DNA from: Paracoccus sp. (in: a-proteobacteria)
Lineage (GTDB): Bacteria > Pseudomonadota > Alphaproteobacteria > Rhodobacterales > Rhodobacteraceae
NCBI RefSeq assembly: GCF_030538755.1
Contig: NZ_JAUNTJ010000011.1
Coordinates: 32,561 to 96,560 of the forward strand
DNA: 64,000 bases
Reading direction: 5' to 3'
The translations under genes were made by a program, and so were the position numbers. The notes below the pieces were generated by a model that was not told the DNA's origin, searched no databases, and saw nothing but the letters and a program-made list of their open reading frames with translations. Numbering within the stretch: the first letter of the stretch is position 1; each line of letters starts with the position of its first letter. Shown here one piece after another: positions 1 to 64,000 of this stretch.

Positions 1-1
1 T

Positions 2-622
2 GCGCGCGATGTTCTGATCGAAAAGGAACGGTTGCAACGCGCCGTGCGGCAACAGCGTTTGCGTCGGGCATATCGGGCTGGGGGGCGTTTTCACTTTGCG
101 CCCTATTTGCAAAGCCTTGGCTATGCCGTGGCCGACGGGTTGCTGAAATATACGGTTGCTTATGGGCGCAAGCCTTTGCAGGCGGCGGTGCCGTTATTGT
201 TTCTGCTGCTGATCGGGGCGAATATCTTTGCGATTTCCGCGCTTGCCGGTCAGATCAAGCCCAATCTGCCGCAAATTCAGCGGGCCCCCGAATGGGTTGG
301 CTGCGCGATCCCGCAGGGGCAGTCACGCGGGAACCCGCCGGTGCAGGGGCGTGCGCTGACGGGGCAGACGCAAATGGCCTGTTTCCTGTCTCAGCCCGAG
401 GCGGCATCCTATCCGCGCTTCGATGCGCTGGTCTATTCCGCCGATACGCTGTTGCCCATTGTGTCACTGGAAATGCAAAGCTATTGGATACCAGATGACC
501 GCAAGCCGTTTGGCGGGTGGGCGCGGCTGTATCTGTGGCTGCACATCATGTCGGGCTGGGGGCTGACGCTGTTGGCCGTCGCGGGTTTTTCGGGCCTTGT
601 CAAATCGGATAACAGCAAATGA
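2..622 (+). CDS. C-terminal part of an unidentified two-TM membrane protein
   Basis: The frame is open from the left edge, so only the C-terminal part (about 206 residues) is present and the start lies outside the window. Two hydrophobic stretches are visible, one beginning AVPLLFLLLIGANIF about 55 residues in and one near the C-terminus (LWLHIMSGWGLTLLAVAGF). They flank a polar segment of about 100 residues with two Cys, probably on one side of the membrane. The stop codon overlaps the start of the next gene as ATGA, suggesting co-transcription. I do not recognise the family. Confidence 0.6.
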   Translation, partial: ARDVLIEKERLQRAVRQQRLRRAYRAGGRFHFAPYLQSLGYAVADGLLKYTVAYGRKPLQAAVPLLFLLLIGANIFAISALAGQIKPNLPQIQRAPEWVGCAIPQGQSRGNPPVQGRALTGQTQMACFLSQPEAASYPRFDALVYSADTLLPIVSLEMQSYWIPDDRKPFGGWARLYLWLHIMSGWGLTLLAVAGFSGLVKSDNSK

Positions 623-1047
623 CCAACCTGACCACGCGCATTCGTGCCAGTTTCGACCGCCAGACCATGATGGCGACCTTTGGGGCGCAGTTGGAATCCG
701 CCGAACCGGGGCGGGTGGTGATTTCGGCACCGATCTTGCCGGGGTCGCTGCAACAGCACGGGGCCGGGCATGCGGCGCTGACCTTTGGCATCGGCGATTC
801 GGCGGCGGGCTATGCCGCGCTGACGACCTTGCCCGAGGGGGCCGAGGTGATGACGGCGGAAATCAAGATCAACCTGATGTCGCCCGCTGTCGGCGATCGT
901 CTGGTGGCAGAAGGCCGGGTGATCCGCGCCGGGCGGCGGCTGGTGGTGGTGGCGTCCGATGTCTGGGCCGAAACGCCCAAGGGGCGCAAACATGTGGCCA
1001 TGCTGCAAGGGACGATGATCCCGGTCACGCCGGATGCGGCGGGCTGA
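619..1047 (+). CDS. PaaI-family hotdog thioesterase
   Basis: A 142-residue protein with the size and pattern of a single hotdog domain of the PaaI/YbdI type, which hydrolyses acyl-CoA thioesters in the cytoplasm. Visible hallmarks are the segment around GHAALTFGIGDSAAGYAAL (residues about 50-70), corresponding to the hotdog helix, and the later strands EIKINLMSPAVGDRLVAEG and RLVVVASDVWAE. The ATG overlaps the stop of the membrane-protein gene before it (ATGA). The substrate cannot be read from the sequence. Confidence 0.8.
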   Translation: MTNLTTRIRASFDRQTMMATFGAQLESAEPGRVVISAPILPGSLQQHGAGHAALTFGIGDSAAGYAALTTLPEGAEVMTAEIKINLMSPAVGDRLVAEGRVIRAGRRLVVVASDVWAETPKGRKHVAMLQGTMIPVTPDAAG

Positions 1048-1063
1048 CCCAAGGCAGGCTGAT

Positions 1064-1103
1064 CGCGCCCCGCCCTACATGAGGGGAAACAGGGCAGGGC
1101 GCG
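1064..1103. terminator. Inverted repeat between convergent genes
   Basis: CGCGCCC at 1064-1070 and GCCCT at 1072-1076 pair with AGGGC at 1091-1095 and GGGCGCG at 1097-1103, giving a 7+5 bp stem with one mismatch and a 14-base loop. It lies between the convergent thioesterase and folD genes. There is no clear T-tract, so a terminator role is an inference from position. Confidence 0.3.
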
Positions 1104-1177
1104 AAGCCGTTTCCGGGCGAGCGTCTTGCCCGGTTGATCCCTGACTAACTGATTCGGATTAAAAAGCGGTTAATCGC

Positions 1178-2053
1178 TTAGGGTGTCAGACCCTGCGGGT
1201 CGGGCAGGCCGTTTGCGCGCGCCGTCGCCGTCAGCGTGTTGGCCAGCAGGCAGGCGATGGTCATCGGTCCGACACCGCCCGGCACCGGGGTGATCGCGCC
1301 CGCCACCGGCTGCACCGCGTCGAAATCGACATCGCCGACCAGCCCCTCATCCGTGCGGTTGATGCCCACGTCGATCACCACCGCGCCGGGCTTAACCCAG
1401 TCGGCGGCCACCATTTTCGGGCGACCGACGGCGGCGACCAGAATATCGGCCTGACGGCACAGGCCGGGCAGATCCTGCGTGCGCGAATGCGCCACCGTTA
1501 CCGTGGCGCTGTCGCGCAGCAGCAGTTGCGCCATCGGCTTGCCGACGATGTTCGACCGCCCGATCACCACCGCGTTCTTGCCCGACAGATCGCCCAGGTG
1601 ATCGCGCAGCAGCATCAGGCAGCCCAGAGGCGTGCAGGGCACCATCGCCTTTTGCCCGGTCGCCAGCCGCCCGACGTTCAGGATGTGGAACCCGTCCACG
1701 TCCTTTTCGGGCGCGATGGCATTGATAACCGCCGATTCGTCCATATGCCGGGGCAGCGGCAGTTGCACCAGAATGCCGTTCACCGCCGGATCGTTGTTCA
1801 ACTGGTCGATCAGCGCCAGCAGATCGTCCTGGGCGGTGTCGGCGGGCAGGCGGTGTTCATAGGAATTCATCCCCACCTCGCGCGTCATCTTGCCCTTGGA
1901 GCGGACATAAACCGCCGAGGCCGGGTCTTCGCCCACCAGCACCACCGCCAGACCGGGGGCGATGCCGCGCGCTTTAAGCGCCGTCACCTCGTCGGCGATC
2001 CGGCTGCGCAGGCGGGCGGCAAAGGCTTTTCCGTCGATCAGCGTGGCGGTCAT
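1178..2053 (-). CDS. folD: Bifunctional methylenetetrahydrofolate dehydrogenase/cyclohydrolase FolD
   Basis: This 291-residue protein has the normal FolD length. It interconverts 5,10-methylene-THF, 5,10-methenyl-THF and 10-formyl-THF with NADP(H), supplying one-carbon units for purine and fMet synthesis. The catalytic YVxxK motif is YVRSK at 49-53. The substrate segment QLPLPRHMD follows near residue 97, then KDVDGFH, the Rossmann dinucleotide site GRSNIVGKP near 166, and the C-terminal signature [10 protein letters not shown]. Its ATG overlaps the stop of the chorismate mutase gene by 4 bp, so the two are probably one transcript. Confidence 0.95.
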
Positions 2054-2352
2054 GGGCGGTCCCCTTTCATCAGCGATTCTTCGCGGGCGATGGCGGTTTC
2101 GATCAACTGGCGCCAGATATGTTCGATCAGGTCGGGGTCCAGCCCGGCATCAGCGGCATGACGGCGCGCATTTGCGACCACCTGTTCCACGCGGGCGTCG
2201 ATGCGGGCGGGCAGGCCGTCGCGCATCTTGATCTGCGCCGCGCGGTCGATCAGCGCCGCCCGCCGCCCCAGCAGCGCGATCAGGTCTGTATCCAGCGTGT
2301 CGATGGCAGCGCGCAGGGCGGGCATATCGGGCAGGTCAGACGGGTTTTCCAT
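2050..2352 (-). CDS. Chorismate mutase, AroQ type
   Basis: A 100-residue all-helical protein converting chorismate to prephenate, the first step toward Phe and Tyr. It has the AroQ pattern: an N-terminal helix with [20 protein letters not shown], the KMRDG segment, a middle helix [13 protein letters not shown], and a last helix with [16 protein letters not shown] longer in-frame extension upstream is low-complexity and lacks a good ribosome site, so I placed the start at the ATG at 2352, which gives the usual monofunctional length. The 4-bp overlap with folD indicates coupled translation. Confidence 0.85.
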
Positions 2353-2488
2353 ATCAGGGGAATGCACCCTGCGCGGCGCGGGCGCAAGCCCGGCGGGGTT
2401 TTGGCTTTGAATGGGGCGCGGTCCCCCTGTTGCGCGCCATGACGGGGCCGGTTCGTCCGAATATCGCTGCCTGCCGCGTCGCGTATGA

Positions 2489-2516
2489 AAAAGGCGCGAC
2501 CATTGCCGCGCCTTTT
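2489..2516 (-). terminator. Rho-independent terminator after ftsH
   Basis: A perfect 10-bp stem, AAAAGGCGCG at 2489-2498 with CGCGCCTTTT at 2507-2516, encloses an 8-base loop. Read on the minus strand it ends in a U-run and sits 25 bases beyond the ftsH stop. The A/T tails on both sides would let it work in either direction, but no plus-strand gene ends here. Confidence 0.85.
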
Positions 2517-2541
2517 GCTGTGATGATGGCACCTGTCCGGC

Positions 2542-4440
2542 TTAGGCCGGGTTCGGCTCGCTGTCGGTCGGGGCGGGGCCGACGCCGCCGATTTTCGGCA
2601 CCGAGGCGACCGAGGGGATGGTGCTGGACGGGGTGTCGTCGTCACCGCCCAAAGCCTCGCCTCGGATGACTTTGCCGATTTCTTCGCCGGTGAGGGTTTC
2701 GTATTCCAGCAAGCCCTTGGCCAGCCGCTCGAATTCTTCGGATTTTTCCAGCAGGATGCGGCGCGCGTCCTGATAGCCGTCCTCGATCAGCTGACGCACC
2801 TCGGATTCGATCAGTTCCTTGGTGGTGGCCGAGACCGAGAACCCGCCGGTGTTGCCGGAATAGCCCTCATGCGCCTCGGCATAGTCCACCGCGCCCACCT
2901 TGTCGGACATGCCCCAGCGCATCACCATGGCGCGCGCCAACTGGCTGGCCTGCATGATGTCGCCTGCCGGGCCGTTCGAGACGCCTTCTTCACCGTATTT
3001 GATGATCTCGGCGGCCTTGCCGGCCATGGTCATGGTGATTTTCTGCTTGGCCTCGTCCTTGTGCATGTTCAGCCGGTCCATTTCCGGCAGGCTGACGACC
3101 ATGCCCAAAGCGCCACCACGCGGGATGATGGTGGCCTTATAGACCGGATCGCATTTCGGCAGCGACAGACCGACGATGGCGTGCCCCGCCTCGTGATAGG
3201 CGGTCTTTTCCTTTTGTTCCGGGGTCAGCACAAGACTGCGGCGTTCGACGCCCAGCATCACCTTGTCCTTGGCGTTTTCGAAATCTTCCATGCTGACAAA
3301 GCGGCGGCCGATGCGCGCAGCCATCAGCGCGGCCTCGTTCACCAGGTTCATCAGGTCTGCGCCCGAAAAGCCCGGCGTGCCGCGCGCGATGATGCGCAGA
3401 TCGACATCGGGACCGACCGGCACCTTGCGCGAATGAACGCCAAGGATTTTCTCGCGCCCCTTGATGTCGGGGTTGGGCACATGGATCTGGCGGTCAAAGC
3501 GGCCGGGGCGCAGCAGCGCCGGGTCCAGCACGTCTTTGCGGTTGGTGGCGGCGATGATGATGATGCCTTCGTTCGCCTCGAACCCGTCCATTTCCACCAG
3601 AAGCTGGTTCAGCGTCTGTTCGCGTTCGTCATTGCCGCCGCCGATGCCGACGCCGCGCGCCCGGCCCACCGCGTCGATTTCGTCGATGAACAGGATGCAG
3701 GGGGCGGATTTCTTGGCCTGTTCGAACATGTCGCGCACACGGCTTGCGCCGACGCCGACGAACATTTCCACGAAATCGGAACCCGAGATGGTAAAGAACG
3801 GCACGCCCGCCTCGCCCGCGATGGCGCGGGCCAGCAGGGTTTTCCCGGTGCCGGGCGGGCCGACCAGCAGCGCGCCCTTGGGGATTTTGCCGCCAAGGCG
3901 GCTGAATTTCTGCGGGTTACGCAGGAATTCGACGATTTCTTCCAGTTCTTCCTTGGCCTCGTCGATGCCCGCCACGTCGTCAAATGTGACGCGCCCGTGC
4001 TTTTCGGTCAGCAGCTTGGCCTTGGACTTGCCAAAGCCCATGGCCCCGCCGCGCCCGCCGCCCTGCATCCGGTTCATAAAGAAAATCCAGACGCCGATCA
4101 GCAGAATGAACGGCAGCCACACCCCCAGCAGGGACATGAAGCCCGAGCTTTGCTGTTTCACCACCCGCACCTCGACATTGCGGTCGATCAGGCGGTTGGC
4201 GATTTCCTCGCCCTCGGGGCGGACGGTGGCATAACGCTGGCCGTCGCGGGTCACAAAGCCGACATCCTCACCATCAATGGTGACGGATGCGACCTGATCG
4301 TTATTCACCCGCTGGATGAAGTCGGAATAGCTGATCTGGCGGCTGTTCATCTGCGCGGATTCGCCGCCGAACAGATTGAACAGCGCCAGAATCATCAGGA
4401 ACAGGACCACCCAGAAGGCGATATTGCGTGCGTTACCCAA
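2542..4440 (-). CDS. ftsH: ATP-dependent zinc metalloprotease FtsH
   Basis: FtsH is the membrane-anchored AAA+ protease that degrades misfolded and regulatory membrane and cytoplasmic proteins. Numbered from the chosen start, TM segments lie near 7-24 and 104-122. Walker A GPPGTGKT is at 194-201, Walker B FIDE at 251-254, the second region of homology [20 protein letters not shown] near 297-316, and the zinc motif HEAGH at 416-420. An ATG further upstream at 4512 gives 24 extra residues, but the TTG at 4440 is preceded by a strong GGAGG and gives the family's usual N-terminus and length (632 aa). It lies 68 bp after tilS on the same strand and is followed by a clear terminator. Confidence 0.96.
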
Positions 4441-4508
4441 GCGGGAGCCTCCGATACCACGGTTTCCCGGCAAGATAGGGATTATGGCGTCAGGTTCAAT
4501 GCGAATGC

Positions 4509-5741
4509 TCAATCAAGGTGAACAAGTCGGCCAAATTCCGTCGCGCCGCGCAGCGGTTCGGCGTGCCAGGGGGCCTGCGGGCGCAGGGCAGGCGCGGCCA
4601 GAACCCGGCCTTTGGCCCGGATCGCGGGGCTTGCCGCCGCTTCGTCGCGCGACAGGCCCGACAGACGCCAGTTCACCTGATCGAGCGATTCGAATCCAAG
4701 CGCCGCAACCGTCTGGCCCGGTGACAGGCCGTTGATCTGCCAGCGGTTGTCCCAGACCGGCGCATCGGTTTCGGCGGCGCGCATGGCGGCGGCGGGTTCG
4801 CGGATGACGCGGATGCGATCGCCGGCGGGCCAGAACAGCGCGCCGTCCAGCGTCACCCGGCTGCCTGCGGCCAAAGCGGCCAGCGCATGGGCAACCGTGG
4901 CGCGGCGGGGGGGATAGTCGGCGCCGGTGATCCAGCGGGCGGCGGCCACCGCCAGACGGCGCTGCACCTCGGGCGGGCTGAGGCGAAAGGGCGCGCGCGG
5001 CAGAACCAGGCTGCCTCGGTCGGCTGTTGCCTCGTCTGCCGCCTGCGCCGCGTAATGGGCCAGCGCGTCGCGGGCCTGCCCGATATTGCGCGCCGATTGC
5101 GCCAGTGCCGCCGGGTCCAGTTGCAGCGCCGCCATGGCCTTGCGGATGCGGATGCGGTCGAAATCGGCATTGTCGTTGCTGGGATCGTCGATCCAGCGCA
5201 GGCCGCGCTCGGCCAGCCAGTCGCGCAGGCTGGCCCGGCTGGCCGACAGCATCGGGCGCAGCCAGCGGATGCCAAAGGCGTCGCGCCATTCCGCCATTCC
5301 GGCAAGCCCGTCCACCCCCGCCCCGCGCGCCAGCCGCATCAGCAGGGTTTCGGCCTGATCGTCCTGCGTGTGGCCCAGCAGCACGGCGGGCAGATCATTC
5401 CGCTGCGCCCATCCCGACAACAGCCGCAGCCGCGCGTCGCGGGCATTGGCCATCAGGTTGCCCTCGGTCGTGTCGCGCTGCCATTTCAGCGTGGCATGAG
5501 GGATACCCAGCGTTTCCGCGACCTTTTGCGCCGTGCGGGCCTCGGCGGCGCTTTCGGGGCGCAGGCCGTGATCGACGGTGGCGGCCATCAGCCTGCGCCC
5601 ACGCGCCCAGCCATGCGCGATATGCAGCAGCGCGGTCGAATCGCCGCCGCCCGACAGCGCGATCCCCAGCGCAGGCAGATCGCCTGCCAGCCGGTCCAGC
5701 GAGGCACGGACACGGGATTCCGTGCTGGCCGTGTCAGCCAT
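4509..5741 (-). CDS. tilS: tRNA(Ile)-lysidine synthase TilS
   Basis: TilS uses ATP to attach lysine to C34 of tRNA-Ile(CAU), changing both its decoding and its charging. The PP-loop ATP site SGGGDS is at residues 30-35. Further N-terminal-domain marks are [10 protein letters not shown], the [19 protein letters not shown] segment and RWLRPML. The length, 410 residues, fits the family including the C-terminal RNA-binding part. It overlaps cpoB by 8 bp, placing it at the tail of the Tol-Pal operon, an arrangement I recall from other alphaproteobacteria. Confidence 0.93.
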
Positions 5742-6666
5742 GTTCGGCCAGATCGGCGGCGGCTTCGGGATCGTCGATCAGCGGCAGCGACTGGCTGGCG
5801 CAATCCAGCGCGTTCAGCCTGCGGTTTGCCTCGTCCGCAGCGGCGCTGCCGGGAAAGCGGGCGGGGATTTCGGCCAGATACAGGCAGGCAGCCAGCGCAT
5901 CGCCGCTGTCGCTGATGACCCGCGCCAGTCCCAGCAGGCTGGCCCCGGCCTGCGGCCCGTCGGGTGCTGCGGCAAAGGATTCCAGCCACGCCGCCCCGGC
6001 CCCCTGCGGATCGCCCGCACTGTCCAGCGCCGCGCCGCGCAGAAACAGCGCATTCGCCGTCAGCGGCCCGCCGGCGTGGGTCTGGGCAAAGGCCGCGAAA
6101 AGTTCGGCCGCGCGTTGAAAGTCACCCTGACCGAGCACCTCCTGCGCCCGGTCGAATTCGGCCTGTTCCGTGGTCGAGGCCGGTGCCGCGCCGGCACCGC
6201 CGTTGCTGTCGGGGACGGGCGCGATCACCGGGGCGACCGGCGCGCCGCCCTGCGCCATGCTGCCCAGATCGGGCTGCGTCATCAGCGCGCCCAGATCGCA
6301 GGCCGGGTCCATCTCGCACAGGCGGAACTCGATGTCGTTGATGCGGCGGGTGCCATCGGTCACGACGTGGCCAATGCGGTTTTGCAACTGTTCGGTCTGG
6401 CCGGTCAGGCGGGCGATCTGCGCTTCGATCGCGTTCATGCGGTCGATGGCGCTGTCGCCGCCCGCCGCCTGAAAGCCCGCCGCGCCCGAGGCGTTCAGTT
6501 CGGCCCGCAGCGATTGCAGTTCGCTGGCCAGACTGCGCAACTGGGCGCGCAGATCGGCCAGGGTGGTGGCCGCTTCAGCCGCGGGCTGCGCCGGTGCCGT
6601 CAACGGCGCGGCACAGCACAGCGTCAGCGCGACCAGCCCGGCCCGCATGATCCGGCCCCGCATCAT
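5734..6666 (-). CDS. cpoB: Cell division coordinator CpoB (YbgF), Tol-Pal associated
   Basis: A 310-residue periplasmic protein. A signal peptide (about 1-26, ending near APAQPA) is followed by a coiled-coil trimerisation region (about 35-105, LRAQLRSLASELQSLRAEL) and a C-terminal TPR domain (about 165-300) starting at EFDRAQEVLGQGDFQRAAELF. In E. coli CpoB links the Tol-Pal machine to peptidoglycan synthesis at the division septum. Its ATG overlaps the pal stop (ATGA), and its end overlaps tilS. Confidence 0.92.
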   Translation of the reverse strand: MMRGRIMRAGLVALTLCCAAPLTAPAQPAAEAATTLADLRAQLRSLASELQSLRAELNASGAAGFQAAGGDSAIDRMNAIEAQIARLTGQTEQLQNRIGHVVTDGTRRINDIEFRLCEMDPACDLGALMTQPDLGSMAQGGAPVAPVIAPVPDSNGGAGAAPASTTEQAEFDRAQEVLGQGDFQRAAELFAAFAQTHAGGPLTANALFLRGAALDSAGDPQGAGAAWLESFAAAPDGPQAGASLLGLARVISDSGDALAACLYLAEIPARFPGSAAADEANRRLNALDCASQSLPLIDDPEAAADLAEHG

Positions 6667-7235
6667 ACCCCGGCCCCCGCGACAGGCGGCGCAACCGGCG
6701 CATCGGCGGGCGTCACGATGGTCACGGCCCGGCGGTTGCGGGCAAAACAGACCTCGGTCGAGCAGACCTCAAGCGGGCGTTCCTTGCCGAAAGAGCTGGT
6801 CTGCACCCGCGCGGTGTCGATGCCCTGCGCGATCAGGTATTCCTGCACCGCGCCCGCCCGCCGGGCACCCAGGGCAAGGTTATATTCGCGCGTGCCCTTT
6901 TCATCCGAGTGGCCCTCGATCCGGGCGGTAAAGCCGGTGTGCTGGCGCAGCCATTCCGCCTGACGGGTCAGGATCGCGCGGGCCTCGGCCGACAGGTTCA
7001 CCTCGTCCTGCATGAAGGTGACGGTATCGCCCACGGTGCCGCTGAAATAGGCCGCCGTCGCCTGCCCGCCCAAGTCGCCTTGCGTGATCCTGCCCTGATA
7101 GACCGCCCCGCGACCGCTGTTCACATAGGGGTCGGCGACCGGCTGCGGCGGGGCAGGCGGGGTGCAGGCCGCCAGCAGTGGCAGGGCCACGGCGGCGATC
7201 AGGGGAAAGCGGGGCGTCATGGCCGGTGTCCTCAT
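6663..7235 (-). CDS. pal: Peptidoglycan-associated lipoprotein Pal
   Basis: An outer-membrane lipoprotein that anchors the Tol system to peptidoglycan. The lipobox LLAAC places the lipidated Cys at residue 24, followed by a Pro-rich linker (TPPAPPQP). The C-terminal half is an OmpA-like peptidoglycan-binding domain, seen in the IEGHSDEKGTREYNLALG segment and GARRAGAVQEYLIAQGI. Met6 is a possible alternative start. It overlaps tolB by 4 bp and cpoB by 4 bp. Confidence 0.95.
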   Translation of the reverse strand: MRTPAMTPRFPLIAAVALPLLAACTPPAPPQPVADPYVNSGRGAVYQGRITQGDLGGQATAAYFSGTVGDTVTFMQDEVNLSAEARAILTRQAEWLRQHTGFTARIEGHSDEKGTREYNLALGARRAGAVQEYLIAQGIDTARVQTSSFGKERPLEVCSTEVCFARNRRAVTIVTPADAPVAPPVAGAGV

Positions 7236-8566
7236 GGCAAAAGCGGTCCCCAGGACGGGTCCGAGGCCGCGAAATCCAGATCCAGCGGCCGCATGTTACG
7301 GCCAGTGATGTCCACAGAATGCAGACGCGGCGCACCATCGCCACCGGGCGTTACACGGGTGAACATCACCACCCGGCCATTGGGCGCCCAGCTTGGGCTT
7401 TCGTCAAGGAACGATTCCGTCAGGCTGCGTTCGCCCGACCCGTCGGTGCGCATGGCGCCGATATGAAAGGTGTCGCCGTTCTGGCGGGTAAAGGCGATCA
7501 TATCGCCGCGCGGCGACCAGACGGGGCTGCTATAGCGTCCCTCGCCAAAGCTGATGCGCGCCGGCTCGCTGCCGGTCAGCGGCTGCACATACAGTTGCTG
7601 CGTGCCGGAACGGTCGCTTTCGAACACGATCTGGCTGCCATCGGGGCTGAAATCGGGCGAAGTGTCGATACCGGGCGATTCGGCCAGAGGCCGCGCGGCC
7701 CCGGTGGCGGCATCCATCAGCCAGATGTCGGAATTGCCCCGCTTTTCACGGGAATAGACGATCCAGCGGCCATCGGGCGACCAGCGCGGCGCAAAGGCCA
7801 TGCTGTCGCGCGCCGAGGTCAGCGGGCGCGAGGTGACGGATTCCACATCCATCACCCGAATCTGCGGCACCCCCGTTTCAAAGCTGGTGAACAGGATGCT
7901 GGTCCCGTCGGGGGAAAAGCGCGGCGACAGCACCAGATGAGAATCGTCGGTCAGCCAGACGGGGTTGGCACCGTCGAAATCCATCACCCCCAGCCGCATC
8001 CGGCGCGCGTCCTTGGGGCCGGTTTCCTGAATAAAGGCCACGCGGCTGTCGAAATAGGGGCCTTCGCCGGTCAGCCGGGCATAGATCTGATCGGCGATCT
8101 TATGCGCGGCGCGGCGCCAGTCGGCATGGGCGGTGACGAATTGCATCCCCTCGCCCAGGGGCTGGCCCGCCACCACGTCGAACAGGCGGAACTTGACGGT
8201 GACTTCGGCGGCATCACCTTCGCCCGTCACGGCCACATCGCCCGTGACCAGCGCCTGCGCATTGATCGCGCGCCAGTCGGCATAGGCGACGGGGCTGCGA
8301 AAGCTGGCGGGGGTGGTGATATGCGCCTCATCGGGGATGGCGCGGAACAGGCTGGTGCCGGTCAGATCGTCGATCACCACCTGCCGCACCTTCGCGGCCA
8401 TGTCCGCATCACCGTGAAAGGGTGCGATCGCCAGCGGCATGGGTTCGGTGACGCCATCGGTGATCTCGATCCGCAACGGGCCTTCCTGGTCTTGCGCAAA
8501 GGCGGGCGCCGCCAGCGGCAGGGCGGCGGTCAGCAAGGCGCAAAACGGGATCACACGGCAAAACAT
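7232..8566 (-). CDS. tolB: Tol-Pal system beta-propeller protein TolB
   Basis: A 444-residue periplasmic protein with a signal peptide ending at AFA-QD (about residue 25), an N-terminal alpha/beta domain, and a six-bladed propeller built from WD40-like repeats. Recurrent marks are LSPRFSPDGTSILFTS, APRWSPDGRWIVYSR, SPDFSPDGSQIVFES, SPVWSPRGDMIAF and SPSWAPNGRVVMFT. TolB relays between Pal and the inner-membrane TolQRA complex. It follows tolA after 37 bp and overlaps pal. Confidence 0.96.
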   Translation of the reverse strand: MFCRVIPFCALLTAALPLAAPAFAQDQEGPLRIEITDGVTEPMPLAIAPFHGDADMAAKVRQVVIDDLTGTSLFRAIPDEAHITTPASFRSPVAYADWRAINAQALVTGDVAVTGEGDAAEVTVKFRLFDVVAGQPLGEGMQFVTAHADWRRAAHKIADQIYARLTGEGPYFDSRVAFIQETGPKDARRMRLGVMDFDGANPVWLTDDSHLVLSPRFSPDGTSILFTSFETGVPQIRVMDVESVTSRPLTSARDSMAFAPRWSPDGRWIVYSREKRGNSDIWLMDAATGAARPLAESPGIDTSPDFSPDGSQIVFESDRSGTQQLYVQPLTGSEPARISFGEGRYSSPVWSPRGDMIAFTRQNGDTFHIGAMRTDGSGERSLTESFLDESPSWAPNGRVVMFTRVTPGGDGAPRLHSVDITGRNMRPLDLDFAASDPSWGPLLP

Positions 8567-8603
8567 ATCCGGTCCTTAGCAATGTTGGCCCTGCGGCGAA
8601 AGA

Positions 8604-10187
8604 TCAGTTCACGCTTAGCCCCTGAGGGCGGAAATCGACGATGATTTCGCGCCAGCGGTTGTATTTTTCCGGCGGCAGCGCGTAACCGCCCCGGCCACAT
8701 TCCAGAATGGCGCGGCTGGCCACCTCGAACGCCTGCTGCACGGCGGCGGGCGATCCGCCATCCGACGCATCCAGCCGCAGCGTGGCCTGATCGGGGATGC
8801 CGTTCATATTCATCTGAAAGCGCACCGAAACCGAGGTCTGCGCCGCGTCCAGTGACAGCATGGCGCGGTTCCAGCAGGCGTTGATGGCGACGACCAGCCC
8901 TTCGCGTTCCGACAGCGACAGCGGCGGGCCGTCCGCCGCCCCGGCATTGGGGGCACCAAGCGCGCGGTCCAGCGCCATCGCCAAGGCGTCGCCCTGCGGT
9001 TCGGTGCGCGAGGCCCCGACCGCCGCCGCAGCCCCCGCATCGCGCACCGCCTGTTCGGCGCGCGCGGCATCATCCAGCGCCGCCTGCAATTCCGCCGACA
9101 GCCCGCCGCCGATGCTGGCCGCTGCGTCGGGATCGGTCGCAAAGGCATCTGCCAGTGCCTCGGCCAGCGGATCATAGGGCATTTCGGCCGACCGCCGCCG
9201 CGCGGCCTCGGCCTCGGCCTGCCGTGCGGCTTCGGCGGCTTGTTCCTGCGCGATGCGGTCTGCTTCGGCCTGCCGGGCGGCTTCGGCGGCCTGTTCCTGA
9301 GCGATGCGATCCGCCTCGGCTTGCCGCCGTGCTTCTTCGGCCTGCCGCTGCGCCTCGGCCTGACGTGCGGCCTGTGCGGCGCGTTCCTGTGCGATGCGCT
9401 GCGCCTCGGCCTGACGGGCCTGTTCTGCCGCCTGTTCCTGTGCAATCCGATCTGCCTCGGCTTGGCGCGCGGCTTCGGCGGCTTGTTCCTGGGCAATGCG
9501 GTCCGCCTCGGCCTGACGCTGTGCCTGTTCCTCGGCCTGCTGGCGCGCGGCCTCGGCGAGGCGGGCCTCGCGGGCGGCCAGCAGCCCGTCGGGGCGGGCC
9601 TGTGGGCGGGGCGAGGCGTCCAGCGCCAGCTCCGAACGCGGCTGCGGGGCGGTTTCAGGCGCGGCGGGGGGCGTCAGGCCGGTTTCCGCCTGTGGCGCGG
9701 GCGGTGCGACCGGGGCCTGCGCGGTTTGCGGCGGGGCAGGGGGCGCGGGCAGGGGTGCCGGGGCCGGTGCGCTGTCGGGCGTGGGTGCGGCCATCTGCGG
9801 CAGTTCCGTGGCCGCGCTGACCGGGGCCGCGGGGGGGACGCCGCTCAGATCCGGCTGGTCCTCGGCGGGCTGCGGCGCGGGCAGAGCGGCGGCGGTGTCG
9901 GGTGTGTCGGTCGGCGCGGCAGCGTCGGGCAGAGGCGCGGCGCTGTCATCGGCGGGCGGTTGCGGCAGGGCGGCAATGTCGGTCGTGCCCGGCGTTATCG
10001 GCCCGGCCCCGCGTGATGCGGCGGCAAAGTCCTGAAATTCGGCCTCGGACATGGTGGTGACTTCGGTCTGGCGGATCGCCGGGCCATCTTGCGGGCGCAG
10101 GAAAGCCCCCGCCAGCACTGCCCAGAGGATCAGCCCGCCATGCGCCACCCCCGAGGTCCAGCGCCCGATGCGTTCGGCCCGCTCCAT
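8604..10187 (-). CDS. tolA: Energy-transducing protein TolA
   Basis: A 527-residue inner-membrane protein spanning the periplasm. One N-terminal TM segment lies near residues 13-30 (GVAHGGLILWAVLAGAF). An Ala/Pro-rich region (about 60-205) precedes a long helical region (about 210-335) made of near-identical Ala/Gln/Glu/Arg repeats. The C-terminal globular domain (about 430-527) is the part that contacts TolB/Pal in other bacteria, marked by INACWNRAML and EVASRAILECGRGGY. It follows tolR after 3 bp. The repetitive helical region probably varies in copy number between strains. Confidence 0.93.
   Translation of the reverse strand: MERAERIGRWTSGVAHGGLILWAVLAGAFLRPQDGPAIRQTEVTTMSEAEFQDFAAASRGAGPITPGTTDIAALPQPPADDSAAPLPDAAAPTDTPDTAAALPAPQPAEDQPDLSGVPPAAPVSAATELPQMAAPTPDSAPAPAPLPAPPAPPQTAQAPVAPPAPQAETGLTPPAAPETAPQPRSELALDASPRPQARPDGLLAAREARLAEAARQQAEEQAQRQAEADRIAQEQAAEAARQAEADRIAQEQAAEQARQAEAQRIAQERAAQAARQAEAQRQAEEARRQAEADRIAQEQAAEAARQAEADRIAQEQAAEAARQAEAEAARRRSAEMPYDPLAEALADAFATDPDAAASIGGGLSAELQAALDDAARAEQAVRDAGAAAAVGASRTEPQGDALAMALDRALGAPNAGAADGPPLSLSEREGLVVAINACWNRAMLSLDAAQTSVSVRFQMNMNGIPDQATLRLDASDGGSPAAVQQAFEVASRAILECGRGGYALPPEKYNRWREIIVDFRPQGLSVN
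9215..9530 (-). repeat. Tandem ~45-bp repeats inside tolA
   Basis: Within tolA the unit EADRIAQEQAAEAARQA recurs about six to seven times with small changes (QEQAAEQARQ, QERAAQAARQ and similar). At the DNA level this is a set of near-identical units of about 45 bp, seen on the plus strand as repeated tgttcctgNgcgatgcg blocks. The copies form a continuous helix and could recombine. Confidence 0.8.
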
Positions 10188-10190
10188 GGC

Positions 10191-10649
10191 TTAACCGCCC
10201 ATCCGCGGCCCGCCGGTTTCCGTCACCAGCACCAGATCGGTCAGGCCCGCCGCGTTCAGCGCCCCCATCACCTGCACCACGCGGGCATAGGGGATGCTGC
10301 CATCGGCCCGCAAAAAGATGCGTTGCGACTGGCGTTCGGCCAGCACCGCGCCAAGGCGCGCGATCAGTTCGGATTCGGTGACGGCGCTGTCCATCACCCG
10401 GATGTCGCCCTCGACCGGGATCGACACGACCAGCGGTTCCTCGGGTTCGGTCGGGACGGCCTGCGCGGCGGTGCGCGGCAGTTCCAGCGGCACGCCCACG
10501 GTTAACAGAGGGGCCGCGACCATGAAGATAATCAGCAGCACCAGCATCACATCCACGAAGGGCGTGACGTTGATTTCCGCCATGGGCGCATTGCGCCGCC
10601 GCCCGCGTGCGCCGCGCCCCCGCGCCATACGTCTGACCACCTGCGCCAT
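10191..10649 (-). CDS. tolR: Tol-Pal proton channel subunit TolR (ExbD family)
   Basis: A 152-residue ExbD/TolR-type protein. After a basic N-terminus, the single TM helix with its conserved ion-path Asp is seen in INVTPFVDVMLVLLIIF (about 24-42), and the rest is a periplasmic dimerisation domain ending with the ARVVQVMGALNAAGLTDLVL region. With TolQ it uses the proton gradient to energise TolA during outer-membrane constriction. It is separated by 2-3 bp from tolQ and tolA. Confidence 0.95.
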   Translation of the reverse strand: MAQVVRRMARGRGARGRRRNAPMAEINVTPFVDVMLVLLIIFMVAAPLLTVGVPLELPRTAAQAVPTEPEEPLVVSIPVEGDIRVMDSAVTESELIARLGAVLAERQSQRIFLRADGSIPYARVVQVMGALNAAGLTDLVLVTETGGPRMGG

Positions 10650-10651
10650 GG

Positions 10652-11344
10652 TCAGTCCGCAGCCATCTGCCGCGACAGCAGGGTGGAAAATTCGTCGGCA
10701 AAGGTTTCGTAATTGCCCGTGATGCGATCGGCATCGCCCGACAGTTTGTTATAGAACACCACCGCCGGGATTGCGGCCAGCAGGCCAAGCGCGGTCGCCA
10801 GCAGCGCCTCGGCGATGCCGGGGGCGACGACGGCAAGGTTGGTATTCTGGCTGACGGCGATGCCTTCGAACGCGTTCTTGATGCCCCAGACGGTGCCGAA
10901 CAGCCCGATGAAGGGGGCGGTCGCGCCGGTGGTGGCCAGAAAGGACAGGCCGCGCATCAGCCGCGTTTCTTCGCGCTGGATGGCGACGTTCATGGCGCGG
11001 TCGATGCGCTGGCCGGCTCCGGGGATCAGCGCGCCATCATCGCGGTGGCTGCGCCGCCATTCGGTCATCCCGGCGGCAAAGATGCGTTCTGCCGCGCCGC
11101 GCGGCGTGTCGCCGATGCGGTCATACAGATCGTCCAGCGGCTCGCCCGACCAGAAGCTGCGGTCGAAACGCCCGGCAGAGGTGCGGGCGGCGGCGAAGGC
11201 CAGCAGTTTCTGAATGATGATCGCCCATGCCCAGAAGGACATCAGGATCAGCACCACCATCACGACCTTGACGGTCAGCGAGGCGCGGGCAAACAGCGCC
11301 AACAGCGAAAAGTCGATGGCCTGTGCGGCCTGAAGGGTTTCCAT
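10652..11344 (-). CDS. tolQ: Tol-Pal proton channel subunit TolQ
   Basis: A 230-residue MotA/TolQ/ExbB-type protein with three TM segments: one N-terminal (ASLTVKVVMVVLILMSFWAWAI, about 22-43) and two after the cytoplasmic loop (about 135-160 and 170-195). The signature between the last two is GLFGTVWGIKNAFEGIA. It is the first gene of tolQ-tolR-tolA-tolB-pal-cpoB, separated from ybgC upstream by an intergenic hairpin repeat. Confidence 0.96.
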   Translation of the reverse strand: METLQAAQAIDFSLLALFARASLTVKVVMVVLILMSFWAWAIIIQKLLAFAAARTSAGRFDRSFWSGEPLDDLYDRIGDTPRGAAERIFAAGMTEWRRSHRDDGALIPGAGQRIDRAMNVAIQREETRLMRGLSFLATTGATAPFIGLFGTVWGIKNAFEGIAVSQNTNLAVVAPGIAEALLATALGLLAAIPAVVFYNKLSGDADRITGNYETFADEFSTLLSRQMAAD

Positions 11345-11446
11345 GCTCTGCCTCTTGTGTGCCCGTCTGTGGCGGGCTTCTAGCGGCAGTTTACGCCGTC
11401 GTCAGCGGCTTGGGCAACACTTTGGCGCGAGGCCGGGGTGAGCAGG

Positions 11447-11495
11447 CCGGGGGCCAGCCCCCGGACCCCCGGGATATTTACGGACCAAAGATGGG
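11447..11495 (+). repeat. Intergenic hairpin repeat, copy 1
   Basis: A perfect 8-bp stem, CCGGGGGC (11447-11454) and GCCCCCGG (11457-11464), is followed by ACCCCCGGGATATTT, ACGGACC and AAAGATGG. A second copy with the same hairpin-ATATTT-GACCAAAGATGG plan is at 49394-49447. I associate such elements with intergenic repeats seen across Rhodobacteraceae genomes; this is recall, not a search. The function is unknown. Confidence 0.6.
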
Positions 11496-11516
11496 CTGCG
11501 CGGTTTGTCTGTGGGG

Positions 11517-11921
11517 TCAGCCGGGGCTTTCCTGCGGGAAAAGCGCCGCTGCGACCGAGGCGGGGATGCGGGTCGGGCGGCCGCTGTTCAGCGCGACGCA
11601 GACCACGGTGACGATGGCGCGGAACAGGGGCACCCCGTCGCGCAGCACATCCTGCCCCATCACGATCCGCGATCCGCCCAGTTGGATCGGGCGCGTTTCG
11701 ACCGTCAGCAGGTCGTCGAAGCGGGCCGGGGACAGGTAGTCGGCCTCGACCCGGCGAACGGCGAAGACGATGCCCGTATCCTTGAGCGCGGCCTGATCCA
11801 CGCCAAGGTCGCGCAGCCATTCTGACCGCGCCCGTTCGATGAATTTCAAATAGTTGGCGTAATAGACGATTCCGGCAAGGTCGGTATCCTCGTAATAAAT
11901 ACGGATCGGGAATTTGTGCAT
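11517..11921 (-). CDS. ybgC: Tol-Pal associated acyl-CoA thioesterase YbgC
   Basis: A 4-hydroxybenzoyl-CoA-thioesterase-type hotdog protein of 134 residues. The signature IYYEDTDLAGIVYYANYLKF near the N-terminus carries the catalytic Asp. The gene customarily precedes tolQ, and here lies 172 bp upstream of it on the same strand. A TTG at 11948 would add nine residues; I prefer the ATG at 11921 because MHKFPIRIYYEDTD is the normal family start and GGAAAG lies about nine bases before it. Confidence 0.9.
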   Translation of the reverse strand: MHKFPIRIYYEDTDLAGIVYYANYLKFIERARSEWLRDLGVDQAALKDTGIVFAVRRVEADYLSPARFDDLLTVETRPIQLGGSRIVMGQDVLRDGVPLFRAIVTVVCVALNSGRPTRIPASVAAALFPQESPG

Positions 11922-12137
11922 TCTGGTTCTTTCCGTGGCTTTGCCCAATCAGTTTGTGGCCTGCTTTGTTGCTGTCGTCCAGCACCGGGCGGCGTATTTT
12001 GAACGGGGCGGTCTTGTTTTGGTGTGCGGCATGGTAAATAAGCAGCCTGCTTGGATAAATATTGCAAGCGGTGGTCAGAATCGTTGACAAGCGATTGTTA
12101 TTTCTGATCCTGAACCGGGCTGAATTGGGGGAAATTT

Positions 12138-13100
12138 GTGCTGCGGTTTATGTGTTATTTGTTGGCGTCGCTGGTTTTTCTGACCGCTCCATCCGGATTG
12201 CGCGCGCAAGAGGATATGTCGCAGCAGGCGCAAAACCTGCGCCAGATTGTCGCCGCGCTAGAGGATGAGGCGGCGCAGCTGACGCAACAGGCCGAGGCGT
12301 TGCGATCCGACGTTGCCGCCTTGACCGGCGAGCGCGACGCGGCGCAGGCGCAGATTACCCAGGCGCAACAGGCCGCCGCTGAACATGAGCAGGTGGCAGC
12401 GCAACTGACCGAGGCCCGGTCCGAACTGGACCAGTTGGCACAGCAGGCCGAGGCTGCGCGCGCCGAGGTTGCCGCCCTGACCGGCGAACGTGATGCGGTG
12501 CAGGCGCAGATCGCTGAGCAGACCGAGGCGGCGCAGGCTCTGACTGCGCGGCAGGCCGAGGTGCGGGCCGAGCTTGACACAGCAGAGGCGCGTCTGGCGC
12601 AGTTGGCGGCGGATGAGGCGGCGCAGCAGGATCGCGTGACCGCCGCGCAGGCCGAGGCCGAGACAGCCGCCGCACAGCAGGCGCAGGTTGCGGGCGATGC
12701 CGCAGCGGCGCGGGATGAGCTGGCCGCGCTGCAATCGCAGGCGGAAACGCTGCGTGGCGAAGTCGCTGCGCTGACGGCTGATCGTGATGCGGTATCGGCG
12801 GATGTGGCGGCCCTGCGCGATCAGGCAGCGGCGCAGCCCACCCCTGTTGCCGAGGCAGACGCCCTGCCAGCCACGTCGCAATCGCAGCCGCAGCAGGCGA
12901 CAGACAGCCGCGCGCGTCTGGCGGCCATTGACGCGGCCTTGGCCAATGCGCCGGGGTTGCCCGCCGATCCGGCCCTGCGCACCCGTCTGCGCAACCTGCT
13001 GGCCGATGGCACCTGTGCCCCCGAGGCATTGGGGCAGGTGCAGAACCCCATCAACCGGCAGACCCTGCTGGTGCTTGTATCTCGACTTGGCGGCTGCTGA
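12138..13100 (+). CDS. Exported coiled-coil protein, unknown function
   Basis: A 320-residue protein with a signal peptide (about 1-24, ending SGLRA-QE) and then about 210 residues of Ala/Gln/Glu-rich heptads predicted to be a long coiled coil. Three related units are visible (ALRSDVAALTGERDAAQAQI, AARAEVAALTGERDAVQAQI and a weaker third). After a short Pro/Gln-rich linker comes a compact C-terminal domain (about 255-320) with two Cys, the second being the last residue (RLGGC). GTG is taken as start because GGGGG precedes it; a TTGACA lies 49 bp upstream at 12084. It is 28 bp from the TAXI gene and probably co-transcribed. It resembles periplasmic scaffold proteins but no family is certain. 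Confidence 0.75.
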   Translation: MLRFMCYLLASLVFLTAPSGLRAQEDMSQQAQNLRQIVAALEDEAAQLTQQAEALRSDVAALTGERDAAQAQITQAQQAAAEHEQVAAQLTEARSELDQLAQQAEAARAEVAALTGERDAVQAQIAEQTEAAQALTARQAEVRAELDTAEARLAQLAADEAAQQDRVTAAQAEAETAAAQQAQVAGDAAAARDELAALQSQAETLRGEVAALTADRDAVSADVAALRDQAAAQPTPVAEADALPATSQSQPQQATDSRARLAAIDAALANAPGLPADPALRTRLRNLLADGTCAPEALGQVQNPINRQTLLVLVSRLGGC

Positions 13101-13128
13101 CGTCAGGGACCAACAAAGGAAACAAACC

Positions 13129-14178
13129 ATGAGACTGTCACGGATTCTGCGCCAGATTGCCTTTGCGGCCGCCCTTGTCACGGGGCCGCTGTTGCCAGCC
13201 CATGCGCAAGGAACCGAGATGAGTGTGATGACCGGCGGTCCGACCGGCACCTATATCCAGTTCGGTCGCGATATGGCGGGTTTGATGCAGCAATGCGGGC
13301 AGACGCTGAATGTGGTGGAATCGGCCGGCTCGCTGGAAAACTTTCTGGGTGTGCGTCAGCGCCCCAGCACGCAGTTCGGCATCGTCCAGAACGACGTGCT
13401 GGAATATATGCAGACCTTCGCTGCGGATGATCCGGCGGTGGCCCGTGCGATCACCGGCGTGCGCATCGCCTTTCCGTTGTATGAGGAAGAAGTGCATATC
13501 CTTGCCCGCAACGACATCGCCGATTTTCAGGGGCTGGCGGGCAAGCGTGTGGCGATCGGGGTGGAAAACAGCGGCACCTTTCTGACCGCCTCGCTGATGC
13601 TGTCGCTGTCCGGGGTCGAGCCGGCGGAAACGGTGCAGATCTCGCCCGCCGATGCGCTGCCGGAACTGAAGGCCGGGAATATCGACGCGTTCTTTTATGT
13701 CGCGGGTGCCCCGGCGGCGATCTATACCGAAGGGCAGATCGACGGGGCGCAGTTCCATCTGCTGCCGATTGCCGACCCGACGCTGAGCGCGGTTTACACT
13801 CCGGCAACCATTCCGGCGGGCACCTATGATTTCCAGTCGCAGGCGGTCGAGTTGCTGGCGGTCAAGGCGGTGCTGATGACCTATGAATATAATCCGCGTC
13901 AGAATGCCTATCACCGGGCGGCGTGCAATGGCGTGTCGGATCTGTCGTCGCTGATCCTGACCCGGCTGGATGATCTGCGCGAAAACGGGCATCCGAAATG
14001 GAAGGATGTCGATCTGTCCGACATTCCCCCCGGCTGGGATATTGCAAGCTGCGTGAACCGGGGCATCAGCCCGGATTATCAGGCGAACTGCACCGCCCCC
14101 GCCACCCCTGCCGCGGCCATCGAAAGCGAAGCGAACGAGGCGTATCGCCGCAGCATCTGCGCCGCCCTGGGCTGCTGA
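13129..14178 (+). CDS. TAXI-family TRAP-type solute receptor
   Basis: A 349-residue periplasmic binding protein with a signal peptide (about 1-26, LLPAHA-QG). The TAXI hallmark MSVMTGGPTGTYIQFGRD follows directly. Later family segments are FPLYEEEVHILAR, the LAGKRVAIGVENSGT loop and GNIDAFFYVAGAP. Such receptors normally bind small organic acids or amino acids and hand them to a fused DctQM permease, but no permease gene lies nearby. The C-terminus is Cys-rich and ends ICAALGC. The gene follows the coiled-coil gene by 28 bp and is followed by a good terminator. Confidence 0.85.
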   Translation: MRLSRILRQIAFAAALVTGPLLPAHAQGTEMSVMTGGPTGTYIQFGRDMAGLMQQCGQTLNVVESAGSLENFLGVRQRPSTQFGIVQNDVLEYMQTFAADDPAVARAITGVRIAFPLYEEEVHILARNDIADFQGLAGKRVAIGVENSGTFLTASLMLSLSGVEPAETVQISPADALPELKAGNIDAFFYVAGAPAAIYTEGQIDGAQFHLLPIADPTLSAVYTPATIPAGTYDFQSQAVELLAVKAVLMTYEYNPRQNAYHRAACNGVSDLSSLILTRLDDLRENGHPKWKDVDLSDIPPGWDIASCVNRGISPDYQANCTAPATPAAAIESEANEAYRRSICAALGC

Positions 14179-14197
14179 TCTGTGCCCTGACGGCAAG

Positions 14198-14224
14198 CGC
14201 CCGGTGCGATGCGCCGGGCGTTTT
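14198..14224 (+). terminator. Rho-independent terminator after the TAXI receptor gene
   Basis: CGCCCGG (14198-14204) pairs with CCGGGCG (14214-14220) around a 9-base loop, followed by TTTTGCTGTTTT. It lies 20 bases after the receptor stop and just before the end of the convergent ATPase gene. Confidence 0.85.
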
Positions 14225-14254
14225 GCTGTTTTCAGATGCGTTGCGCGGGCTGGC

Positions 14255-16201
14255 TCAGTTCAGGGCTGGCGTCAGATCGGCCCATGCGCTGATGCCTGCG
14301 GGCTGCCCCGCCGCGTCCATCGCCGTCACCCGCCAGCGTGCCACCGGGGCGTCGATCATCGCTGCGTTCAGCACGGTTTCAAGATGCTGCGAGGTCTCTT
14401 GCCCCGCGATGATATATTCGACGGCAAAGCGGGGGGTGCCCGCTGCGCCGCGCCAATGCAGTTCGGCCCGACCGTCTGACAGCTTGTCCTGCATCACCAG
14501 AACCGGCGCGTCTGCGAGGGTGGGTGATGCCGGGGTCTCGGCAAGTGCGGTCAGCCGCGCCTGCGCCGCCGCGATGTCGGGCGCGCGGTCATACCAGGCG
14601 GCGGCGCGCAGGTGGTCGGCAGGCACGCCAACGCCGGTGTCATACAACTGGCCAAGGTAATAGGCCGCCCGCTGATGCCCGCGTAGCGCCGCCCGCGCAT
14701 ACAGCAGTGCCGCCTGCGCCGGGTCTGTCGCCTCGACCGTCAGGGCCTGATTGAACAGGTCCTGGGGCGGGGGCGGTGCGTTCGGCTCGATGACGGGGGG
14801 CAGGGGCGGGGGTTCGGCGACCACCACGGCGGCAGGCGGCGCTGTGGTGACGGCAGGCGCGGCCAGCAGCATCGCGGGTGTTTCAGCGGTCATCGCGGCG
14901 GGTGTGGGGGCGGCGGATGCCATGGACTGTTCGGCGGTGGTGCCCAAGGGCGCAGGGCCTTGGGCGGTGTCGGGGCCGGGCCGCAGCAACCAGACCCCGG
15001 CCAGTGCCGCCGCAAGGGCGCCGGCCGCGCCCAAGGCCGCGACCCGGCCCCGGCGCGGTGCCGGCTGGGGCAGGGGCGGGGCGGTGGCCGGGGCTGACGG
15101 CGTGGGATCGACTGCCGGTGTCGGGTTTGCGACCGGTTCGGCCTCTGCCATATCCACAGCCTGCGAAACCTGCGGCTGCGTCACCGGCGCAGGGGGTGTG
15201 TCGTCCTGAACGGCGGGCGCTTCGGGCCGAGCGGGGTCGGCGGGCAAGGGCTGATCCTGCCACCTCTGCATCTGCTGCATGGCCTGCGTGGCCAGTGTCA
15301 GATCCGCCGATGATCCCGCCGCCGCCACAGGTGCCGCATCTGCACCCGACAGCGCCCAGGGGGCCAGATGCGACAACGTGCCATCGGATATGGCCCCGGC
15401 AAGGCAGTTGCGCACGAAATCGGCGTCCAGTTCGCGCCGGCCATCCATCGCGGCTTGATACAGGCAATGCTGCGCCAGATAGTTGATGATCCGGGGCACG
15501 CCACCTGACATCTGATGCAGGATGGCCAGACTGCCGGCATCGAACACCTGCGCGCCCTGATGGCAAAGACATTGCGCCACCGCCAGCCTGTGCGCAACAT
15601 AGGCGGCGGTTTCCTGTTCGGTCAGCGGCGTCAGGTGAACCTGCCCGCCGATGCGGCTGCCAAGAGCGCGGTTTTCCGGCGCGGCCACCATCACGCGCAG
15701 CGCCGGGTCGCCGACCAGAAACAGCGGCATCAGCGTCAGCCCGTCCTGATGCAGATCGGCCAGTTGCCGCAAGTGGTCCAGTGCCTCGGGCGACAGGGAT
15801 TGCGCCTCGTCCGCGATCAGCAGGGCTTTCCGCCCCTCGGCGTGGCGGGCGTGCAGGAACTGGCGCAACCGGCCCAGCAATTCGAACGGCGGCGCGTCAG
15901 AATCATCCTGCCCGAAGGCCTGCAAGACCCAGCGCAGCGGGTTCAGCAGATCGGCGCCGCTTTGCCCGATCAGCCCGATATGCGCCTGATCCCGGTGCAA
16001 TTCGACAAAACTGCGGATCAGCAATGTTTTCCCGGTGCCGACATCGCCGGTCAGCAGGGAAATGGCCTGATTATTGGCAACGGCAAATTCCATCATCGTC
16101 ATGGCCTGACGATGGCTGGCCGACATGAAATGGCAGGCCGGATCGGGAATGGCGCGGAAGGCGGGGCAAAACAAGGGCAAGGCAGGCCGGGCTGGTGTCA
16201 T
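14255..16201 (-). CDS. ExeA/GspA-like AAA ATPase with membrane anchor and Sel1-type repeats
   Basis: A 648-residue multidomain protein. Residues 1-270 are an ExeA/MshM-type ATPase with Walker A GDVGTGKT (52-59) and Walker B LLIADEAQ (127-134). A Pro/Ala-rich linker leads to one TM helix at about 387-406. The outer part has another Pro/Ala-rich stretch, Sel1/TPR-like repeats (about 488-550, YLGQLYDTGVGVPADHLRAA) and a C-terminal beta domain (about 565-645) of fibronectin-III-like look. In type II secretion and MSHA pilus systems such ATPases help envelope complexes cross peptidoglycan; none of those partner genes is here. It faces the TAXI receptor convergently. Confidence 0.8.
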   Translation of the reverse strand: MTPARPALPLFCPAFRAIPDPACHFMSASHRQAMTMMEFAVANNQAISLLTGDVGTGKTLLIRSFVELHRDQAHIGLIGQSGADLLNPLRWVLQAFGQDDSDAPPFELLGRLRQFLHARHAEGRKALLIADEAQSLSPEALDHLRQLADLHQDGLTLMPLFLVGDPALRVMVAAPENRALGSRIGGQVHLTPLTEQETAAYVAHRLAVAQCLCHQGAQVFDAGSLAILHQMSGGVPRIINYLAQHCLYQAAMDGRRELDADFVRNCLAGAISDGTLSHLAPWALSGADAAPVAAAGSSADLTLATQAMQQMQRWQDQPLPADPARPEAPAVQDDTPPAPVTQPQVSQAVDMAEAEPVANPTPAVDPTPSAPATAPPLPQPAPRRGRVAALGAAGALAAALAGVWLLRPGPDTAQGPAPLGTTAEQSMASAAPTPAAMTAETPAMLLAAPAVTTAPPAAVVVAEPPPLPPVIEPNAPPPPQDLFNQALTVEATDPAQAALLYARAALRGHQRAAYYLGQLYDTGVGVPADHLRAAAWYDRAPDIAAAQARLTALAETPASPTLADAPVLVMQDKLSDGRAELHWRGAAGTPRFAVEYIIAGQETSQHLETVLNAAMIDAPVARWRVTAMDAAGQPAGISAWADLTPALN

Positions 16202-16339
16202 CGGCGGGGCGCAATCAATAAAAACGGGGTTCTTTTATGATTGACAGTGTAAAGCCAGCCCCGCGCCTTGTCTATTCAGCGGACCCCCGATCAGAGGCAG
16301 AAATTCCAATAAATGCCCGCTATTTTCAGGGTTTTCCCG

Positions 16340-17155
16340 CTATGATGCAGGAATGTCGCAGATCAGGCCGGGCAGGCTGGCCCTTAGCCGTGCAAACCCG
16401 CCCGGACGCCAGCCCATTGCGGCCAGCCCGGTGCAATCGAGACGGCGCAGCCCGCTGGCATCGGCGCGCGCGGGCAGAGGGTGGCGGCACCCCGTCAGCT
16501 TGGCCACCTCGGCCAGCAGATCGTGGCGGTCCAGCACCAGATCGCTGGCGTTCAGCGTGGCGGGCGGGGCGGGATGCGCAAGGATCAGCCCGATGGCGGC
16601 GGCCAGATCGTCGCCATGCAGTTCCGTGGCGACATGCGGCTCGAACGGTTGCCCGGCCAGAAATGCGGCGAACAGCGGTGCCCATTTATTCGCCCGCCCC
16701 GGCCCGTAAACGCCGGTTGCCCGCAGGCTGGTGCCGCGCAGGGGCAGAGCGGCCAGCGCGGCCTCGGCCTGCGCCTTGACCTGCCCGTAAAGGCTGGTCG
16801 GCGCGGGGGGCAGGTCGTCGGGCAGGCGCATCCCCGGCGGATGGCCGTCATGCACGGCGCGCGATGACAGAAACACCACGCGGCCCACGCCATCGCGGGC
16901 GGCGGCTTGCCACAGGCGCAGGGTGCCATCCAGATTGGCGGCGCGGAACCCGGCGGGGTCGTCGCCCTCGCCCCCGCGATAGCGGCCGGGGGCATGGGCC
17001 AGCGCCAGATGCACCAGCGCATCGGTGCCGCGCAGATCGGGGGTATCCCCCAGCCGCCAGCCGGGCAGCAAGTTCAGATCATGCCCCGCTGCCGCCAGCG
17101 CGGGCGCGATCATGCCCCCCAGCCGCCCGGTCGCGCCGGTCAGCGCCACCCTCAT
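16340..17155 (-). CDS. NAD-dependent epimerase/dehydratase family protein
   Basis: A 271-residue extended-SDR protein. The N-terminal Rossmann motif is ALTGATGRLGGMIAP (residues 4-18), VVFLSSRAVHD follows near 100, and the catalytic YxxxK is YGQVK. These proteins act on nucleotide sugars or related substrates. I start at the ATG at 17155, which begins MRVALTGATG and overlaps the stop of the GT8 gene by 4 bp; a longer frame upstream is not protein-like. Coupling to a glycosyltransferase suggests polysaccharide or glycolipid modification. Confidence 0.85.
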   Translation of the reverse strand: MRVALTGATGRLGGMIAPALAAAGHDLNLLPGWRLGDTPDLRGTDALVHLALAHAPGRYRGGEGDDPAGFRAANLDGTLRLWQAAARDGVGRVVFLSSRAVHDGHPPGMRLPDDLPPAPTSLYGQVKAQAEAALAALPLRGTSLRATGVYGPGRANKWAPLFAAFLAGQPFEPHVATELHGDDLAAAIGLILAHPAPPATLNASDLVLDRHDLLAEVAKLTGCRHPLPARADASGLRRLDCTGLAAMGWRPGGFARLRASLPGLICDIPAS

Positions 17156-18045
17156 GCGGCGGGGCGGATCTGGGCGGACAGGTCGGGCAGCGGGCCGCCC
17201 GCCGCGATGTCGCGCCAGATCTGGATCAGAGGGCGCAGCGCCGCCGCCTTGGCATGATCCGACCACGGCTTTTCATATTGGTAATGGATCACATGCAGCC
17301 CGTCCCAGTCCCACAGCGCGGGCATGTTGATCCAGACATATTGCAGCATGTTGTATTGGACCGGCAGCCCGTGCCAGTCGGGGAAAAACTCCTGCAAAAA
17401 GGTCTGGTCGGTGCGCCGCCAGAACACGCCGGGCCGATCCAGCCGCGCCATCATCGCATCAAAGGTGGCCGCGTCGGGGCGCGCCGTGAACACGCCCGAG
17501 TTCATGCGGTGGAACCCGTCCAGCCCCTCATACACATTCGGGGCGGCGCAGAATTCGGGAAAGCCGAACAGCTTGTCGATATTGCGCACCACCAGCGCAT
17601 CGGCGTCGATGAACACCGTGCGGGCGTAATCCAGTTGCCACAGCCGCAGCTTGACGAAATTATCCAGCGGCGTGTGGAAATCGGGCTTGCCCCCGCGCGT
17701 GAATGCGGCGCGGGCGTGCAGGGCGTCGCGGGCGTGGGTGCGGTCGAATTCCGCCGAAGTGGGCAGCAGGTCCGCCGCGATCAGCCGTGCGCCAAGGTCG
17801 CGCAGCCCTTGCAGCGCGGGATGCGGAATGCCGCGGTGCATCACCGCAATATCGGCCCCGGTGCCGGTCAGCCGCAGCGAGCGCACCAGAGCCTCGGCCC
17901 CCGGCAGATAATCGGCATTCGTGACCAGCGTCACATAGGCGCACCCGGCCTGTGGCCCGCGTTCAGCCCGCAATCCGGGCGCAAGGGTGTAACAATCGGC
18001 GGGCGATTCTGTCGGCGTGGTTTGGGGCGGTGGCTGCATTGTCAT
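17152..18045 (-). CDS. GT8-family (glycogenin-like) glycosyltransferase
   Basis: About 297 residues with a GT-A fold. YVTLVTNADYLPGAEALVRS marks the nucleotide-sugar site and FIDADALVVRNID carries the metal-binding DxD. The later NMLQYVW and HVIHYQYEKPW segments resemble the glycogenin/galactinol-synthase branch. The start is uncertain: ATG at 18045 or 18039 gives a short polar leader, while a GTG at 18099 would add 18 residues. It is translationally coupled to the epimerase gene. The substrate is unknown. Confidence 0.82.
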   Translation of the reverse strand: MTMQPPPQTTPTESPADCYTLAPGLRAERGPQAGCAYVTLVTNADYLPGAEALVRSLRLTGTGADIAVMHRGIPHPALQGLRDLGARLIAADLLPTSAEFDRTHARDALHARAAFTRGGKPDFHTPLDNFVKLRLWQLDYARTVFIDADALVVRNIDKLFGFPEFCAAPNVYEGLDGFHRMNSGVFTARPDAATFDAMMARLDRPGVFWRRTDQTFLQEFFPDWHGLPVQYNMLQYVWINMPALWDWDGLHVIHYQYEKPWSDHAKAAALRPLIQIWRDIAAGGPLPDLSAQIRPAA

Positions 18046-18092
18046 GTTTTTCAATCTCTTGTGGGGCGTGGGCCAGGATTGTCGGGGCAACA

Positions 18093-18123
18093 CTGTCACA
18101 ATCGGATGAATGAATTATGACAG
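18093..18123. promoter_or_regulatory. 31-bp interrupted palindrome between divergent genes
   Basis: CTGTCACAAT (18093-18102) and ATTATGACAG (18114-18123) are inverted repeats matching at 9 of 10 positions across an 11-bp spacer. The site is 48 bp before the GT8 start and 64 bp before the oxidase start, where a dimeric regulator of either gene could bind. A function is inferred from symmetry and position only. Confidence 0.45.
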
Positions 18124-18186
18124 CCGCCGCGCGTCTTGGACAGAGCGCCGGATCACGCTAGAACCCCCTTCAGCGAGGAGACGCCC

Positions 18187-19566
18187 ATGCCCATTTCCGA
18201 ACCCGCCATCGCCGCTCTGACCGCCGTTTTCGGCGACCGGTTGTCGCAACGTGCCGCTGACCGCGATCACCATGCCGGGTCAGAGACCTTTCATCGCGCC
18301 CCGCCGCCCGATGCGGTGATCTGGCCGCTGACCACGGCCGAGGTCTCGTCCGCGCTGGCGATCTGCAACGAACACCGGGTGCCGGTGATCGGCTGGGGCA
18401 CCGGCACCTCGTTAGAGGGGCACGCGCTGGCGGTTCATGGCGGGGTGGTGCTGGACCTTGGCCGCATGGACAAGGTGATCGAGATCCGCCCCGGCGATAT
18501 GCAGGTCACGGTTCAGCCCGGCGTCACGCGTGAGGCGCTGAACACCGAACTGCGCGCGACGGGGCTGTTTTTCCCGGTCGATCCGGGCGCCAATGCCAGC
18601 CTTGGCGGCATGGCGGCCACGCGGGCCAGTGGCACGACGGCGGTGCGATACGGCACGATGCGCGATAACGTGCTGGCGCTTGAAGTGGTGCTGGCCGATG
18701 GCCGGGTGATCCGCACCGGCACCCGCGCGGCGAAATCCAGCGCCGGTTACGATCTGACCGGGCTGATGGTCGGGTCTGAAGGCACGCTGGGCATCATCAC
18801 CGAACTGACCTTGCGGCTGCACGGCCAGCCTGAACATGTCGCGGCGGCGGTTTGTGCCTTTCCGACGCTGGAATCGGCGGTCGAATGCGTCACTGCAACG
18901 ATGCAGTCGGGCATTCCGATGGCACGGATCGAATTTGTCGATTCGCTGGGGATCAGGGCGGTGAACGCGATGGCGCATCGCAGCTATCCCGAAACGCCGC
19001 ATCTGTTCGTGGAATTCAACGGCAGCGCGGAATCGGTGCGCGCCGATGCGGCGGCGTTCGGCGATCTGGCGCAGGAATTCGGCGGCACCGGCTTTGACTG
19101 GGCCGACACGCCCGAGGAACGCTCGGCCCTGTGGAAGATGCGGCATCAGGCCTATCCGGCCTGTCTGGCGCTGCGCCCCGGCGCGACGGCGGTGGTGACG
19201 GATGTCTGCGTGCCGATGTCGCATCTGGCCGAGGCCGTTGCCGCCGCCAGTGCCGATATTGCCGAACAGGGGATGACCGGCCCGATTCTGGGCCATGTCG
19301 GCGACGGCAATTTCCACGCCGCGCTGCTGGTCGATCCCGGCGACACCGATCAACTGGCCCGCGCCAAGGCCATCGCGCGCCGCATGGCCGAACGCGCGCT
19401 GGCTGTGGGCGGCACGATCAGCGGCGAACATGGCATCGGTGTCGGCAAACGCCCCCTGATGGCCGCCGAACATGGCGAGGCATGGGTCGTCATGGGCGCG
19501 ATCAAGGCGGCGCTGGACCCTCGTAATATCCTGAATCCGGGTAAATTGATACCCGATCGCAATTGA
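18187..19566 (+). CDS. FAD-linked oxidase, D-lactate dehydrogenase (Dld/GlcD) family
   Basis: A 459-residue vanillyl-alcohol-oxidase-fold flavoenzyme that oxidises D-lactate, glycolate or another 2-hydroxyacid. The N-terminal FAD domain has GWGTGTSLEGHAL (about 76-88), VDPGANASLGGMAATRASG and GLMVGSEGTLGIITELTLRL. The C-terminal substrate domain ends with GEHGIGVGKR and DPRNILNPGKL, hallmarks of this family. The ATG at 18187 is chosen because GAGGAG lies just before it; an upstream in-frame start at 18136 has no good ribosome site. There are no glcE/glcF-like partners, which favours a single-subunit Dld-type enzyme. Confidence 0.9.
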   Translation: MPISEPAIAALTAVFGDRLSQRAADRDHHAGSETFHRAPPPDAVIWPLTTAEVSSALAICNEHRVPVIGWGTGTSLEGHALAVHGGVVLDLGRMDKVIEIRPGDMQVTVQPGVTREALNTELRATGLFFPVDPGANASLGGMAATRASGTTAVRYGTMRDNVLALEVVLADGRVIRTGTRAAKSSAGYDLTGLMVGSEGTLGIITELTLRLHGQPEHVAAAVCAFPTLESAVECVTATMQSGIPMARIEFVDSLGIRAVNAMAHRSYPETPHLFVEFNGSAESVRADAAAFGDLAQEFGGTGFDWADTPEERSALWKMRHQAYPACLALRPGATAVVTDVCVPMSHLAEAVAAASADIAEQGMTGPILGHVGDGNFHAALLVDPGDTDQLARAKAIARRMAERALAVGGTISGEHGIGVGKRPLMAAEHGEAWVVMGAIKAALDPRNILNPGKLIPDRN

Positions 19567-19686
19567 CATATCAGGTGTTTGCGTAGAACATACACGCATC
19601 CGGTTTGCGGGCCGCCTTTGGATCTACCATAGGTCGATATTTGTCTGCGTGTCGGCTGATTGAAGAATCTGCTTGGTGGCGGTGCA

Positions 19687-20688
19687 ATGAACATTGCAAA
19701 TGAGATCATGTCTCGCGATGTGGCGGGCGATGGTCCGGTGCCTGTTGCTGGGCCGCCTGCCGCGCCGCCGGTAATTCTGTATGGTGCGCTGCGGTCGGGT
19801 GCCACCATGCTGCGGTTGATTCTGGACATGCATCCACAACTGTCCTGCCCGATCGAGGCGGATTTTCTGTTCGATCATCTGCGGCCATCCGGGGGCGGCT
19901 GGATTCTGGATCGCAATCGCCTGCTGGGCGACCGGATCTTTATGCAGTCTTCTATCGCGCCGCCCCGCAGTCACCATGGCCAGCCCGCAGTGGCCGAGAT
20001 GATCGCGGCGCTGAAGGCGCACAAGCCGCAGGCGCGGCTGGTTTTGTCGCTGCATCGCGGGCTGGATGCCGCATTGGCGCTGTTGCCGGATGCACGGGTC
20101 ATTCACCTTGTGCGCGATCCGCGTGATGTGGCGATTTCCTCGGTCCGCATGGGCTGGGCGGGGGATGTGTATCACGCCGCGCAACACTGGGTCGCAACCG
20201 AAGCCGACTGGGACCGGGCCGCATCGCAACTGGCCACAAGGCCGATAAAGACCGTGCATTTCGAAAGCCTTGTCGATCAACCCCGAGAACAGATCGAGCG
20301 TCTGTGCCGGTTTCTGGGCGTCGATTTTGATCCGGTGATGCTGCGGTTTCACGAAACATCCAGCTATCGCCCGGTTGATGCGTCATCGTCTTTTCGGTGG
20401 CAGCGTAGTGCGAAAATGTCTGATATTGCGCTGATTGACAGCGCGGTCGGCCCGCTGATTGCGGCGCGCGGCTATTCTGTCAGCGATGTGGCCCCGGTCA
20501 GGCTGACCCGGTTGCGGCTGCTGCGGGTCAAACTGCGCGGCAAGCTCAAGCGGATGGGCTTTCGCATAAACCGCTATGGGCTGCGCGATACGATGCTGGA
20601 CCTGGCCTCGAACCGGCTGGGTCTGGCATGGCTGGGGCACAAGGCGCGGCAGCGGATCATGCAGCAAGACCTGCGGCATCTGGAATAG
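19687..20688 (+). CDS. Sulfotransferase family protein
   Basis: A 333-residue protein with a PAPS-dependent sulfotransferase fold. The 5'-phosphosulfate loop is YGALRSGATMLRLILDMHP and the 3'-phosphate motif is RVIHLVRDPRDVAIS. A C-terminal basic region may bind substrate. Bacterial members sulfate lipids, sugars or cell-surface glycans; the target here is unknown. I chose ATG 19687; a TTG at 19660 would add nine residues. It stands alone, 120 bp after the oxidase gene. Confidence 0.85.
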   Translation: MNIANEIMSRDVAGDGPVPVAGPPAAPPVILYGALRSGATMLRLILDMHPQLSCPIEADFLFDHLRPSGGGWILDRNRLLGDRIFMQSSIAPPRSHHGQPAVAEMIAALKAHKPQARLVLSLHRGLDAALALLPDARVIHLVRDPRDVAISSVRMGWAGDVYHAAQHWVATEADWDRAASQLATRPIKTVHFESLVDQPREQIERLCRFLGVDFDPVMLRFHETSSYRPVDASSSFRWQRSAKMSDIALIDSAVGPLIAARGYSVSDVAPVRLTRLRLLRVKLRGKLKRMGFRINRYGLRDTMLDLASNRLGLAWLGHKARQRIMQQDLRHLE

Positions 20689-20787
20689 TGCATGGCCGGC
20701 GACGGTGAGCCATCGGCCGCCCCGGCACCTGCTGTGGAACCCTGCGCCGCCTGCGGCGTTGTGCCCTCAACCAGCAGGAGAAACAGC

Positions 20788-21084
20788 ATGTCCCATAACC
20801 CGAATCCCGAAAAACAGGCGCGCAAGCACAGCCCCGCCCTGCTGGCCATTTTGCTGGCGCTGGTGGTCGCGGCGCTGGTCTTTTTCGTTTTCGGTGCATC
20901 CGATCCTTCGCCCGATGATCTGACGCAGGTCGAGGTGCCGCAAAGCGGGCAGGCCGGGGGAACCGAAACCATTCCGCCGACCCCCACGGTCGAGCCGACC
21001 CCCGGCAGCGAACCTCCGCAGGCCGAGGGGCAGCCCGCGACGTCGGCACCCGGCGAGACGCTGCCCACGGCCCCGTCGAACTGA
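20788..21084 (+). CDS. Small single-TM protein with acidic Pro/Thr-rich tail
   Basis: A 98-residue protein: a short basic N-terminus, one TM helix (SPALLAILLALVVAALVFFVF, about 15-35), then a Pro/Thr/Glu-rich tail rich in TPTVEPTPGSEPP. AGGAG lies eight bases before the ATG. A terminator follows. It is probably a small inner-membrane protein with a disordered periplasmic tail; no family is recognised. Confidence 0.7.
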   Translation: MSHNPNPEKQARKHSPALLAILLALVVAALVFFVFGASDPSPDDLTQVEVPQSGQAGGTETIPPTPTVEPTPGSEPPQAEGQPATSAPGETLPTAPSN

Positions 21085-21119
21085 TGCGGGCCTTGCCTGC
21101 CCGCTGACGCTTTCGTGAC

Positions 21120-21151
21120 ACTCGGGCACCCGTGACTTTGCGCCCGAGTTT
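21120..21151 (+). terminator. Rho-independent terminator
   Basis: ACTCGGGC (21120-21127) pairs with GCCCGAGT (21142-21149) across a 14-base loop and runs into TTTT. It lies 35 bases after the small membrane protein gene and before the lysozyme gene. Confidence 0.7.
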
Positions 21152-21193
21152 TGCGATAGGTGCCGAAAATCCACCAGACAAGTCGGGGGCAGG

Positions 21194-21997
21194 GTGCGCA
21201 AGGCAACGAAACTTCTTTTGGGGCTGGTTCTGGCCGTCATGGCCGCCTGCGGCCCTGCTCCGCAGCAACGGGCAAGCGGCCCTGCCGTCATGGCGGGCAG
21301 CGTGGCGACCACGGTGCCGCAACTGGGCGACCGCGCCCCGCATCCGTGGGTCGGCGGGCACCCCTATGCCCACCCGGTGCATGGCATCGACGTGTCGCGC
21401 TGGCAGGGCAATGTTGACTGGAACCGGGTGCGCAGCGCCGGTGTCAGCTTTGTGTTCATCAAGGCGACCGAGGGCGGCGACCATGCCGACCCGAACTTTC
21501 GCCGTTACTGGTATGAAACCGCGCAGGCCCGCATCCCGCGCGGGGCGTATCACTATTTCTACTTCTGCCGCTCGGGCCGGCAGCAGGCGGAATGGTTCAT
21601 CCGCAACGTGCCGCGCGAACGTGGCGCGCTGCCGCCGGTGCTGGATCTGGAATGGACGGCCTCGCGCACCTGCCCGCGCCGCCCGCCCAGCCACGAGGTG
21701 CTGCGCGAGGCGAAAATCTTCAAGGACATCCTGCACCAGCATTATGGTCAGCGCCCGATCATCTACACCACGGTCGATTTCTATCGCGACAACAACCTTG
21801 GCAACTGGCCCGAGGAATTCTGGCTGCGCAGCGTCGCGGGCCACCCGCGCCTTGTCTATCCCGGCCAACGCTGGAGCTTTTGGCAATATTCCGGCACCGG
21901 CATCGTGCCGGGTATCCGGGGCGACGTCGATCTGAACGTCTTTGCCGGATCGCCCGCGCAATGGCGTCAGTATCTGAACAACAGGTTGCAACGATGA
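21194..21997 (+). CDS. GH25-family lysozyme, lipoprotein
   Basis: A 267-residue glycoside hydrolase that would cleave the MurNAc-GlcNAc bond of peptidoglycan. A lipoprotein signal ends at VMAAC (Cys19). The GH25 core starts at [16 protein letters not shown], with catalytic-region marks [27 protein letters not shown] (the acidic pair) and IYTTVDFY, and ends in [10 protein letters not shown] and DVDLNVF. The start is a GTG after a G-rich stretch. It overlaps the CPBP gene by 4 bp. Confidence 0.92.
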
Positions 21998-22662
21998 CGA
22001 CCAGCGATTCCCTGCCACACGCAAACCGCCGCCTGCGGCTGGGGATCGAGTTTGCCGCGCTGTATATCGGCGCGCCGCTGGCGATGGCGCTGTTTCTGCC
22101 GCCCCGGCAGATGTTTCCGGCACTGTTCGCCTTTACCGTCGCCGGGCTGATCCTGCTGTGGTTCACCGGCGGGTTCGACTGGCGGTCGCTGTTTCGCGGC
22201 TGGCGGAAAATCCCCTGGGCCGAAGCCGCGCTGCTGGCCGCCGTGACGCTGGTTTCGGGCGTCATCATCCTGTGGCTGGCCGGACGGCAGGGGGCGATCT
22301 TTGGCATCCTGCGGTCGCGGCCCGAGTTTCTGCTGGTGATCTGGTCGCTGTATCCGCTGCTGTCGGCCTTGCCGCAGGAACTGATCTTTCGCCCGCTGTT
22401 CTTTCACCGCTATGGCAGCCTGTTCGACAATCAGCGTCAGGCGCTGCTGGTCAATTCGGCGATCTTCAGCTTTGCGCATCTGATGTATTGGTCATGGATC
22501 GTCGCCGCCATGACGCTGATCGGCGGCTGGGTCTTTGCCCGCGCCTATCTGCGGCACGGCTTTCCGGCGGCATGGGTGCTGCACGCGGTGGCGGGGAATA
22601 TGATCTTTGCCGTCGGCATGGGCGTCTATTTCTGGACCGGCAACGTCCAGAGGCCCTTCTGA
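21994..22662 (+). CDS. CPBP-family intramembrane metalloprotease
   Basis: A 222-residue membrane protein of the Abi/CPBP family (related to the Rce1 prenyl protease) with about six hydrophobic segments. The usual EExxxR motif appears as QELIFR, with Gln for the first Glu. The second motif is FSFAHLM, with its metal-binding His, and the third is HAVAGN. The missing first Glu makes activity uncertain. It is translationally coupled to the GH25 lysozyme gene (ATGA), suggesting a joint envelope role. Confidence 0.82.
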
Positions 22663-22721
22663 CGGTTGACTTTACTGCGCTGCCGCGCCTTATGCGGGGG
22701 CTGAACAACCGGGAACTGACC

Positions 22722-24494
22722 ATGCACGCCTATCGCAGCCATACCTGCGCCGATCTGACCGCCGCCCAAGCCGGGGAAACCGTCCGTCTGTCGGGCTGGG
22801 TTCACCGCGTCCGCGATCACGGGGGCGTGCTGTTCGTCGATCTGCGCGATCATTACGGCATGACGCAGGTGCTGGCCGACAGCGACAGCCCGGCATTCGC
22901 CGCGATGGAGCGGCTGCGCGCCGAAACCGTGGTGCGCATTGATGGCCGGGTCAAGCTGCGCGATGCGTCGCTGGTGAACCCGAAACTGCCCACCGGCGAG
23001 ATCGAGGTTTACGCCACCGAGGTCGAAGTCCTCGGCCCGGCCGAGGAACTGCCCCTGCCGGTCTTCGGCGATCAGGACTACCCCGAGGAAACGCGGCTGG
23101 CCTATCGCTTTCTGGACCTGCGCCGCGAAAGCCTGCACAACAACATCATGCTGCGGTCGCGCGTGGTGAAATGGCTGCGCGACCGGATGTGGGAGGGCGG
23201 CTTTACCGAGTTTCAGACCCCGATCATCACCGCCTCCAGCCCCGAAGGGGCGCGCGACTTTCTGGTGCCCTCGCGCCTGCATCCGGGCAAGTTCTATGCG
23301 CTGCCGCAGGCCCCGCAGCAGTTCAAGCAGTTGATTATGGTTGCCGGTTTCGACCGCTATTTCCAGATCGCGCCCTGTTTCCGCGACGAAGACCCGCGCG
23401 CCGACCGCAGCCCTACCGATTTCTATCAGCTTGATCTGGAAATGTCCTTTGTCGATCAAGAGGATGTCTTTGCCGCCGTGCAGCCCGTCATTCAGGGCCT
23501 GTTTCAGGAATTCGGCGGCGGTCGTCGCGTCGATGCCGACTGGCCGCGCATCCCCTATGCGACCGCGATGCTGAAATACGGCAGCGACAAGCCCGACCTG
23601 CGCAACCCGATCGAAATGGTGGACGTGTCCGACCATTTCCGCGGTTCCGGCTTTGGCATCTTTGCCAAACTGCTGGAACAGGACGGCACCGAGGTCCGCG
23701 CCATCCCCGCCCCCACCGGCGGCTCGCGCAAATTCGCCGACCGGATGAACGCTTTTGCCCAAGCGCAGGGCCTGCCGGGGATGGGGTATATCTTCTGGCG
23801 CAAGGGCGACAACGGCATGGAAGCCGCCGGTCCCATCGCCAAGGCCTTGGGCGATGCCCCGACCGAGGCGATCCGCACTCAGCTTGGGCTGGGCGAAGGC
23901 GACGCGGTGTTCTTCCTTGGCGGCAAGCCCGAACAGTTCGAGGCCGTCGCCGGTCGTGCCCGCAACGAAATCGGGCGCGAGTTGGAACTGACCGACGAAA
24001 ACCAGTTCAAATTCGCATGGATCGTCGATTTCCCGATGTATGAGAAAAGCGACGAAGGGAAGATCGACTTTTCCCACAACCCGTTTTCCATGCCGCAGGG
24101 TGGCCTTGACGCGCTGTCGGGCGATCCGCTGGCGGTCAAGGGCTATCAATACGATCTGGCCTGCAACGGCTACGAACTGGTTTCGGGCGCAATCCGCAAC
24201 CACAAGCCGGAAATCATGTTCAAGGCGTTCGAACTGGCCGGCTATGGTCAGGACGAGGTGGAAAAACGCTTTGGCGGCATGGTCAAGGCGTTCCGCTATG
24301 GCGCGCCGCCCCATGGCGGTTGTGCGGCGGGGATCGACCGGATCGTGATGCTGCTGGCGGATGAACAGAACATCCGCGAGGTCATCATGTTCCCGATGAA
24401 CCAGCGCGCCGAAGACCTGATGATGGGCGCCCCGTCCGAGCCGACCAACGAACAGATGCGCGAGCTGCGTCTGCGGGTGCTGCCCAAGGAATAA
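22722..24494 (+). CDS. aspS: Aspartyl-tRNA synthetase
   Basis: A 590-residue class II synthetase of bacterial type charging tRNA-Asp. The N-terminal OB-fold anticodon domain (about 1-110) has [20 protein letters not shown]. Motif 2 is seen in [20 protein letters not shown]. The bacterial GAD insertion lies in the middle, and motif 3 is [12 protein letters not shown] near the end, before [18 protein letters not shown]. The ATG at 22722 gives the family's normal start; the longer open frame upstream runs through the CPBP gene. Whether it is discriminating or also charges tRNA-Asn cannot be told by eye. Confidence 0.96.
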
Positions 24495-24497
24495 GGG

Positions 24498-25187
24498 CTA
24501 GGTCCGCGCCGATTCCAGCGCGGCCTGACAATGGATCAGCGCGGTGTCAAAGACCGGCACCGCGACATTGCCCTGATGCAGCAGCATTCCGACCTCGGTG
24601 CAGCCAAGGATCAGGCTGTCGGCCCCCTGCGCAATCAGTCGGGCGGCGATGGTTTCGAACGCGGCGCGACTGGCGGGGGTGGTGATGTCGCGGCACAATT
24701 CGTCGTAAATGATCCGGTGGATCGTGGCGCGGTCGTCGGGGGTTGGGATGATCGGGCGCAGCCCGGCGGCGATCAGCCGGTTGGTGTAAAAATCTTGCTC
24801 CATGGTAAAGGCGGTTGCCATCAGCCCCGGCGCGCGCAGCCCGGCTGCGGTTATCTGCGCGGCGGTGGCATCGGCGATATGCAGCAAGGGGATCGGCACG
24901 CCCGTCATTATCTGATCCGCAATCTTGTGCATGGTATTGGTCGCCAGAATCAGCAGATCGGCCCCGCCTGCCGCCAGTGCCTTGGCGTGTCGGTTCAGGA
25001 TCGCCGCCGCGCCATCCCAATCCCCCGCCGCCTGCAAATCGGCAATCGGCGCGAAATCGACCGAGCGGATCAGCAGATCGGGCGAATGCAGCCCGCCCAG
25101 CCGGTCGCGCGTCAGGTTGCACAGCCTGCGGTAATAGATCTGCGTCGAGGCGGCGGACATGCCGCCCAGAATGCCGATGGTTTTCAT
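24498..25187 (-). CDS. Aspartate/glutamate racemase family protein (RacX/YgeA type)
   Basis: A 229-residue PLP-independent racemase starting MKTIGILGGMSAAST. Catalysis uses two opposed residues: the second site is LILGCTEVGML (Cys) and the first is ATNTMHKIAD, with Thr where classical racemases have Cys. That Thr/Cys pair is what I recall for E. coli YgeA, which acts on several amino acids including homoserine, so the protein need not be inactive. It is convergent with aspS with only 3 bp between. Confidence 0.85.
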   Translation of the reverse strand: MKTIGILGGMSAASTQIYYRRLCNLTRDRLGGLHSPDLLIRSVDFAPIADLQAAGDWDGAAAILNRHAKALAAGGADLLILATNTMHKIADQIMTGVPIPLLHIADATAAQITAAGLRAPGLMATAFTMEQDFYTNRLIAAGLRPIIPTPDDRATIHRIIYDELCRDITTPASRAAFETIAARLIAQGADSLILGCTEVGMLLHQGNVAVPVFDTALIHCQAALESART

Positions 25188-25524
25188 CTGTCCCCCGTCT
25201 GCGCGACTGTCCGCATCCGCGCAGGCTAGCGCCGGTTTCGCGCGCAGGCCAGCAGAGTGTGCCTTGCCGCGGCTGTTCGGCACGGGCAGAGGTTCTGGCG
25301 GCTTGCGGCCTGATCCTATGTGCCTGGCCCCAGGGGGCTGCTGCCAGCGTGTTTCCAGTGCATCGCCCCCGCCGCCGCCTCTGTCGGTGTGGCCAGATTG
25401 GCTGTTGTGGTCGGGGGGCTGAATGGTTGTCAGATATGCCCTGACCCGTCGCGCTTGCGGTCCTCTGTTGCGATCCGGGGCCGTGCGGCTGACCGGGCAG
25501 ATCAGCCCCGCAACCGCCCCGCCG
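25188..25524. other. 337-bp intergenic region without recognisable gene
   Basis: Between the racemase start and the end of dprA no frame on either strand looks like a protein, and no tRNA, riboswitch or clear terminator is seen. It contains the racemase promoter and may hold decayed coding DNA. Confidence 0.4.
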
Positions 25525-26739
25525 TCACACCAGTGCCAGCCGCCCGCCTGCCAGCCGCGTCAGGCGGCCTTGCAGTTCCAGCGACAGGATCGCCGGGGTC
25601 AGCGTGGCTGCGGGCAGGCCAAGGTCGCGGATCAGGGTGTCTTCCTCGGTCGGGCTGGGGGACAGCGACGACAGGATGCGGCGTTCCAGATCGGCGGGGC
25701 TGGGCAGCCCTTCGCGGGCACGGGCCAGCGTAGCAGCGGCGCGGTTGCGCGATGCCGCCGGATCGGGCGCGGGGCCAGAGGGCACCACGACCATGCGCGG
25801 GCGGCGCGGCGCGGGTTCGGGCACAGGTTGCGCCACCTGTTCCGCCGCGTGCTGCGGGGCATTCGCCAGCGCCTCGGCCACATCGGCGGCGCTGCGCACC
25901 AAGGTCGCGCCATCGCGGATCAGCGTGTTGCAGCCCGCCGCGCGTGCGTCCATCGGATGGCCGGGAACCGCCATCACCTCGCGCCCCTGATCCAGCGCCG
26001 CCTTGGCGGTAATCAGGCTGCCGGAACGGTGCGCGGCCTCGATCACCACGACGGCGCGCGACAGGCCCGAGACGATGCGGTTGCGCATCGGGTAATGCCG
26101 CGCCACGGGTTCGGTGCCCGGCGGCTGTTCCGACAGCAGTGCGCCGCGTTCGGCGATCTGCGCGGCCAGCACGTTGTTTTCGGAAGGATAAATCACGTCG
26201 ATCCCGCCCGCCATCACCGCCACGGTGCCGCTGTCCAGCGCGGCGTTATGGGCGGCGGTGTCGATGCCGCGCGCCAGACCGGCCACGACGCAATGCCCGG
26301 CCTCGCCCAGCCCCAGCGCCATGCTGCGCGCCATGCGCAGCCCCAGAGACGAGGCATTGCGCGCCCCGATCACCGCAACGGGATCAGCCGTCAGCCATTT
26401 CACATCGCCGCGCAGCCACAGCACGGGCGGCGCGCCGTCGATGTCGCGCAGCGCGGCGGGGTAATCGGCGCTGTCCCAGCGGATCAGCCGCGCCCCGGCC
26501 CGGCGCCCGGCGTTCAGTTCCGCCGCCGCCACGCCTTCGGGGCAGGGGGTATAACTGTCCATCCCGGCGGCACGGGCAATCTCGGGCAGCGCCTCCAGCG
26601 CGGCGCGCACCGAGCCATGTTCCGCGATCAGCCGATAAAACGTCGCCGGCCCCACGCGGCGAGAGCGGATGAGACGGAGGACGCAGAGATCGTCTTCCTT
26701 CGTGGTGGGTGGGGTGTTGGGGGTGTCGAAAGAAAACAT
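25525..26739 (-). CDS. dprA: DNA-processing protein DprA
   Basis: A 404-residue protein that loads RecA on incoming single-stranded DNA during transformation. An N-terminal helical domain (RLIRSRRVGPATFYRLIAEHG) precedes the Rossmann-type DprA core: VAVIGARNASSLGLRMA, VVAGLARGIDTAAH, MAGGIDVIYPSEN, RNRIVSGLSRAVVVIEA, RSGSLITAKAALDQGREVMAVPG and the CNTLIRDGA segment. A C-terminal winged-helix domain is likely. I start at the ATG at 26739 (AAGG about eight bases before); the frame extends 17 codons further upstream. Confidence 0.92.
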   Translation of the reverse strand: MFSFDTPNTPPTTKEDDLCVLRLIRSRRVGPATFYRLIAEHGSVRAALEALPEIARAAGMDSYTPCPEGVAAAELNAGRRAGARLIRWDSADYPAALRDIDGAPPVLWLRGDVKWLTADPVAVIGARNASSLGLRMARSMALGLGEAGHCVVAGLARGIDTAAHNAALDSGTVAVMAGGIDVIYPSENNVLAAQIAERGALLSEQPPGTEPVARHYPMRNRIVSGLSRAVVVIEAAHRSGSLITAKAALDQGREVMAVPGHPMDARAAGCNTLIRDGATLVRSAADVAEALANAPQHAAEQVAQPVPEPAPRRPRMVVVPSGPAPDPAASRNRAAATLARAREGLPSPADLERRILSSLSPSPTEEDTLIRDLGLPAATLTPAILSLELQGRLTRLAGGRLALV

Positions 26740-26843
26740 CCCGATACCTTGCTGCCCTCGTCTCATCCTGAGCGCAGGCATAACCGGCAATTGGTTAACA
26801 AAGTGTTAGCGGAATCGATTCTTTTCGCCCGCAGCGGAAAAAT

Positions 26844-28265
<1,422 letters not shown>

Positions 28266-28438
28266 GCGGGGGGCCTTTCGGAAAGGATGATCTTGGGCAT
28301 CGGGCACAGGTATGACTTGCCGGACAGGTCGATATATGGTCATAAATCCCAAAGGATGAAAGGGACAGGGGTGGCAAATCGCCGCAACCGGCCCGGCGCT
28401 TGACCGGCAAGGCAGCGCCCAGCGAACGGGATGAGACA

Positions 28439-29755
28439 ATGGCAACAGCGATGATTCGCAAGGCTTTGGCGGCGACAGGCGGGCTGACCGCAGCAATGAC
28501 GGCGGGAATGGTGCGCGCGCAGGATGTGCTGGGCGATCTGCCCTCTATCGGCAAGCCGCAGGCACGCGGCATGGGCTTTCAGGAACCGGTGACGGAACTG
28601 GCTCATCAGCAGCAGTGGCTGGACTATTTCGTCCTGATTATCATCGCGGCGATCACGATTTTCGTCTGCCTGCTGCTGCTGTTCGTCATTGTGCGTTACA
28701 ACAGCCGCAGCAACCCGACCCCGGCCAAGTTCACCCATAACACGCCGCTGGAAATCGGCTGGACGCTGGTCCCGGTGCTGATCCTGATCGCAATCGGCGT
28801 GTTTTCGCTGCCCAAGCTGTTCTATTCGCAGGAAATGCCGGAAAACCCGGATGTGGTTATCAAGACCATCGGCAACCAGTGGTTCTGGTCCTATGAATAC
28901 CCTGACAACGGCATTGCCTTTGATGCGATCATGCTGTCCAAGGACGAACTGGCTGATTACGGCTATGCCGAAGATGAATATCTGCTGGCCACCGACAATG
29001 CCATGGTGGTGCCGGTCGGGCAGAACGTGCTGTTGCAGGTGACGGCGAATGACGTGATCCACAGCTGGACCATCCCGGCCTTTGCGATCAAGCAGGACGG
29101 CGTGCCGGGCCGGATCGCGCAGGCATGGTTCAACGTGGACAAAGAGGGCGTCTATTTCGGCCAGTGCAGCGAGCTGTGCGGCATCAACCACGCCTATATG
29201 CCCATCGTGGTCAAGGCCGTTCAGCCCGATGTTTATGCCGCCTGGGTCGCCGAACAGGGCGGCACCATGCCCGGGGCCGAGGCTGATTTCGCCCCGGCCA
29301 GCGCCGAGGCCGAGGCCGACGAAGCAGCCGCCGACAGCGAAGAAACCGCCGCCGCTGATGCCGGCACCGAGGCAGAGGCTGCCGCCGACACGGATGCCGC
29401 CGCCGCTGATCTGAACTCGGCCGAGCAGGCCGAAGCCGAGGCTGCTGTCGAAGAACCGGCGGAAGAACCGGCGGTGGCCGAGCCTGCCGCAGATGCCGAG
29501 GAACCCGCAGCCGCCGCTGACGAATCCGCCGCCGAGGCTCCGGCCCAACCCGCAGATGAGGGCCAGCCAGAAGCTGCCCCCGCCGCGGATGAGCCTGCGG
29601 CAGAAGCCGCCCCCGCCGAACCCGCTGCCTCTGCCGAAGAATCCGCAGCGGAACCTGCCACCCCTGCTGCGGAATCGCAGGATGCCGCCGAAGAACCGGC
29701 GCAGGAATCCGCTGTGAGCGTCGAACCCGCCGCTGCGCCTGCGGTCTCGAACTGA
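28439..29755 (+). CDS. ctaC: Cytochrome c oxidase subunit II with long acidic C-terminal extension
   Basis: Subunit II of an aa3-type oxidase, carrying the CuA centre that takes electrons from cytochrome c. A signal peptide ends near VRA-QD (27). TM helices lie at about 63-86 and 107-125. The CuA ligands are His208, Cys243, Cys247, His251 and Met254 ([12 protein letters not shown]). The conserved aromatic patch is [11 protein letters not shown]. Residues about 280-438 form an Ala/Glu/Pro-rich low-complexity tail not seen in typical subunits. Paracoccus CtaC is known to be trimmed at its C-terminus, so the tail may be removed. First gene of ctaC-ctaB-small ORF-ctaG-ctaE. Confidence 0.95.
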
Positions 29756-29769
29756 TCTGAAACGGACCG

Positions 29770-30687
29770 ATGACCGACGTTCGCGCATATGATACCACGC
29801 CCGAGGCTCAGTTCGGCGATTACGTCGCGCTGCTTAAACCGCGCGTCATGTCGCTGGTGGTGTTCACGGCCTTTGTCGGGCTGTGGGTGGCGCCGGTCAC
29901 GGTTCACCCCTTCGTCGCCTTTTGCAGCGTGCTGTTCATCGCCCTTGGCGGCGGGGCCTCGGGCGCGCTGAACATGTGGTATGATGCCGACATCGACGCG
30001 GTGATGCGCCGCACGCAGGGACGCCCGATTCCCGCAGGCCGGATCACCGGCCCCGAAGCACTGGCCGTCGGGCTGGCGCTGTCGGGCATCGCGGTGCTGA
30101 TGCTGGGGCTGGCCGCCAACTGGTTCGCCGCCGGCTTTCTGGCCTTTACGATCTTTTTCTACGCCGTGATCTATACGATCTGGCTGAAGCGCAGCACGCC
30201 GCAGAATATCGTCATCGGCGGTGCTGCCGGGGCGTTTCCGCCGATGATCGGCTGGGCCTGCGCCACGGGTGGGATCAGCCTCGAATCGCTGCTGATGTTC
30301 GCGCTGATCTTTTTCTGGACGCCGCCGCATTTCTGGGCCTTGGCGCTGTTCATGAAGGAAGACTATCACAAGGCCGGGGTGCCGATGCTGACCGTCACCC
30401 ATGGCCGCGCCGTCACCCGCCGCCACATCTTTGCCTATACGCTGGTGCTGGCGCCCTTTGCGCTGTGGCTGGGCTTTACCGGCATCGGCGGGCCGATCTA
30501 TCTGGCGGTGTCGGTGGCGCTGAACGCGCTGTTCATCGCCGGCGGCTGGCGTATCCTGCGCCGGACCGAGGAACAGGCCACGGCGGATGGCTACAGGGTC
30601 GAGAAATCCTATTTCCGCCTGTCGCTGTATTACACCTTCTTGCATTTCGCCGCGCTGCTGGCGCAATCGGTCGTCGGAGGCTGGTAA
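29770..30687 (+). CDS. ctaB: Protoheme IX farnesyltransferase (heme O synthase)
   Basis: A 305-residue UbiA-family membrane prenyltransferase with about nine hydrophobic helices. It adds a farnesyl group to heme B, making heme O, the precursor of heme A for the oxidase. The prenyl-diphosphate site is [19 protein letters not shown] (residues about 70-88), and the family segment [24 protein letters not shown] follows near 190. It lies 14 bp after ctaC and just ahead of the small cta ORF. Confidence 0.95.
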
Positions 30688-30688
30688 G

Positions 30689-30922
30689 ATGAACGCATTC
30701 CGGGCCGATCACGAACTGCATCGCCGCCGCTGGTCGCGCAATGCCGGGCTGGGCGTGGTGCTGGTGCTGTTCGTCGCGCTTGTCTTTGGCCTGACCGTCG
30801 TCAAGGTCAAGGTGGGCGAGGGGAACATGCTGAAAGGCTATGACCACCGGGTGCAGGACAGCACCTATCTGCCGCCGCCCGAACCGCACGAGGTTCACCC
30901 CCAACCGCAGGCAGGACAATGA
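30689..30922 (+). CDS. Small membrane protein of the cta operon
   Basis: A 77-residue protein with a basic N-terminus ([12 protein letters not shown]), one TM helix ([19 protein letters not shown], about 20-38) and a Pro-rich C-terminus ([15 protein letters not shown]). Small single-TM ORFs at this place, between ctaB and ctaG, occur in related oxidase operons. GGAGG precedes the ATG and the stop overlaps ctaG as ATGA. It is probably an assembly factor or accessory subunit, but its role is not established from sequence. Confidence 0.8.
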
Positions 30923-31506
30923 CCGACAGACCGCAACCGAACCATATGAAAACCGTCTGGTCCTTGCTGGGCGTGGTCGTGTTCATGGGCGCGATGGCAT
31001 GGGCCGCAGTGCCGTTCTACGACTGGTTCTGCCGCGTCACCGGCTATGGCGGCACGACGCAGCGGGCGGATTCGGCGTCGGAAACCGTGGTGGATCAGGT
31101 CGTTCGGGTGCGGTTCGATGCCAACACCGACCGCAATCTGGACTGGACCTTTCGCCCGATGCAGACCCGCATCGACCTGAACATCGGCGAAACCGCGCTG
31201 GTCTTTTACGAGGCGACCAACAATTCGGATGAACCGATCACCGGCACCGCCAGCTTTAACGTCGCGCCCGAGGTGGCGGGGTATTTCTTCGACAAGGTGG
31301 AATGTTTCTGCTTTACCGAACAGACCCTGCAACCGGGCGAGCGGATGGAAATGCCCGTGACCTTTTACGTCAACCCCGACATCGTGGGGGATCGCGACGC
31401 GGGCTGGGTCCGGGACATCACGCTGTCATATACTTTCCACCGCACCGATCCGCCGCGCGCCACGCAGGCCGCGCTGGCCGGGGATGCTGCGGTCAACACC
31501 AACTGA
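30919..31506 (+). CDS. ctaG: Cytochrome c oxidase assembly protein CtaG (Cox11)
   Basis: A 195-residue copper chaperone that delivers copper to CuB of subunit I. One N-terminal TM helix (about 12-32, [31 protein letters not shown]) anchors a periplasmic Ig-like domain. The copper-binding motif is CFCF ([18 protein letters not shown], near residue 130), and the family segment FYVNPDI follows. The start overlaps the preceding small ORF by 4 bp; ctaE follows. Confidence 0.96.
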
Positions 31507-31541
31507 TAATGCCAGACACAACCACAAGGGACGGGGCACAC

Positions 31542-32372
31542 ATGGCACATGCGAAGAACCACGATTACCATATCCTGCCACCGTCGGTCTGGCCGTTTCT
31601 TGGCGCGATCGCGGCATTTCTGATGCTTTACGGTGCGGTCGGCTGGATGTCGGCCGAAGATGTGCGACTGCTGGGCATTCCGGTCAACGGGCCGTGGCTG
31701 TTCCTGATCGGTCTGGTCGCGGTGCTGTATGTCATGTTCGGCTGGTGGGCCGATATGGTGCATGAGGGCGAAACCGGCGATCATACCCCGGTGGTGCAGA
31801 TCGGCCTGCAATACGGCTTTATCCTGTTCATCATTTCCGAAGCGATGTTCTTTGTCGCATGGTTCTGGAACTGGTTCAAAAACGTGCTGTATCCGATGGG
31901 ACCGATGTCGCCGATTCAGGATGGCGTCTGGCCGCCCGAGGGGATCGTGCCGTTCGACCCGTGGCACCTGCCGTTCATCAACACCGTCATTCTGCTGCTG
32001 TCGGGCGTGGCCGTGACCTGGGCGCATCATGCGCTGCTGCACGAAAACGACCGCAAGACCGCCATCCGCGGGCTGGCCGTCGCCGTTATCCTGGGCGTGT
32101 TCTTCAGCATCTTGCAGGCTTATGAATACAGCCATGCCTCGTTCGGGCTGGCGGATACCGCCTATGCCAGCGGCTTTTATCTGGCCACCGGCTTTCACGG
32201 CTTTCACGTCATCGTCGGCACGATCTTTCTGCTGGTCTGCCTGATCCGCATGATGAAAGGCCAGATGAGCCAGAAACAGCACATCGGGTTCGAGGCCGCC
32301 GCGTGGTATTGGCACTTTGTCGATGTGGTCTGGCTGTTCCTGTTCTTTTCGGTCTATGTCTGGGGCCGCTAA
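31542..32372 (+). CDS. ctaE: Cytochrome c oxidase subunit III
   Basis: A 276-residue membrane protein with seven hydrophobic helices. It starts [19 protein letters not shown], very close to the Paracoccus CtaE N-terminus as I recall it. Conserved segments are [34 protein letters not shown]-like [15 protein letters not shown], the [12 protein letters not shown] segment and [14 protein letters not shown]. An in-frame ATG at 31509 would add 11 residues; I prefer 31542 by family comparison and the G-rich ribosome site before it. A strong terminator follows. Confidence 0.96.
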
Positions 32373-32395
32373 GACCTTGCGATAGTGCTGAAACG

Positions 32396-32421
32396 GGCGC
32401 GGGGCAAATCCCGCGCCTTTT
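32396..32421 (+). terminator. Rho-independent terminator after ctaE
   Basis: GGCGCGGG (32396-32403) and CCCGCGCC (32410-32417) form a perfect 8-bp stem with loop GCAAAT, followed by TTTTCGTT. It lies 24 bases after ctaE and 17 before the surf1 ATG, so it may reduce rather than abolish readthrough into surf1. Confidence 0.85.
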
Positions 32422-32437
32422 CGTTCGGAACCCGTCC

Positions 32438-33109
32438 ATGCGCCGTTATCTCTTTCCTGTTCTTGCCGGCATCATCGGCTGCGCCATCCTGATCGCGCTT
32501 GGCGTCTGGCAGTTGCAGCGCATGACGTGGAAGCAGGCGATGCTGGACGATATTCAGGCCAGCATCGACGCCGCGCCGGTGGCCTTGCCCGCCAATCCCG
32601 ATCTTTCGATGAAATACCTGCCGGTCACGGTCAGCGGCACCACCACCGGGCAGGAAATCGACGTGCTGTCGGGCGACCGGGAATTGGGCGGCGGCTATCA
32701 GGTGGTGTCTGCCCTTGTCACCGATGACGGACGGCGGATCTTGGTGGATCGCGGCTTTGTCCCGCAAGGGGCGCGCCACGCGGATCGCCCGCCGGTGCAT
32801 CTGACCATCCGGGGCAACCTGCACTGGCCCGATGAAAAGGGCAGCGCCACGCCCGACCCGAATCTGGCCGAAAATATCTGGTTCGCCCGCGATGTGCCCG
32901 CCATGGCCGCCCTGCTGGAAACCGAGCCGGTTCTGGTGGTCGCCGCCGCCGTTCAGGGCGACAGTCAGGGCGTGCGCCCGGTGCCCGTCGCGATTGAGGG
33001 GATACCGAACAACCACCTGTCCTATGCCGTGCAGTGGTTCCTGATCGCGGCGACATGGGCAGGGATGACAGGGGCGCTGATCTGGCGTATCAGGCAGCGC
33101 ACTTATTGA
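32438..33109 (+). CDS. SURF1 family cytochrome oxidase biogenesis protein
   Basis: A 223-residue inner-membrane protein with one TM helix at each end (about 5-22 and 200-218) and a periplasmic domain between. Family marks are GVWQLQRMTWKQAML at the N-terminus, DVLSGDRELGGGYQVVSALV and ILVDRGFVPQGAR in the middle, and NNHLSYAVQWFLIAATW near the end. SURF1 proteins help insert heme A into subunit I. The position directly after ctaE fits this role, although the terminator suggests partly separate expression. Confidence 0.93.
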   Translation: MRRYLFPVLAGIIGCAILIALGVWQLQRMTWKQAMLDDIQASIDAAPVALPANPDLSMKYLPVTVSGTTTGQEIDVLSGDRELGGGYQVVSALVTDDGRRILVDRGFVPQGARHADRPPVHLTIRGNLHWPDEKGSATPDPNLAENIWFARDVPAMAALLETEPVLVVAAAVQGDSQGVRPVPVAIEGIPNNHLSYAVQWFLIAATWAGMTGALIWRIRQRTY

Positions 33110-33120
33110 AGGAAACACGG

Positions 33121-34503
33121 ATGCGGTATGTTTCGACGCGGGGGCAGGCCCCGGTGCTGGATTTCGAACAGGCGATGCTGACCGGGCTGGCGCGCGACGG
33201 CGGCCTGTATCTGCCCGAGGCCGTGCCGGTGCTGGACGATCTGGCCGCGTTCGAGGGGATGCCCTACGAAGACGCCGCCTTTCGGGTGCTGAAACCCTTT
33301 ACCGGCGACAGCTTTAGCGACGATGAACTGCGCGGGGCCATCAGCCGCGCCTATGCCGGGTTCGGCCATATCGCCCGCGCGCCGCTGAGCCAGCTTGCCC
33401 CCGGCCATTTCCTGCTGGAGCTGTTCCACGGCCCGACGCTGGCCTTCAAGGACTTTGCCATGCAGTTGATCGGGCAGTTGTTCCAGATCGCTCTGGCGCG
33501 GTCGGGGCAGCGCATCACCATCGTCGGCGCGACCAGCGGCGACACCGGCAGCGCCGCGATCGAGGCGTTCCGGGGCCTGCCCAATGTCGATGTGTTCATC
33601 CTGTTCCCCCACGGCCGCGTCAGCGAAGTGCAGCGCCGCCAGATGACCACGCCTGCGGATGCCAATGTTCACGCCCTGGCGCTGGACGGGCATTTCGATG
33701 ACTGTCAGGCGCGGCTGAAGGATCTGTTCAACGACCATGATTTCCGCGACAGCGTGGGTCTGGCTGGGGTGAACAGCATCAACTGGGGCCGGGTGCTGGC
33801 GCAGATCGTTTACTATGTCACCGCCGCTGTCAGCCTTGGCGCGCCGGGGCGTCAGGTCGATTTCACCGTGCCGACCGGCAACTTTGGCGACATCTTTGCC
33901 GGGTCCATCGCCCGGCAGATGGGCGTGCCGATCCGCCGCCTTGTCGTCGCCACCAATCAGAACGACATCCTGCACCGTGCGCTGACCACGGGCGAATATC
34001 GCACCGGCACGGTCGAACCCTCGATCAGCCCCTCGATGGATATTCAGGTCAGTTCCAATTTTGAACGGGCGCTGTATCTGGCCTATGGTGGCGATGCGGG
34101 CGCGATCCGGCAGCTGATGGACGAACTGAAAACCGGCGGCTTTGCCATCAGTCAGGGCGCGCTGGAAAGCCTGCGCGATCAATACGCCTCGGGCCGCGTG
34201 TCCGAGGATGAGACGCGGGCCATGATCGCCACGATCCGCGCCGAAACCGGGCAGGTGATCTGCCCGCATACCGCTGTCGGCGTCCATGTCGCGCGCCAGC
34301 ATCTGGAACCGGGCGTGCCGATGGTGACGCTGGCCACGGCCCATGCCGCGAAATTCCCCGATGCGGTGCAGGATGCCATCGGCATCCGCCCGGCTCTGCC
34401 GCCGCATATGTCCGGGCTGTTCGATCTGCCCGAACGTGTGACTCGGGTTGAAAACGACAATGCCGCGCTTAAATCGCTGATCCTTGATCGGAGGACAGCT
34501 TGA
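33121..34503 (+). CDS. thrC: Threonine synthase
   Basis: A 460-residue PLP enzyme converting O-phosphohomoserine to threonine. The PLP lysine is Lys110 in GPTLAFKDFAMQ. Other marks are MRYVSTRGQAP and GLARDGGLYLPE at the N-terminus, and GATSGDTGSAA and PTGNFGDIFAG for cofactor phosphate and substrate binding. This is the longer, fungal/proteobacterial-type ThrC. ATG 33121 is the family-type start. Its stop overlaps the TTG start of the M16 peptidase gene. Confidence 0.95.
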   Translation: MRYVSTRGQAPVLDFEQAMLTGLARDGGLYLPEAVPVLDDLAAFEGMPYEDAAFRVLKPFTGDSFSDDELRGAISRAYAGFGHIARAPLSQLAPGHFLLELFHGPTLAFKDFAMQLIGQLFQIALARSGQRITIVGATSGDTGSAAIEAFRGLPNVDVFILFPHGRVSEVQRRQMTTPADANVHALALDGHFDDCQARLKDLFNDHDFRDSVGLAGVNSINWGRVLAQIVYYVTAAVSLGAPGRQVDFTVPTGNFGDIFAGSIARQMGVPIRRLVVATNQNDILHRALTTGEYRTGTVEPSISPSMDIQVSSNFERALYLAYGGDAGAIRQLMDELKTGGFAISQGALESLRDQYASGRVSEDETRAMIATIRAETGQVICPHTAVGVHVARQHLEPGVPMVTLATAHAAKFPDAVQDAIGIRPALPPHMSGLFDLPERVTRVENDNAALKSLILDRRTA

Positions 34504-35771
34504 CCGACCCATTCGTGCAGATTTCCACCCTTCCCAACGGCCTTCGCGTCGTCACCCGCAACATGCCGGGGCTGCATTCGGCCACCGTCGGTGTCTGGGT
34601 GAACGCCGGTGGCCGGGATGAGCGCGCCGAACAGAACGGCATCGCGCATTTTCTGGAACACATGGCCTTCAAGGGCACGCCGCGCCGCAGCGCCATCCAG
34701 ATTGCCGAGGCGATCGAGGATGTGGGCGGCTATATCAACGCCTATACCTCGCGCGATGTGACGGCCTATTACGCCCGCGTGCTGGACAGCGATGTCGATC
34801 TGGCCTTCGATGTGATTTCCGACATCGTGCTGAATCCGCTGTTCGACGACCGCGAGATCGAGGTCGAGCGCGGCGTCATCCTGCAAGAAATCGGGCAGGC
34901 GCTGGACACACCCGATGATGTGATCTTTGACTGGCTGCAAGAGGCCGCCTATCCGGGGCAGGCGATGGGGCGCACGATCCTTGGCCCGGCGCATTGCGTG
35001 ACCCGGTTCGGGCGCGCCGATCTGTCGGGCTTTGTGGCCGAACATTACGGGCCGGGGCAGATGATCGTTGCGGCGGCGGGGGCGGTGGATCACGACCGCA
35101 TCACCCGTCTGGCCGAGGCCGCCTTTGGCCATCTGCCCGCCATCGACAGCGGCACGCGCGAAGCGGCGCGTTGGCAGGGCGGCGAATTGCGGCGGCAGAA
35201 AAAGCTGGAACAGGCGCATTTCGCACTGGCGCTGGAAGGGCCGTCCTATCTGGCCCCCGATTTCTATCCTGCGCAAATCTTTTCCAGCGCATTGGGCGGC
35301 GGCATGTCCTCGCGCCTGTTCCAGAAAATCCGCGAGGAACGCGGGCTGTGCTATACCATCTTTGCGCAATCGGGCTTTCACGACGATACCGGGATGATGA
35401 CCATCTATGCCGGAACCGGCGGCGATCAGATCGCCGATCTGGCGCATCTGACCGTCGATGAAATCCGCCGCGCCGCCGATGACCTGTCGCTGGCCGAGGT
35501 CGAACGCGCCAAGGCGCAACTGCGCGCCGGGCTGCTGATGGGGCTGGAAAGCGCCTCGTCGCAGGCGGAACGGATGGCCCGCTCGCTGGCGATCTGGGGT
35601 CGCGTCCCCGACCCGGCCGAGGTGGCGCAGCGCATTTCCGCCGTGACGGTGCAGGATGTGCGCGCGCATGGCGAACGGCTGCTGGCGACGGCGCGTCCGG
35701 CACTGGCGCTGTATGGCCCGGTTGCGCGCGCGCCTGCGGTTGCCGCGTTGGCGGAACGTCTGGCGGCGTGA
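34500..35771 (+). CDS. M16-family zinc peptidase (mitochondrial processing peptidase-like)
   Basis: A 423-residue pitrilysin-family protease. The inverted zinc motif HxxEH is HFLEH (residues 50-54) and the distal Glu is in DREIEVERGVILQEI about 75 residues later. The C-terminal half has the substrate domain with GGGMSSRLFQKIREERGLCYTI. Alphaproteobacterial members are the closest relatives of mitochondrial processing peptidase. The TTG start, preceded by GGAGG, overlaps the thrC stop by 4 bp, a linkage I recall from related genomes. Confidence 0.92.
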   Translation: MTDPFVQISTLPNGLRVVTRNMPGLHSATVGVWVNAGGRDERAEQNGIAHFLEHMAFKGTPRRSAIQIAEAIEDVGGYINAYTSRDVTAYYARVLDSDVDLAFDVISDIVLNPLFDDREIEVERGVILQEIGQALDTPDDVIFDWLQEAAYPGQAMGRTILGPAHCVTRFGRADLSGFVAEHYGPGQMIVAAAGAVDHDRITRLAEAAFGHLPAIDSGTREAARWQGGELRRQKKLEQAHFALALEGPSYLAPDFYPAQIFSSALGGGMSSRLFQKIREERGLCYTIFAQSGFHDDTGMMTIYAGTGGDQIADLAHLTVDEIRRAADDLSLAEVERAKAQLRAGLLMGLESASSQAERMARSLAIWGRVPDPAEVAQRISAVTVQDVRAHGERLLATARPALALYGPVARAPAVAALAERLAA

Positions 35772-36352
35772 TGATCTGGCGGCGCACGTCGGTTCGGCTG
35801 GAAACCGAACGCATGATCCTGCGCCTGCCCGCCCACGCGGATTTCGCCGGGTGGAGCAGCCTGCGCGATTCCAGCCGCGATTTCCTGACCCCGTGGGAAC
35901 CCGTCTGGTCGCCCGACCACCTCAGCCGCCGCAGCTTTACCAACCGCGTCTATTGGGCCGCCCGCGCCGCCCGCAGCGGCAGTGCGTTGCCGCTGTTCCT
36001 GATCCGCCGCGACGGGGTGTTGCTGGGGGCGATCACGCTGGACAATATCCGCCGCGGTCCGGCGCAATCGGGCACCATCGGCTATTGGGTCGGCGCGCCT
36101 TTCGCGCGGCAAGGCTATATGCGCGAGGCCATCGGCGCGCTGGTCCACCACGCTTTTACGCAGATGGACCTGTCGCGGATCGAGGCCGCCTGCCTGCCCG
36201 AAAACGCCGCCTCGCGCGGGGTGCTGGAGCGGTCGGGCTTTAAATACGAGGGCGTGGCCCAAAGCTATCTTCAGATCAACGGGCGTTGGCGCAACCATGT
36301 GCTGTATGCCAACCTGCGCGGTGATCGGCGCGGGCGGACGGACGTGCGATAG
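35771..36352 (+). CDS. GNAT-family N-acetyltransferase (RimJ/RimL-like)
   Basis: A 193-residue GNAT protein. LETERMILRLP at the N-terminus, IGYWVGAPFARQGYMREAIGAL (the acetyl-CoA loop) and EAACLPENAASRGVLERSGFKYEG are the RimJ/RimL signatures, so it probably acetylates an amino group of a protein such as a ribosomal subunit. The ATG shares one base with the M16 stop; a GTG at 35768 would add one residue. It is the last gene of the thrC row and convergent with the NlpC/P60 gene. Confidence 0.9.
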   Translation: MIWRRTSVRLETERMILRLPAHADFAGWSSLRDSSRDFLTPWEPVWSPDHLSRRSFTNRVYWAARAARSGSALPLFLIRRDGVLLGAITLDNIRRGPAQSGTIGYWVGAPFARQGYMREAIGALVHHAFTQMDLSRIEAACLPENAASRGVLERSGFKYEGVAQSYLQINGRWRNHVLYANLRGDRRGRTDVR

Positions 36353-36387
36353 CTGCCGCCCAATGGGCAGGCGACTGGCGCGCGGTT

Positions 36388-37221
36388 TCAGGCCGGCACG
36401 GGGCGGTGCGCGCCCAGAAAGGGGCCGTCGCCCGCCGCCTCGATCCGGGCTTTGGCATGGGCGATATCCTCGCGGATGACCGACATTTGCCAGGCGGTGG
36501 CGTGGATCATGCTGGTGTCGCTTTCGGCGATGGCGACATGGCCGGGCCAGAACAACAGATCGCCGCGCCGGATCGTGTCGGTCGGCGCAAAGGCGGCACG
36601 TTGCAGATCGCTGTCGCCGGGGCAGGGGATGTCGGCTGCCGTCAGCGCCGCCTGCACCAGACCGGAACAGTCGATCCCCCAATCGCTGTTGCCGCCCCAC
36701 AGATAGGGGGTGCCGATCATCCGTTCCGCAATGGCGACCGGATCGGCGGCGGGGTGGTCGGCGATGTGCTGCACCGGCACCCAGCCCCCGGTCGCCAGCC
36801 GGGCAAACTGGCCCTGCGTTTCCGTCACCGACAGGCGCGCGCCGATGGACAGGGCGTGCAGCTGATGCGTTTTCATGTCGGGTTCGGGGTAGACATGGGT
36901 CGCGGGTGCGCGCACCCGGTGGGTGATCGGTGCCGCCGGATCGCCCAGCCCGCCGCTGCGCAGCCAGCCGCAATAGCCATCCAGCGCCGTGCGGACAAAG
37001 CACCAGCCGTCGCGATCCTCGATCACGGTCAGGTCGGCCCCGAAATTCACCTGCCGGTCGCGGGCACCCGCCGGTGCGCGGCACAGATCGGCCAGCGGCA
37101 CGGCCAGCCGGGCCGGGCGCCCTGCGGTGATGCTGGGGCGGCGGGGGGCGCGGTCCTGCCACCCCTCCAGCACGGTGCGGTCGGTGGCGGGGGTCAGGCG
37201 GCGATCCGGGGTCGGGGTCAT
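36388..37221 (-). CDS. NlpC/P60 family cell-wall hydrolase with SH3 domains
   Basis: A 277-residue protein. Two SH3-like segments (about 35-90 and 105-150) precede an NlpC/P60 cysteine-peptidase domain (about 160-277) with catalytic Cys185 (WGIDCSGLVQ), His228 (WPGHVAI) and His240. Such enzymes cut the peptide stems of peptidoglycan, often after L-Ala-D-Glu. No signal peptide is seen, suggesting action on recycled cytoplasmic muropeptides. Its start overlaps the M17 aminopeptidase stop by 4 bp, so peptide cleavage and aminopeptidase trimming may be linked. Confidence 0.9.
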   Translation of the reverse strand: MTPTPDRRLTPATDRTVLEGWQDRAPRRPSITAGRPARLAVPLADLCRAPAGARDRQVNFGADLTVIEDRDGWCFVRTALDGYCGWLRSGGLGDPAAPITHRVRAPATHVYPEPDMKTHQLHALSIGARLSVTETQGQFARLATGGWVPVQHIADHPAADPVAIAERMIGTPYLWGGNSDWGIDCSGLVQAALTAADIPCPGDSDLQRAAFAPTDTIRRGDLLFWPGHVAIAESDTSMIHATAWQMSVIREDIAHAKARIEAAGDGPFLGAHRPVPA

Positions 37222-38606
37222 GCCAGCACCTGCGGCAAGGCGGCAAGGATGGCGCGCGCGCCTTGGCCGACGCCGCCCTTGGGGCGGCCCGGCGCGGCGG
37301 TGGGTTGCCAGCCATAAATGTCGAAATGCGCGTATCGGCCCGCCCCTTGGGCAAAGCGGCGCAGGAACAGCGCGGCGGTGATCGACCCGGCCATGCCGCC
37401 CGATGGCGCGTTGTCCAGATCGGCGATGCCGGGTTCGATCATGGCCTCGTATGGTTCCCAGAACGGCATTCGCCAGATCGGGTCGGCCACCGCCGCCGAG
37501 GCGCGCGCCAGCGCCGCCGCCAGCGCATCGTCATCGCAGTAGAACGGCGGAATGTCCGGCCCAAGCGCGACCCGCGCCGCCCCGGTCAGCGTCGCCATCG
37601 AGATCATCAGGTCAGGGCGTTCCTCGGCACCAAAGGCCAGCGCGTCGGCCAGCACCAGCCGCCCTTCGGCATCGGTGTTGTTGATCTCGACCGTCAGCCC
37701 CTTGCGGCTGCGCAGGATGTCGCCGGGGCGGATCGCATCGCCCGACACGGCATTTTCCACCGCCGGGATCAGCACCCGCAGGTTCATCTGCCGCGCCGCG
37801 CCGGTATCGGCCAGCATCTGCGCCAGCCCCAGCACCGTAGCCGCGCCGCCCATATCCTTTTTCATCAGCCCCATCGAGGCTCCGGGCTTGAGGTTCAGCC
37901 CGCCGGTGTCAAAGCAGACCCCTTTGCCGACCAGAGTCACAGCCGGGCCGCTGCCCCCCAGCCGCAGGTCGATCAGGCGTGGCGCGCGGCCGGGCGCGGC
38001 GGCACGGCCAACGGCGTGGATCATCGGAAACCCGGCCTCCAGCAGCGCATCGCCGGTGGTCACGCTGATCGCGGCACCGATGCGGCGGGCCAGATCGGCG
38101 GCGGCATCGGCCAGATCGGCTGGTCCCATATCGGCGGCGGGGGTGTTTATCAGGTCGCGGGTCAGATACTCGCCCGCGGCGATGGCCTGCACCTGCGCGG
38201 CATCCACGCCGCCGGGCGCGACCAGACGCGCGCGCGGCGCGGGCGAGTTGGCATAGCGGTCAAAGCGATAGCCCGCCAGCAGCCAGCCAAGCGCCGCCTG
38301 ATCGGGGTCAACCCCGCCCGGCAGATCGCCGGCCAGATACCAATCGCCCGCCGGCAGCGCATCGGCCGCACGGGCCAGCGCAAAGCGACCGCGCCCGGCC
38401 CGCGCCGGATCGCCAAGGCCGAACAGCGCCCCGCGCAGCCCGCCGTTGCCATCCGGCAGCAGGCAGATTTCGCCCGCCTTGGCCGCGAACCCTGCCGCCG
38501 CAGGCCAGTCGCCCGCATCCTTGGGCAGCGGCGCGCCTTTGGCCACCAGCCACAGCGGGCGGGCATCGGGCGAGGGCGGGGCAAAGGCAGGGCTGGCGGT
38601 CATCAT
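37218..38606 (-). CDS. M17-family leucyl aminopeptidase
   Basis: A 462-residue two-zinc aminopeptidase removing N-terminal residues from peptides. The catalytic C-terminal domain has VGKGVCFDTGGLNLKP (metal Lys and Asp), MKKDMGGAATVLG and the signature NTDAEGRLVLADAL. The N-terminal domain (about 1-150) is less conserved, as usual in the family. GAGGA precedes the ATG at 38606. It is co-directional and coupled with the NlpC/P60 gene. Confidence 0.93.
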   Translation of the reverse strand: MMTASPAFAPPSPDARPLWLVAKGAPLPKDAGDWPAAAGFAAKAGEICLLPDGNGGLRGALFGLGDPARAGRGRFALARAADALPAGDWYLAGDLPGGVDPDQAALGWLLAGYRFDRYANSPAPRARLVAPGGVDAAQVQAIAAGEYLTRDLINTPAADMGPADLADAAADLARRIGAAISVTTGDALLEAGFPMIHAVGRAAAPGRAPRLIDLRLGGSGPAVTLVGKGVCFDTGGLNLKPGASMGLMKKDMGGAATVLGLAQMLADTGAARQMNLRVLIPAVENAVSGDAIRPGDILRSRKGLTVEINNTDAEGRLVLADALAFGAEERPDLMISMATLTGAARVALGPDIPPFYCDDDALAAALARASAAVADPIWRMPFWEPYEAMIEPGIADLDNAPSGGMAGSITAALFLRRFAQGAGRYAHFDIYGWQPTAAPGRPKGGVGQGARAILAALPQVLA

Positions 38607-38672
38607 ATTCCTCGGGTCTGGTGTGACCGCGCCAGATTAACCGCCCGTTGCCGCCCCTGCCAGCCCGCCGCG

Positions 38673-39050
38673 TCAGGTGAAATCGCTGCTGTCCCAGATT
38701 TGCGTCAGCGAGCGGTTGCCGACCCGCATCAGCCGCGCCCGCACCGCCGCCAGCGCGCCGCTGTCGCGCCGCTCGGCGCAGCCCGCCAGATCAGCCGCCA
38801 CCCCCGCCAGCGAGGTCAGCCCCACCTGCCACGCCAGCCGCGACAGCCGGTCGGCCTGCGTGATGGTATCGGCCAGATCGTCGCGGCCCGCCGCCTCGTC
38901 TATGGCGGTCAGCGCGGTTGCAAGCTGTTCCAGCGCAAGGCCGATCACGGTCTGCGCCGCCGCCTCGCCCAGTTCGTTCACGATGTCGCCCACACGCCGC
39001 GCATCCACGCGCACAGGTTCGTTTACGGCCAAAGCCGTGACATGAGCCAT
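38673..39050 (-). CDS. Conserved-looking hypothetical protein, helical
   Basis: A 125-residue, probably all-helical cytoplasmic protein starting MAHVTALAVNEPVRVDARR. It has a heptad-rich segment (GEAAAQTVIGLALEQLATALTAID) and a polar C-terminus (RLMRVGNRSLTQIWD). Size and helix pattern recall histidine-phosphotransfer domains, but I see no clear HxxKG phospho-site. It is divergent from the carbonic anhydrase gene and lies upstream of the aminopeptidase gene on the same strand. Confidence 0.65.
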   Translation of the reverse strand: MAHVTALAVNEPVRVDARRVGDIVNELGEAAAQTVIGLALEQLATALTAIDEAAGRDDLADTITQADRLSRLAWQVGLTSLAGVAADLAGCAERRDSGALAAVRARLMRVGNRSLTQIWDSSDFT

Positions 39051-39198
39051 TGCCCACCTCCAACAAAATCAGTGTCCCCACACGTCTGGGCAACATGGCG
39101 CGAAAGCGTGAAAAAAGGCTTATCCGCACACGCATAAGTCTTTTGAATTTTCAGCGAATGATGCCTATTGGTTGGCGCATAACCGATGAGAGATCGCC

Positions 39199-39843
39199 AT
39201 GCCCCTGACCCGCCCTTTGCCGAAATACCTTGTCCAGCGTTATCAGGGCTGGAAAGCCACCGCCTATGCGGAAAACCGGGCATGGTTCCGGCGACTGGCG
39301 CATGACGGTCAGCGGCCGCGGGCGATGATTGTGTCGTGCTGCGATTCACGGGTGCATGTCAGCAGCATCTTTGGCGCGGATTCGGGCGAGTTTTTCATCC
39401 ACCGCAACATCGCCAACCTTGTGCCCGCCCATGCGCCCGATGGCGAACAGCATGGCACCTCGGCGGCGGTGGAATATGCGGTGCGCACCTTGCGGGTGGC
39501 GCATGTGATCGTGCTGGGGCACACGCAATGCGGCGGTGTCGCGGGTTGCCATGCGATGTGCAGCGGCCATGCGCCCGAGCTGGAGGAACGCACCAGCTTT
39601 GTCGGGCGCTGGATGGATATTCTGCGCCCCGGTTACGAACGGGTGCGCGATCTGCCTGCCGAACAGCAGATTGGCGCGCTGGAACGGCAGGCGGTGCTGA
39701 TCTCGGTCGAAAACCTGATGAGCTTCCCCTTTGTCCGCGAAGCGGTTGGGCAAGACGAACTGTCCCTGCACGGGCTGGTGCATGACATTGCCGAGGGGGT
39801 GCTGTGGCAGGCCGATGAAAAGGGTGAGTTTTCCCAGCTTTGA
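39199..39843 (+). CDS. Beta-class carbonic anhydrase
   Basis: A 214-residue zinc enzyme interconverting CO2 and bicarbonate. Zinc ligands are Cys47 (SCCDSRV, with the Asp-Arg dyad), His108 and Cys111 (LGHTQCGGVAG). The IHRNIANLVP segment is also characteristic. The upstream region carries a loose palindrome CTTAT(N10)ATAAG at 39119-39138. It is convergent with the DUF4139 gene, 6 bp apart. Confidence 0.94.
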   Translation: MPLTRPLPKYLVQRYQGWKATAYAENRAWFRRLAHDGQRPRAMIVSCCDSRVHVSSIFGADSGEFFIHRNIANLVPAHAPDGEQHGTSAAVEYAVRTLRVAHVIVLGHTQCGGVAGCHAMCSGHAPELEERTSFVGRWMDILRPGYERVRDLPAEQQIGALERQAVLISVENLMSFPFVREAVGQDELSLHGLVHDIAEGVLWQADEKGEFSQL

Positions 39844-39849
39844 GCGCGT

Positions 39850-41478
39850 TTACCAGTCGCGCAGCAGGATATTGCCCTCGGGCCATGACATGTCGGTCTG
39901 CACCGTGACCTGACGGGTTTCGCCGGGGGCGATGTCAAAGCGCCAGATCAGCACGCCGCGCTTGCCTTCGGGGTCGGTTTCGTCGGGGGCCGGGTCGGCC
40001 GACCACGACACCCGCAGCGTTTCCTGTTCCGACACCGGCACCCGGTCCACCAGCCGCAGCGGCCATGCGCTATCGGTCAGGTTTTCCACCCGCAACAGCG
40101 CGGTTTCGGTTTCGGTGTTCGAGCGGCGGATCAGGCCGCCACTGCCTTCGCTGCGGTCGGGCAGGCGGCGTTCGGCCACCAGCCCGTCGATCGGGCCAAA
40201 GCCCAGATGCAGCCGGTCCCCCGCCGCCAGCAGATCCAGATCGGTTTGCCCGGTCAGCGTGCCATCCGCGAACAGGGTCGCCGGGCCGGGCAGGATCGGT
40301 GCGCCGCTGTCATTGACGGCATCCACCGTCAGATAGGCGCTGCTGTCGTAACGCGGCGCGGCCTCGGCATAGATTTCGGGTGTCAGCGATGACTGATCCA
40401 GCGTCAGGCGCAGCGCATCGGCGCCGTCGCGGATGGTGACGGGGGCGGGCATGTCATAGGCGACCGTCACCCCCAGATCGAGCTTTTGCGCCGCGGAACC
40501 CATCGCGGCAGGGACGGGCGCGGGGGCGGCCATTGCCTCGGACATGGCCATATCCATGCTGCGGCCCATAGGGTGCATCGTCGGTTCCGCCTCGGTGCGG
40601 ACGATTTCGGGCGTGACCTGAGTGGCCTGCGACTGACCGCCGGGGCGGGCGGTGGACAGGCGCAGCGCGACATCGGTCCAGTCCTCGCCGGTGGATTGCG
40701 ACACCAGCGCGCCGCGCACAAGGGTCAGGCTGTTGGCCGCGCGATCCAGCCGCAGGTCATAGACCGGCTGCCATGTGGCCTGCGGGCTGTCGTTGCTGAT
40801 GCGCAGCGTGGCGGGCGCGTCGGTCGTCTGCACGTCCAGCACCAGCGCCGGGCCGGTCAGCGGCGCTTCGGTCAGGGTGTTCAGCCGGGCGCGGGCGGCA
40901 TCCAGCGCGCGCTGATCGCGGTCGCGCCCGGTTTCCGCATCGCGGGCGGCGTTTTCGGCCCAGATCGCCTGCCGCCGCGCTTCCAGCATCTGCGCCTGAA
41001 CCGCCCCGGCCAGCGCGGCGACATCGCCTGCCGCCGCCCCTTGGGATTTGGCCAGATCGCGCAGGAAAGCGATGGTATCCTCGGCCGCCTGCGCCTCGGC
41101 GCGGATGGCGGCGGTGGCGGCGTCGCGGTCGCGCAGGGCCTTTTCCAGGCGGTCCACCTCGGCCCGCGCGGCGGTCATTTCCGGGGTTTCGGGCCGCTCG
41201 TCCGGGGTGGCGCGGCTGTGTTGCAGATTGACCGCGCCGACCGTTGCCCCGTCGGCCTGAATGCGCAGGCTGGCCGCGTCGATGCCTGCGGGCATACCGG
41301 GCAGGATCAGCTGATTCTGCCCGGCAGGTGCGTCGATCACCACCTGCCGCGTGATGGTAGCGCCTTGGGAATGCAGCAGAATATCGGTGATATGCGCCTG
41401 CGCCCGGATTTCATCGGCCAGCGCGGGCAGGCTGGTCAGGGCGGTGGTGGCGGCGATAAGGGCGGCAAGGCGGGTCAT
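39850..41478 (-). CDS. DUF4139-domain exported protein (MuiA-like)
   Basis: A 542-residue protein with a signal peptide (about 1-20, SLPALA-DE), an N-terminal DUF4140-like domain (ITDILLHSQGATITRQVVIDAPAGQNQLIL), a coiled-coil segment (about 85-190) and a C-terminal DUF4139 beta-rich domain (about 200-542) with ATWQPVYDLRLD and STGEDWTDVALRLSTARP. Proteins of this type have been called mucoidy inhibitor A; their biochemical role is unknown. The start at 41478 gives a proper signal peptide; the frame continues 16 codons upstream. Confidence 0.85.
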   Translation of the reverse strand: MTRLAALIAATTALTSLPALADEIRAQAHITDILLHSQGATITRQVVIDAPAGQNQLILPGMPAGIDAASLRIQADGATVGAVNLQHSRATPDERPETPEMTAARAEVDRLEKALRDRDAATAAIRAEAQAAEDTIAFLRDLAKSQGAAAGDVAALAGAVQAQMLEARRQAIWAENAARDAETGRDRDQRALDAARARLNTLTEAPLTGPALVLDVQTTDAPATLRISNDSPQATWQPVYDLRLDRAANSLTLVRGALVSQSTGEDWTDVALRLSTARPGGQSQATQVTPEIVRTEAEPTMHPMGRSMDMAMSEAMAAPAPVPAAMGSAAQKLDLGVTVAYDMPAPVTIRDGADALRLTLDQSSLTPEIYAEAAPRYDSSAYLTVDAVNDSGAPILPGPATLFADGTLTGQTDLDLLAAGDRLHLGFGPIDGLVAERRLPDRSEGSGGLIRRSNTETETALLRVENLTDSAWPLRLVDRVPVSEQETLRVSWSADPAPDETDPEGKRGVLIWRFDIAPGETRQVTVQTDMSWPEGNILLRDW

Positions 41479-41550
41479 GTCTGCTCCTGCAATGGGGTGG
41501 GGGCAGGGTTGTCGCGCGCGGCACAAAAATCAAGCGCCACGCGCCGCGAT

Positions 41551-42573
41551 TCAGCCCTTGCCCAGCACACGATTGCCCAACAATTCCGCGATCTGCACCA
41601 TGTTCAGCGCCGCGCCCTTGCGCAGATTGTCGCTGACGCACCACAGGTTCAGGCCGTTTTCGACCGTCGAATCCTGCCGGATGCGGCTGACGAAAGTGGC
41701 AAATTCCCCAACAGATTCAATGGGGGTGATATAGCCGCCGTCCTCGTGCTTGTCGATGACCAGCAGGCCGGGGGCCTCGCGCAGGATGTCGCGGGCTTCG
41801 TCTTCGTCCAGAAAATCCTGAAACTCCACATTGAGGGATTCGGCCTGACCGACGAACACCGGCACGCGGACGCAGGTGACGGCCAGGCGGATCTTCGGAT
41901 CGAGGATTTTCTTGGTTTCGGCGACGATCTGCCATTCCTCGCGGGTGGTGCCGTCCTCCATGAAATCGCCGATCTGGGGGATGACGTTAAAGGCGATCTG
42001 GCGAGGAAATTCTTTTGGTTCAACCTCTTGGCCGGGGACATACAGGCCCTTGGTCTGGTTCCACAGCTCGTCCATGGCCTTGGTGCCGGCGTCGGAAACC
42101 GACTGATAGGTGGACAGCACGACGCGGCGGATGCGGGCGCGGTCGTGCAGGGGCTTCAGCGCCACCACCAGTTGCGACACCGCGCCCAAGGGGCCGGCGA
42201 TGATGTGTTTTTTCGCAGCGTTTTCAATGGCTGCGGCGTTTACCTCGGGGACGATCAGGGGCACGTCGGGGTCGGTGGACCAGACGCCGGACCCGTCGAT
42301 CACAAAGCACCCGGCGCGGGCGGCGGCGGGGGCATGGGCGCGCGCGGTTTCGGCATCGGTGGCGAACAGGGCGATGTCCCAGCCGGCAAAGTCAAAGCCA
42401 TCAATATCGCGGCATTTCAAGGTCTTGTCGCCAAAGCCGACCTCGGTTCCGATGGAACGGCGGCTGGCCAGCGCGGCGATCTGATCGACGGGAAATTCCC
42501 GTTCGGCCAGAATGTTCAGCATCTCGCGGCCCACATCGCCGGTGGCCCCGGCGACGACGATGTTATAGCCCAT
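41551..42573 (-). CDS. Aspartate-semialdehyde dehydrogenase-like protein lacking catalytic Cys and His
   Basis: A 340-residue protein that aligns by eye along its whole length with alphaproteobacterial Asd: NADP loop VAGATGDVGREMLNIL (7-22), PDVPLIVPEVN, the STYQSVS segment and the C-terminal NLRKGAALN. The nucleophile region, normally NPNCST, reads AGPLGAVSQ, so Cys130 is Gly. The catalytic His of VGHSE is Gln243 (VGQAES), and the phosphate-binding Arg near 99 is Ser. The frame is intact, with AAGGA before the ATG. Probably a pseudoenzyme, like the E. coli Asd homologue Usg; a true asd should exist elsewhere. Confidence 0.8.
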   Translation of the reverse strand: MGYNIVVAGATGDVGREMLNILAEREFPVDQIAALASRRSIGTEVGFGDKTLKCRDIDGFDFAGWDIALFATDAETARAHAPAAARAGCFVIDGSGVWSTDPDVPLIVPEVNAAAIENAAKKHIIAGPLGAVSQLVVALKPLHDRARIRRVVLSTYQSVSDAGTKAMDELWNQTKGLYVPGQEVEPKEFPRQIAFNVIPQIGDFMEDGTTREEWQIVAETKKILDPKIRLAVTCVRVPVFVGQAESLNVEFQDFLDEDEARDILREAPGLLVIDKHEDGGYITPIESVGEFATFVSRIRQDSTVENGLNLWCVSDNLRKGAALNMVQIAELLGNRVLGKG

Positions 42574-42714
42574 CGGTCAGTCCTTTCCTGCAACCTGTTC
42601 CACATAGGTGGCGGCGGGCCAGCGCGCAACAGCCGCGCGCGTTGCGCGACACGTGTTGCGTGACCGGAATGTGATCGGCTGCCCGCATGGGCCAGCAATT
42701 GCCGGGTTTGGGGC

Positions 42715-42762
42715 TGCACAACCAATGCACAACCCGTGCACAGGCTGTACACAACCTGTACA
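42715..42762. promoter_or_regulatory. Phased array of five TGYACA hexamers
   Basis: TGCACA starts at 42715, 42726 and 42737, and TGTACA at 42746 and 42757. The spacings are 11, 11, 9 and 11 bp, close to one helical turn. The units read as imperfect 11-bp tandem repeats (TGCACAACCNN, TGTACACAACC). The array lies 142-189 bp upstream of the Asd-like gene, which is transcribed away from it. All hexamers are palindromic or nearly so, fitting a cooperative protein-binding site. No known regulator is assigned. Confidence 0.55.
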
Positions 42763-42842
42763 CAGCCCGCGCGCGCTGAACGGGAGGGATACGCAACAAA
42801 AGCGAGTTGGCCCAACCGTGCGGCAAGGCACGCCTGAGTGTC

Positions 42843-42866
42843 GGTTCGATGGTTCGACGGTTCGGC
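42843..42866. repeat. Three 8-bp tandem repeats
   Basis: GGTTCGAT, GGTTCGAC and GGTTCGGC follow one another directly and are trailed by a partial GGGGTTC. They lie immediately beyond the stop of the GT29-like gene. No function is apparent. Confidence 0.5.
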
Positions 42867-42871
42867 GGGGT

Positions 42872-43498
42872 TCAGGCGGGGGGCAGGTGCAGATGCAGGC
42901 GCGGATCGGCGGCGGCCAGCCCCTGCACCCAGTTCCGTTCGGCCCCGAAATCATGCGGCACCTGATCGGCACTGCGACGGCCCGACAGGCTTTGGCTGGC
43001 AAAGAAATCGAACCCATACAGAGACAGCGCCGACAGATCGGAGCGCAGAGCCAGGTCGATCAGCATCGCGCCGGTGGTCGGCGGTGCGCCCAGCGTTTCG
43101 GCAAGGCGTTCGTAATCGGCCAGCGGGTGCAGATAGAATCCGGGACTGTGCGCGGTTTCCCAATCCAGCCGCTTGCGCTTGGGCGACATCCACAGGATGC
43201 GGCCGGGGGCCAGCCGGGCGCAATCATCAGCGGGCAGGCTGGTGGCGAGGCCCAGCCAGTCGGTGCGGCTGCCGTGGCTGGCGGCATCGGGCATCGGCGC
43301 GCGGTTGATGCGCACCACCACATCGGCGGCGTCGATGGCCGCGCCCTGCGTGCCATCGGCCAGCGCGCGGGCATTGCCGACCAGCGCGACCGAGCGGCCC
43401 CGCAAGGGGACCAGCAGGCTGGCCTGCGGCACCGACAGCGCGGCCATCGCCGGTTCGTTACGCAGGGTGCGGGCCATGTAAAAGCGCAGCGGGGTCAT
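42872..43498 (-). CDS. GT29-like (sialyltransferase-fold) glycosyltransferase
   Basis: A 208-residue protein with features of glycosyltransferase family 29. The large sialylmotif resemblance is SVALVGNARALADGTQGAAIDAADVVVRIN (seen as SVALVGNA and VVVRINRAP), and the later PPTTGAMLIDLALRS with LSLYGFDFFAS resembles the small motif. The HDFGAER His could be catalytic. The start at 43498 has AAGGA before it. It would transfer a sugar, possibly a sialic-acid-like sugar, to a surface glycan. It lies near a GT4 gene. Confidence 0.75.
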   Translation of the reverse strand: MTPLRFYMARTLRNEPAMAALSVPQASLLVPLRGRSVALVGNARALADGTQGAAIDAADVVVRINRAPMPDAASHGSRTDWLGLATSLPADDCARLAPGRILWMSPKRKRLDWETAHSPGFYLHPLADYERLAETLGAPPTTGAMLIDLALRSDLSALSLYGFDFFASQSLSGRRSADQVPHDFGAERNWVQGLAAADPRLHLHLPPA

Positions 43499-43621
43499 GT
43501 GGTCCTTTCTGTAACGCTTTTCGGGCGTATCGGCGAAATGTTCGGCGCGACTGTTGCTGTGGCGGGTGCGGGGTGATCTGGCCGTTCGAAGCGTAATCAT
43601 GGCGCAGCCAGAATCAAGCAT

Positions 43622-43981
43622 TCAAGGCGATGTGCTTGCCTCGCCGGCTTTTTGGGGGAATATCATGCTGCCTATATATTCTCTGTTTTCGTCTGCATAT
43701 AAGAATATCTCTGCCTCTTTCAGCTTGATAACCGCAATCCCCACCTTGTCGGCGCGGCTTTCATGCAGGCAGCTTAAAAGAGAAAGGATCATTTGCCGGG
43801 TATTGTGCGATATATTTCCGTCCAGTCGCCTTTCAAACAGGCGGATAGAATCCATCCTGTTTCCAAAGGAAACCGGCCCGTGCAGGTTTTCGATCTTTTC
43901 GCCATGTGCGGATAGGAATTGTTCCATCCTGGTATAGGAAACTGATCGCAATCCTTCAGGTGGGGGCAATAAAAATGGCAT
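43622..43981 (-). CDS. Hypothetical protein in an AT-richer segment
   Basis: A 119-residue predicted protein with no recognised domain, signal or TM helix. It has charged helical stretches (LSAHGEKIENLHG, ESRADKVGIAVIKLKEAEIFLYADENREY). The local DNA is visibly richer in A/T than its neighbours, with Arg AGG/AGA and Ile ATA codons, suggesting recent acquisition. It sits between two glycosyltransferase genes on the same strand, 14 bp before the GT4 gene ends. It may be part of a glycan cassette or a chance frame. Confidence 0.45.
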   Translation of the reverse strand: MPFLLPPPEGLRSVSYTRMEQFLSAHGEKIENLHGPVSFGNRMDSIRLFERRLDGNISHNTRQMILSLLSCLHESRADKVGIAVIKLKEAEIFLYADENREYIGSMIFPQKAGEASTSP

Positions 43982-43995
43982 TTATATAGGGCGGC

Positions 43996-45042
43996 CTAGC
44001 GTGTCAGCAATTCGCGATAGACGGCGGTGATGGCGGCGGCCTCGTCGCGGATCGAGTGGCGGGCGGCGACATGCGCCCGCGCGGCCTGCCCGGCGGCGGC
44101 GCGACCGGCGTCGTCATCCAGCCAGCGGGCCAGCGCGGCGGTCAGCGCCGCCTGATCTTCGCGCGCCACCAGCGAGCCGGTTTCGCCGTCGCGGATCAGG
44201 GTTTCATAGGCGCCGACGCGGCTGGCGACGACGGGAACGGCGCAGGCCATTGCCTCTAACGGGGTCAGGCCAAAGCCTTCCCAGCGGGCAGGGGCGGCGA
44301 ACAGGTCCAGCGCCTGATAGCTGCGCACCACCTGTTCCCACGGGATTTCGCCCAGAAAGCGGATGCGATCCGACAGGCCCGCGGCCTCGATCCGCTGTTT
44401 CAGATCGTCGGCAAAGCCCTGATTGTCGGCGGTGATGCGCCCGGTCAGGATCAGCCGCGCGCGGGGCCGCGCCGGGAACAGATCCAGCGCCGCATTCACC
44501 AGCAGATCGACGCCCTTTTGCGCCCGCACCCGGCCAAAGCAGCCGATCACGATGTCATCGGGGGCAAAGCCCATCTGCGCCCGGATCGCGGCGCGTTCGG
44601 GCGCGGGGGCGGGGTGGAACGTGTCCAGATCGACGCCGTGCAGGATGGTGGTGGCGGGGCGTTCGAGATAGCTGGCGGCCTGCGGCGAGGTGGCGATCAG
44701 CGCGTCCTGTTGCCGGATCAGCCAGCGGGTGAACCCGGTGTGGCGGCGCTGCGCGGCGGATGTGAACAGCAACCGGAAGCGGCGGCGCAGGACATGGCGC
44801 AGGATCAGCCCCAGCGCCATTTCGGTATTGCGGCGCGCGTGCCACACGCGCCACCCGTCGCGCGGCAGGGTGGCGGCGCGGCGCAGGGGGATATGCGGCA
44901 GTTCCGGCGGCAGGCCCGGCCCGGTGGCGGCGATGGCGATCATCTGCGCCTGAATCGGGATCAGCCGCACCACGGTGGCCGTCACCCCCGACAGGCGGCG
45001 TTTCAGATTGGGCGCGATCACAAGCGGAGGGGTGGTGGTCAT
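43996..45042 (-). CDS. GT4-family glycosyltransferase
   Basis: A 348-residue GT-B retaining glycosyltransferase. The C-terminal nucleotide-sugar domain has IVIGCFGRVRAQKGVDLLV, RARLILTGRI, IRFLGEIPWEQVVRSYQALD and the GFGLTPLEAMACAVPVVAS segment holding the EX7E pair. The N-terminal acceptor domain starts near PPLVIAPNLKRRLSGVTATV. It overlaps the upstream MFS gene by 4 bp. It probably acts on lipopolysaccharide or exopolysaccharide. Confidence 0.9.
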   Translation of the reverse strand: MTTTPPLVIAPNLKRRLSGVTATVVRLIPIQAQMIAIAATGPGLPPELPHIPLRRAATLPRDGWRVWHARRNTEMALGLILRHVLRRRFRLLFTSAAQRRHTGFTRWLIRQQDALIATSPQAASYLERPATTILHGVDLDTFHPAPAPERAAIRAQMGFAPDDIVIGCFGRVRAQKGVDLLVNAALDLFPARPRARLILTGRITADNQGFADDLKQRIEAAGLSDRIRFLGEIPWEQVVRSYQALDLFAAPARWEGFGLTPLEAMACAVPVVASRVGAYETLIRDGETGSLVAREDQAALTAALARWLDDDAGRAAAGQAARAHVAARHSIRDEAAAITAVYRELLTR

Positions 45043-46220
45043 GGGGCCTCGGTCGTCAGCAGGTAAATCAGCACGCCAACCGCCAGCGGCACGGCAAAGA
45101 ACAGGAACATCAGCCCATAGACCTGCTGCGGCGGCAGTCCGGCCATGGCATTATACAGCGGGCGCGAGGCGAATTGCATCACCGCGACGCCGGAAATGGA
45201 AAACATGTTCAGCAAGGTGACGCCCCGGCCCAGCAGGTGCGGCGGCAGGAACGCCTTGCCATGCGCCATCAGCAGCACATAGCCCGCCCCCGAAAACCCG
45301 ACCAGAGTCAGCAGCGCGACCGAGGGCCAGATACCGGCATCGGGCGCGGCCCACAGCGCGAACAGGATCGCGGCAGAGGCGGCATTCAGCAGCAGGATGG
45401 TGCGCCGCAGCGATCCGACCAGCCGCACCATCGGGCCGATCAGGAAATTGCCGATCACCATGGCCAGCCCCATCGCCAGCGTTGCACGCCCGATCAGGGT
45501 GGCGTCGGCGTGATAGACCTCGGTCAGGTATGGTCCGGCCCACAGCCCCCGGATGGCGGCGGATGCGGCATAGCTGACCGCGAACAGCGGCAGCATGAAC
45601 CACAGCGCCCTGAGCCGCAGCACCGCCATCAGCGAGCCTTGCGGCTGGTCGCCCTCGGGCCGGGCCGGGTCGCGCACCAGCAGCCAGATGATGGCCGCCA
45701 CCGTCAGGGTGATCGCCGCCAGCCCCCACAGGGTTTCGCGCCAGCCCAGGGCTTGTGTCACCCAGACCAGCGGCGCGGCGCCAAGGATATTGCCCAGCGA
45801 CCCGATGCCGACCACCGCCCCGGTCAGCACGCCGAAGGCTGCGGGCGGAAATTCGCGGGCGATGATGTAATAGGCCCCCATCAGCCCCGGCGCGCAGCCC
45901 ACCCCCAGCAGCGCCATGGCCACATGCAGGTGCCATGGCTGGCTGGCCAGTGCAAAGACCGCCGCGCCCGAGGCTCCGCCAAGGCCCAGCAGCAGGGCGA
46001 CGGTCAGGCGCGGGCCGTATTGATCCAGTCCGCGCCCCACGGCGGGCTGCATCACCGCAAAGGCGATGAACCACAGCCCCGATGACAGCGCCAGATCGCC
46101 GGGCGTCGCGCCCAGCTCTGCTTGCAGCACCGGGGTCAGCACGGCCAGAAACGCCCGGTAGAACTGGCTGAGCATATAGGCGAGGATCAGGCTGGTGATT
46201 CCTGGTGAAAAGAACGACAT
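45039..46220 (-). CDS. MFS transporter
   Basis: A 393-residue major-facilitator protein with about 12 TM helices. The start MSFFSPGITSLILAYMLSQFYRAFL and the loop between helices 2 and 3 (MQPAVGRGLDQYGPRLTVALLL) fit the family. AGAGG lies before the ATG at 46220; the frame runs 17 codons further up. The substrate is unknown. Coupling with the GT4 gene (4-bp overlap) is unusual and might reflect shared regulation. Confidence 0.88.
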   Translation of the reverse strand: MSFFSPGITSLILAYMLSQFYRAFLAVLTPVLQAELGATPGDLALSSGLWFIAFAVMQPAVGRGLDQYGPRLTVALLLGLGGASGAAVFALASQPWHLHVAMALLGVGCAPGLMGAYYIIAREFPPAAFGVLTGAVVGIGSLGNILGAAPLVWVTQALGWRETLWGLAAITLTVAAIIWLLVRDPARPEGDQPQGSLMAVLRLRALWFMLPLFAVSYAASAAIRGLWAGPYLTEVYHADATLIGRATLAMGLAMVIGNFLIGPMVRLVGSLRRTILLLNAASAAILFALWAAPDAGIWPSVALLTLVGFSGAGYVLLMAHGKAFLPPHLLGRGVTLLNMFSISGVAVMQFASRPLYNAMAGLPPQQVYGLMFLFFAVPLAVGVLIYLLTTEAP

Positions 46221-46349
46221 GGCGGCCTCTGGTTTTTGCGGCAGGCTGCGGGATTGGCTGTCGTTGCGCAAGGGGCCGCGTTGTGCCCGAAGGTGCGTAT
46301 TTGGGCAAACAGGAAGCGGCGGGCGTTTGTTTGGGGTGCGTATGGGGGG

Positions 46350-47243
46350 TTACAGGTTGAACACCCGGTCGGGGTGGACCTGTCCGGCCATGTAGCGGCC
46401 GATGCACAGGGGGCCTGCGGGGCCTGTGACCCAGACGGTTTCGCCATATTCCGCGCCGGTGGTCACGTCGCCGGGGTTGCCGTTGCGGATGCGGGTGGCG
46501 CCGGTTTCGGTGGCGCGCAGGCAGGGCAGGTCGGCCAGCGCCGATTGCAGCGGCAGCAGGCGGGTTTCCAGTTCGGATTGGTTGGCGCGGTCGATCAGGT
46601 CCAGCGGCACGCCCTGTTCGGCGCGGAACGGGCCGGACCAGATGCGGCGCAGCTGGGCGACATGGCCAAGGCAGCCAAGGGTGCGGCCCAGATCGCGGGC
46701 GATGGCGCGGACGTATCCGCCCTTGCCGCAGGTCATTTCCAGCCGGGCGGAGTCGGGGGTGGCATTCAGCAGGCGCAGCGATTCGACCCAGAGCGGGCGG
46801 GCGGCCAGATCGGGGGTTTCGCCCCCCCGCGCAAGGTCATAGGCGCGCGCGCCATCGACCTTGACGGCGGAAACGGCGGGCGGCACCTGCATGATGTCGC
46901 CGGTAAAGCCGGGCAGGGCGGCGGTGATCTGATCGGCGGTGGGGCGTTGGTCCGACTGGCGGGTGATCTGGCCCGAGGCATCGTCGCTGTCGGTTTCGGC
47001 ACCCCAGTTCACCGTGAAATCATAGGCTTTCAGGGCTTCGGTCAGGTAGGAGACGGTTTTCGTCGCCTCGCCCAGGGCGATGGCCAGAACGCCGGTGGCG
47101 TCCGGGTCCAGCGTGCCGGCGTGGCCTGCCTTTTTCGCATCCAGCGCCCAGCGGACGCGGCCCACCACATCGGTTGATCCGATGCCCGCAGGTTTGTCCA
47201 CGATCAGCCAGCCGGTGATCTCGCGTCCTTTTTTGCGTGCCAT
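46350..47243 (-). CDS. truB: tRNA pseudouridine(55) synthase TruB
   Basis: A 297-residue enzyme forming pseudouridine 55 in the T-loop of tRNAs. The catalytic Asp is in [14 protein letters not shown], and [14 protein letters not shown] is the N-terminal family signature. Later marks are [19 protein letters not shown] and [16 protein letters not shown]. Two ATGs are possible; the one at 47243 has GGAGG six bases before it, so I chose that over 47255. It sits near rbfA, as in many bacterial translation gene rows, with a DUF2233 gene between. Confidence 0.94.
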
Positions 47244-47312
47244 TGGGGCCTCCATGCGAAAGGCGGCGGGATAGCGGTGCGTCTGGCCGCCGTCAACTGT
47301 CGTCGGTTGCCG

Positions 47313-48080
47313 TCAGCCGCCGCCGGTCGTTGTGTCAACCAGACCGATCATCGGGCCAAGCGCGCGGCCCCAATCGGCGCGGCGCAGGGCGGGGGCGTAA
47401 AGGCGGCTGATCGAGCCGTCGAAATACAGCGCATCCGGCGTGCCCAGCCCGTCGCGGAACAGCCGCCCGAATTCGTGGAACGTCACCGGGCGGTCGGAGA
47501 TGGCGAACCATGCGGTCTGGCCATCGGCTGACACGCCGACTCCGTTACGGATATAGCGGCTGTCGGAATCGGTCAGAAAGCGCGGGTGCAGATCGCCGTC
47601 GATCACCAGCATCGGCCCGGACTGGCTGGCGAGGCGGCAGGCGGGCGGGCTGGCGGCGAAGGCGCGGCTTTCGATCACGGCGAAGGGCCGGTCGCCGCCG
47701 GTGCAGAACACGCCGTTCGGGCGCATCCCGAAATTGCCGCCGCCCCCGGCGGTGACGATGGGAGCGCGTTCGTCGCCCTCGATCACCAGCAGGCCGACGG
47801 GGCTGTAATCGGGGTGATACATGCCCGCGTTCATCGCCCAGCGGATCTGCTGGCCTGATGGCAGAATGCGGCGGATGTTGGAGAAATTGTTCAGCGGCTT
47901 GCCATCGGGGCCGTCTTGCCACAGCCGCAGTTGCGGTTCCTGCGCGGCGTCAACCTGACAGATGACATAGCCCTGCCCGTCATGGGTCATACGCCCGCAG
48001 CCATCGGCCAGCGCGGGCGTGACCATGGCGATCAGGGCACCGATGGCGACGCCCAGATGCCGGCGCAGCTCAGCGGTCAT
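47313..48080 (-). CDS. Phosphodiester glycosidase (DUF2233/NAGPA) family exported protein
   Basis: A 255-residue protein with a signal peptide (about 1-25, MVTPALA-DG). The family marks are [49 protein letters not shown] and [14 protein letters not shown]. These enzymes resemble the uncovering enzyme that removes GlcNAc from phosphodiester-linked glycans; the bacterial substrate is unknown. The start at 48080 overlaps the end of rbfA by 11 bp. Confidence 0.85.
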
Positions 48081-48510
48081 GCGTATCCGGCGCGTCGTCG
48101 CCAGAATCGGCGTCGTCGGTCTGCACGTCGCGGCGCACCCGTTCATCGGCGAACATGCGGCGGGTGTCGTCCATCCGGTCGAAGGTTTCGTCCAGCCGAA
48201 AGCGCAATTCGGGGGCGTATTTCAGGTTCATGCCCTTGGCGACCAGGTGGCGCAGCTCGCGCTGGTTGCGGCGCAGGGCGGCCAGCGCATCCTGCGCGTC
48301 ATGCCCGCCCAGAGGCAGGACATAGGCCGTTGCCACCTTGAGATCGGGCGAGGCCGATACCTCGCCCACGGTGATCGAGTGGCGGTTCAGGTCGGGATCG
48401 TGGACCTCGGCCCGCAAGAGGATGTCGGACAGGGTGCGGCGGATCAGCTCGCCCACGCGGAGCTGACGTTGCGAGGGGCCGGTGCCCTGATGAAAGCGGT
48501 TCTGTGCCAT
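48070..48510 (-). CDS. rbfA: 30S ribosome-binding factor RbfA
   Basis: A 146-residue KH-like protein required for 16S rRNA 5'-end maturation and cold adaptation. Family segments are [39 protein letters not shown] and [28 protein letters not shown]. The C-terminal tail is very acidic ([14 protein letters not shown]). ATG 48510 gives the usual N-terminus; the frame extends 12 codons upstream. Divergent from dapB by 68 bp. Confidence 0.93.
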
Positions 48511-48578
48511 GCGTCCCGATGTAGGGGGTCGCGGGGCGCGCCGCAACGGGCTAGGAAGCAGGAAAACAGGAGAGACGC

Positions 48579-49385
48579 ATGGAAAAGCCGGGAATCGTCA
48601 TTACCGGATGCTCGGGGCGGATGGGGCAGATGCTGGTGCGCGCGGTGGCCGATTCGCCGGATGCGCGGCTGGCCGGTGCGCTGGAACGGCCGGGCAGCGG
48701 CTGGATCGGCCGCGATGTGGGCGAGGCGATGGGGGGCGCGCCGCTGGGCGTGGTGGTCAGCGATGATGCGGTCGAGGTGATCGCGGGGGCGCAGGCGGTG
48801 ATTGATTTCACCGCCCCCGCCGCCACCGTTGCCTTTGCCGAGCTGACGGCGCAGGCGCGGGCGGTGCATGTGATCGGCACCACCGGGCTGTCGGGCGATG
48901 ATCTGGCGCTGATCGCCGCGGCCGCGCGCCATGCTGCGGTGATCCGGGCCGGGAACATGTCGCTGGGGGTGAACCTGCTGGTCGGGCTGACCCGCAAGGT
49001 GGCCGCCGCGCTGGGTGAGGATTGGGATATCGAGGTGGTCGAGGCGCATCACCGGCACAAGGTTGACGCGCCTTCGGGCACGGCGCTGATGCTGGGCGAG
49101 GCTGCTGCCCAAGGGCGCGGCGCGGTGCTGGACGATCTGCGCGTGCCTGCGCGCGAGGGGATCACCGGCGAGCGTCGGGCGGGCAGCATCGGCTTTGCCG
49201 CGATCCGGGGCGGCGATGTGGTGGGCGAGCATGACGTGATCTTTGCCAGTGCGGGCGAGCGTGTGGTGCTGCGTCATCTGGCCACCGACCGGGCGATTTT
49301 CGCGCGCGGCGCCTTGCGCGCGGCGCTGTGGGGGCAGGACAAGGGGCCGGGGGAATATACCATGGCCGATGTTCTGGGGTTGTGA
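48579..49385 (+). CDS. dapB: 4-hydroxy-tetrahydrodipicolinate reductase DapB
   Basis: A 268-residue enzyme of the diaminopimelate/lysine pathway. The Rossmann start is [13 protein letters not shown] (residues 5-17), [13 protein letters not shown] follows, and the substrate and catalytic motif is [17 protein letters not shown] with its His and Lys. Late marks are [14 protein letters not shown] and [20 protein letters not shown]. It is followed by the second intergenic hairpin repeat, which could end its transcript. Confidence 0.95.
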
Positions 49386-49393
49386 GGGTGCCG

Positions 49394-49447
49394 CCGGGGG
49401 CGCTTCGCCCCCCGGACCCCCCGAGGATATTTTCAGACCAAAGATGG
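49394..49447 (+). repeat. Intergenic hairpin repeat, copy 2
   Basis: CCGGGGGCG at 49394-49402, loop CTT, then CGCCCCCCGG at 49406-49415 form the hairpin; ACCCCCCGAGGATATTTT, CAGACC and AAAGATGG follow. The order hairpin, ACCCCC, ATATTT, GACC, AAAGATGG is shared with the copy at 11447-11495. It sits 8 bases after dapB, and its right end supplies the last seven codons and the stop of the RND pump gene on the other strand. Confidence 0.6.
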
Positions 49448-52400
49448 CCCAGGGGGTGCGTGGGGGTCGTGTTCCGGGGCGATCGGATCGCCGTGGTCGC
49501 GCACGCCAAAGACGGCGCAGTAAAGGGCGGGGACAAAGATCAGCGTAATCAACGTTCCGGCAATGATGCCGCCCATCATGGCGAATGCCATCGGCCCCCA
49601 GAAGACCTGCCGCGAGATCGGGATCAGCGCCAGCGAGGCCGCCGCCGCCGTCAGCAGGATCGGGCGGGCGCGGCTGTCGGATGCCAGATAGACCGCATCC
49701 CAGCGGTTGCGACCGCGTTTGATGAGTTCCTGAATCTCGTGGACCAGAATCACCGAGTTTCGGATCAGGATGCCGATCAGCGCCAGAATGCCCAGAATGG
49801 CGACAAAGCCCATTGGCACGCCAAAGGGCACCAGCACCGCGACCACGCCGATCAGCCCCAGCGGTGCGGCGGCAAAGACGATCAGCGACAGCCGGAAGCT
49901 TTGCATTTGGGCCATCACCAGCATTGCCATAATCAGGATCATCACCGGGACGACAGCGGCAATTGGCCCCTGGCTTTCGGTTGAGGTTTCGACGGTGCCG
50001 CCGATTTCGACCGTGACATTCGAGGGCAGGGCGTCGGTAAACGCCTGAACTTGCGGGCGCAGCGATTCGACCAGCGTGGCGGGTTGTTCCTTGCTGGCGA
50101 TGGCGGCCTTGACGGTGGCTGTCGGCAGCCCGTCGCGCTGCATGATAAGCGGCTGTTCGGTGGTCCATGTCAGGCGCACCAGCGAGGCCAGCGGAATGTT
50201 CGGCCCCGCGCCCGAGGACATCTGCATGTTCTGGATCGCCTCAAGCGAGGTGCGGTCTTGTGCGTCGCCGCGCGCCAGCACGTTAATCAGGAAGATGCCG
50301 TCGCGGATCTGGGTGACGATGGTGCCGGAAAACACCGCGGCCATGGCCCCGGCGATGTCCTGACTGGTGACGCCCAGTTGCCGCGCCTTGTCCTGATCGA
50401 CTTCCAGCCGGACGACGCGGGCCGGTTCGTTCCAGTCCAGTTCGATGTCGCGCAGCCTGTCTTCGGAGGCCAGAATGGTGGCCAGATCGCGCGCCGCGTC
50501 GCGGGCGGCGTCGATGTCGGGCGAGGCGACGCGGTATTGGACCGGCTTGCCGACGGGCGGGCCGATTTCCAGATTCTTGATATAGACCCCGGTGCCGATC
50601 AGGTCGCTGGCGGCAATCCCCGCCAGCTTGGCCTTGAGCCGGTCGCGCGCGGCCAGATCAGGGGTCTGGATCACGATCTGCCCCATATGCGGGCCGGCGG
50701 TCGGCACATCGGCCGACAGCACGAAGCGGGGCGCGCCGCGCCCGACGTAAGATGTCCAGAACAGCACGTCGGGGTCGTCGGCCAGATGCGATTCCAGCCG
50801 GTCCATATCGGCGCGGGTCTTGGCGATCGAGGCGTTCTGACGTTCGTTTATGTCAACGATGACCTCGGTCCGGTCTGATGTGGGGAAGAATTGCTGTTCG
50901 ACAAAGCGCATCCCCCAGACCGAAACGGCAAAGATCGCCAGCGTGATGCCGATGGTCAGCCATTTCGCCCGCATCGCGATCAGCAGCAGCCGCCGGAAAC
51001 CGCGCCGCAGCAGCCCGGCGCGGCCCGCGTGGTGATCCATCTTGCGCGGCAGAAAGGCGACGCCCAGCAGCGGCGCGAACAGAACCGCGACCACCCATGA
51101 AATCATCAGCGATACGGCGATGACCACGAACAGGGAAAACGTGAACTCGCCCGCGGCGGAACTGTTCAGGCCGATGGGGATGAAACCGGCGACCGTGACC
51201 AGCGTGCCGGTCAGCATCGGGAAGGCAATCGAGGTCCAGGCATAGCTGGCGGCGCGATCCAGGCTTTCGCCGATTTCCAGCCGGGTAATCATGGTTTCGA
51301 TGGCGATCATCGCGTCATCGACCAGCAGGCCAAGGGCGATAATCAGCGCGCCCAGCGAAATGCGCTGCAAGGTGATGCCATAGAGATCCATGACGACAAA
51401 GGTAATCGCCAGCACCAGCGGGATGGTCAGCGTCACCACGAAACCGGCGCGGACACCCAGGCTGATAAAGCTGACGATCAGGACGATGGCCACCGCCTCG
51501 GCCAGGGCGGTGATGAAATGGCCGATGGCGTTTCTGACCACGGTCGGCTGATCGGCGAATTTTGCCATTTCGATGCCGATGGGCAGATCGGCGGCGATGC
51601 GGGTCATCAGCGCATCCAGATCGCGCCCGAAATCCATGATGTTTTCGCCGCCGCGCATCGCCACCTGCAAGCCGATGGCGGGGCGGCCGTTATAGCGGAA
51701 CAACTGATCCGGCGGGTCTTGATAGCCGCGCCGGATGGTGGCGACATCGGCCAGATTGAAGAACCGCCCGCCCACGCGCAGGTTCACGGCGGCGATGGCC
51801 GATGCGTCGTCGAACTGGCCGCCCACGCGCAGCAGCATCCGTTCCGGCCCGGCCTGAATCACGCCCGAGGGCGGGATGGCGTTCTGGCTGGCCAGAGACG
51901 CCATGACCTGCTGCTGGTTCAGCCCCAGCGCGGCCAGACGCGCGGTGGAAAATTCGAGGTGGATCACCTCGTCCTGTTCGCCCAGCAGTTCGGTTTTACC
52001 GGCGGCGGGCAGCGTGGCGACCTGACGGCGGATGGATTCGACCCGGTCGCGCAGCTCGCGCCGGGAAAAGCCGTCGGTGGTAAAGGCATAGATATTGCCG
52101 AACACGTCGCCGAAATTGTCGTTGAACTGAAACCCGGCGAATTCCTGCGGAAAATCGGGGCGGATGTCGGCCATCATCGAGCGCACCCGCTTCCACACTT
52201 CGGGCACCTGCGGGCCGCGGATGGTGGACAGCAATTCGACGTAAACCACCGCATGGCCGGGCATCGTGACCGAGCGGGTGAATTTCAGCTCGTCCAGTTC
52301 TTCCAGCTTTTTTTCGATCCGGGTGGTGACCTGAAGCAGCGTTTCTTCGGTGCTGGCACCGGGCAGGGATGCGCCGATCACCATGACCTTGACGGTGAAG

Positions 52401-52525
52401 TTCGGGTCTTCCTCGCGCCCGAGGTTGATATAGCTGATCGTGCCCGCGATCATCGACACGATCAGCAGGAACCAGACGAATGACCTGTGATGCAGCGCCC
52501 AGTCGGACAGGTTGAAGCCCCTCAT
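49433..52525 (-). CDS. RND-family efflux permease (AcrB-like, HAE type)
   Basis: A 1030-residue inner-membrane pump with the RND plan of 12 TM helices and two large periplasmic loops. Marks are the N-terminal FVWFLLIVSMIAGTISYINLGREEDPNFTVK region, the helix-4 segment ALGLLVDDAMIAIETM with its proton-relay Asp pair, and the second-half helices near GILALIGILIRNSVILVHEI. It exports drugs, dyes or metabolites with its adaptor and an outer-membrane channel. It overlaps the adaptor gene by 4 bp. No TolC-like gene is in the window. The C-terminal residues PPGPSLV come from a repeat element. Confidence 0.93.
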   Translation of the reverse strand: MRGFNLSDWALHHRSFVWFLLIVSMIAGTISYINLGREEDPNFTVKVMVIGASLPGASTEETLLQVTTRIEKKLEELDELKFTRSVTMPGHAVVYVELLSTIRGPQVPEVWKRVRSMMADIRPDFPQEFAGFQFNDNFGDVFGNIYAFTTDGFSRRELRDRVESIRRQVATLPAAGKTELLGEQDEVIHLEFSTARLAALGLNQQQVMASLASQNAIPPSGVIQAGPERMLLRVGGQFDDASAIAAVNLRVGGRFFNLADVATIRRGYQDPPDQLFRYNGRPAIGLQVAMRGGENIMDFGRDLDALMTRIAADLPIGIEMAKFADQPTVVRNAIGHFITALAEAVAIVLIVSFISLGVRAGFVVTLTIPLVLAITFVVMDLYGITLQRISLGALIIALGLLVDDAMIAIETMITRLEIGESLDRAASYAWTSIAFPMLTGTLVTVAGFIPIGLNSSAAGEFTFSLFVVIAVSLMISWVVAVLFAPLLGVAFLPRKMDHHAGRAGLLRRGFRRLLLIAMRAKWLTIGITLAIFAVSVWGMRFVEQQFFPTSDRTEVIVDINERQNASIAKTRADMDRLESHLADDPDVLFWTSYVGRGAPRFVLSADVPTAGPHMGQIVIQTPDLAARDRLKAKLAGIAASDLIGTGVYIKNLEIGPPVGKPVQYRVASPDIDAARDAARDLATILASEDRLRDIELDWNEPARVVRLEVDQDKARQLGVTSQDIAGAMAAVFSGTIVTQIRDGIFLINVLARGDAQDRTSLEAIQNMQMSSGAGPNIPLASLVRLTWTTEQPLIMQRDGLPTATVKAAIASKEQPATLVESLRPQVQAFTDALPSNVTVEIGGTVETSTESQGPIAAVVPVMILIMAMLVMAQMQSFRLSLIVFAAAPLGLIGVVAVLVPFGVPMGFVAILGILALIGILIRNSVILVHEIQELIKRGRNRWDAVYLASDSRARPILLTAAAASLALIPISRQVFWGPMAFAMMGGIIAGTLITLIFVPALYCAVFGVRDHGDPIAPEHDPHAPPGPSLV

Positions 52526-53634
52526 GGATCGACCCTTTGTCCGACGGCCTGACCTTCGGTCAGGGAATAGACGCCGCGCGTCACGATTTCGTCGCCAGCG
52601 GTCAGGCCGCCGGTGACAAGCACCCGCCCCTCTAGCCGGGTGCCGGTCTGAACCGGGGTCAGATGCACGGTGGCCGTGCCGTCATCGGGGCGGCTGACCC
52701 GCCAGACAAGCGTTTCGCCGCCGCGCCGCAGGATGGCGGTTTCGGGCAGGGTCAGCACCTCGCCCGAATCGGTGCCCATCCGCACCCGGATCAGCGCGCC
52801 CAGCCGGAAGGCGTCGCCGTTTTCCAGCGACAGGTGGATGCGCCGGGTGCGGGTGGCGCTGTCGGTCATCGGTTCGATCCGGTCGATGCGGGCGCGGGTT
52901 TCCAGCGGCGGCGTGCTGTCCTGAAAGGCGATGAACAGGCTGTCGCGGGGCAGCGAGGCGGCCAGCGCCTCGGGCAGATCGACGACGGCTTCGCGCCCGT
53001 CTTCGGCGGAGAGGCGCAGGATCGGTGTGCCGGCGGTGACGATGGCGCCGGGGTTTTCATAGACGGCGCTGATGACGCCGCTGAACGGGGCGGTGATCCG
53101 GGCGAAGCCTTCGGCATCGCGGGCGCGCACCAGTTCGGACCGCGCCTGATCGGCGGCGGCCTGCGCGGCGGCCAGCGCCTGTTCCGCCTGTTCCAGCTGC
53201 GCGCGCGAGGCGACGTTGCGCCGGGCCAGTTCGCGGGTGCGCTGTTCGGTGGCCTGTTGCGTGGTCAGTTGCACTTCGGCGGCATCGACGCTGGCTTGGG
53301 CTGCGCGGACATCGCCGGTCAGATCCTCGGGGTCGAGCCGGGCGAGTTCCTGCCCCTCGGTCACATGGTCGCCCAGATCGGCGCTGCGCGAGATCAGGCG
53401 GCCAAGGGTTTGAAATGCCAGGCTTACTTCGGTGTGGGCGGAAATCACGCCGGGGACGGATCGCTGGCGCTGGTCGGTGTCGGCCAGAATTTCGCTGACC
53501 ACCGGGCGCGGCCGGGCCTGCGTTTCAGAGGCATTGCCGGGCGACCACGGCAGGAACGACAGATCAAACGCGGCAGCAGGCCCGGACAGAGCCAGGGCCA
53601 GAACAACCGCCGACAGCCCGCGCGCGCGCATCAT
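52522..53634 (-). CDS. RND periplasmic adaptor subunit (membrane fusion protein), first of pair
   Basis: A 370-residue periplasmic adaptor with a signal peptide (about 1-22, GPAAA-FD). Family features are the lipoyl half-motif GRLISRSADLGDHVTEGQELARLDPED (about 72-98), an alpha-helical hairpin (about 100-165, QAEQALAAAQAAADQARSEL), the second lipoyl half ITAPFSGVISAVYENPGAIVTAGTPIL, and beta-barrel and proximal domains. The ATG overlaps the preceding adaptor stop by 4 bp. No lipobox is visible. Confidence 0.9.
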   Translation of the reverse strand: MMRARGLSAVVLALALSGPAAAFDLSFLPWSPGNASETQARPRPVVSEILADTDQRQRSVPGVISAHTEVSLAFQTLGRLISRSADLGDHVTEGQELARLDPEDLTGDVRAAQASVDAAEVQLTTQQATEQRTRELARRNVASRAQLEQAEQALAAAQAAADQARSELVRARDAEGFARITAPFSGVISAVYENPGAIVTAGTPILRLSAEDGREAVVDLPEALAASLPRDSLFIAFQDSTPPLETRARIDRIEPMTDSATRTRRIHLSLENGDAFRLGALIRVRMGTDSGEVLTLPETAILRRGGETLVWRVSRPDDGTATVHLTPVQTGTRLEGRVLVTGGLTAGDEIVTRGVYSLTEGQAVGQRVDP

Positions 53635-54707
53635 GGCCTGCCCCTGCCTGCGTCGATGACCGGGCGGCCCGGATACATCATCTGCGATCCGGCGCCGACC
53701 ACGGTTTCGCCCGCGCTCAACCCCTCGGCCACGATGATGGCGCTGTTCAGGAACCGCGCGATGGTGATGGGGCGCATCGCGACGCGGCCATCGTCGCCCA
53801 CGACCCAGACGGCAGGCCCGCGCCCATGGCGCGCCAGTGCCGTCCACGGAATGCTGATGCCCGCACCGTCGGAATAGGTCATGCTGCCATAGACCGCCGT
53901 GCCCAGCAGATCGGCATCGGCCGGTGCCCCGTCGATGCGCACCCGCATTTCCACCGCCCCCGTCACCGGGTTCACCAGAGGCGAGATTTCGGCCACCTGC
54001 CCGGTCAGTTGCGGCAGATCGACGTCGATCAGGTCCAGCGTGACGGGCAGGCCGACGGAATCGTTCAGATGCGGCGCGTCGGGCACCTGAAACACCGCCT
54101 CGAAGCTGGTCAGGCTGGACAGGCCGATCACCGGCTGCGCCGCGCCGACGATCTGCCCCGCCTCGGCCGCGCGCAGGGTGACGACGCCATCGGCGGGCGC
54201 GCGCAGCACGGTATCCTCGACCGCGCGGCGGGCCTGTTCGACGGCGGTGCTGGCGCGTTCCACCGCGCCGGTTGCCTGCGACAGCGCCTGCCGCGCCTGA
54301 TCGGCGGCGGCACGGGTGCCGACCCCGCGCGCCAGCATGGCATCGGCCCGGCTGGAGGCCGCCGCCGTCTGTTCCTGCGCCGCCTGCGCCGAGGTCAGCG
54401 CCGCCGTGGCGACCTGCAACGCCTGATCCTGCTGCAACGGATCGGTGCGCGCCAGCGGATCACCGGCGGAGACCTGATCGCCCTCGCTGACCATGACTTC
54501 GGCCACGCGCCCACCCAGGCGAAAGCCCAGCGACATGTTATCCTTGGCCTCGATCGTGCCGGTCATGGCGAAGCCCGAGTTCTGCAACGTGGGCGTGATC
54601 GGCACGAATTCGACGCCCAGTGCCCGCCCCTCGGCCACAGCGGCAGAGGCGTGGCAGGTCAGCGACAGCAGGCATATGACAACGGCAGCGCGACAGAATG
54701 AAACCAT
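53631..54707 (-). CDS. RND periplasmic adaptor subunit (membrane fusion protein), second of pair
   Basis: A 358-residue adaptor with a signal peptide (about 1-23, CHASA-AV). The lipoyl halves LGGRVAEVMVSEGDQVSAGDPLARTDP and RAPADGVVTLRAAEAGQIVGAAQPVI enclose a helical hairpin (about 88-160), and the C-terminal part has ISIPWTALARHGRGPAVWVV. It is the first gene of the row and distinct in sequence from the next adaptor, so the pump may work with a hetero-oligomeric adaptor, as known for some RND systems with paired adaptors. Confidence 0.9.
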   Translation of the reverse strand: MVSFCRAAVVICLLSLTCHASAAVAEGRALGVEFVPITPTLQNSGFAMTGTIEAKDNMSLGFRLGGRVAEVMVSEGDQVSAGDPLARTDPLQQDQALQVATAALTSAQAAQEQTAAASSRADAMLARGVGTRAAADQARQALSQATGAVERASTAVEQARRAVEDTVLRAPADGVVTLRAAEAGQIVGAAQPVIGLSSLTSFEAVFQVPDAPHLNDSVGLPVTLDLIDVDLPQLTGQVAEISPLVNPVTGAVEMRVRIDGAPADADLLGTAVYGSMTYSDGAGISIPWTALARHGRGPAVWVVGDDGRVAMRPITIARFLNSAIIVAEGLSAGETVVGAGSQMMYPGRPVIDAGRGRP

Positions 54708-54826
54708 TCGGTTCTTTTGCGCGATTCGCCCGTTTTTGGGAAGCCGTCTTGTCAGATTCTGGTTTCTCGTGACGCGGCGTCCAGATTAAGCATTATTGAG
54801 AAATCCTTACCGTGCGCCCGCCCGCG

Positions 54827-55231
54827 TCACGGCCTGGTGGTGCCGCCCATTTCAATCAGACGTTGAATGAGCGGATGCACAGCCGGGCCAAGCCGGTCGC
54901 AGGCGCCCGGATCGTCCAGCAGGTTGAAGGCGGGGCCATAGAATTTCCGTTCATAGGATACCGGGTCCAGCCCCAGCAAGGTCGCCAATTGATTGCCGGT
55001 GCCGTTAATCAGCGCCCATTCCCCGTTGCTGATCGCCTGACCGGGACAGTTGGCGGTGATGACATCGGCCTGCGCCAGGTCCCGGCTCAGCGATTCGGCC
55101 TGCTGACGCGACAGCGGCGACAGATCGGGCAGCGTGACCTGCACGCGATCCTGCGCGCCCGCCAGTTGCGCCCCGGCCATCACCGCGCCGATCACAACCA
55201 CAACCACCATTATCATATCCCAAAGACGCAT
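54827..55231 (-). CDS. Small exported protein, unknown function
   Basis: A 134-residue protein with an N-terminal hydrophobic signal or anchor ([21 protein letters not shown], about 6-26) and a compact domain carrying two Cys ([12 protein letters not shown] and [11 protein letters not shown]) that could form a disulfide. GAGGCGG lies just before the ATG. It is divergent from leuB and sits 119 bp upstream of the RND adaptor genes on the same strand, with no obvious functional link. Confidence 0.7.
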
Positions 55232-55366
55232 CTGCCGCCTCGATTTCCTGTCGTTCCGCCGCGCGCATCCGGCCTGATCGGGCGGGAAAGCTCAACCAAA
55301 TTCGGCGTGAACTTGACCCCGCCGGGCACCGGGTCTAGGCGGAACCGAACCCAACAGGAGGCCGTG

Positions 55367-56494
55367 ATGACACAGACATATAACCTGCTGATTCTGCCGG
55401 GCGACGGCATCGGCCCCGAAGTCATGGGGCAGGTCGTCCGCGTGATCGACTGGTTCCGCGACAATCGCGGGCTGGATTTCCGCGTCGAGCAGGATCTGGT
55501 CGGCGGGGCCGCCTATGATGCGCATGGCAAGCCGCTGTCGGATGAAACCATGGCGCGCGCGCAGGCCGCCGATGCGGTGCTGCTGGGGGCTGTGGGCGGG
55601 CCGAAATACGACGTTCTGGATTTCAGCGTCAAACCCGAACGCGGCCTGCTGCGTCTGCGCAAGGAAATGGACCTGTTCGCCAACCTGCGCCCGGCGCAAT
55701 GCTTTGATGCGCTTGCAGATTTTTCGTCGCTGAAGCCCGAAATCGTCGCCGGTCTGGATATTCTGATCGTGCGCGAACTGACCAGCGGCGTCTATTTCGG
55801 CGAGCCGCGCGGCATTCATGCCGACGACAATAACCCCGAAAACGAAGGTGGCCGCGTCGGCATCAACACCCAGCGTTACACTTCGGGCGAGATCCGGCGT
55901 GTGGCGCGTTCCGCATTCGAGCTGGCGCGGCGGCGTGGCAACAAGGTCTGCTCAATGGAAAAGGCCAATGTCATGGAATCGGGCATTCTGTGGCGCGAAG
56001 AGGTGCAATGGGTCCACGACAACGAATATCCCGATGTCGAACTGTCGCATATGTATGCCGACAACGGCGCGATGCAGCTGGTGCGCAACCCGCGTCAATT
56101 CGACGTGATCGTGACCGACAACCTGTTCGGCGACATCCTGTCGGACGCGGCGGCGATGCTGACCGGCAGCCTTGGGATGCTGCCCTCGGCCAGCCTTGGC
56201 GCGGTGATGGCGAATGGCCGGCCCAAGGCGCTGTACGAGCCGGTCCATGGTTCCGCGCCCGATATTGCCGGGCAGGGCAAGGCCAACCCCATCGCCTGCA
56301 TCCTGTCATTCGCGATGGCGCTGCGCTATTCCTTCGATCAGGGGCAGGCCGCCGACGATCTTGAGGCCGCCGTGCAGCGTGTGCTGGCCAAGGGCGTGCG
56401 CACCGCCGACCTGATGGGCCCCGAGGGCGGCACGCCGGTATCCACCGCCGGCATGGGCGACGAAATCCTGGCCGAACTGAGCGCCGGGGCTTAG
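55367..56494 (+). CDS. leuB: 3-isopropylmalate dehydrogenase LeuB
   Basis: A 375-residue NAD-dependent enzyme oxidising and decarboxylating 3-isopropylmalate in leucine synthesis. Signatures are [14 protein letters not shown] (8-21), GAVGGPKYD, the substrate Arg cluster [23 protein letters not shown], and the metal-site motif [20 protein letters not shown] with [18 protein letters not shown] stands before the ATG at 55367. No leuA/C/D genes adjoin. Confidence 0.96.
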
Positions 56495-56754
56495 GTTCCT
56501 GCCCCAAGCGGGGCATCGCGGGCAGATCGCCCACGCTGCCCCGTCCATCTTGGGGCTGAGTGCCCCAGCGGGGCCGCCCTGTAACTGCGCAATGAGGGTT
56601 CGGGGGCCTTGGCCCTTCCGCCATCCGGGCCGCGCCGGGCGGCTGCGGCACCCCGCATCGCCGCCGTGCCCGCCCCCTGCGCCGCATCGCGCAGCTTTCC
56701 TGCCCGCCCCCCCTTGCAATCCCCGCCCAGCCGCGCTACCTGCCCCGTCACGGT

Positions 56755-56831
56755 CGGAGCGTAGCGCAGCCTGGTAGCGCACCTGCTTCGGGAGCAGGGG
56801 GTCGGAGGTTCGAATCCTCTCGCTCCGACCA
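56755..56831 (+). tRNA. tRNA-Pro (anticodon CGG)
   Basis: A full cloverleaf: acceptor CGGAGCG (56755-56761) pairs with CGCTCCG (56821-56827), followed by an encoded ACCA end. The anticodon stem CCTGC/GCAGG encloses the loop TTCGGGA, anticodon CGG. The T-arm has GGTTCGAATCC. A TTTTT run directly after can end the transcript. It marks the left edge of a region rich in mobile-element remains. Confidence 0.95.
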
Positions 56832-57099
56832 GTTTTTCCCGTATGGCGTTTCAGAGAGTCTTGCCTTTTGTTTCACAGGGCGGCTTTCTGGAGAGGCGAG
56901 GCCCTCCGCCGACCGACATCTCTTCCTGGGGTGTTTAATCCCCCGATTTCTATCATGCGCTTCTTTCGCAGGAATGGAAGGAAGCCTTATGTGACAAGTT
57001 CATCACGGGATGGCCATGATCGAACCATCAAGGCGCCACCGGTTCCAGCCCGCTGGCGAAGGCACGCTGTCCGAGCAGCAATAATGAGGGCCGGCGCGC
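56832..57099. other. Non-coding or decayed DNA next to the tRNA
   Basis: No frame here is convincingly coding. Composition is lower in GC than the backbone to the left. This looks like the worn edge of an inserted segment; no copy of the tRNA 3' end is found in the rest of the window that would define an attachment repeat. Confidence 0.4.
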
Positions 57100-57384
57100 C
57101 ATCGGTCCAAGGGCCTGTTCGAATGATCGCAAGATTCGCTCGCACAACTGAGTCTGGGGTCGGGCGATAAGGGATTAATCCAGTGGATCAATCATCGCGC
57201 AGGACGGCATAAACCCCACATTGACATTGCCGAGGGGCGCACCGCCGAGAGCAAGCTCTGCCTATTCGTCGGAATCGACCGGACGTTTGGCTTCACCATC
57301 GCTCAACTCGTCGCGAAAGCTGACAGAAAGATGGCATGGGAGTTTCTCCAGCACATGCTTGAGGCCGTGGCCATCAGCCAATAG
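57100..57384 (+). pseudogene. Remnant of an IS481-type DDE transposase
   Basis: From about 57130 the plus strand reads QDSLAQLSLGSGDKGLIQW, then HKPHIDIAEGRTAESK, LCLFVGIDRTFGFTIAQL and ADRKMAWEFLQHMLEAV, ending at a TAG (57382-57384). The FVGIDRT-F and AWEFL-H segments match what I recall of the catalytic core of IS481-like integrases. Both ends are missing and the N-terminal part is interrupted by stops, so it is an inactive fragment. Confidence 0.6.
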
Positions 57385-57479
57385 CGGATGAACAGCGCCA
57401 GCGCTTCCGCGAAACGACGGATTTCGGTGCTGGTGCTCAAGATATCCGCGCGTGTAATAACAGGCGCTAGGCCGCCCGG

Positions 57480-57938
57480 CGCGGCCTCATATCCGATTTC
57501 GGTAAAACCATTGCACGCCTCCGTGAGGAACAGAGCACGCTTCAGGAACGTCTGGGGAACCTCAATCAGGACATTCGAGCCACGCGCACCTATTTCTCCG
57601 ACCAGACCGAATATTTTCGCAAGGTCAGCGAACAGCGATCCTGTCTGGAGAACATCGAGCCATTCAAGACCAAGATCGAACCGCCGGACCAATGTCCCTT
57701 CTCTTGCTTGCGGAGAAGCAGTTCAGGCAACAGTATTTTTGCGACGCGTCCCAAGACGGTGCTGTTCCGGACGACCTGCATGAAGCTGGTATTTTCGAGA
57801 CCCGGTTCCCTCAGCAAAAATGCGCAAGCTCAGGCTTCTCACCATACCCCCATGGCTCACGCTTCGCGCCCGGAACGACACCTGAACGCTTTTACGAAGG
57901 CAGAGAAGGCCGGGGGGAGGTTGCGTCTGCTGGGATAA
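57480..57938 (+). pseudogene. Remnant of a coiled-coil protein with a CPF-type Cys motif
   Basis: An open plus-strand frame reads GLISDFGKTIARLREEQSTL, then QERLGNLNQDIRATRTYFSD, QTEYFRKVSEQRSCLENIEP and PPDQCPFSC before degrading into non-protein-like sequence near 57,720. The heptads followed by Cys-Pro-Phe resemble the hinge of SMC/Rad50-like or DUF3732-type ATPases, but this is only a resemblance. No start codon or intact gene is present. Such ATPases often belong to defence or conjugative modules, so this may be the scar of one. Confidence 0.35.
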
Positions 57939-58762
57939 TAGAGGTGATACCCCTGGAATGTGGGCGTCCAGTCGTTCAGGGCTTCTTGCAGGCGGCCCGA
58001 GGCCAGGTGGTCTTCAAGGAACGCGCGCGGGGCGTATATCAGCCCCACCCCGTCGAGCGCGGCCTCGACCGCCGGCAGATAGTTGTTGAAGGTCAGTTGC
58101 CCGCTGACACGGACACTGAATTCCCTGTCGCCTTTCTGGAACTCCCATGCGTAGATCGCACCCGAAGTGGGAAGCCGCAGATTGATGCACTGGTGCCGCA
58201 TAAGGTCATCTGGCGTATCCAGCGAGGGACTGGCCGCAAGATAGGCTTCTGATCCGGCAACGACATAGCGAATGTCAGGGCTGACACGAACCGCGACCAT
58301 GTCCAGCGCAATCGCCTCTCCCAGTCTGACGCCTGCATCGAACTGGCTTTCGACGATATTCGTGAGACCATTATCCGCGACCAGTTCCACGTTGATGTCG
58401 GGGTATTCCTTCAGGAAGGCGGGCATCCGGCTCCGGAAGACAATCGTGATGGCGTCGTCGGGGCAGACGATACGGACGTTCCCGGCAGGTTTGCTGCGCA
58501 AACTGCCCATTGCCTCGACCTCGGTCGCAATCCCCTGAAAGTGGGGCACAATCCCTTCGATCAAACGTTCGCCTGCTGCGGTCGGTGCGACATCGCGTGT
58601 CGTGCGTGAAAGCAGTTGAATGCCCAGGCGTTCTTCAAGTGCGCGGATTGTATGGCTCAGCGCGGAACGCGTCACGCCCAGATTGGCTGCGGCCCGCGTA
58701 AAGCTGCGTTCATGGGCCACCTCGATAAGTGCCCTCAGCTCACTGAATTCGTCACGCTTCAT
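57857..58762 (-). CDS. LysR-family transcriptional regulator
   Basis: A 301-residue LTTR. The N-terminal winged helix-turn-helix (about 1-62) reads FTRAAANLGVTRSALSHTIR and LEERLGIQLLSRTTRDVAPT. The C-terminal co-inducer domain starts near GNVRIVCPDDAITIVF. It is divergent from the MFS gene 102 bp away and probably controls that gene row. The intergenic region has an inverted repeat typical of LTTR sites. The inducer is unknown. Confidence 0.93.
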   Translation of the reverse strand: MKRDEFSELRALIEVAHERSFTRAAANLGVTRSALSHTIRALEERLGIQLLSRTTRDVAPTAAGERLIEGIVPHFQGIATEVEAMGSLRSKPAGNVRIVCPDDAITIVFRSRMPAFLKEYPDINVELVADNGLTNIVESQFDAGVRLGEAIALDMVAVRVSPDIRYVVAGSEAYLAASPSLDTPDDLMRHQCINLRLPTSGAIYAWEFQKGDREFSVRVSGQLTFNNYLPAVEAALDGVGLIYAPRAFLEDHLASGRLQEALNDWTPTFQGYHLYYPSRRNLPPAFSAFVKAFRCRSGREA

Positions 58763-58764
58763 TG

Positions 58765-58791
58765 GTGAACCTGTTTCACTACCGGGTTCAC
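58765..58791. promoter_or_regulatory. Inverted repeat, probable LysR operator
   Basis: GTGAACC (58765-58771) and GGTTCAC (58785-58791) are perfect 7-bp inverted arms with a 13-bp spacer. The site begins 2 bp before the regulator's start codon and lies 74 bp upstream of the MFS start. Position and symmetry fit a LysR binding site serving autoregulation and control of the divergent row. Confidence 0.5.
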
Positions 58792-58864
58792 ATTATAGCG
58801 CCTAGTGACGGTAAATCAGAGTCCTTACCTTGCAGATCGGAACACAAATTGAAAAGCCGGACTG

Positions 58865-60082
58865 ATGACTGCCACCACCACGAAAACCGAGCCTGCGGCA
58901 ACGCCGTGGATGGCAGTCACCAGCCTTTCGGTGCTGGCCTTTCTGCTTGTCGGCCTTGAATTCATGCCTGCAAGCCTGCTGACACCAATCGCAACGGATC
59001 TTGCAATTTCCGAAGGTCAGGCCGGTCTTTCGATTGTCGTTTCCGGCGCATTGGCCGTGATGTCGAGCCTGCTTGGCAACACGTTGCTTGGCCAGATTGA
59101 TCGCCGCAAGACGGTGCTGATGTATACGACCGCTCTGACGGTATCGAGCCTTGCGGTCGCCATGGCCCCCAACTTCGTGGTATTTCTTGCTGGCCGCGCC
59201 CTTGCCGGCATTGCCATCGGTGGTTTCTGGTCGCTCTCGACCGCGCTTGCCGCCCGGCTGGCGCGCAAGGAGGACATCACAAAGGCCATCGCCCTGCTCC
59301 AGATCGGAAACGCGTCCGCGCTGGTGATCGCAGCCCCGCTTGGCAGTTTCCTTGAGGCCCTGATCGGCTGGCGCACGACCTTTCTCGTCACCGTTCCGAT
59401 TGGCGTTGCGCTTTTCGTCTGGCAGTTTGCCGTGCTGCCCAAGATGCCGCCCAAAGCGTCGGCGTCGATAGGTGCGATGGTTGGCCTGCTGAACCGGCGA
59501 GATTTTGCAACCGGCATGGCGGCCATTGCCGTGGCGTTCATCGGGCAGAATACGCTGTCGATCTATCTTCGGCCCTTCCTTGAAAGCGTCACCGGCTTTC
59601 ACGCGATTGCCGTGTCCTTCGCGCTGCTTGGGCTGGGTCTCGGCGGGTTGACAGGTCTGGCCCTGATCGGACGCGCACTTCGCCGTGGGATCAATCCCAT
59701 CCTGATCGGCCTTCCCGTGATGACCGCGATCATCGCTCTTGCCCTGATCGCCTTCGGAGATGTGCAGCCGGTCACGGTCTCGCTTCTGGTGCTCTGGGGG
59801 CTTTTCACAAGCCCGCTGATCGTCGCCTGGAACGCCTGGATGGCACGAACCATCCCCGACGATCTTGAGGCCGGTGGCGGATTGCAGGTCGCCCTTATGC
59901 AATGCGCGCTTGCGGGCGGGGCATTCGTGGGCGGCGTCCTGTTCGATCACGTCGGCTGGTGGAGCGGTTTCCTGCTTGCCTCTCTCTTGCTGATCGGATC
60001 GGCCCTGCTTGCCGCGGCCACGGTGCGGGCACCGGCCAAATCATCCCTCACATACCAACCCGAAGGAATCCCTCATGTCTGA
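58865..60082 (+). CDS. MFS efflux transporter (DHA1-type, AraJ/NepI-like)
   Basis: A 405-residue, 12-TM drug:proton antiporter-family protein. Marks are [20 protein letters not shown] in helix 1, [20 protein letters not shown] (loop 2-3) and [23 protein letters not shown] in helices 4-5. It exports a small metabolite or drug. Leu CTT and similar codons are commoner than in the backbone genes, suggesting transfer. It overlaps the first SDR gene by 8 bp and heads the row under the divergent LysR regulator. Confidence 0.9.
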
Positions 60083-60821
60083 GAACATCGCAAACAAAGT
60101 CGTCGTCATCACCGGCGCCAGCAGCGGGCTTGGGGCGGCGACCGCCCGTCATCTGGCGGAAAAAGGGGCGCGGGTCGTGCTTGGCGCCCGCCGCGCGGAT
60201 CGGATCGACGCCCTTGCGAAAGAACTGACCGAAGCAGGCTTTCAGGCGACCGCAGTCCAAACCGACGTGACCGACAAGGATCAGGTAAAGGCGCTGGTTG
60301 ACCGCGCGGTCGAGGTCTATGGCCGGATCGACGTGATGCTGAACAATGCCGGCCTCATGCCGCTTGCCCCGCTGGAGCGCCTGAAAACCGACGAATGGGA
60401 TCGCATGATCGACGTCAACCTCAAGGGCACGCTCTACGGTATCGCCGCCGCTCTGCCGCATATGCAGGCTCGGAAGTCGGGCCATGTCATCAATGTGTCC
60501 TCCGTCTACGGCCATGTCGTAGATCCGGGTGCGGCAGTCTATTGCGCAACGAAATTCGCCGTCCGCGCGGTGTCGGAAGGGCTGCGCAAGGAAACGAAGC
60601 CCTATAACATCCGCACCACCGTCATTTCACCGGGCGCGGTCAACACCGAGCTGACCGACCATATCGGCGAGGCGGATGTGCGCGCAGGCGTAAAGGATGC
60701 GGTCTCGAAATTCGCAATCGAACCCGGCACTTTCGCGCGCGCGGTCGCCTTTGCGATCAACGAACCCGAGAACGTCGATATCAACGAAATCCTGTTCCGC
60801 CCGGTCCAACAGCCGGTCTGA
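60075..60821 (+). CDS. Short-chain dehydrogenase/reductase (SDR), first
   Basis: A 248-residue classical SDR. Cofactor motif [12 protein letters not shown] (14-25), [11 protein letters not shown] (90s), active-site Ser in INVSSVYG and catalytic YCATK. The Arg pair GARRAD after the second strand suggests NADP(H). It probably reduces or oxidises an aldehyde, ketone or alcohol. It overlaps the MFS stop by 8 bp and is paralogous to the third SDR of this row. Confidence 0.92.
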
Positions 60822-60887
60822 CCAGACAGGCCCGTGGCCGGTGCTTGTGACCTGAACTCATCCCTTCCAACAAAGAGGAAAACAACA

Positions 60888-61322
60888 ATGCGACTTCCCG
60901 TTTTGGCTGTCACCGCCCTGATGATGGGCGCCCCCGCCTTCGCTCAGGACGCCACGTCTCCGATCATCGGCGGCTGGCGCATGACCGCGCTGATGATGAC
61001 ACAGGATGACGGCACCACGATCACGATCCCCTACAGCGGCCAGTTGATCTTCACCGAAGCGGGCACGCTCTCGGTTCAGGCCATGGACGCAGACCCCGAT
61101 GCCGCGCCCACGACCTATACGGCGAACGCATACGAGGCCTATTACGGCCCCGTCGCCATCGACGATCAGGACGGCACCTTCACCATCACGGTCGAGTCGT
61201 CGCTGGTGCGCGACCTGATCGGTCAGGAACTGACCCGCGTCTGGACGGTGGAAGGCGATCAACTGACCATCGGCCCGGTCGATTCCAGTGAACCCTGGCG
61301 CGTCACCTACGACCGCATGTGA
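60888..61322 (+). CDS. Exported lipocalin-like protein
   Basis: A 144-residue periplasmic protein. Signal peptide about 1-19 (GAPAFA-QD). The rest is a beta-rich domain of the lipocalin-like type (IIGGWRMTALMMTQDDG, then IPYSGQLIFTEAGTLSVQAM and LTRVWTVEGDQLTIGP). Such domains are thought to bind small ligands and accompany oxidoreductase genes. AGAGGAA precedes the ATG. It lies 66 bp after the first SDR gene in the same direction. Confidence 0.8.
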   Translation: MRLPVLAVTALMMGAPAFAQDATSPIIGGWRMTALMMTQDDGTTITIPYSGQLIFTEAGTLSVQAMDADPDAAPTTYTANAYEAYYGPVAIDDQDGTFTITVESSLVRDLIGQELTRVWTVEGDQLTIGPVDSSEPWRVTYDRM

Positions 61323-61370
61323 ACCATCGGGCCGGTCCGCCGGCCCCCCTTCAGCAGGAGTGCCCGAACC

Positions 61371-62135
61371 ATGGCGCGCATCTTCGTCACCGGATCGACA
61401 ACCGGCCTTGGCCTGAACGCCGGCAGAACCCTCTTGTCCGAGGGGCACGACGTGATTTTCCATGCCCGCAATGCTGCCCGTGCCCAAGCCCTCAGGTCCA
61501 GCATCGGTGATGGCTCCAGCATCGTGATCGGCGATATCAGCACGGTTGCGGGGGCCCTCGACATCGCGGATCAGGTCAATGCACTTGGCCCGCCAGACGC
61601 CGTTATCCACAATGCGGGGCTTGGGGCCGATACCGGACTGACCCTGACATCCGACGGCATTCCCGACCTGTTCGGGGTCAACGTCCTTGCCCCCTATGTG
61701 CTGACGGCAAGCATTCCAGGCCCCACACGTCTGGTCTATCTCAGTTCGGACATGCATTTCGTCACGCCTGACCTTGACGACATGCTCTGGCGTCGCCGCA
61801 GCTGGAGCGGCTACTCGGCCTATTCCGAAAGCAAGTTTTTCGTGACGGCGCTGGCCTTTGCCGTGGCCCGCTTGCGACCGGACATCTATTCGAACGCCGT
61901 GGATCCGGGCTGGGTGCCGACCCGGATGGGCGGACGATCTGCCCCGGATGATCTGGAGCAGGGCGCCACAACTCAGGCCGCGCTTGCCTCTGGCACCTCT
62001 CGGGCGCTGCAAAACCTCAGCGGCGCGTTCCTCTATCACATGAGCGTGCGCCCACCACAGCAGGGCACACGAGACACCAATATCCAGAGCCGTCTTCTGG
62101 AACTGTGCCGGGACTTGTCCGGCATCCGTCTCTAG
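61371..62135 (+). CDS. SDR-family oxidoreductase, second
   Basis: A 254-residue SDR of a more divergent type. Cofactor motif TGSTTGLGLNAG (7-18), HNAGLGADTGL in place of NNAG, active-site Ser in VYLSSDMHF and catalytic YSESK. The FHARNAAR segment indicates NADP preference. The C-terminus resembles WW-domain-oxidoreductase/retinol-dehydrogenase-like SDRs. It lies 48 bp after the lipocalin-like gene. Confidence 0.88.
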   Translation: MARIFVTGSTTGLGLNAGRTLLSEGHDVIFHARNAARAQALRSSIGDGSSIVIGDISTVAGALDIADQVNALGPPDAVIHNAGLGADTGLTLTSDGIPDLFGVNVLAPYVLTASIPGPTRLVYLSSDMHFVTPDLDDMLWRRRSWSGYSAYSESKFFVTALAFAVARLRPDIYSNAVDPGWVPTRMGGRSAPDDLEQGATTQAALASGTSRALQNLSGAFLYHMSVRPPQQGTRDTNIQSRLLELCRDLSGIRL

Positions 62136-62237
62136 CGCCTTGCCGGACTGAACGCCCCGGATGGCGTGGGTCCGGCCCCAATCCCCCACCGGTCGCCGCA
62201 GGACATGGCGACCACAGTTTGAAGGAAGGATCTTATC

Positions 62238-62981
62238 ATGATCGAGGATAAAGTCGTTATCATCACTGGCGCATCCTCTGGTATCGGCGAAGCGACCGCC
62301 AGGCTGCTGGCCAGCAAAGGCGCCAGAATCGTTCTCGGCGCGCGCCGTGCCGACAAGCTCAAGGCCATCGCGGACGATATCATCAACGCAGGTGGTCAGG
62401 CGGTCTATCAGGAACTCGACGTTACCCGTCAGGATCAGAACGACGCCATCGTCAAGCTTGCCACCGAGACCTATGGCCGTGTGGACGTGGTTTTCCTGAA
62501 CGCGGGCATCATGCCGAACTCGCCCCTCTCGGCACTGCGCACCGACGAGTGGCACGAGATGGTCGATATCAATGTCAAAGGCGTTCTGAACGGGGTCGCC
62601 GCCATCCTGCCCGCATTCATCGCCCAGAAGGGTGGGCAGATCATCGCCACGTCTTCCATCGCCGGCCTGAAGGCTTACCCGAACGGAGCCGTATATGGCG
62701 GCACGAAGTGGTTCGTGAAGAACTTCATGGAAGTCCTGCGCATGGAATCCGCGATGGAGGGCACCAACATCCGCACCAGCACGATCTATCCGGCGGCGAT
62801 CAGCACCGAGCTTCTGAACGCTATCGGAGATGAGAAAACCTCCGAAGCACTGCATGGGATCTACAAGACCTACGGAATCCCGGCAGAGCGCATCGCCAAT
62901 GTCGTGGCCATCGCCATTGACCAGCCCGAAGACACGACGATCAACGAATTCACGGTGGGACCGGCAAACCAGCCCTGGTAA
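62238..62981 (+). CDS. Short-chain dehydrogenase/reductase (SDR), third
   Basis: A 247-residue classical SDR closely similar to the first one of the row (TGASSGIGEATARLLASKGA, GARRADKLKAIADDI). NAGIMPNSPLSALRTDEWHEM matches the other's [21 protein letters not shown]. Active-site Ser in IATSSIAG, catalytic YGGTK. The two are probably tandem-duplicate descendants with different substrates. The gene has a good GAAGGAAGG before the ATG and is the last of the row. Confidence 0.92.
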   Translation: MIEDKVVIITGASSGIGEATARLLASKGARIVLGARRADKLKAIADDIINAGGQAVYQELDVTRQDQNDAIVKLATETYGRVDVVFLNAGIMPNSPLSALRTDEWHEMVDINVKGVLNGVAAILPAFIAQKGGQIIATSSIAGLKAYPNGAVYGGTKWFVKNFMEVLRMESAMEGTNIRTSTIYPAAISTELLNAIGDEKTSEALHGIYKTYGIPAERIANVVAIAIDQPEDTTINEFTVGPANQPW

Positions 62982-63131
62982 TCCCTCGATCGGCACCAGC
63001 GAGGTTGCTGCGACTTCTGACCTGTCACGAGATTTTTTCTCCCTCTGCGACTAGAGTCCGGCCCAACGTGCCTTCCTGCCAACTTTGGACTGAAGCGGCC
63101 CTGGTTTACAGGAGAGTAAAACACTTGAAGG

Positions 63132-63462
63132 ATGAGCCAGAAGAGATATAGCCCGCCTATCCTGCCGAACTTCGCGATCGCGGCGTTCGGCTTTTCCGCG
63201 AGCATCGTGGTGAATATGCAGCGACAATGCTGCCTACCGGGCGATTGCCCCGAAGCTGGGCTGCTCTCCGGACAGTCTTCGCGTGTGGGGCCAGCAGGCC
63301 GAATGTGGCGCGGGACAGTGGGCCGGACTGACAAGCGCAGAGAAGGATCGGATCAAGGAATTGAAGCGCGAGGTCCGTGAACTTCGGACGGCCAACGACA
63401 TCCTGAAGAAGGCGAGTGCGTATTTCGCGCAGGCGGAGCTCGACCGCCCGTTCCGGAAATGA
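63132..63462 (+). pseudogene. IS3-family OrfA, frameshifted
   Basis: It begins MSQKRYSP in one frame; then ELRDRGVRLFREHRGEYAA appears in another frame, and YRAIAPKLGCSPDSLRVWGQ with TSAEKDRIKELKREVRELR and ANDILKKASAYFAQAELDR in yet another. These are the helix-turn-helix and leucine-zipper parts of a typical OrfA, so at least two frameshifts have occurred. Confidence 0.7.
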
Positions 63463-63710
63463 TCGCGTTCATTGCAGATCATCGAGAGGTCTTCTGGGTC
63501 GAGCCGATCTGTCGCGTGCTGCCGATCGCCCCCTCGACATATTACGCGCGCAGGGCGATCCTCCGCGCCCCCGATCGAACCTCGGATCGGGCGAAGCGGG
63601 ATGCACGGAACGGCGCAGAGATCAAGCGCGCTTTCGATGCCAGCCGCGGCCGCTACGGGACCCGCAAGATCAGTGCGGCAGGATGCCGCTGGACCGCGAT
63701 TTCTGAATGA
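63459..63710 (+). pseudogene. IS3-family OrfB, N-terminal fragment
   Basis: Only the first 83 residues remain: MIAFIADHREVFWVEPICRV and LPIAPSTYYARRA are the normal start, and EIKRAFDASRGRYGTRKI is the next conserved block. The frame then stops before the rve (DDE) domain. Its ATG overlaps the orfA stop. Confidence 0.7.
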
Positions 63711-63745
63711 GTACACTATGAATTGGGGGTAAGCGTTGCATCTGA

Positions 63746-63808
63746 CCCCGAGAATGCAGCCTTCCTCTCGGGGATATAGGGGTCTATCTTGGCGCTGCGC
63801 GCCAAGAT
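63746..63808. other. Two adjacent strong hairpins
   Basis: CCCCGAGA (63746-63753) pairs with TCTCGGGG (63766-63773), and 12 bases on ATCTTGGCGC (63786-63795) pairs perfectly with GCGCCAAGAT (63799-63808) around a 3-base loop. No protein frame crosses them. They might be a structured RNA, a repeat element or the end of a mobile element. Confidence 0.4.
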
Positions 63809-63958
63809 GAAAGCCGGTAGAGCAAAGACTTCGGGCTTGAACTGGCTAGGTTGGCGGCTCAGACTTATTTCAAAGTTAAAAACCTTGACTACCCCACCTC
63901 ACTACATTGATTTCTTTTGATACTTGTGCCCGGATTCTGATAACCCTAGGCTCAGGAC

Positions 63959-64000
63959 TCATAGCCAGTAGATGACCGTAGCGGCGAGAGCGATTGCCGA
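63959..64000 (-). pseudogene. C-terminus of an IS5-family transposase (runs off window)
   Basis: On the minus strand the last codons read SAIALAATVIYWL followed by TGA (63961-63959). This tail closely matches what I recall of IS5-family (IS427-like) transposases in Rhodobacteraceae. The rest lies beyond the right edge, so intactness cannot be judged. Confidence 0.5.

What the first reader, a model, noticed from the sequence alone, without database searches (positions are those of the whole stretch)
41551..42573. Intact Asd homologue with the catalytic Cys, His and phosphate-binding Arg replaced
The protein keeps the overall Asd sequence but reads AGPLGAVSQ where the nucleophile motif NPNCST should be (Cys130 to Gly), VGQAES where VGHSE should be (His to Gln243) and GSGVWST where the phosphate-binding Arg should be (Ser99). 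Gln157 of STYQ and Arg236 remain. The frame is full length with a good ribosome site, so this looks like a retained pseudoenzyme rather than decay. The E. coli Usg protein is a precedent for an Asd relative without known enzyme function. It may have become a regulator or a partner of the true Asd.
Basis: partly seen in the sequence, partly recalled or inferred. Interest (0 to 1): 0.7.

Follow-up and report, generated by a model that had tools for sequence, protein, structure and literature searches.

The report
Dead biosynthetic enzyme kept after replacement
In some Paracoccus bacteria an essential amino-acid enzyme has lost its catalytic residues while a distant relative probably does the chemistry, yet the dead copy is kept under strong selection, which suggests that it has a second, non-catalytic job.

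Summary
Window 41551-42573 (minus strand) encodes a full-length beta-type aspartate-semialdehyde dehydrogenase (Asd) homologue without the catalytic Cys (Gly130), acid-base His (Gln243) and phosphate Arg (Ser99); Lys215 is lost too (Gln). It is the only beta-type Asd found in its genome (86.8% complete); an intact gamma-type Asd lies on contig C30 and presumably does the chemistry. Of 125 genus genomes 20 carry gamma Asd: 16 of 20 have a dead beta gene, 4 of 20 a canonical one; 104 of 104 non-carriers with a beta gene are canonical. The 16 dead genes are full length, with omega 0.085 (clade A) and 0.107 (clade B) against 0.087 in 12 canonical genes. An rpoB DNA tree rejects one dead clade (AU p about 1e-4), so two or more deaths are likely; beta-gene trees do not settle this. 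Gamma lies between mepA and recQ in 12 of 13 carriers examined (the 13th stretch ends before recQ) and is absent there in 10 of 10 non-carriers examined. In a phylum sample 13 of 17 beta homologues of other gamma carriers also lack the Cys (Usg-like). Best reading: a retained pseudoenzyme born of enzyme displacement; its job is not shown.

The parts
41551..42573 (-). gene for the 340-aa catalytically dead beta-type Asd homologue (pseudo-Asd)
42581..42588 (-). ribosome-binding-site-like GGAAAGGA, seven bases before the ATG
   Evidence: read; judged by eye
42529..42549 (-). codons 9-15, GATGDVG, Rossmann (NADP-site) glycine motif; G9, A10, T11 and G15 kept in all 122 genes read
42277..42279 (-). 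codon 99, Ser in place of the phosphate-site Arg (lost in 4 of 4 of clade A, kept in 12 of 12 of clade B)
42184..42186 (-). codon 130, Gly in place of the nucleophile Cys
41929..41931 (-). codon 215, Gln in place of the second phosphate-site residue, Lys
   Evidence: role from the figure 3 legend of PMC3276109, mapped here by spacing
41845..41847 (-). codon 243, Gln in place of the acid-base His
41533..41549 (-). two overlapping terminator-like stems just after the stop codon (consensus match only; 5 such sites in the scanned stretch against 1.5 in shuffles)

Best explanation
It is a retained pseudoenzyme. A gamma-type Asd between mepA and recQ in part of the genus supplies aspartate semialdehyde. 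In genomes with that gene the resident beta-type Asd was free to lose catalysis; probably on two lineages it lost the nucleophile, the acid-base residue and part of the phosphate site, while the fold, the NADP-site motif and the Tyr-Gln of the dimer-interface network stayed. SHOWN: the losses, the co-occurrence with gamma Asd in this genus, full-length retention and purifying selection. INFERRED: that gamma Asd makes the metabolite, that the dead protein is still a dimer with a nucleotide site, and that it is kept for a non-catalytic role, most economically an older second role of Asd (a protein contact in the aspartate pathway, or an NADP(H)-dependent regulatory contact) that the chemistry used to mask.
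For: The own genome search found two proteins with the Asd C-terminal domain: this one and a gamma Asd with its motifs intact. 16 of 20 gamma carriers are dead; 102 of 102 fully read non-carriers and 2 of 2 split ones are canonical. 20 of 20 carriers keep an open beta gene of 339-340 aa. Omega 0.085 (4 genes of clade A), 0.107 (12 of clade B), 0.095 (4 canonical genes of carriers), 0.087 (12 non-carriers); omega fixed at 1 costs 185 and 724 log-likelihood units for A and B. 113 of 193 canonical-invariant columns are kept in all 122 genes; 9 are changed in all 16 dead genes, among them C130, N129, S131, K215 and H243. Y156 and Q157 are kept in 16 of 16 dead genes, T155 in 15. rpoB DNA tree with 13 of the 16 dead genomes: one dead clade rejected, AU p 1.2e-4. 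C136S in H. influenzae Asd virtually eliminates catalysis (PMC3276109 section 4).
Against: The role has no direct evidence. The beta tree on all columns puts the 16 dead genes on one side of a branch; without 40 active-site columns they part, but one clade is not rejected (p 0.41). In the rpoB protein tree the well-supported branches do not force more than one change. Four carriers, and two more in other genera, still have canonical beta, so gamma Asd permits but does not force death. The carriers are related, so the 16 are not independent. One omega per set can hide relaxed sites, and synonymous changes may be saturated.
Confidence: 0.85

Rival explanations
1. New enzyme: the old Asd fold was turned to another reaction with a new active site, so it is a neofunctionalised enzyme and no pseudoenzyme.
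For: Replacements are partly fixed: H243D in 12 of 12 of clade B, H243Q in 4 of 4 of clade A, E212A in 11 of 12 of B; long stem branches of 0.17 (A) and 0.27 (B); nucleotide motif kept.
Against: Position 130 holds Gly, Ala, Pro or Thr, so no conserved nucleophile replaced the Cys there, and the two clades differ at 99, 212 and 243.
Confidence: 0.2
2. Slow decay: the displaced beta gene is simply not yet lost.
For: Dead genes have longer branches than canonical ones; loss of catalysis could be a first step of decay.
Against: 16 of 16 dead genes are open over the full length; omega about 0.1, like the working enzyme, and omega 1 strongly disfavoured; clade B members have diverged down to 69% identity while staying open.
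Confidence: 0.06
3. Partner of the gamma Asd: the dead beta subunit forms a mixed complex with gamma Asd or stabilises it.
For: In this genus dead beta occurs only with gamma Asd; the dimerisation domain keeps 68 of 105 canonical-invariant columns.
Against: The two are only about 30% identical over a C-terminal stretch, and gamma Asd of E. coli, V. cholerae and H. influenzae is a homodimer (PMC3276109, passage).
Confidence: 0.15
4. One death plus transfer: the beta gene died once and the dead allele spread by recombination between clades.
For: The beta tree on all columns joins the dead genes (100/98); both clades share P278D (16 of 16) and mostly K215Q (13 of 16) and T77A (14 of 16).
Against: Clade A shares neighbours with the carriers that have canonical beta, while none of the 12 clade B loci (7 to 13 kb) shows those neighbours; residues 99, 212 and 243 differ between clades; the clades part when 40 columns are dropped; rpoB DNA tree.
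Confidence: 0.2

Closest known systems
E. coli Usg (b2319) and Usg-like proteins of gamma-Asd bacteria; P. aeruginosa USG-1 homologue 2hjs
   Same: Beta-type Asd homologue without the Cys (E. coli: Ser; Arg99 to Ala, Asn129 to Asp, Arg236 to Gln) in a gamma-Asd genome; 13 of 17 sampled; Asp at 243 in clade B and in 6 of these 13.
   Different: 38% identity only; below the cut-offs of the related models NF004224 and NF005957; other neighbours (pdxB-usg-truA in E. coli; for the window); clades A and B keep Tyr156-Gln157 in 16 of 16, the 13 Usg-like proteins keep Tyr in 1 and Gln in 3.
Canonical beta-type Asd of Paracoccus (TIGR01296)
   Same: Orthologue: 69-79% identity of clade A to canonical genus genes over the whole length; clade A shares neighbours with the four carriers that have canonical beta.
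   Different: No nucleophile, no acid-base residue, no intact phosphate site.
Vibrio cholerae Asd II (2qz9, 2r00)
   Same: Best match among solved structures by sequence and by fold; a beta Asd in an organism that also has a gamma Asd (1mb4 in the list).
   Different: Keeps the canonical motifs (alignment).

Membership tests
beta-type Asd sequence family (TIGR01296, NF011456) | score over the curated cut-off | tested here: met
   397 over 324 bits and 440 over 223 bits
functional Asd enzyme | Cys nucleophile and His acid-base | tested here: not met
   Gly130 and Gln243
functional Asd enzyme | phosphate-site Arg and Lys | tested here: not met
   Ser99 and Gln215; roles from PMC3276109
functional Asd enzyme | dehydrogenase activity | not testable with these tools
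   needs an assay
Usg (orthologue of E. coli usg) | over the cut-off of the related NCBIfam models | tested here: not met
   272 under 284 (NF004224), 250 under 273 (NF005957); that these models stand for Usg is recalled
Usg (orthologue of E. coli usg) | pdxB-usg-truA gene order | tested here: not met
   E. coli order; neighbours of the window gene (named by eye, no pdxB or truA search was run)
Usg-like pseudo-Asd (by analogy) | beta-type homologue without Cys in a gamma-Asd genome | tested here: met
retained pseudoenzyme | intact frame under purifying selection | tested here: met
retained pseudoenzyme | non-catalytic function | not testable with these tools
   needs genetics or binding data

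The most novel reading that the evidence does not exclude
Asd of these bacteria is a two-job protein. When a gamma Asd takes over the chemistry, the beta protein can shed catalysis, repeatedly and with similar replacements (Asp for His243 here and in many Usg-like proteins), but is not dropped, because its second, non-catalytic job cannot be replaced. Paracoccus would show the birth of Usg-type proteins in mid-course: non-carriers, carriers with both enzymes intact, and two lineages already converted.
Probability: 0.3. Interest if true: 0.8.

Novelty: new variant of a known kind. Interest (0 to 1): 0.62.

Why it matters
It is a natural experiment: working, double and converted states of one essential enzyme coexist in one genus at 69-79% identity (clade A against canonical), so what survives the loss of catalysis can be read residue by residue. 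It gives a tractable way to look for a hidden role of Asd and of the little-studied Usg. It also warns that the equivalog models used for annotation name this protein Asd, although it lacks the nucleophile and the acid-base residue.

Tried and rejected
Sequencing error or frame decay: rejected by three close genomes with the same losses and by open frames in all 16 dead genes. A second beta Asd as the true enzyme: none found in the own genome, which is 86.8% complete.

Number of deaths: the beta trees do not settle it. The rpoB DNA tree does most of the work; it is one gene, holds 27 of the 30 genomes asked (none found in G000, G115, G033), that is 13 of 16 dead genomes and 10 of 104 non-carriers, and 7 rows have unusual composition. 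The rpoB protein tree also counts three changes, but its well-supported branches force only one.

Conflicts kept: G115 (86% complete, 4% contamination) has a gamma gene that groups with clade A and a beta gene in clade B, so a mixed bin or a transfer is possible. G020 (3% contamination) joins clade A by rpoB DNA and clade B by the reduced beta set (98/90). G048 pairs with G020 (91/91) in the rpoB DNA tree, so there may be more than one death inside clade A; the shared motif speaks for one.

No functional partner was found: neighbours of clade A and clade B are unlike (names by eye). Papers: ten searches, all used. None of the listings held a paper on a dead Asd in Paracoccus. Searches wrote the enzyme's name with spaces, which does not match the hyphenated form, and the hyphenated name with pseudoenzyme was not searched; most subscription journals are missing; so absence from print is not shown. 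PMC8743551 and PMC12173739 (passages) name usg only in a reference. PMC9385607 (passages) does not mention usg.

The promoter scan found one promoter-like site, inside the gene; it was not followed.

Full report
WHAT IS THERE. The minus-strand frame 42573-41551 encodes 340 residues. Both Asd domains match and the beta-type Asd model TIGR01296 scores above its cut-off. The predicted structure (mean pLDDT 83, pTM 0.81; weak at 193-200 and 282-288; the other four models scored 72 to 56) matches beta-type Asd best, Vibrio cholerae Asd II first (TM 0.84, rmsd 4.3). The residues of the reaction are gone: Cys130 is Gly, His243 is Gln, Arg99 is Ser and Lys215 is Gln; Gln157, Glu212 and Arg236 remain. 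Their roles are taken from the review PMC3276109 (section 4 read; passages with the figure 3 legend: Cys nucleophile, His acid-base, Glu and Arg substrate binding, Arg and Lys part of the phosphate site); the spacings Glu to Lys (3) and Arg to His (7) are the same here.

THE REST OF THE GENOME. In the own assembly (3.0 Mb, 50 contigs, 86.8% complete) two proteins with the Asd C-terminal domain were found: this one and a gamma-type Asd at G000:C30:171589-172740, which passes TIGR01745 at 572 bits (cut-off 403) and has GGNCTVS, DAASTLR and CHSQ. All 20 gamma genes of the genus have these motifs.

THE GENUS. In the 125 genomes held for the genus, 20 carry the gamma Asd at E below 1e-200 and 124 a beta homologue (the exception, G016, is 71% complete and has neither). 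I read 122 beta genes in full and two split ones in pieces (G030, G123). Of 20 gamma carriers 16 have lost both Cys130 and His243 and 4 (G020, G023, G064, G120) are canonical. Of 104 non-carriers with a beta gene 104 have the canonical Cys, Arg99 and His. Fisher's p of 9e-17 ignores kinship and must not be read as 16 independent events. By identical beta protein G064 is Paracoccus albicereus TK19116 and G028 the MAG Paracoccus sp. S5R_St_32; the other 18 carriers are unnamed here. Among the 80 named loci kept (the best 80 of 565), 1 lacks NPNCST: that of G028.

TWO LINEAGES. The dead genes form clade A (G000, G018, G028, G048: R99 lost, C130G, H243Q) and clade B (12 genomes: R99 kept in 12, C130 to Ala, Gly, Pro or Thr, E212A in 11, H243D in 12, R236Q in 2). 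In the rpoB DNA tree of 27 genomes the 10 clade B members present are one group (100/100), the 3 clade A members present (G000 has no rpoB in its assembly) group with G020, which has gamma plus canonical beta (100/100), and one dead clade is rejected (AU p 1.2e-4). The rpoB protein tree also counts three changes but leaves clade A's place open. The beta tree on all columns joins A and B; without 40 active-site columns they part, yet one clade is not rejected (p 0.41). Gene order: clade A shares neighbours with the 4 carriers that have canonical beta, and with G006, the one non-carrier compared, in part; none of the 12 clade B loci shows those neighbours. Two deaths or more is likely and not proven.

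SELECTION. Omega under MGK+F3X4 is 0.085 (A, 4 genes), 0.107 (B, 12), 0.095 (4 canonical genes of carriers) and 0.087 (12 non-carriers drawn at random from those at least 339 aa long). Under MG+F3X4, fixing omega at 1 lowers the log-likelihood by 185 (A) and 724 (B). Of 193 columns invariant in the 106 canonical genes read in full, 113 are kept in all 122; nine are changed in all 16 dead genes: I72, T77, L97, N127, N129, C130, S131, K215, H243. Kept are G9, A10, T11, G15, R38 and S40 near the nucleotide site (that R38 and S40 touch NADP is recalled) and Y156 and Q157; T155 is Ser in one. In Vibrio Asd a Thr-Tyr-Gln run links the two active sites across the dimer interface (PMC3276109, passage). 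The catalytic and dimerisation domain keeps 68 of 105 canonical-invariant columns and the NADP domain 45 of 88.

THE REPLACING GENE. I examined the gamma locus in 13 of the 20 carriers: mepA lies on one side in 13 of 13 and recQ on the other in 12 of 13; the G018 stretch that I took ends before recQ (gene names by eye). In 10 of 10 non-carriers examined (of 12 asked; 11 gave a recQ match and 10 were fetched), mepA and recQ stand about 2.5 kb apart without gamma. Gamma Asd is rare in samples of the family (3 of 295, own included) and of the class (3 of 385, own included). The best plasmid-collection match is a Burkholderia replicon at 68.5%, so an origin in beta- or gammaproteobacteria is plausible. 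Whether the genus gained gamma once and many members lost it, or it spread later, is open. Two carriers in other genera (G238, G410) keep canonical beta.

BEYOND THE GENUS. Of 200 proteobacterial genomes sampled 41 carry gamma Asd. Of the 40 besides the own one, 17 have a separate beta homologue at E below 1e-25 and 23 match only through the gamma gene itself. Of the 17, 13 lack the Cys and 4 are canonical. E. coli Usg is like the 13. Asp at position 243 is found in 12 of 12 of clade B and 6 of the 13, and Gly at 96 in 4 of 4 of clade A and 9 of the 13. The 13 may share an old origin, so this is analogy and not a count of events; and 23 of 40 carriers without a separate beta homologue show that beta can also be absent beside gamma, which speaks against a beta role that can never be dropped.

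READING. The enzyme was displaced by another subfamily, lost its chemistry, and stays under a selection strength like that of the working enzyme. A non-catalytic role is the natural inference; I favour an older second role of Asd that outlived its catalysis. A new enzymatic activity is less likely because position 130 holds no consistent residue. Nothing here shows the role itself.

Noticed in passing
G030:C1:2645563-2646578 (L276, L280) and G123:C1:1411637-1412640 (L277, L283): Two non-carriers have a canonical-motif beta asd split between frames; without a gamma Asd this is more likely an assembly error than a real loss.
   Followed up: partly
G115 (L036 gamma, L064 beta): Its gamma gene groups with clade A and its beta gene with clade B: a mixed bin or a transfer.
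   Followed up: no
G514 and G788 (L272, L273): Two single-contig 1.2 Mb alphaproteobacterial genomes of one genus carry a gamma Asd (58-59%) and gave no separate beta match.
   Followed up: no
window 41551-42573: NCBIfam equivalog models name this protein aspartate-semialdehyde dehydrogenase above their cut-offs, so automatic annotation would misname it and its kin.
   Followed up: yes
L162:3637-4650 (E. coli usg): E. coli Usg lacks the Cys, Arg99, Gln157 and Arg236 of Asd but keeps the His, yet is annotated as a putative semialdehyde dehydrogenase.
   Followed up: partly
phylum sample, 40 gamma carriers: 23 of 40 have no separate beta homologue at E below 1e-25; whether they lost it or never had it was not looked into.
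   Followed up: no
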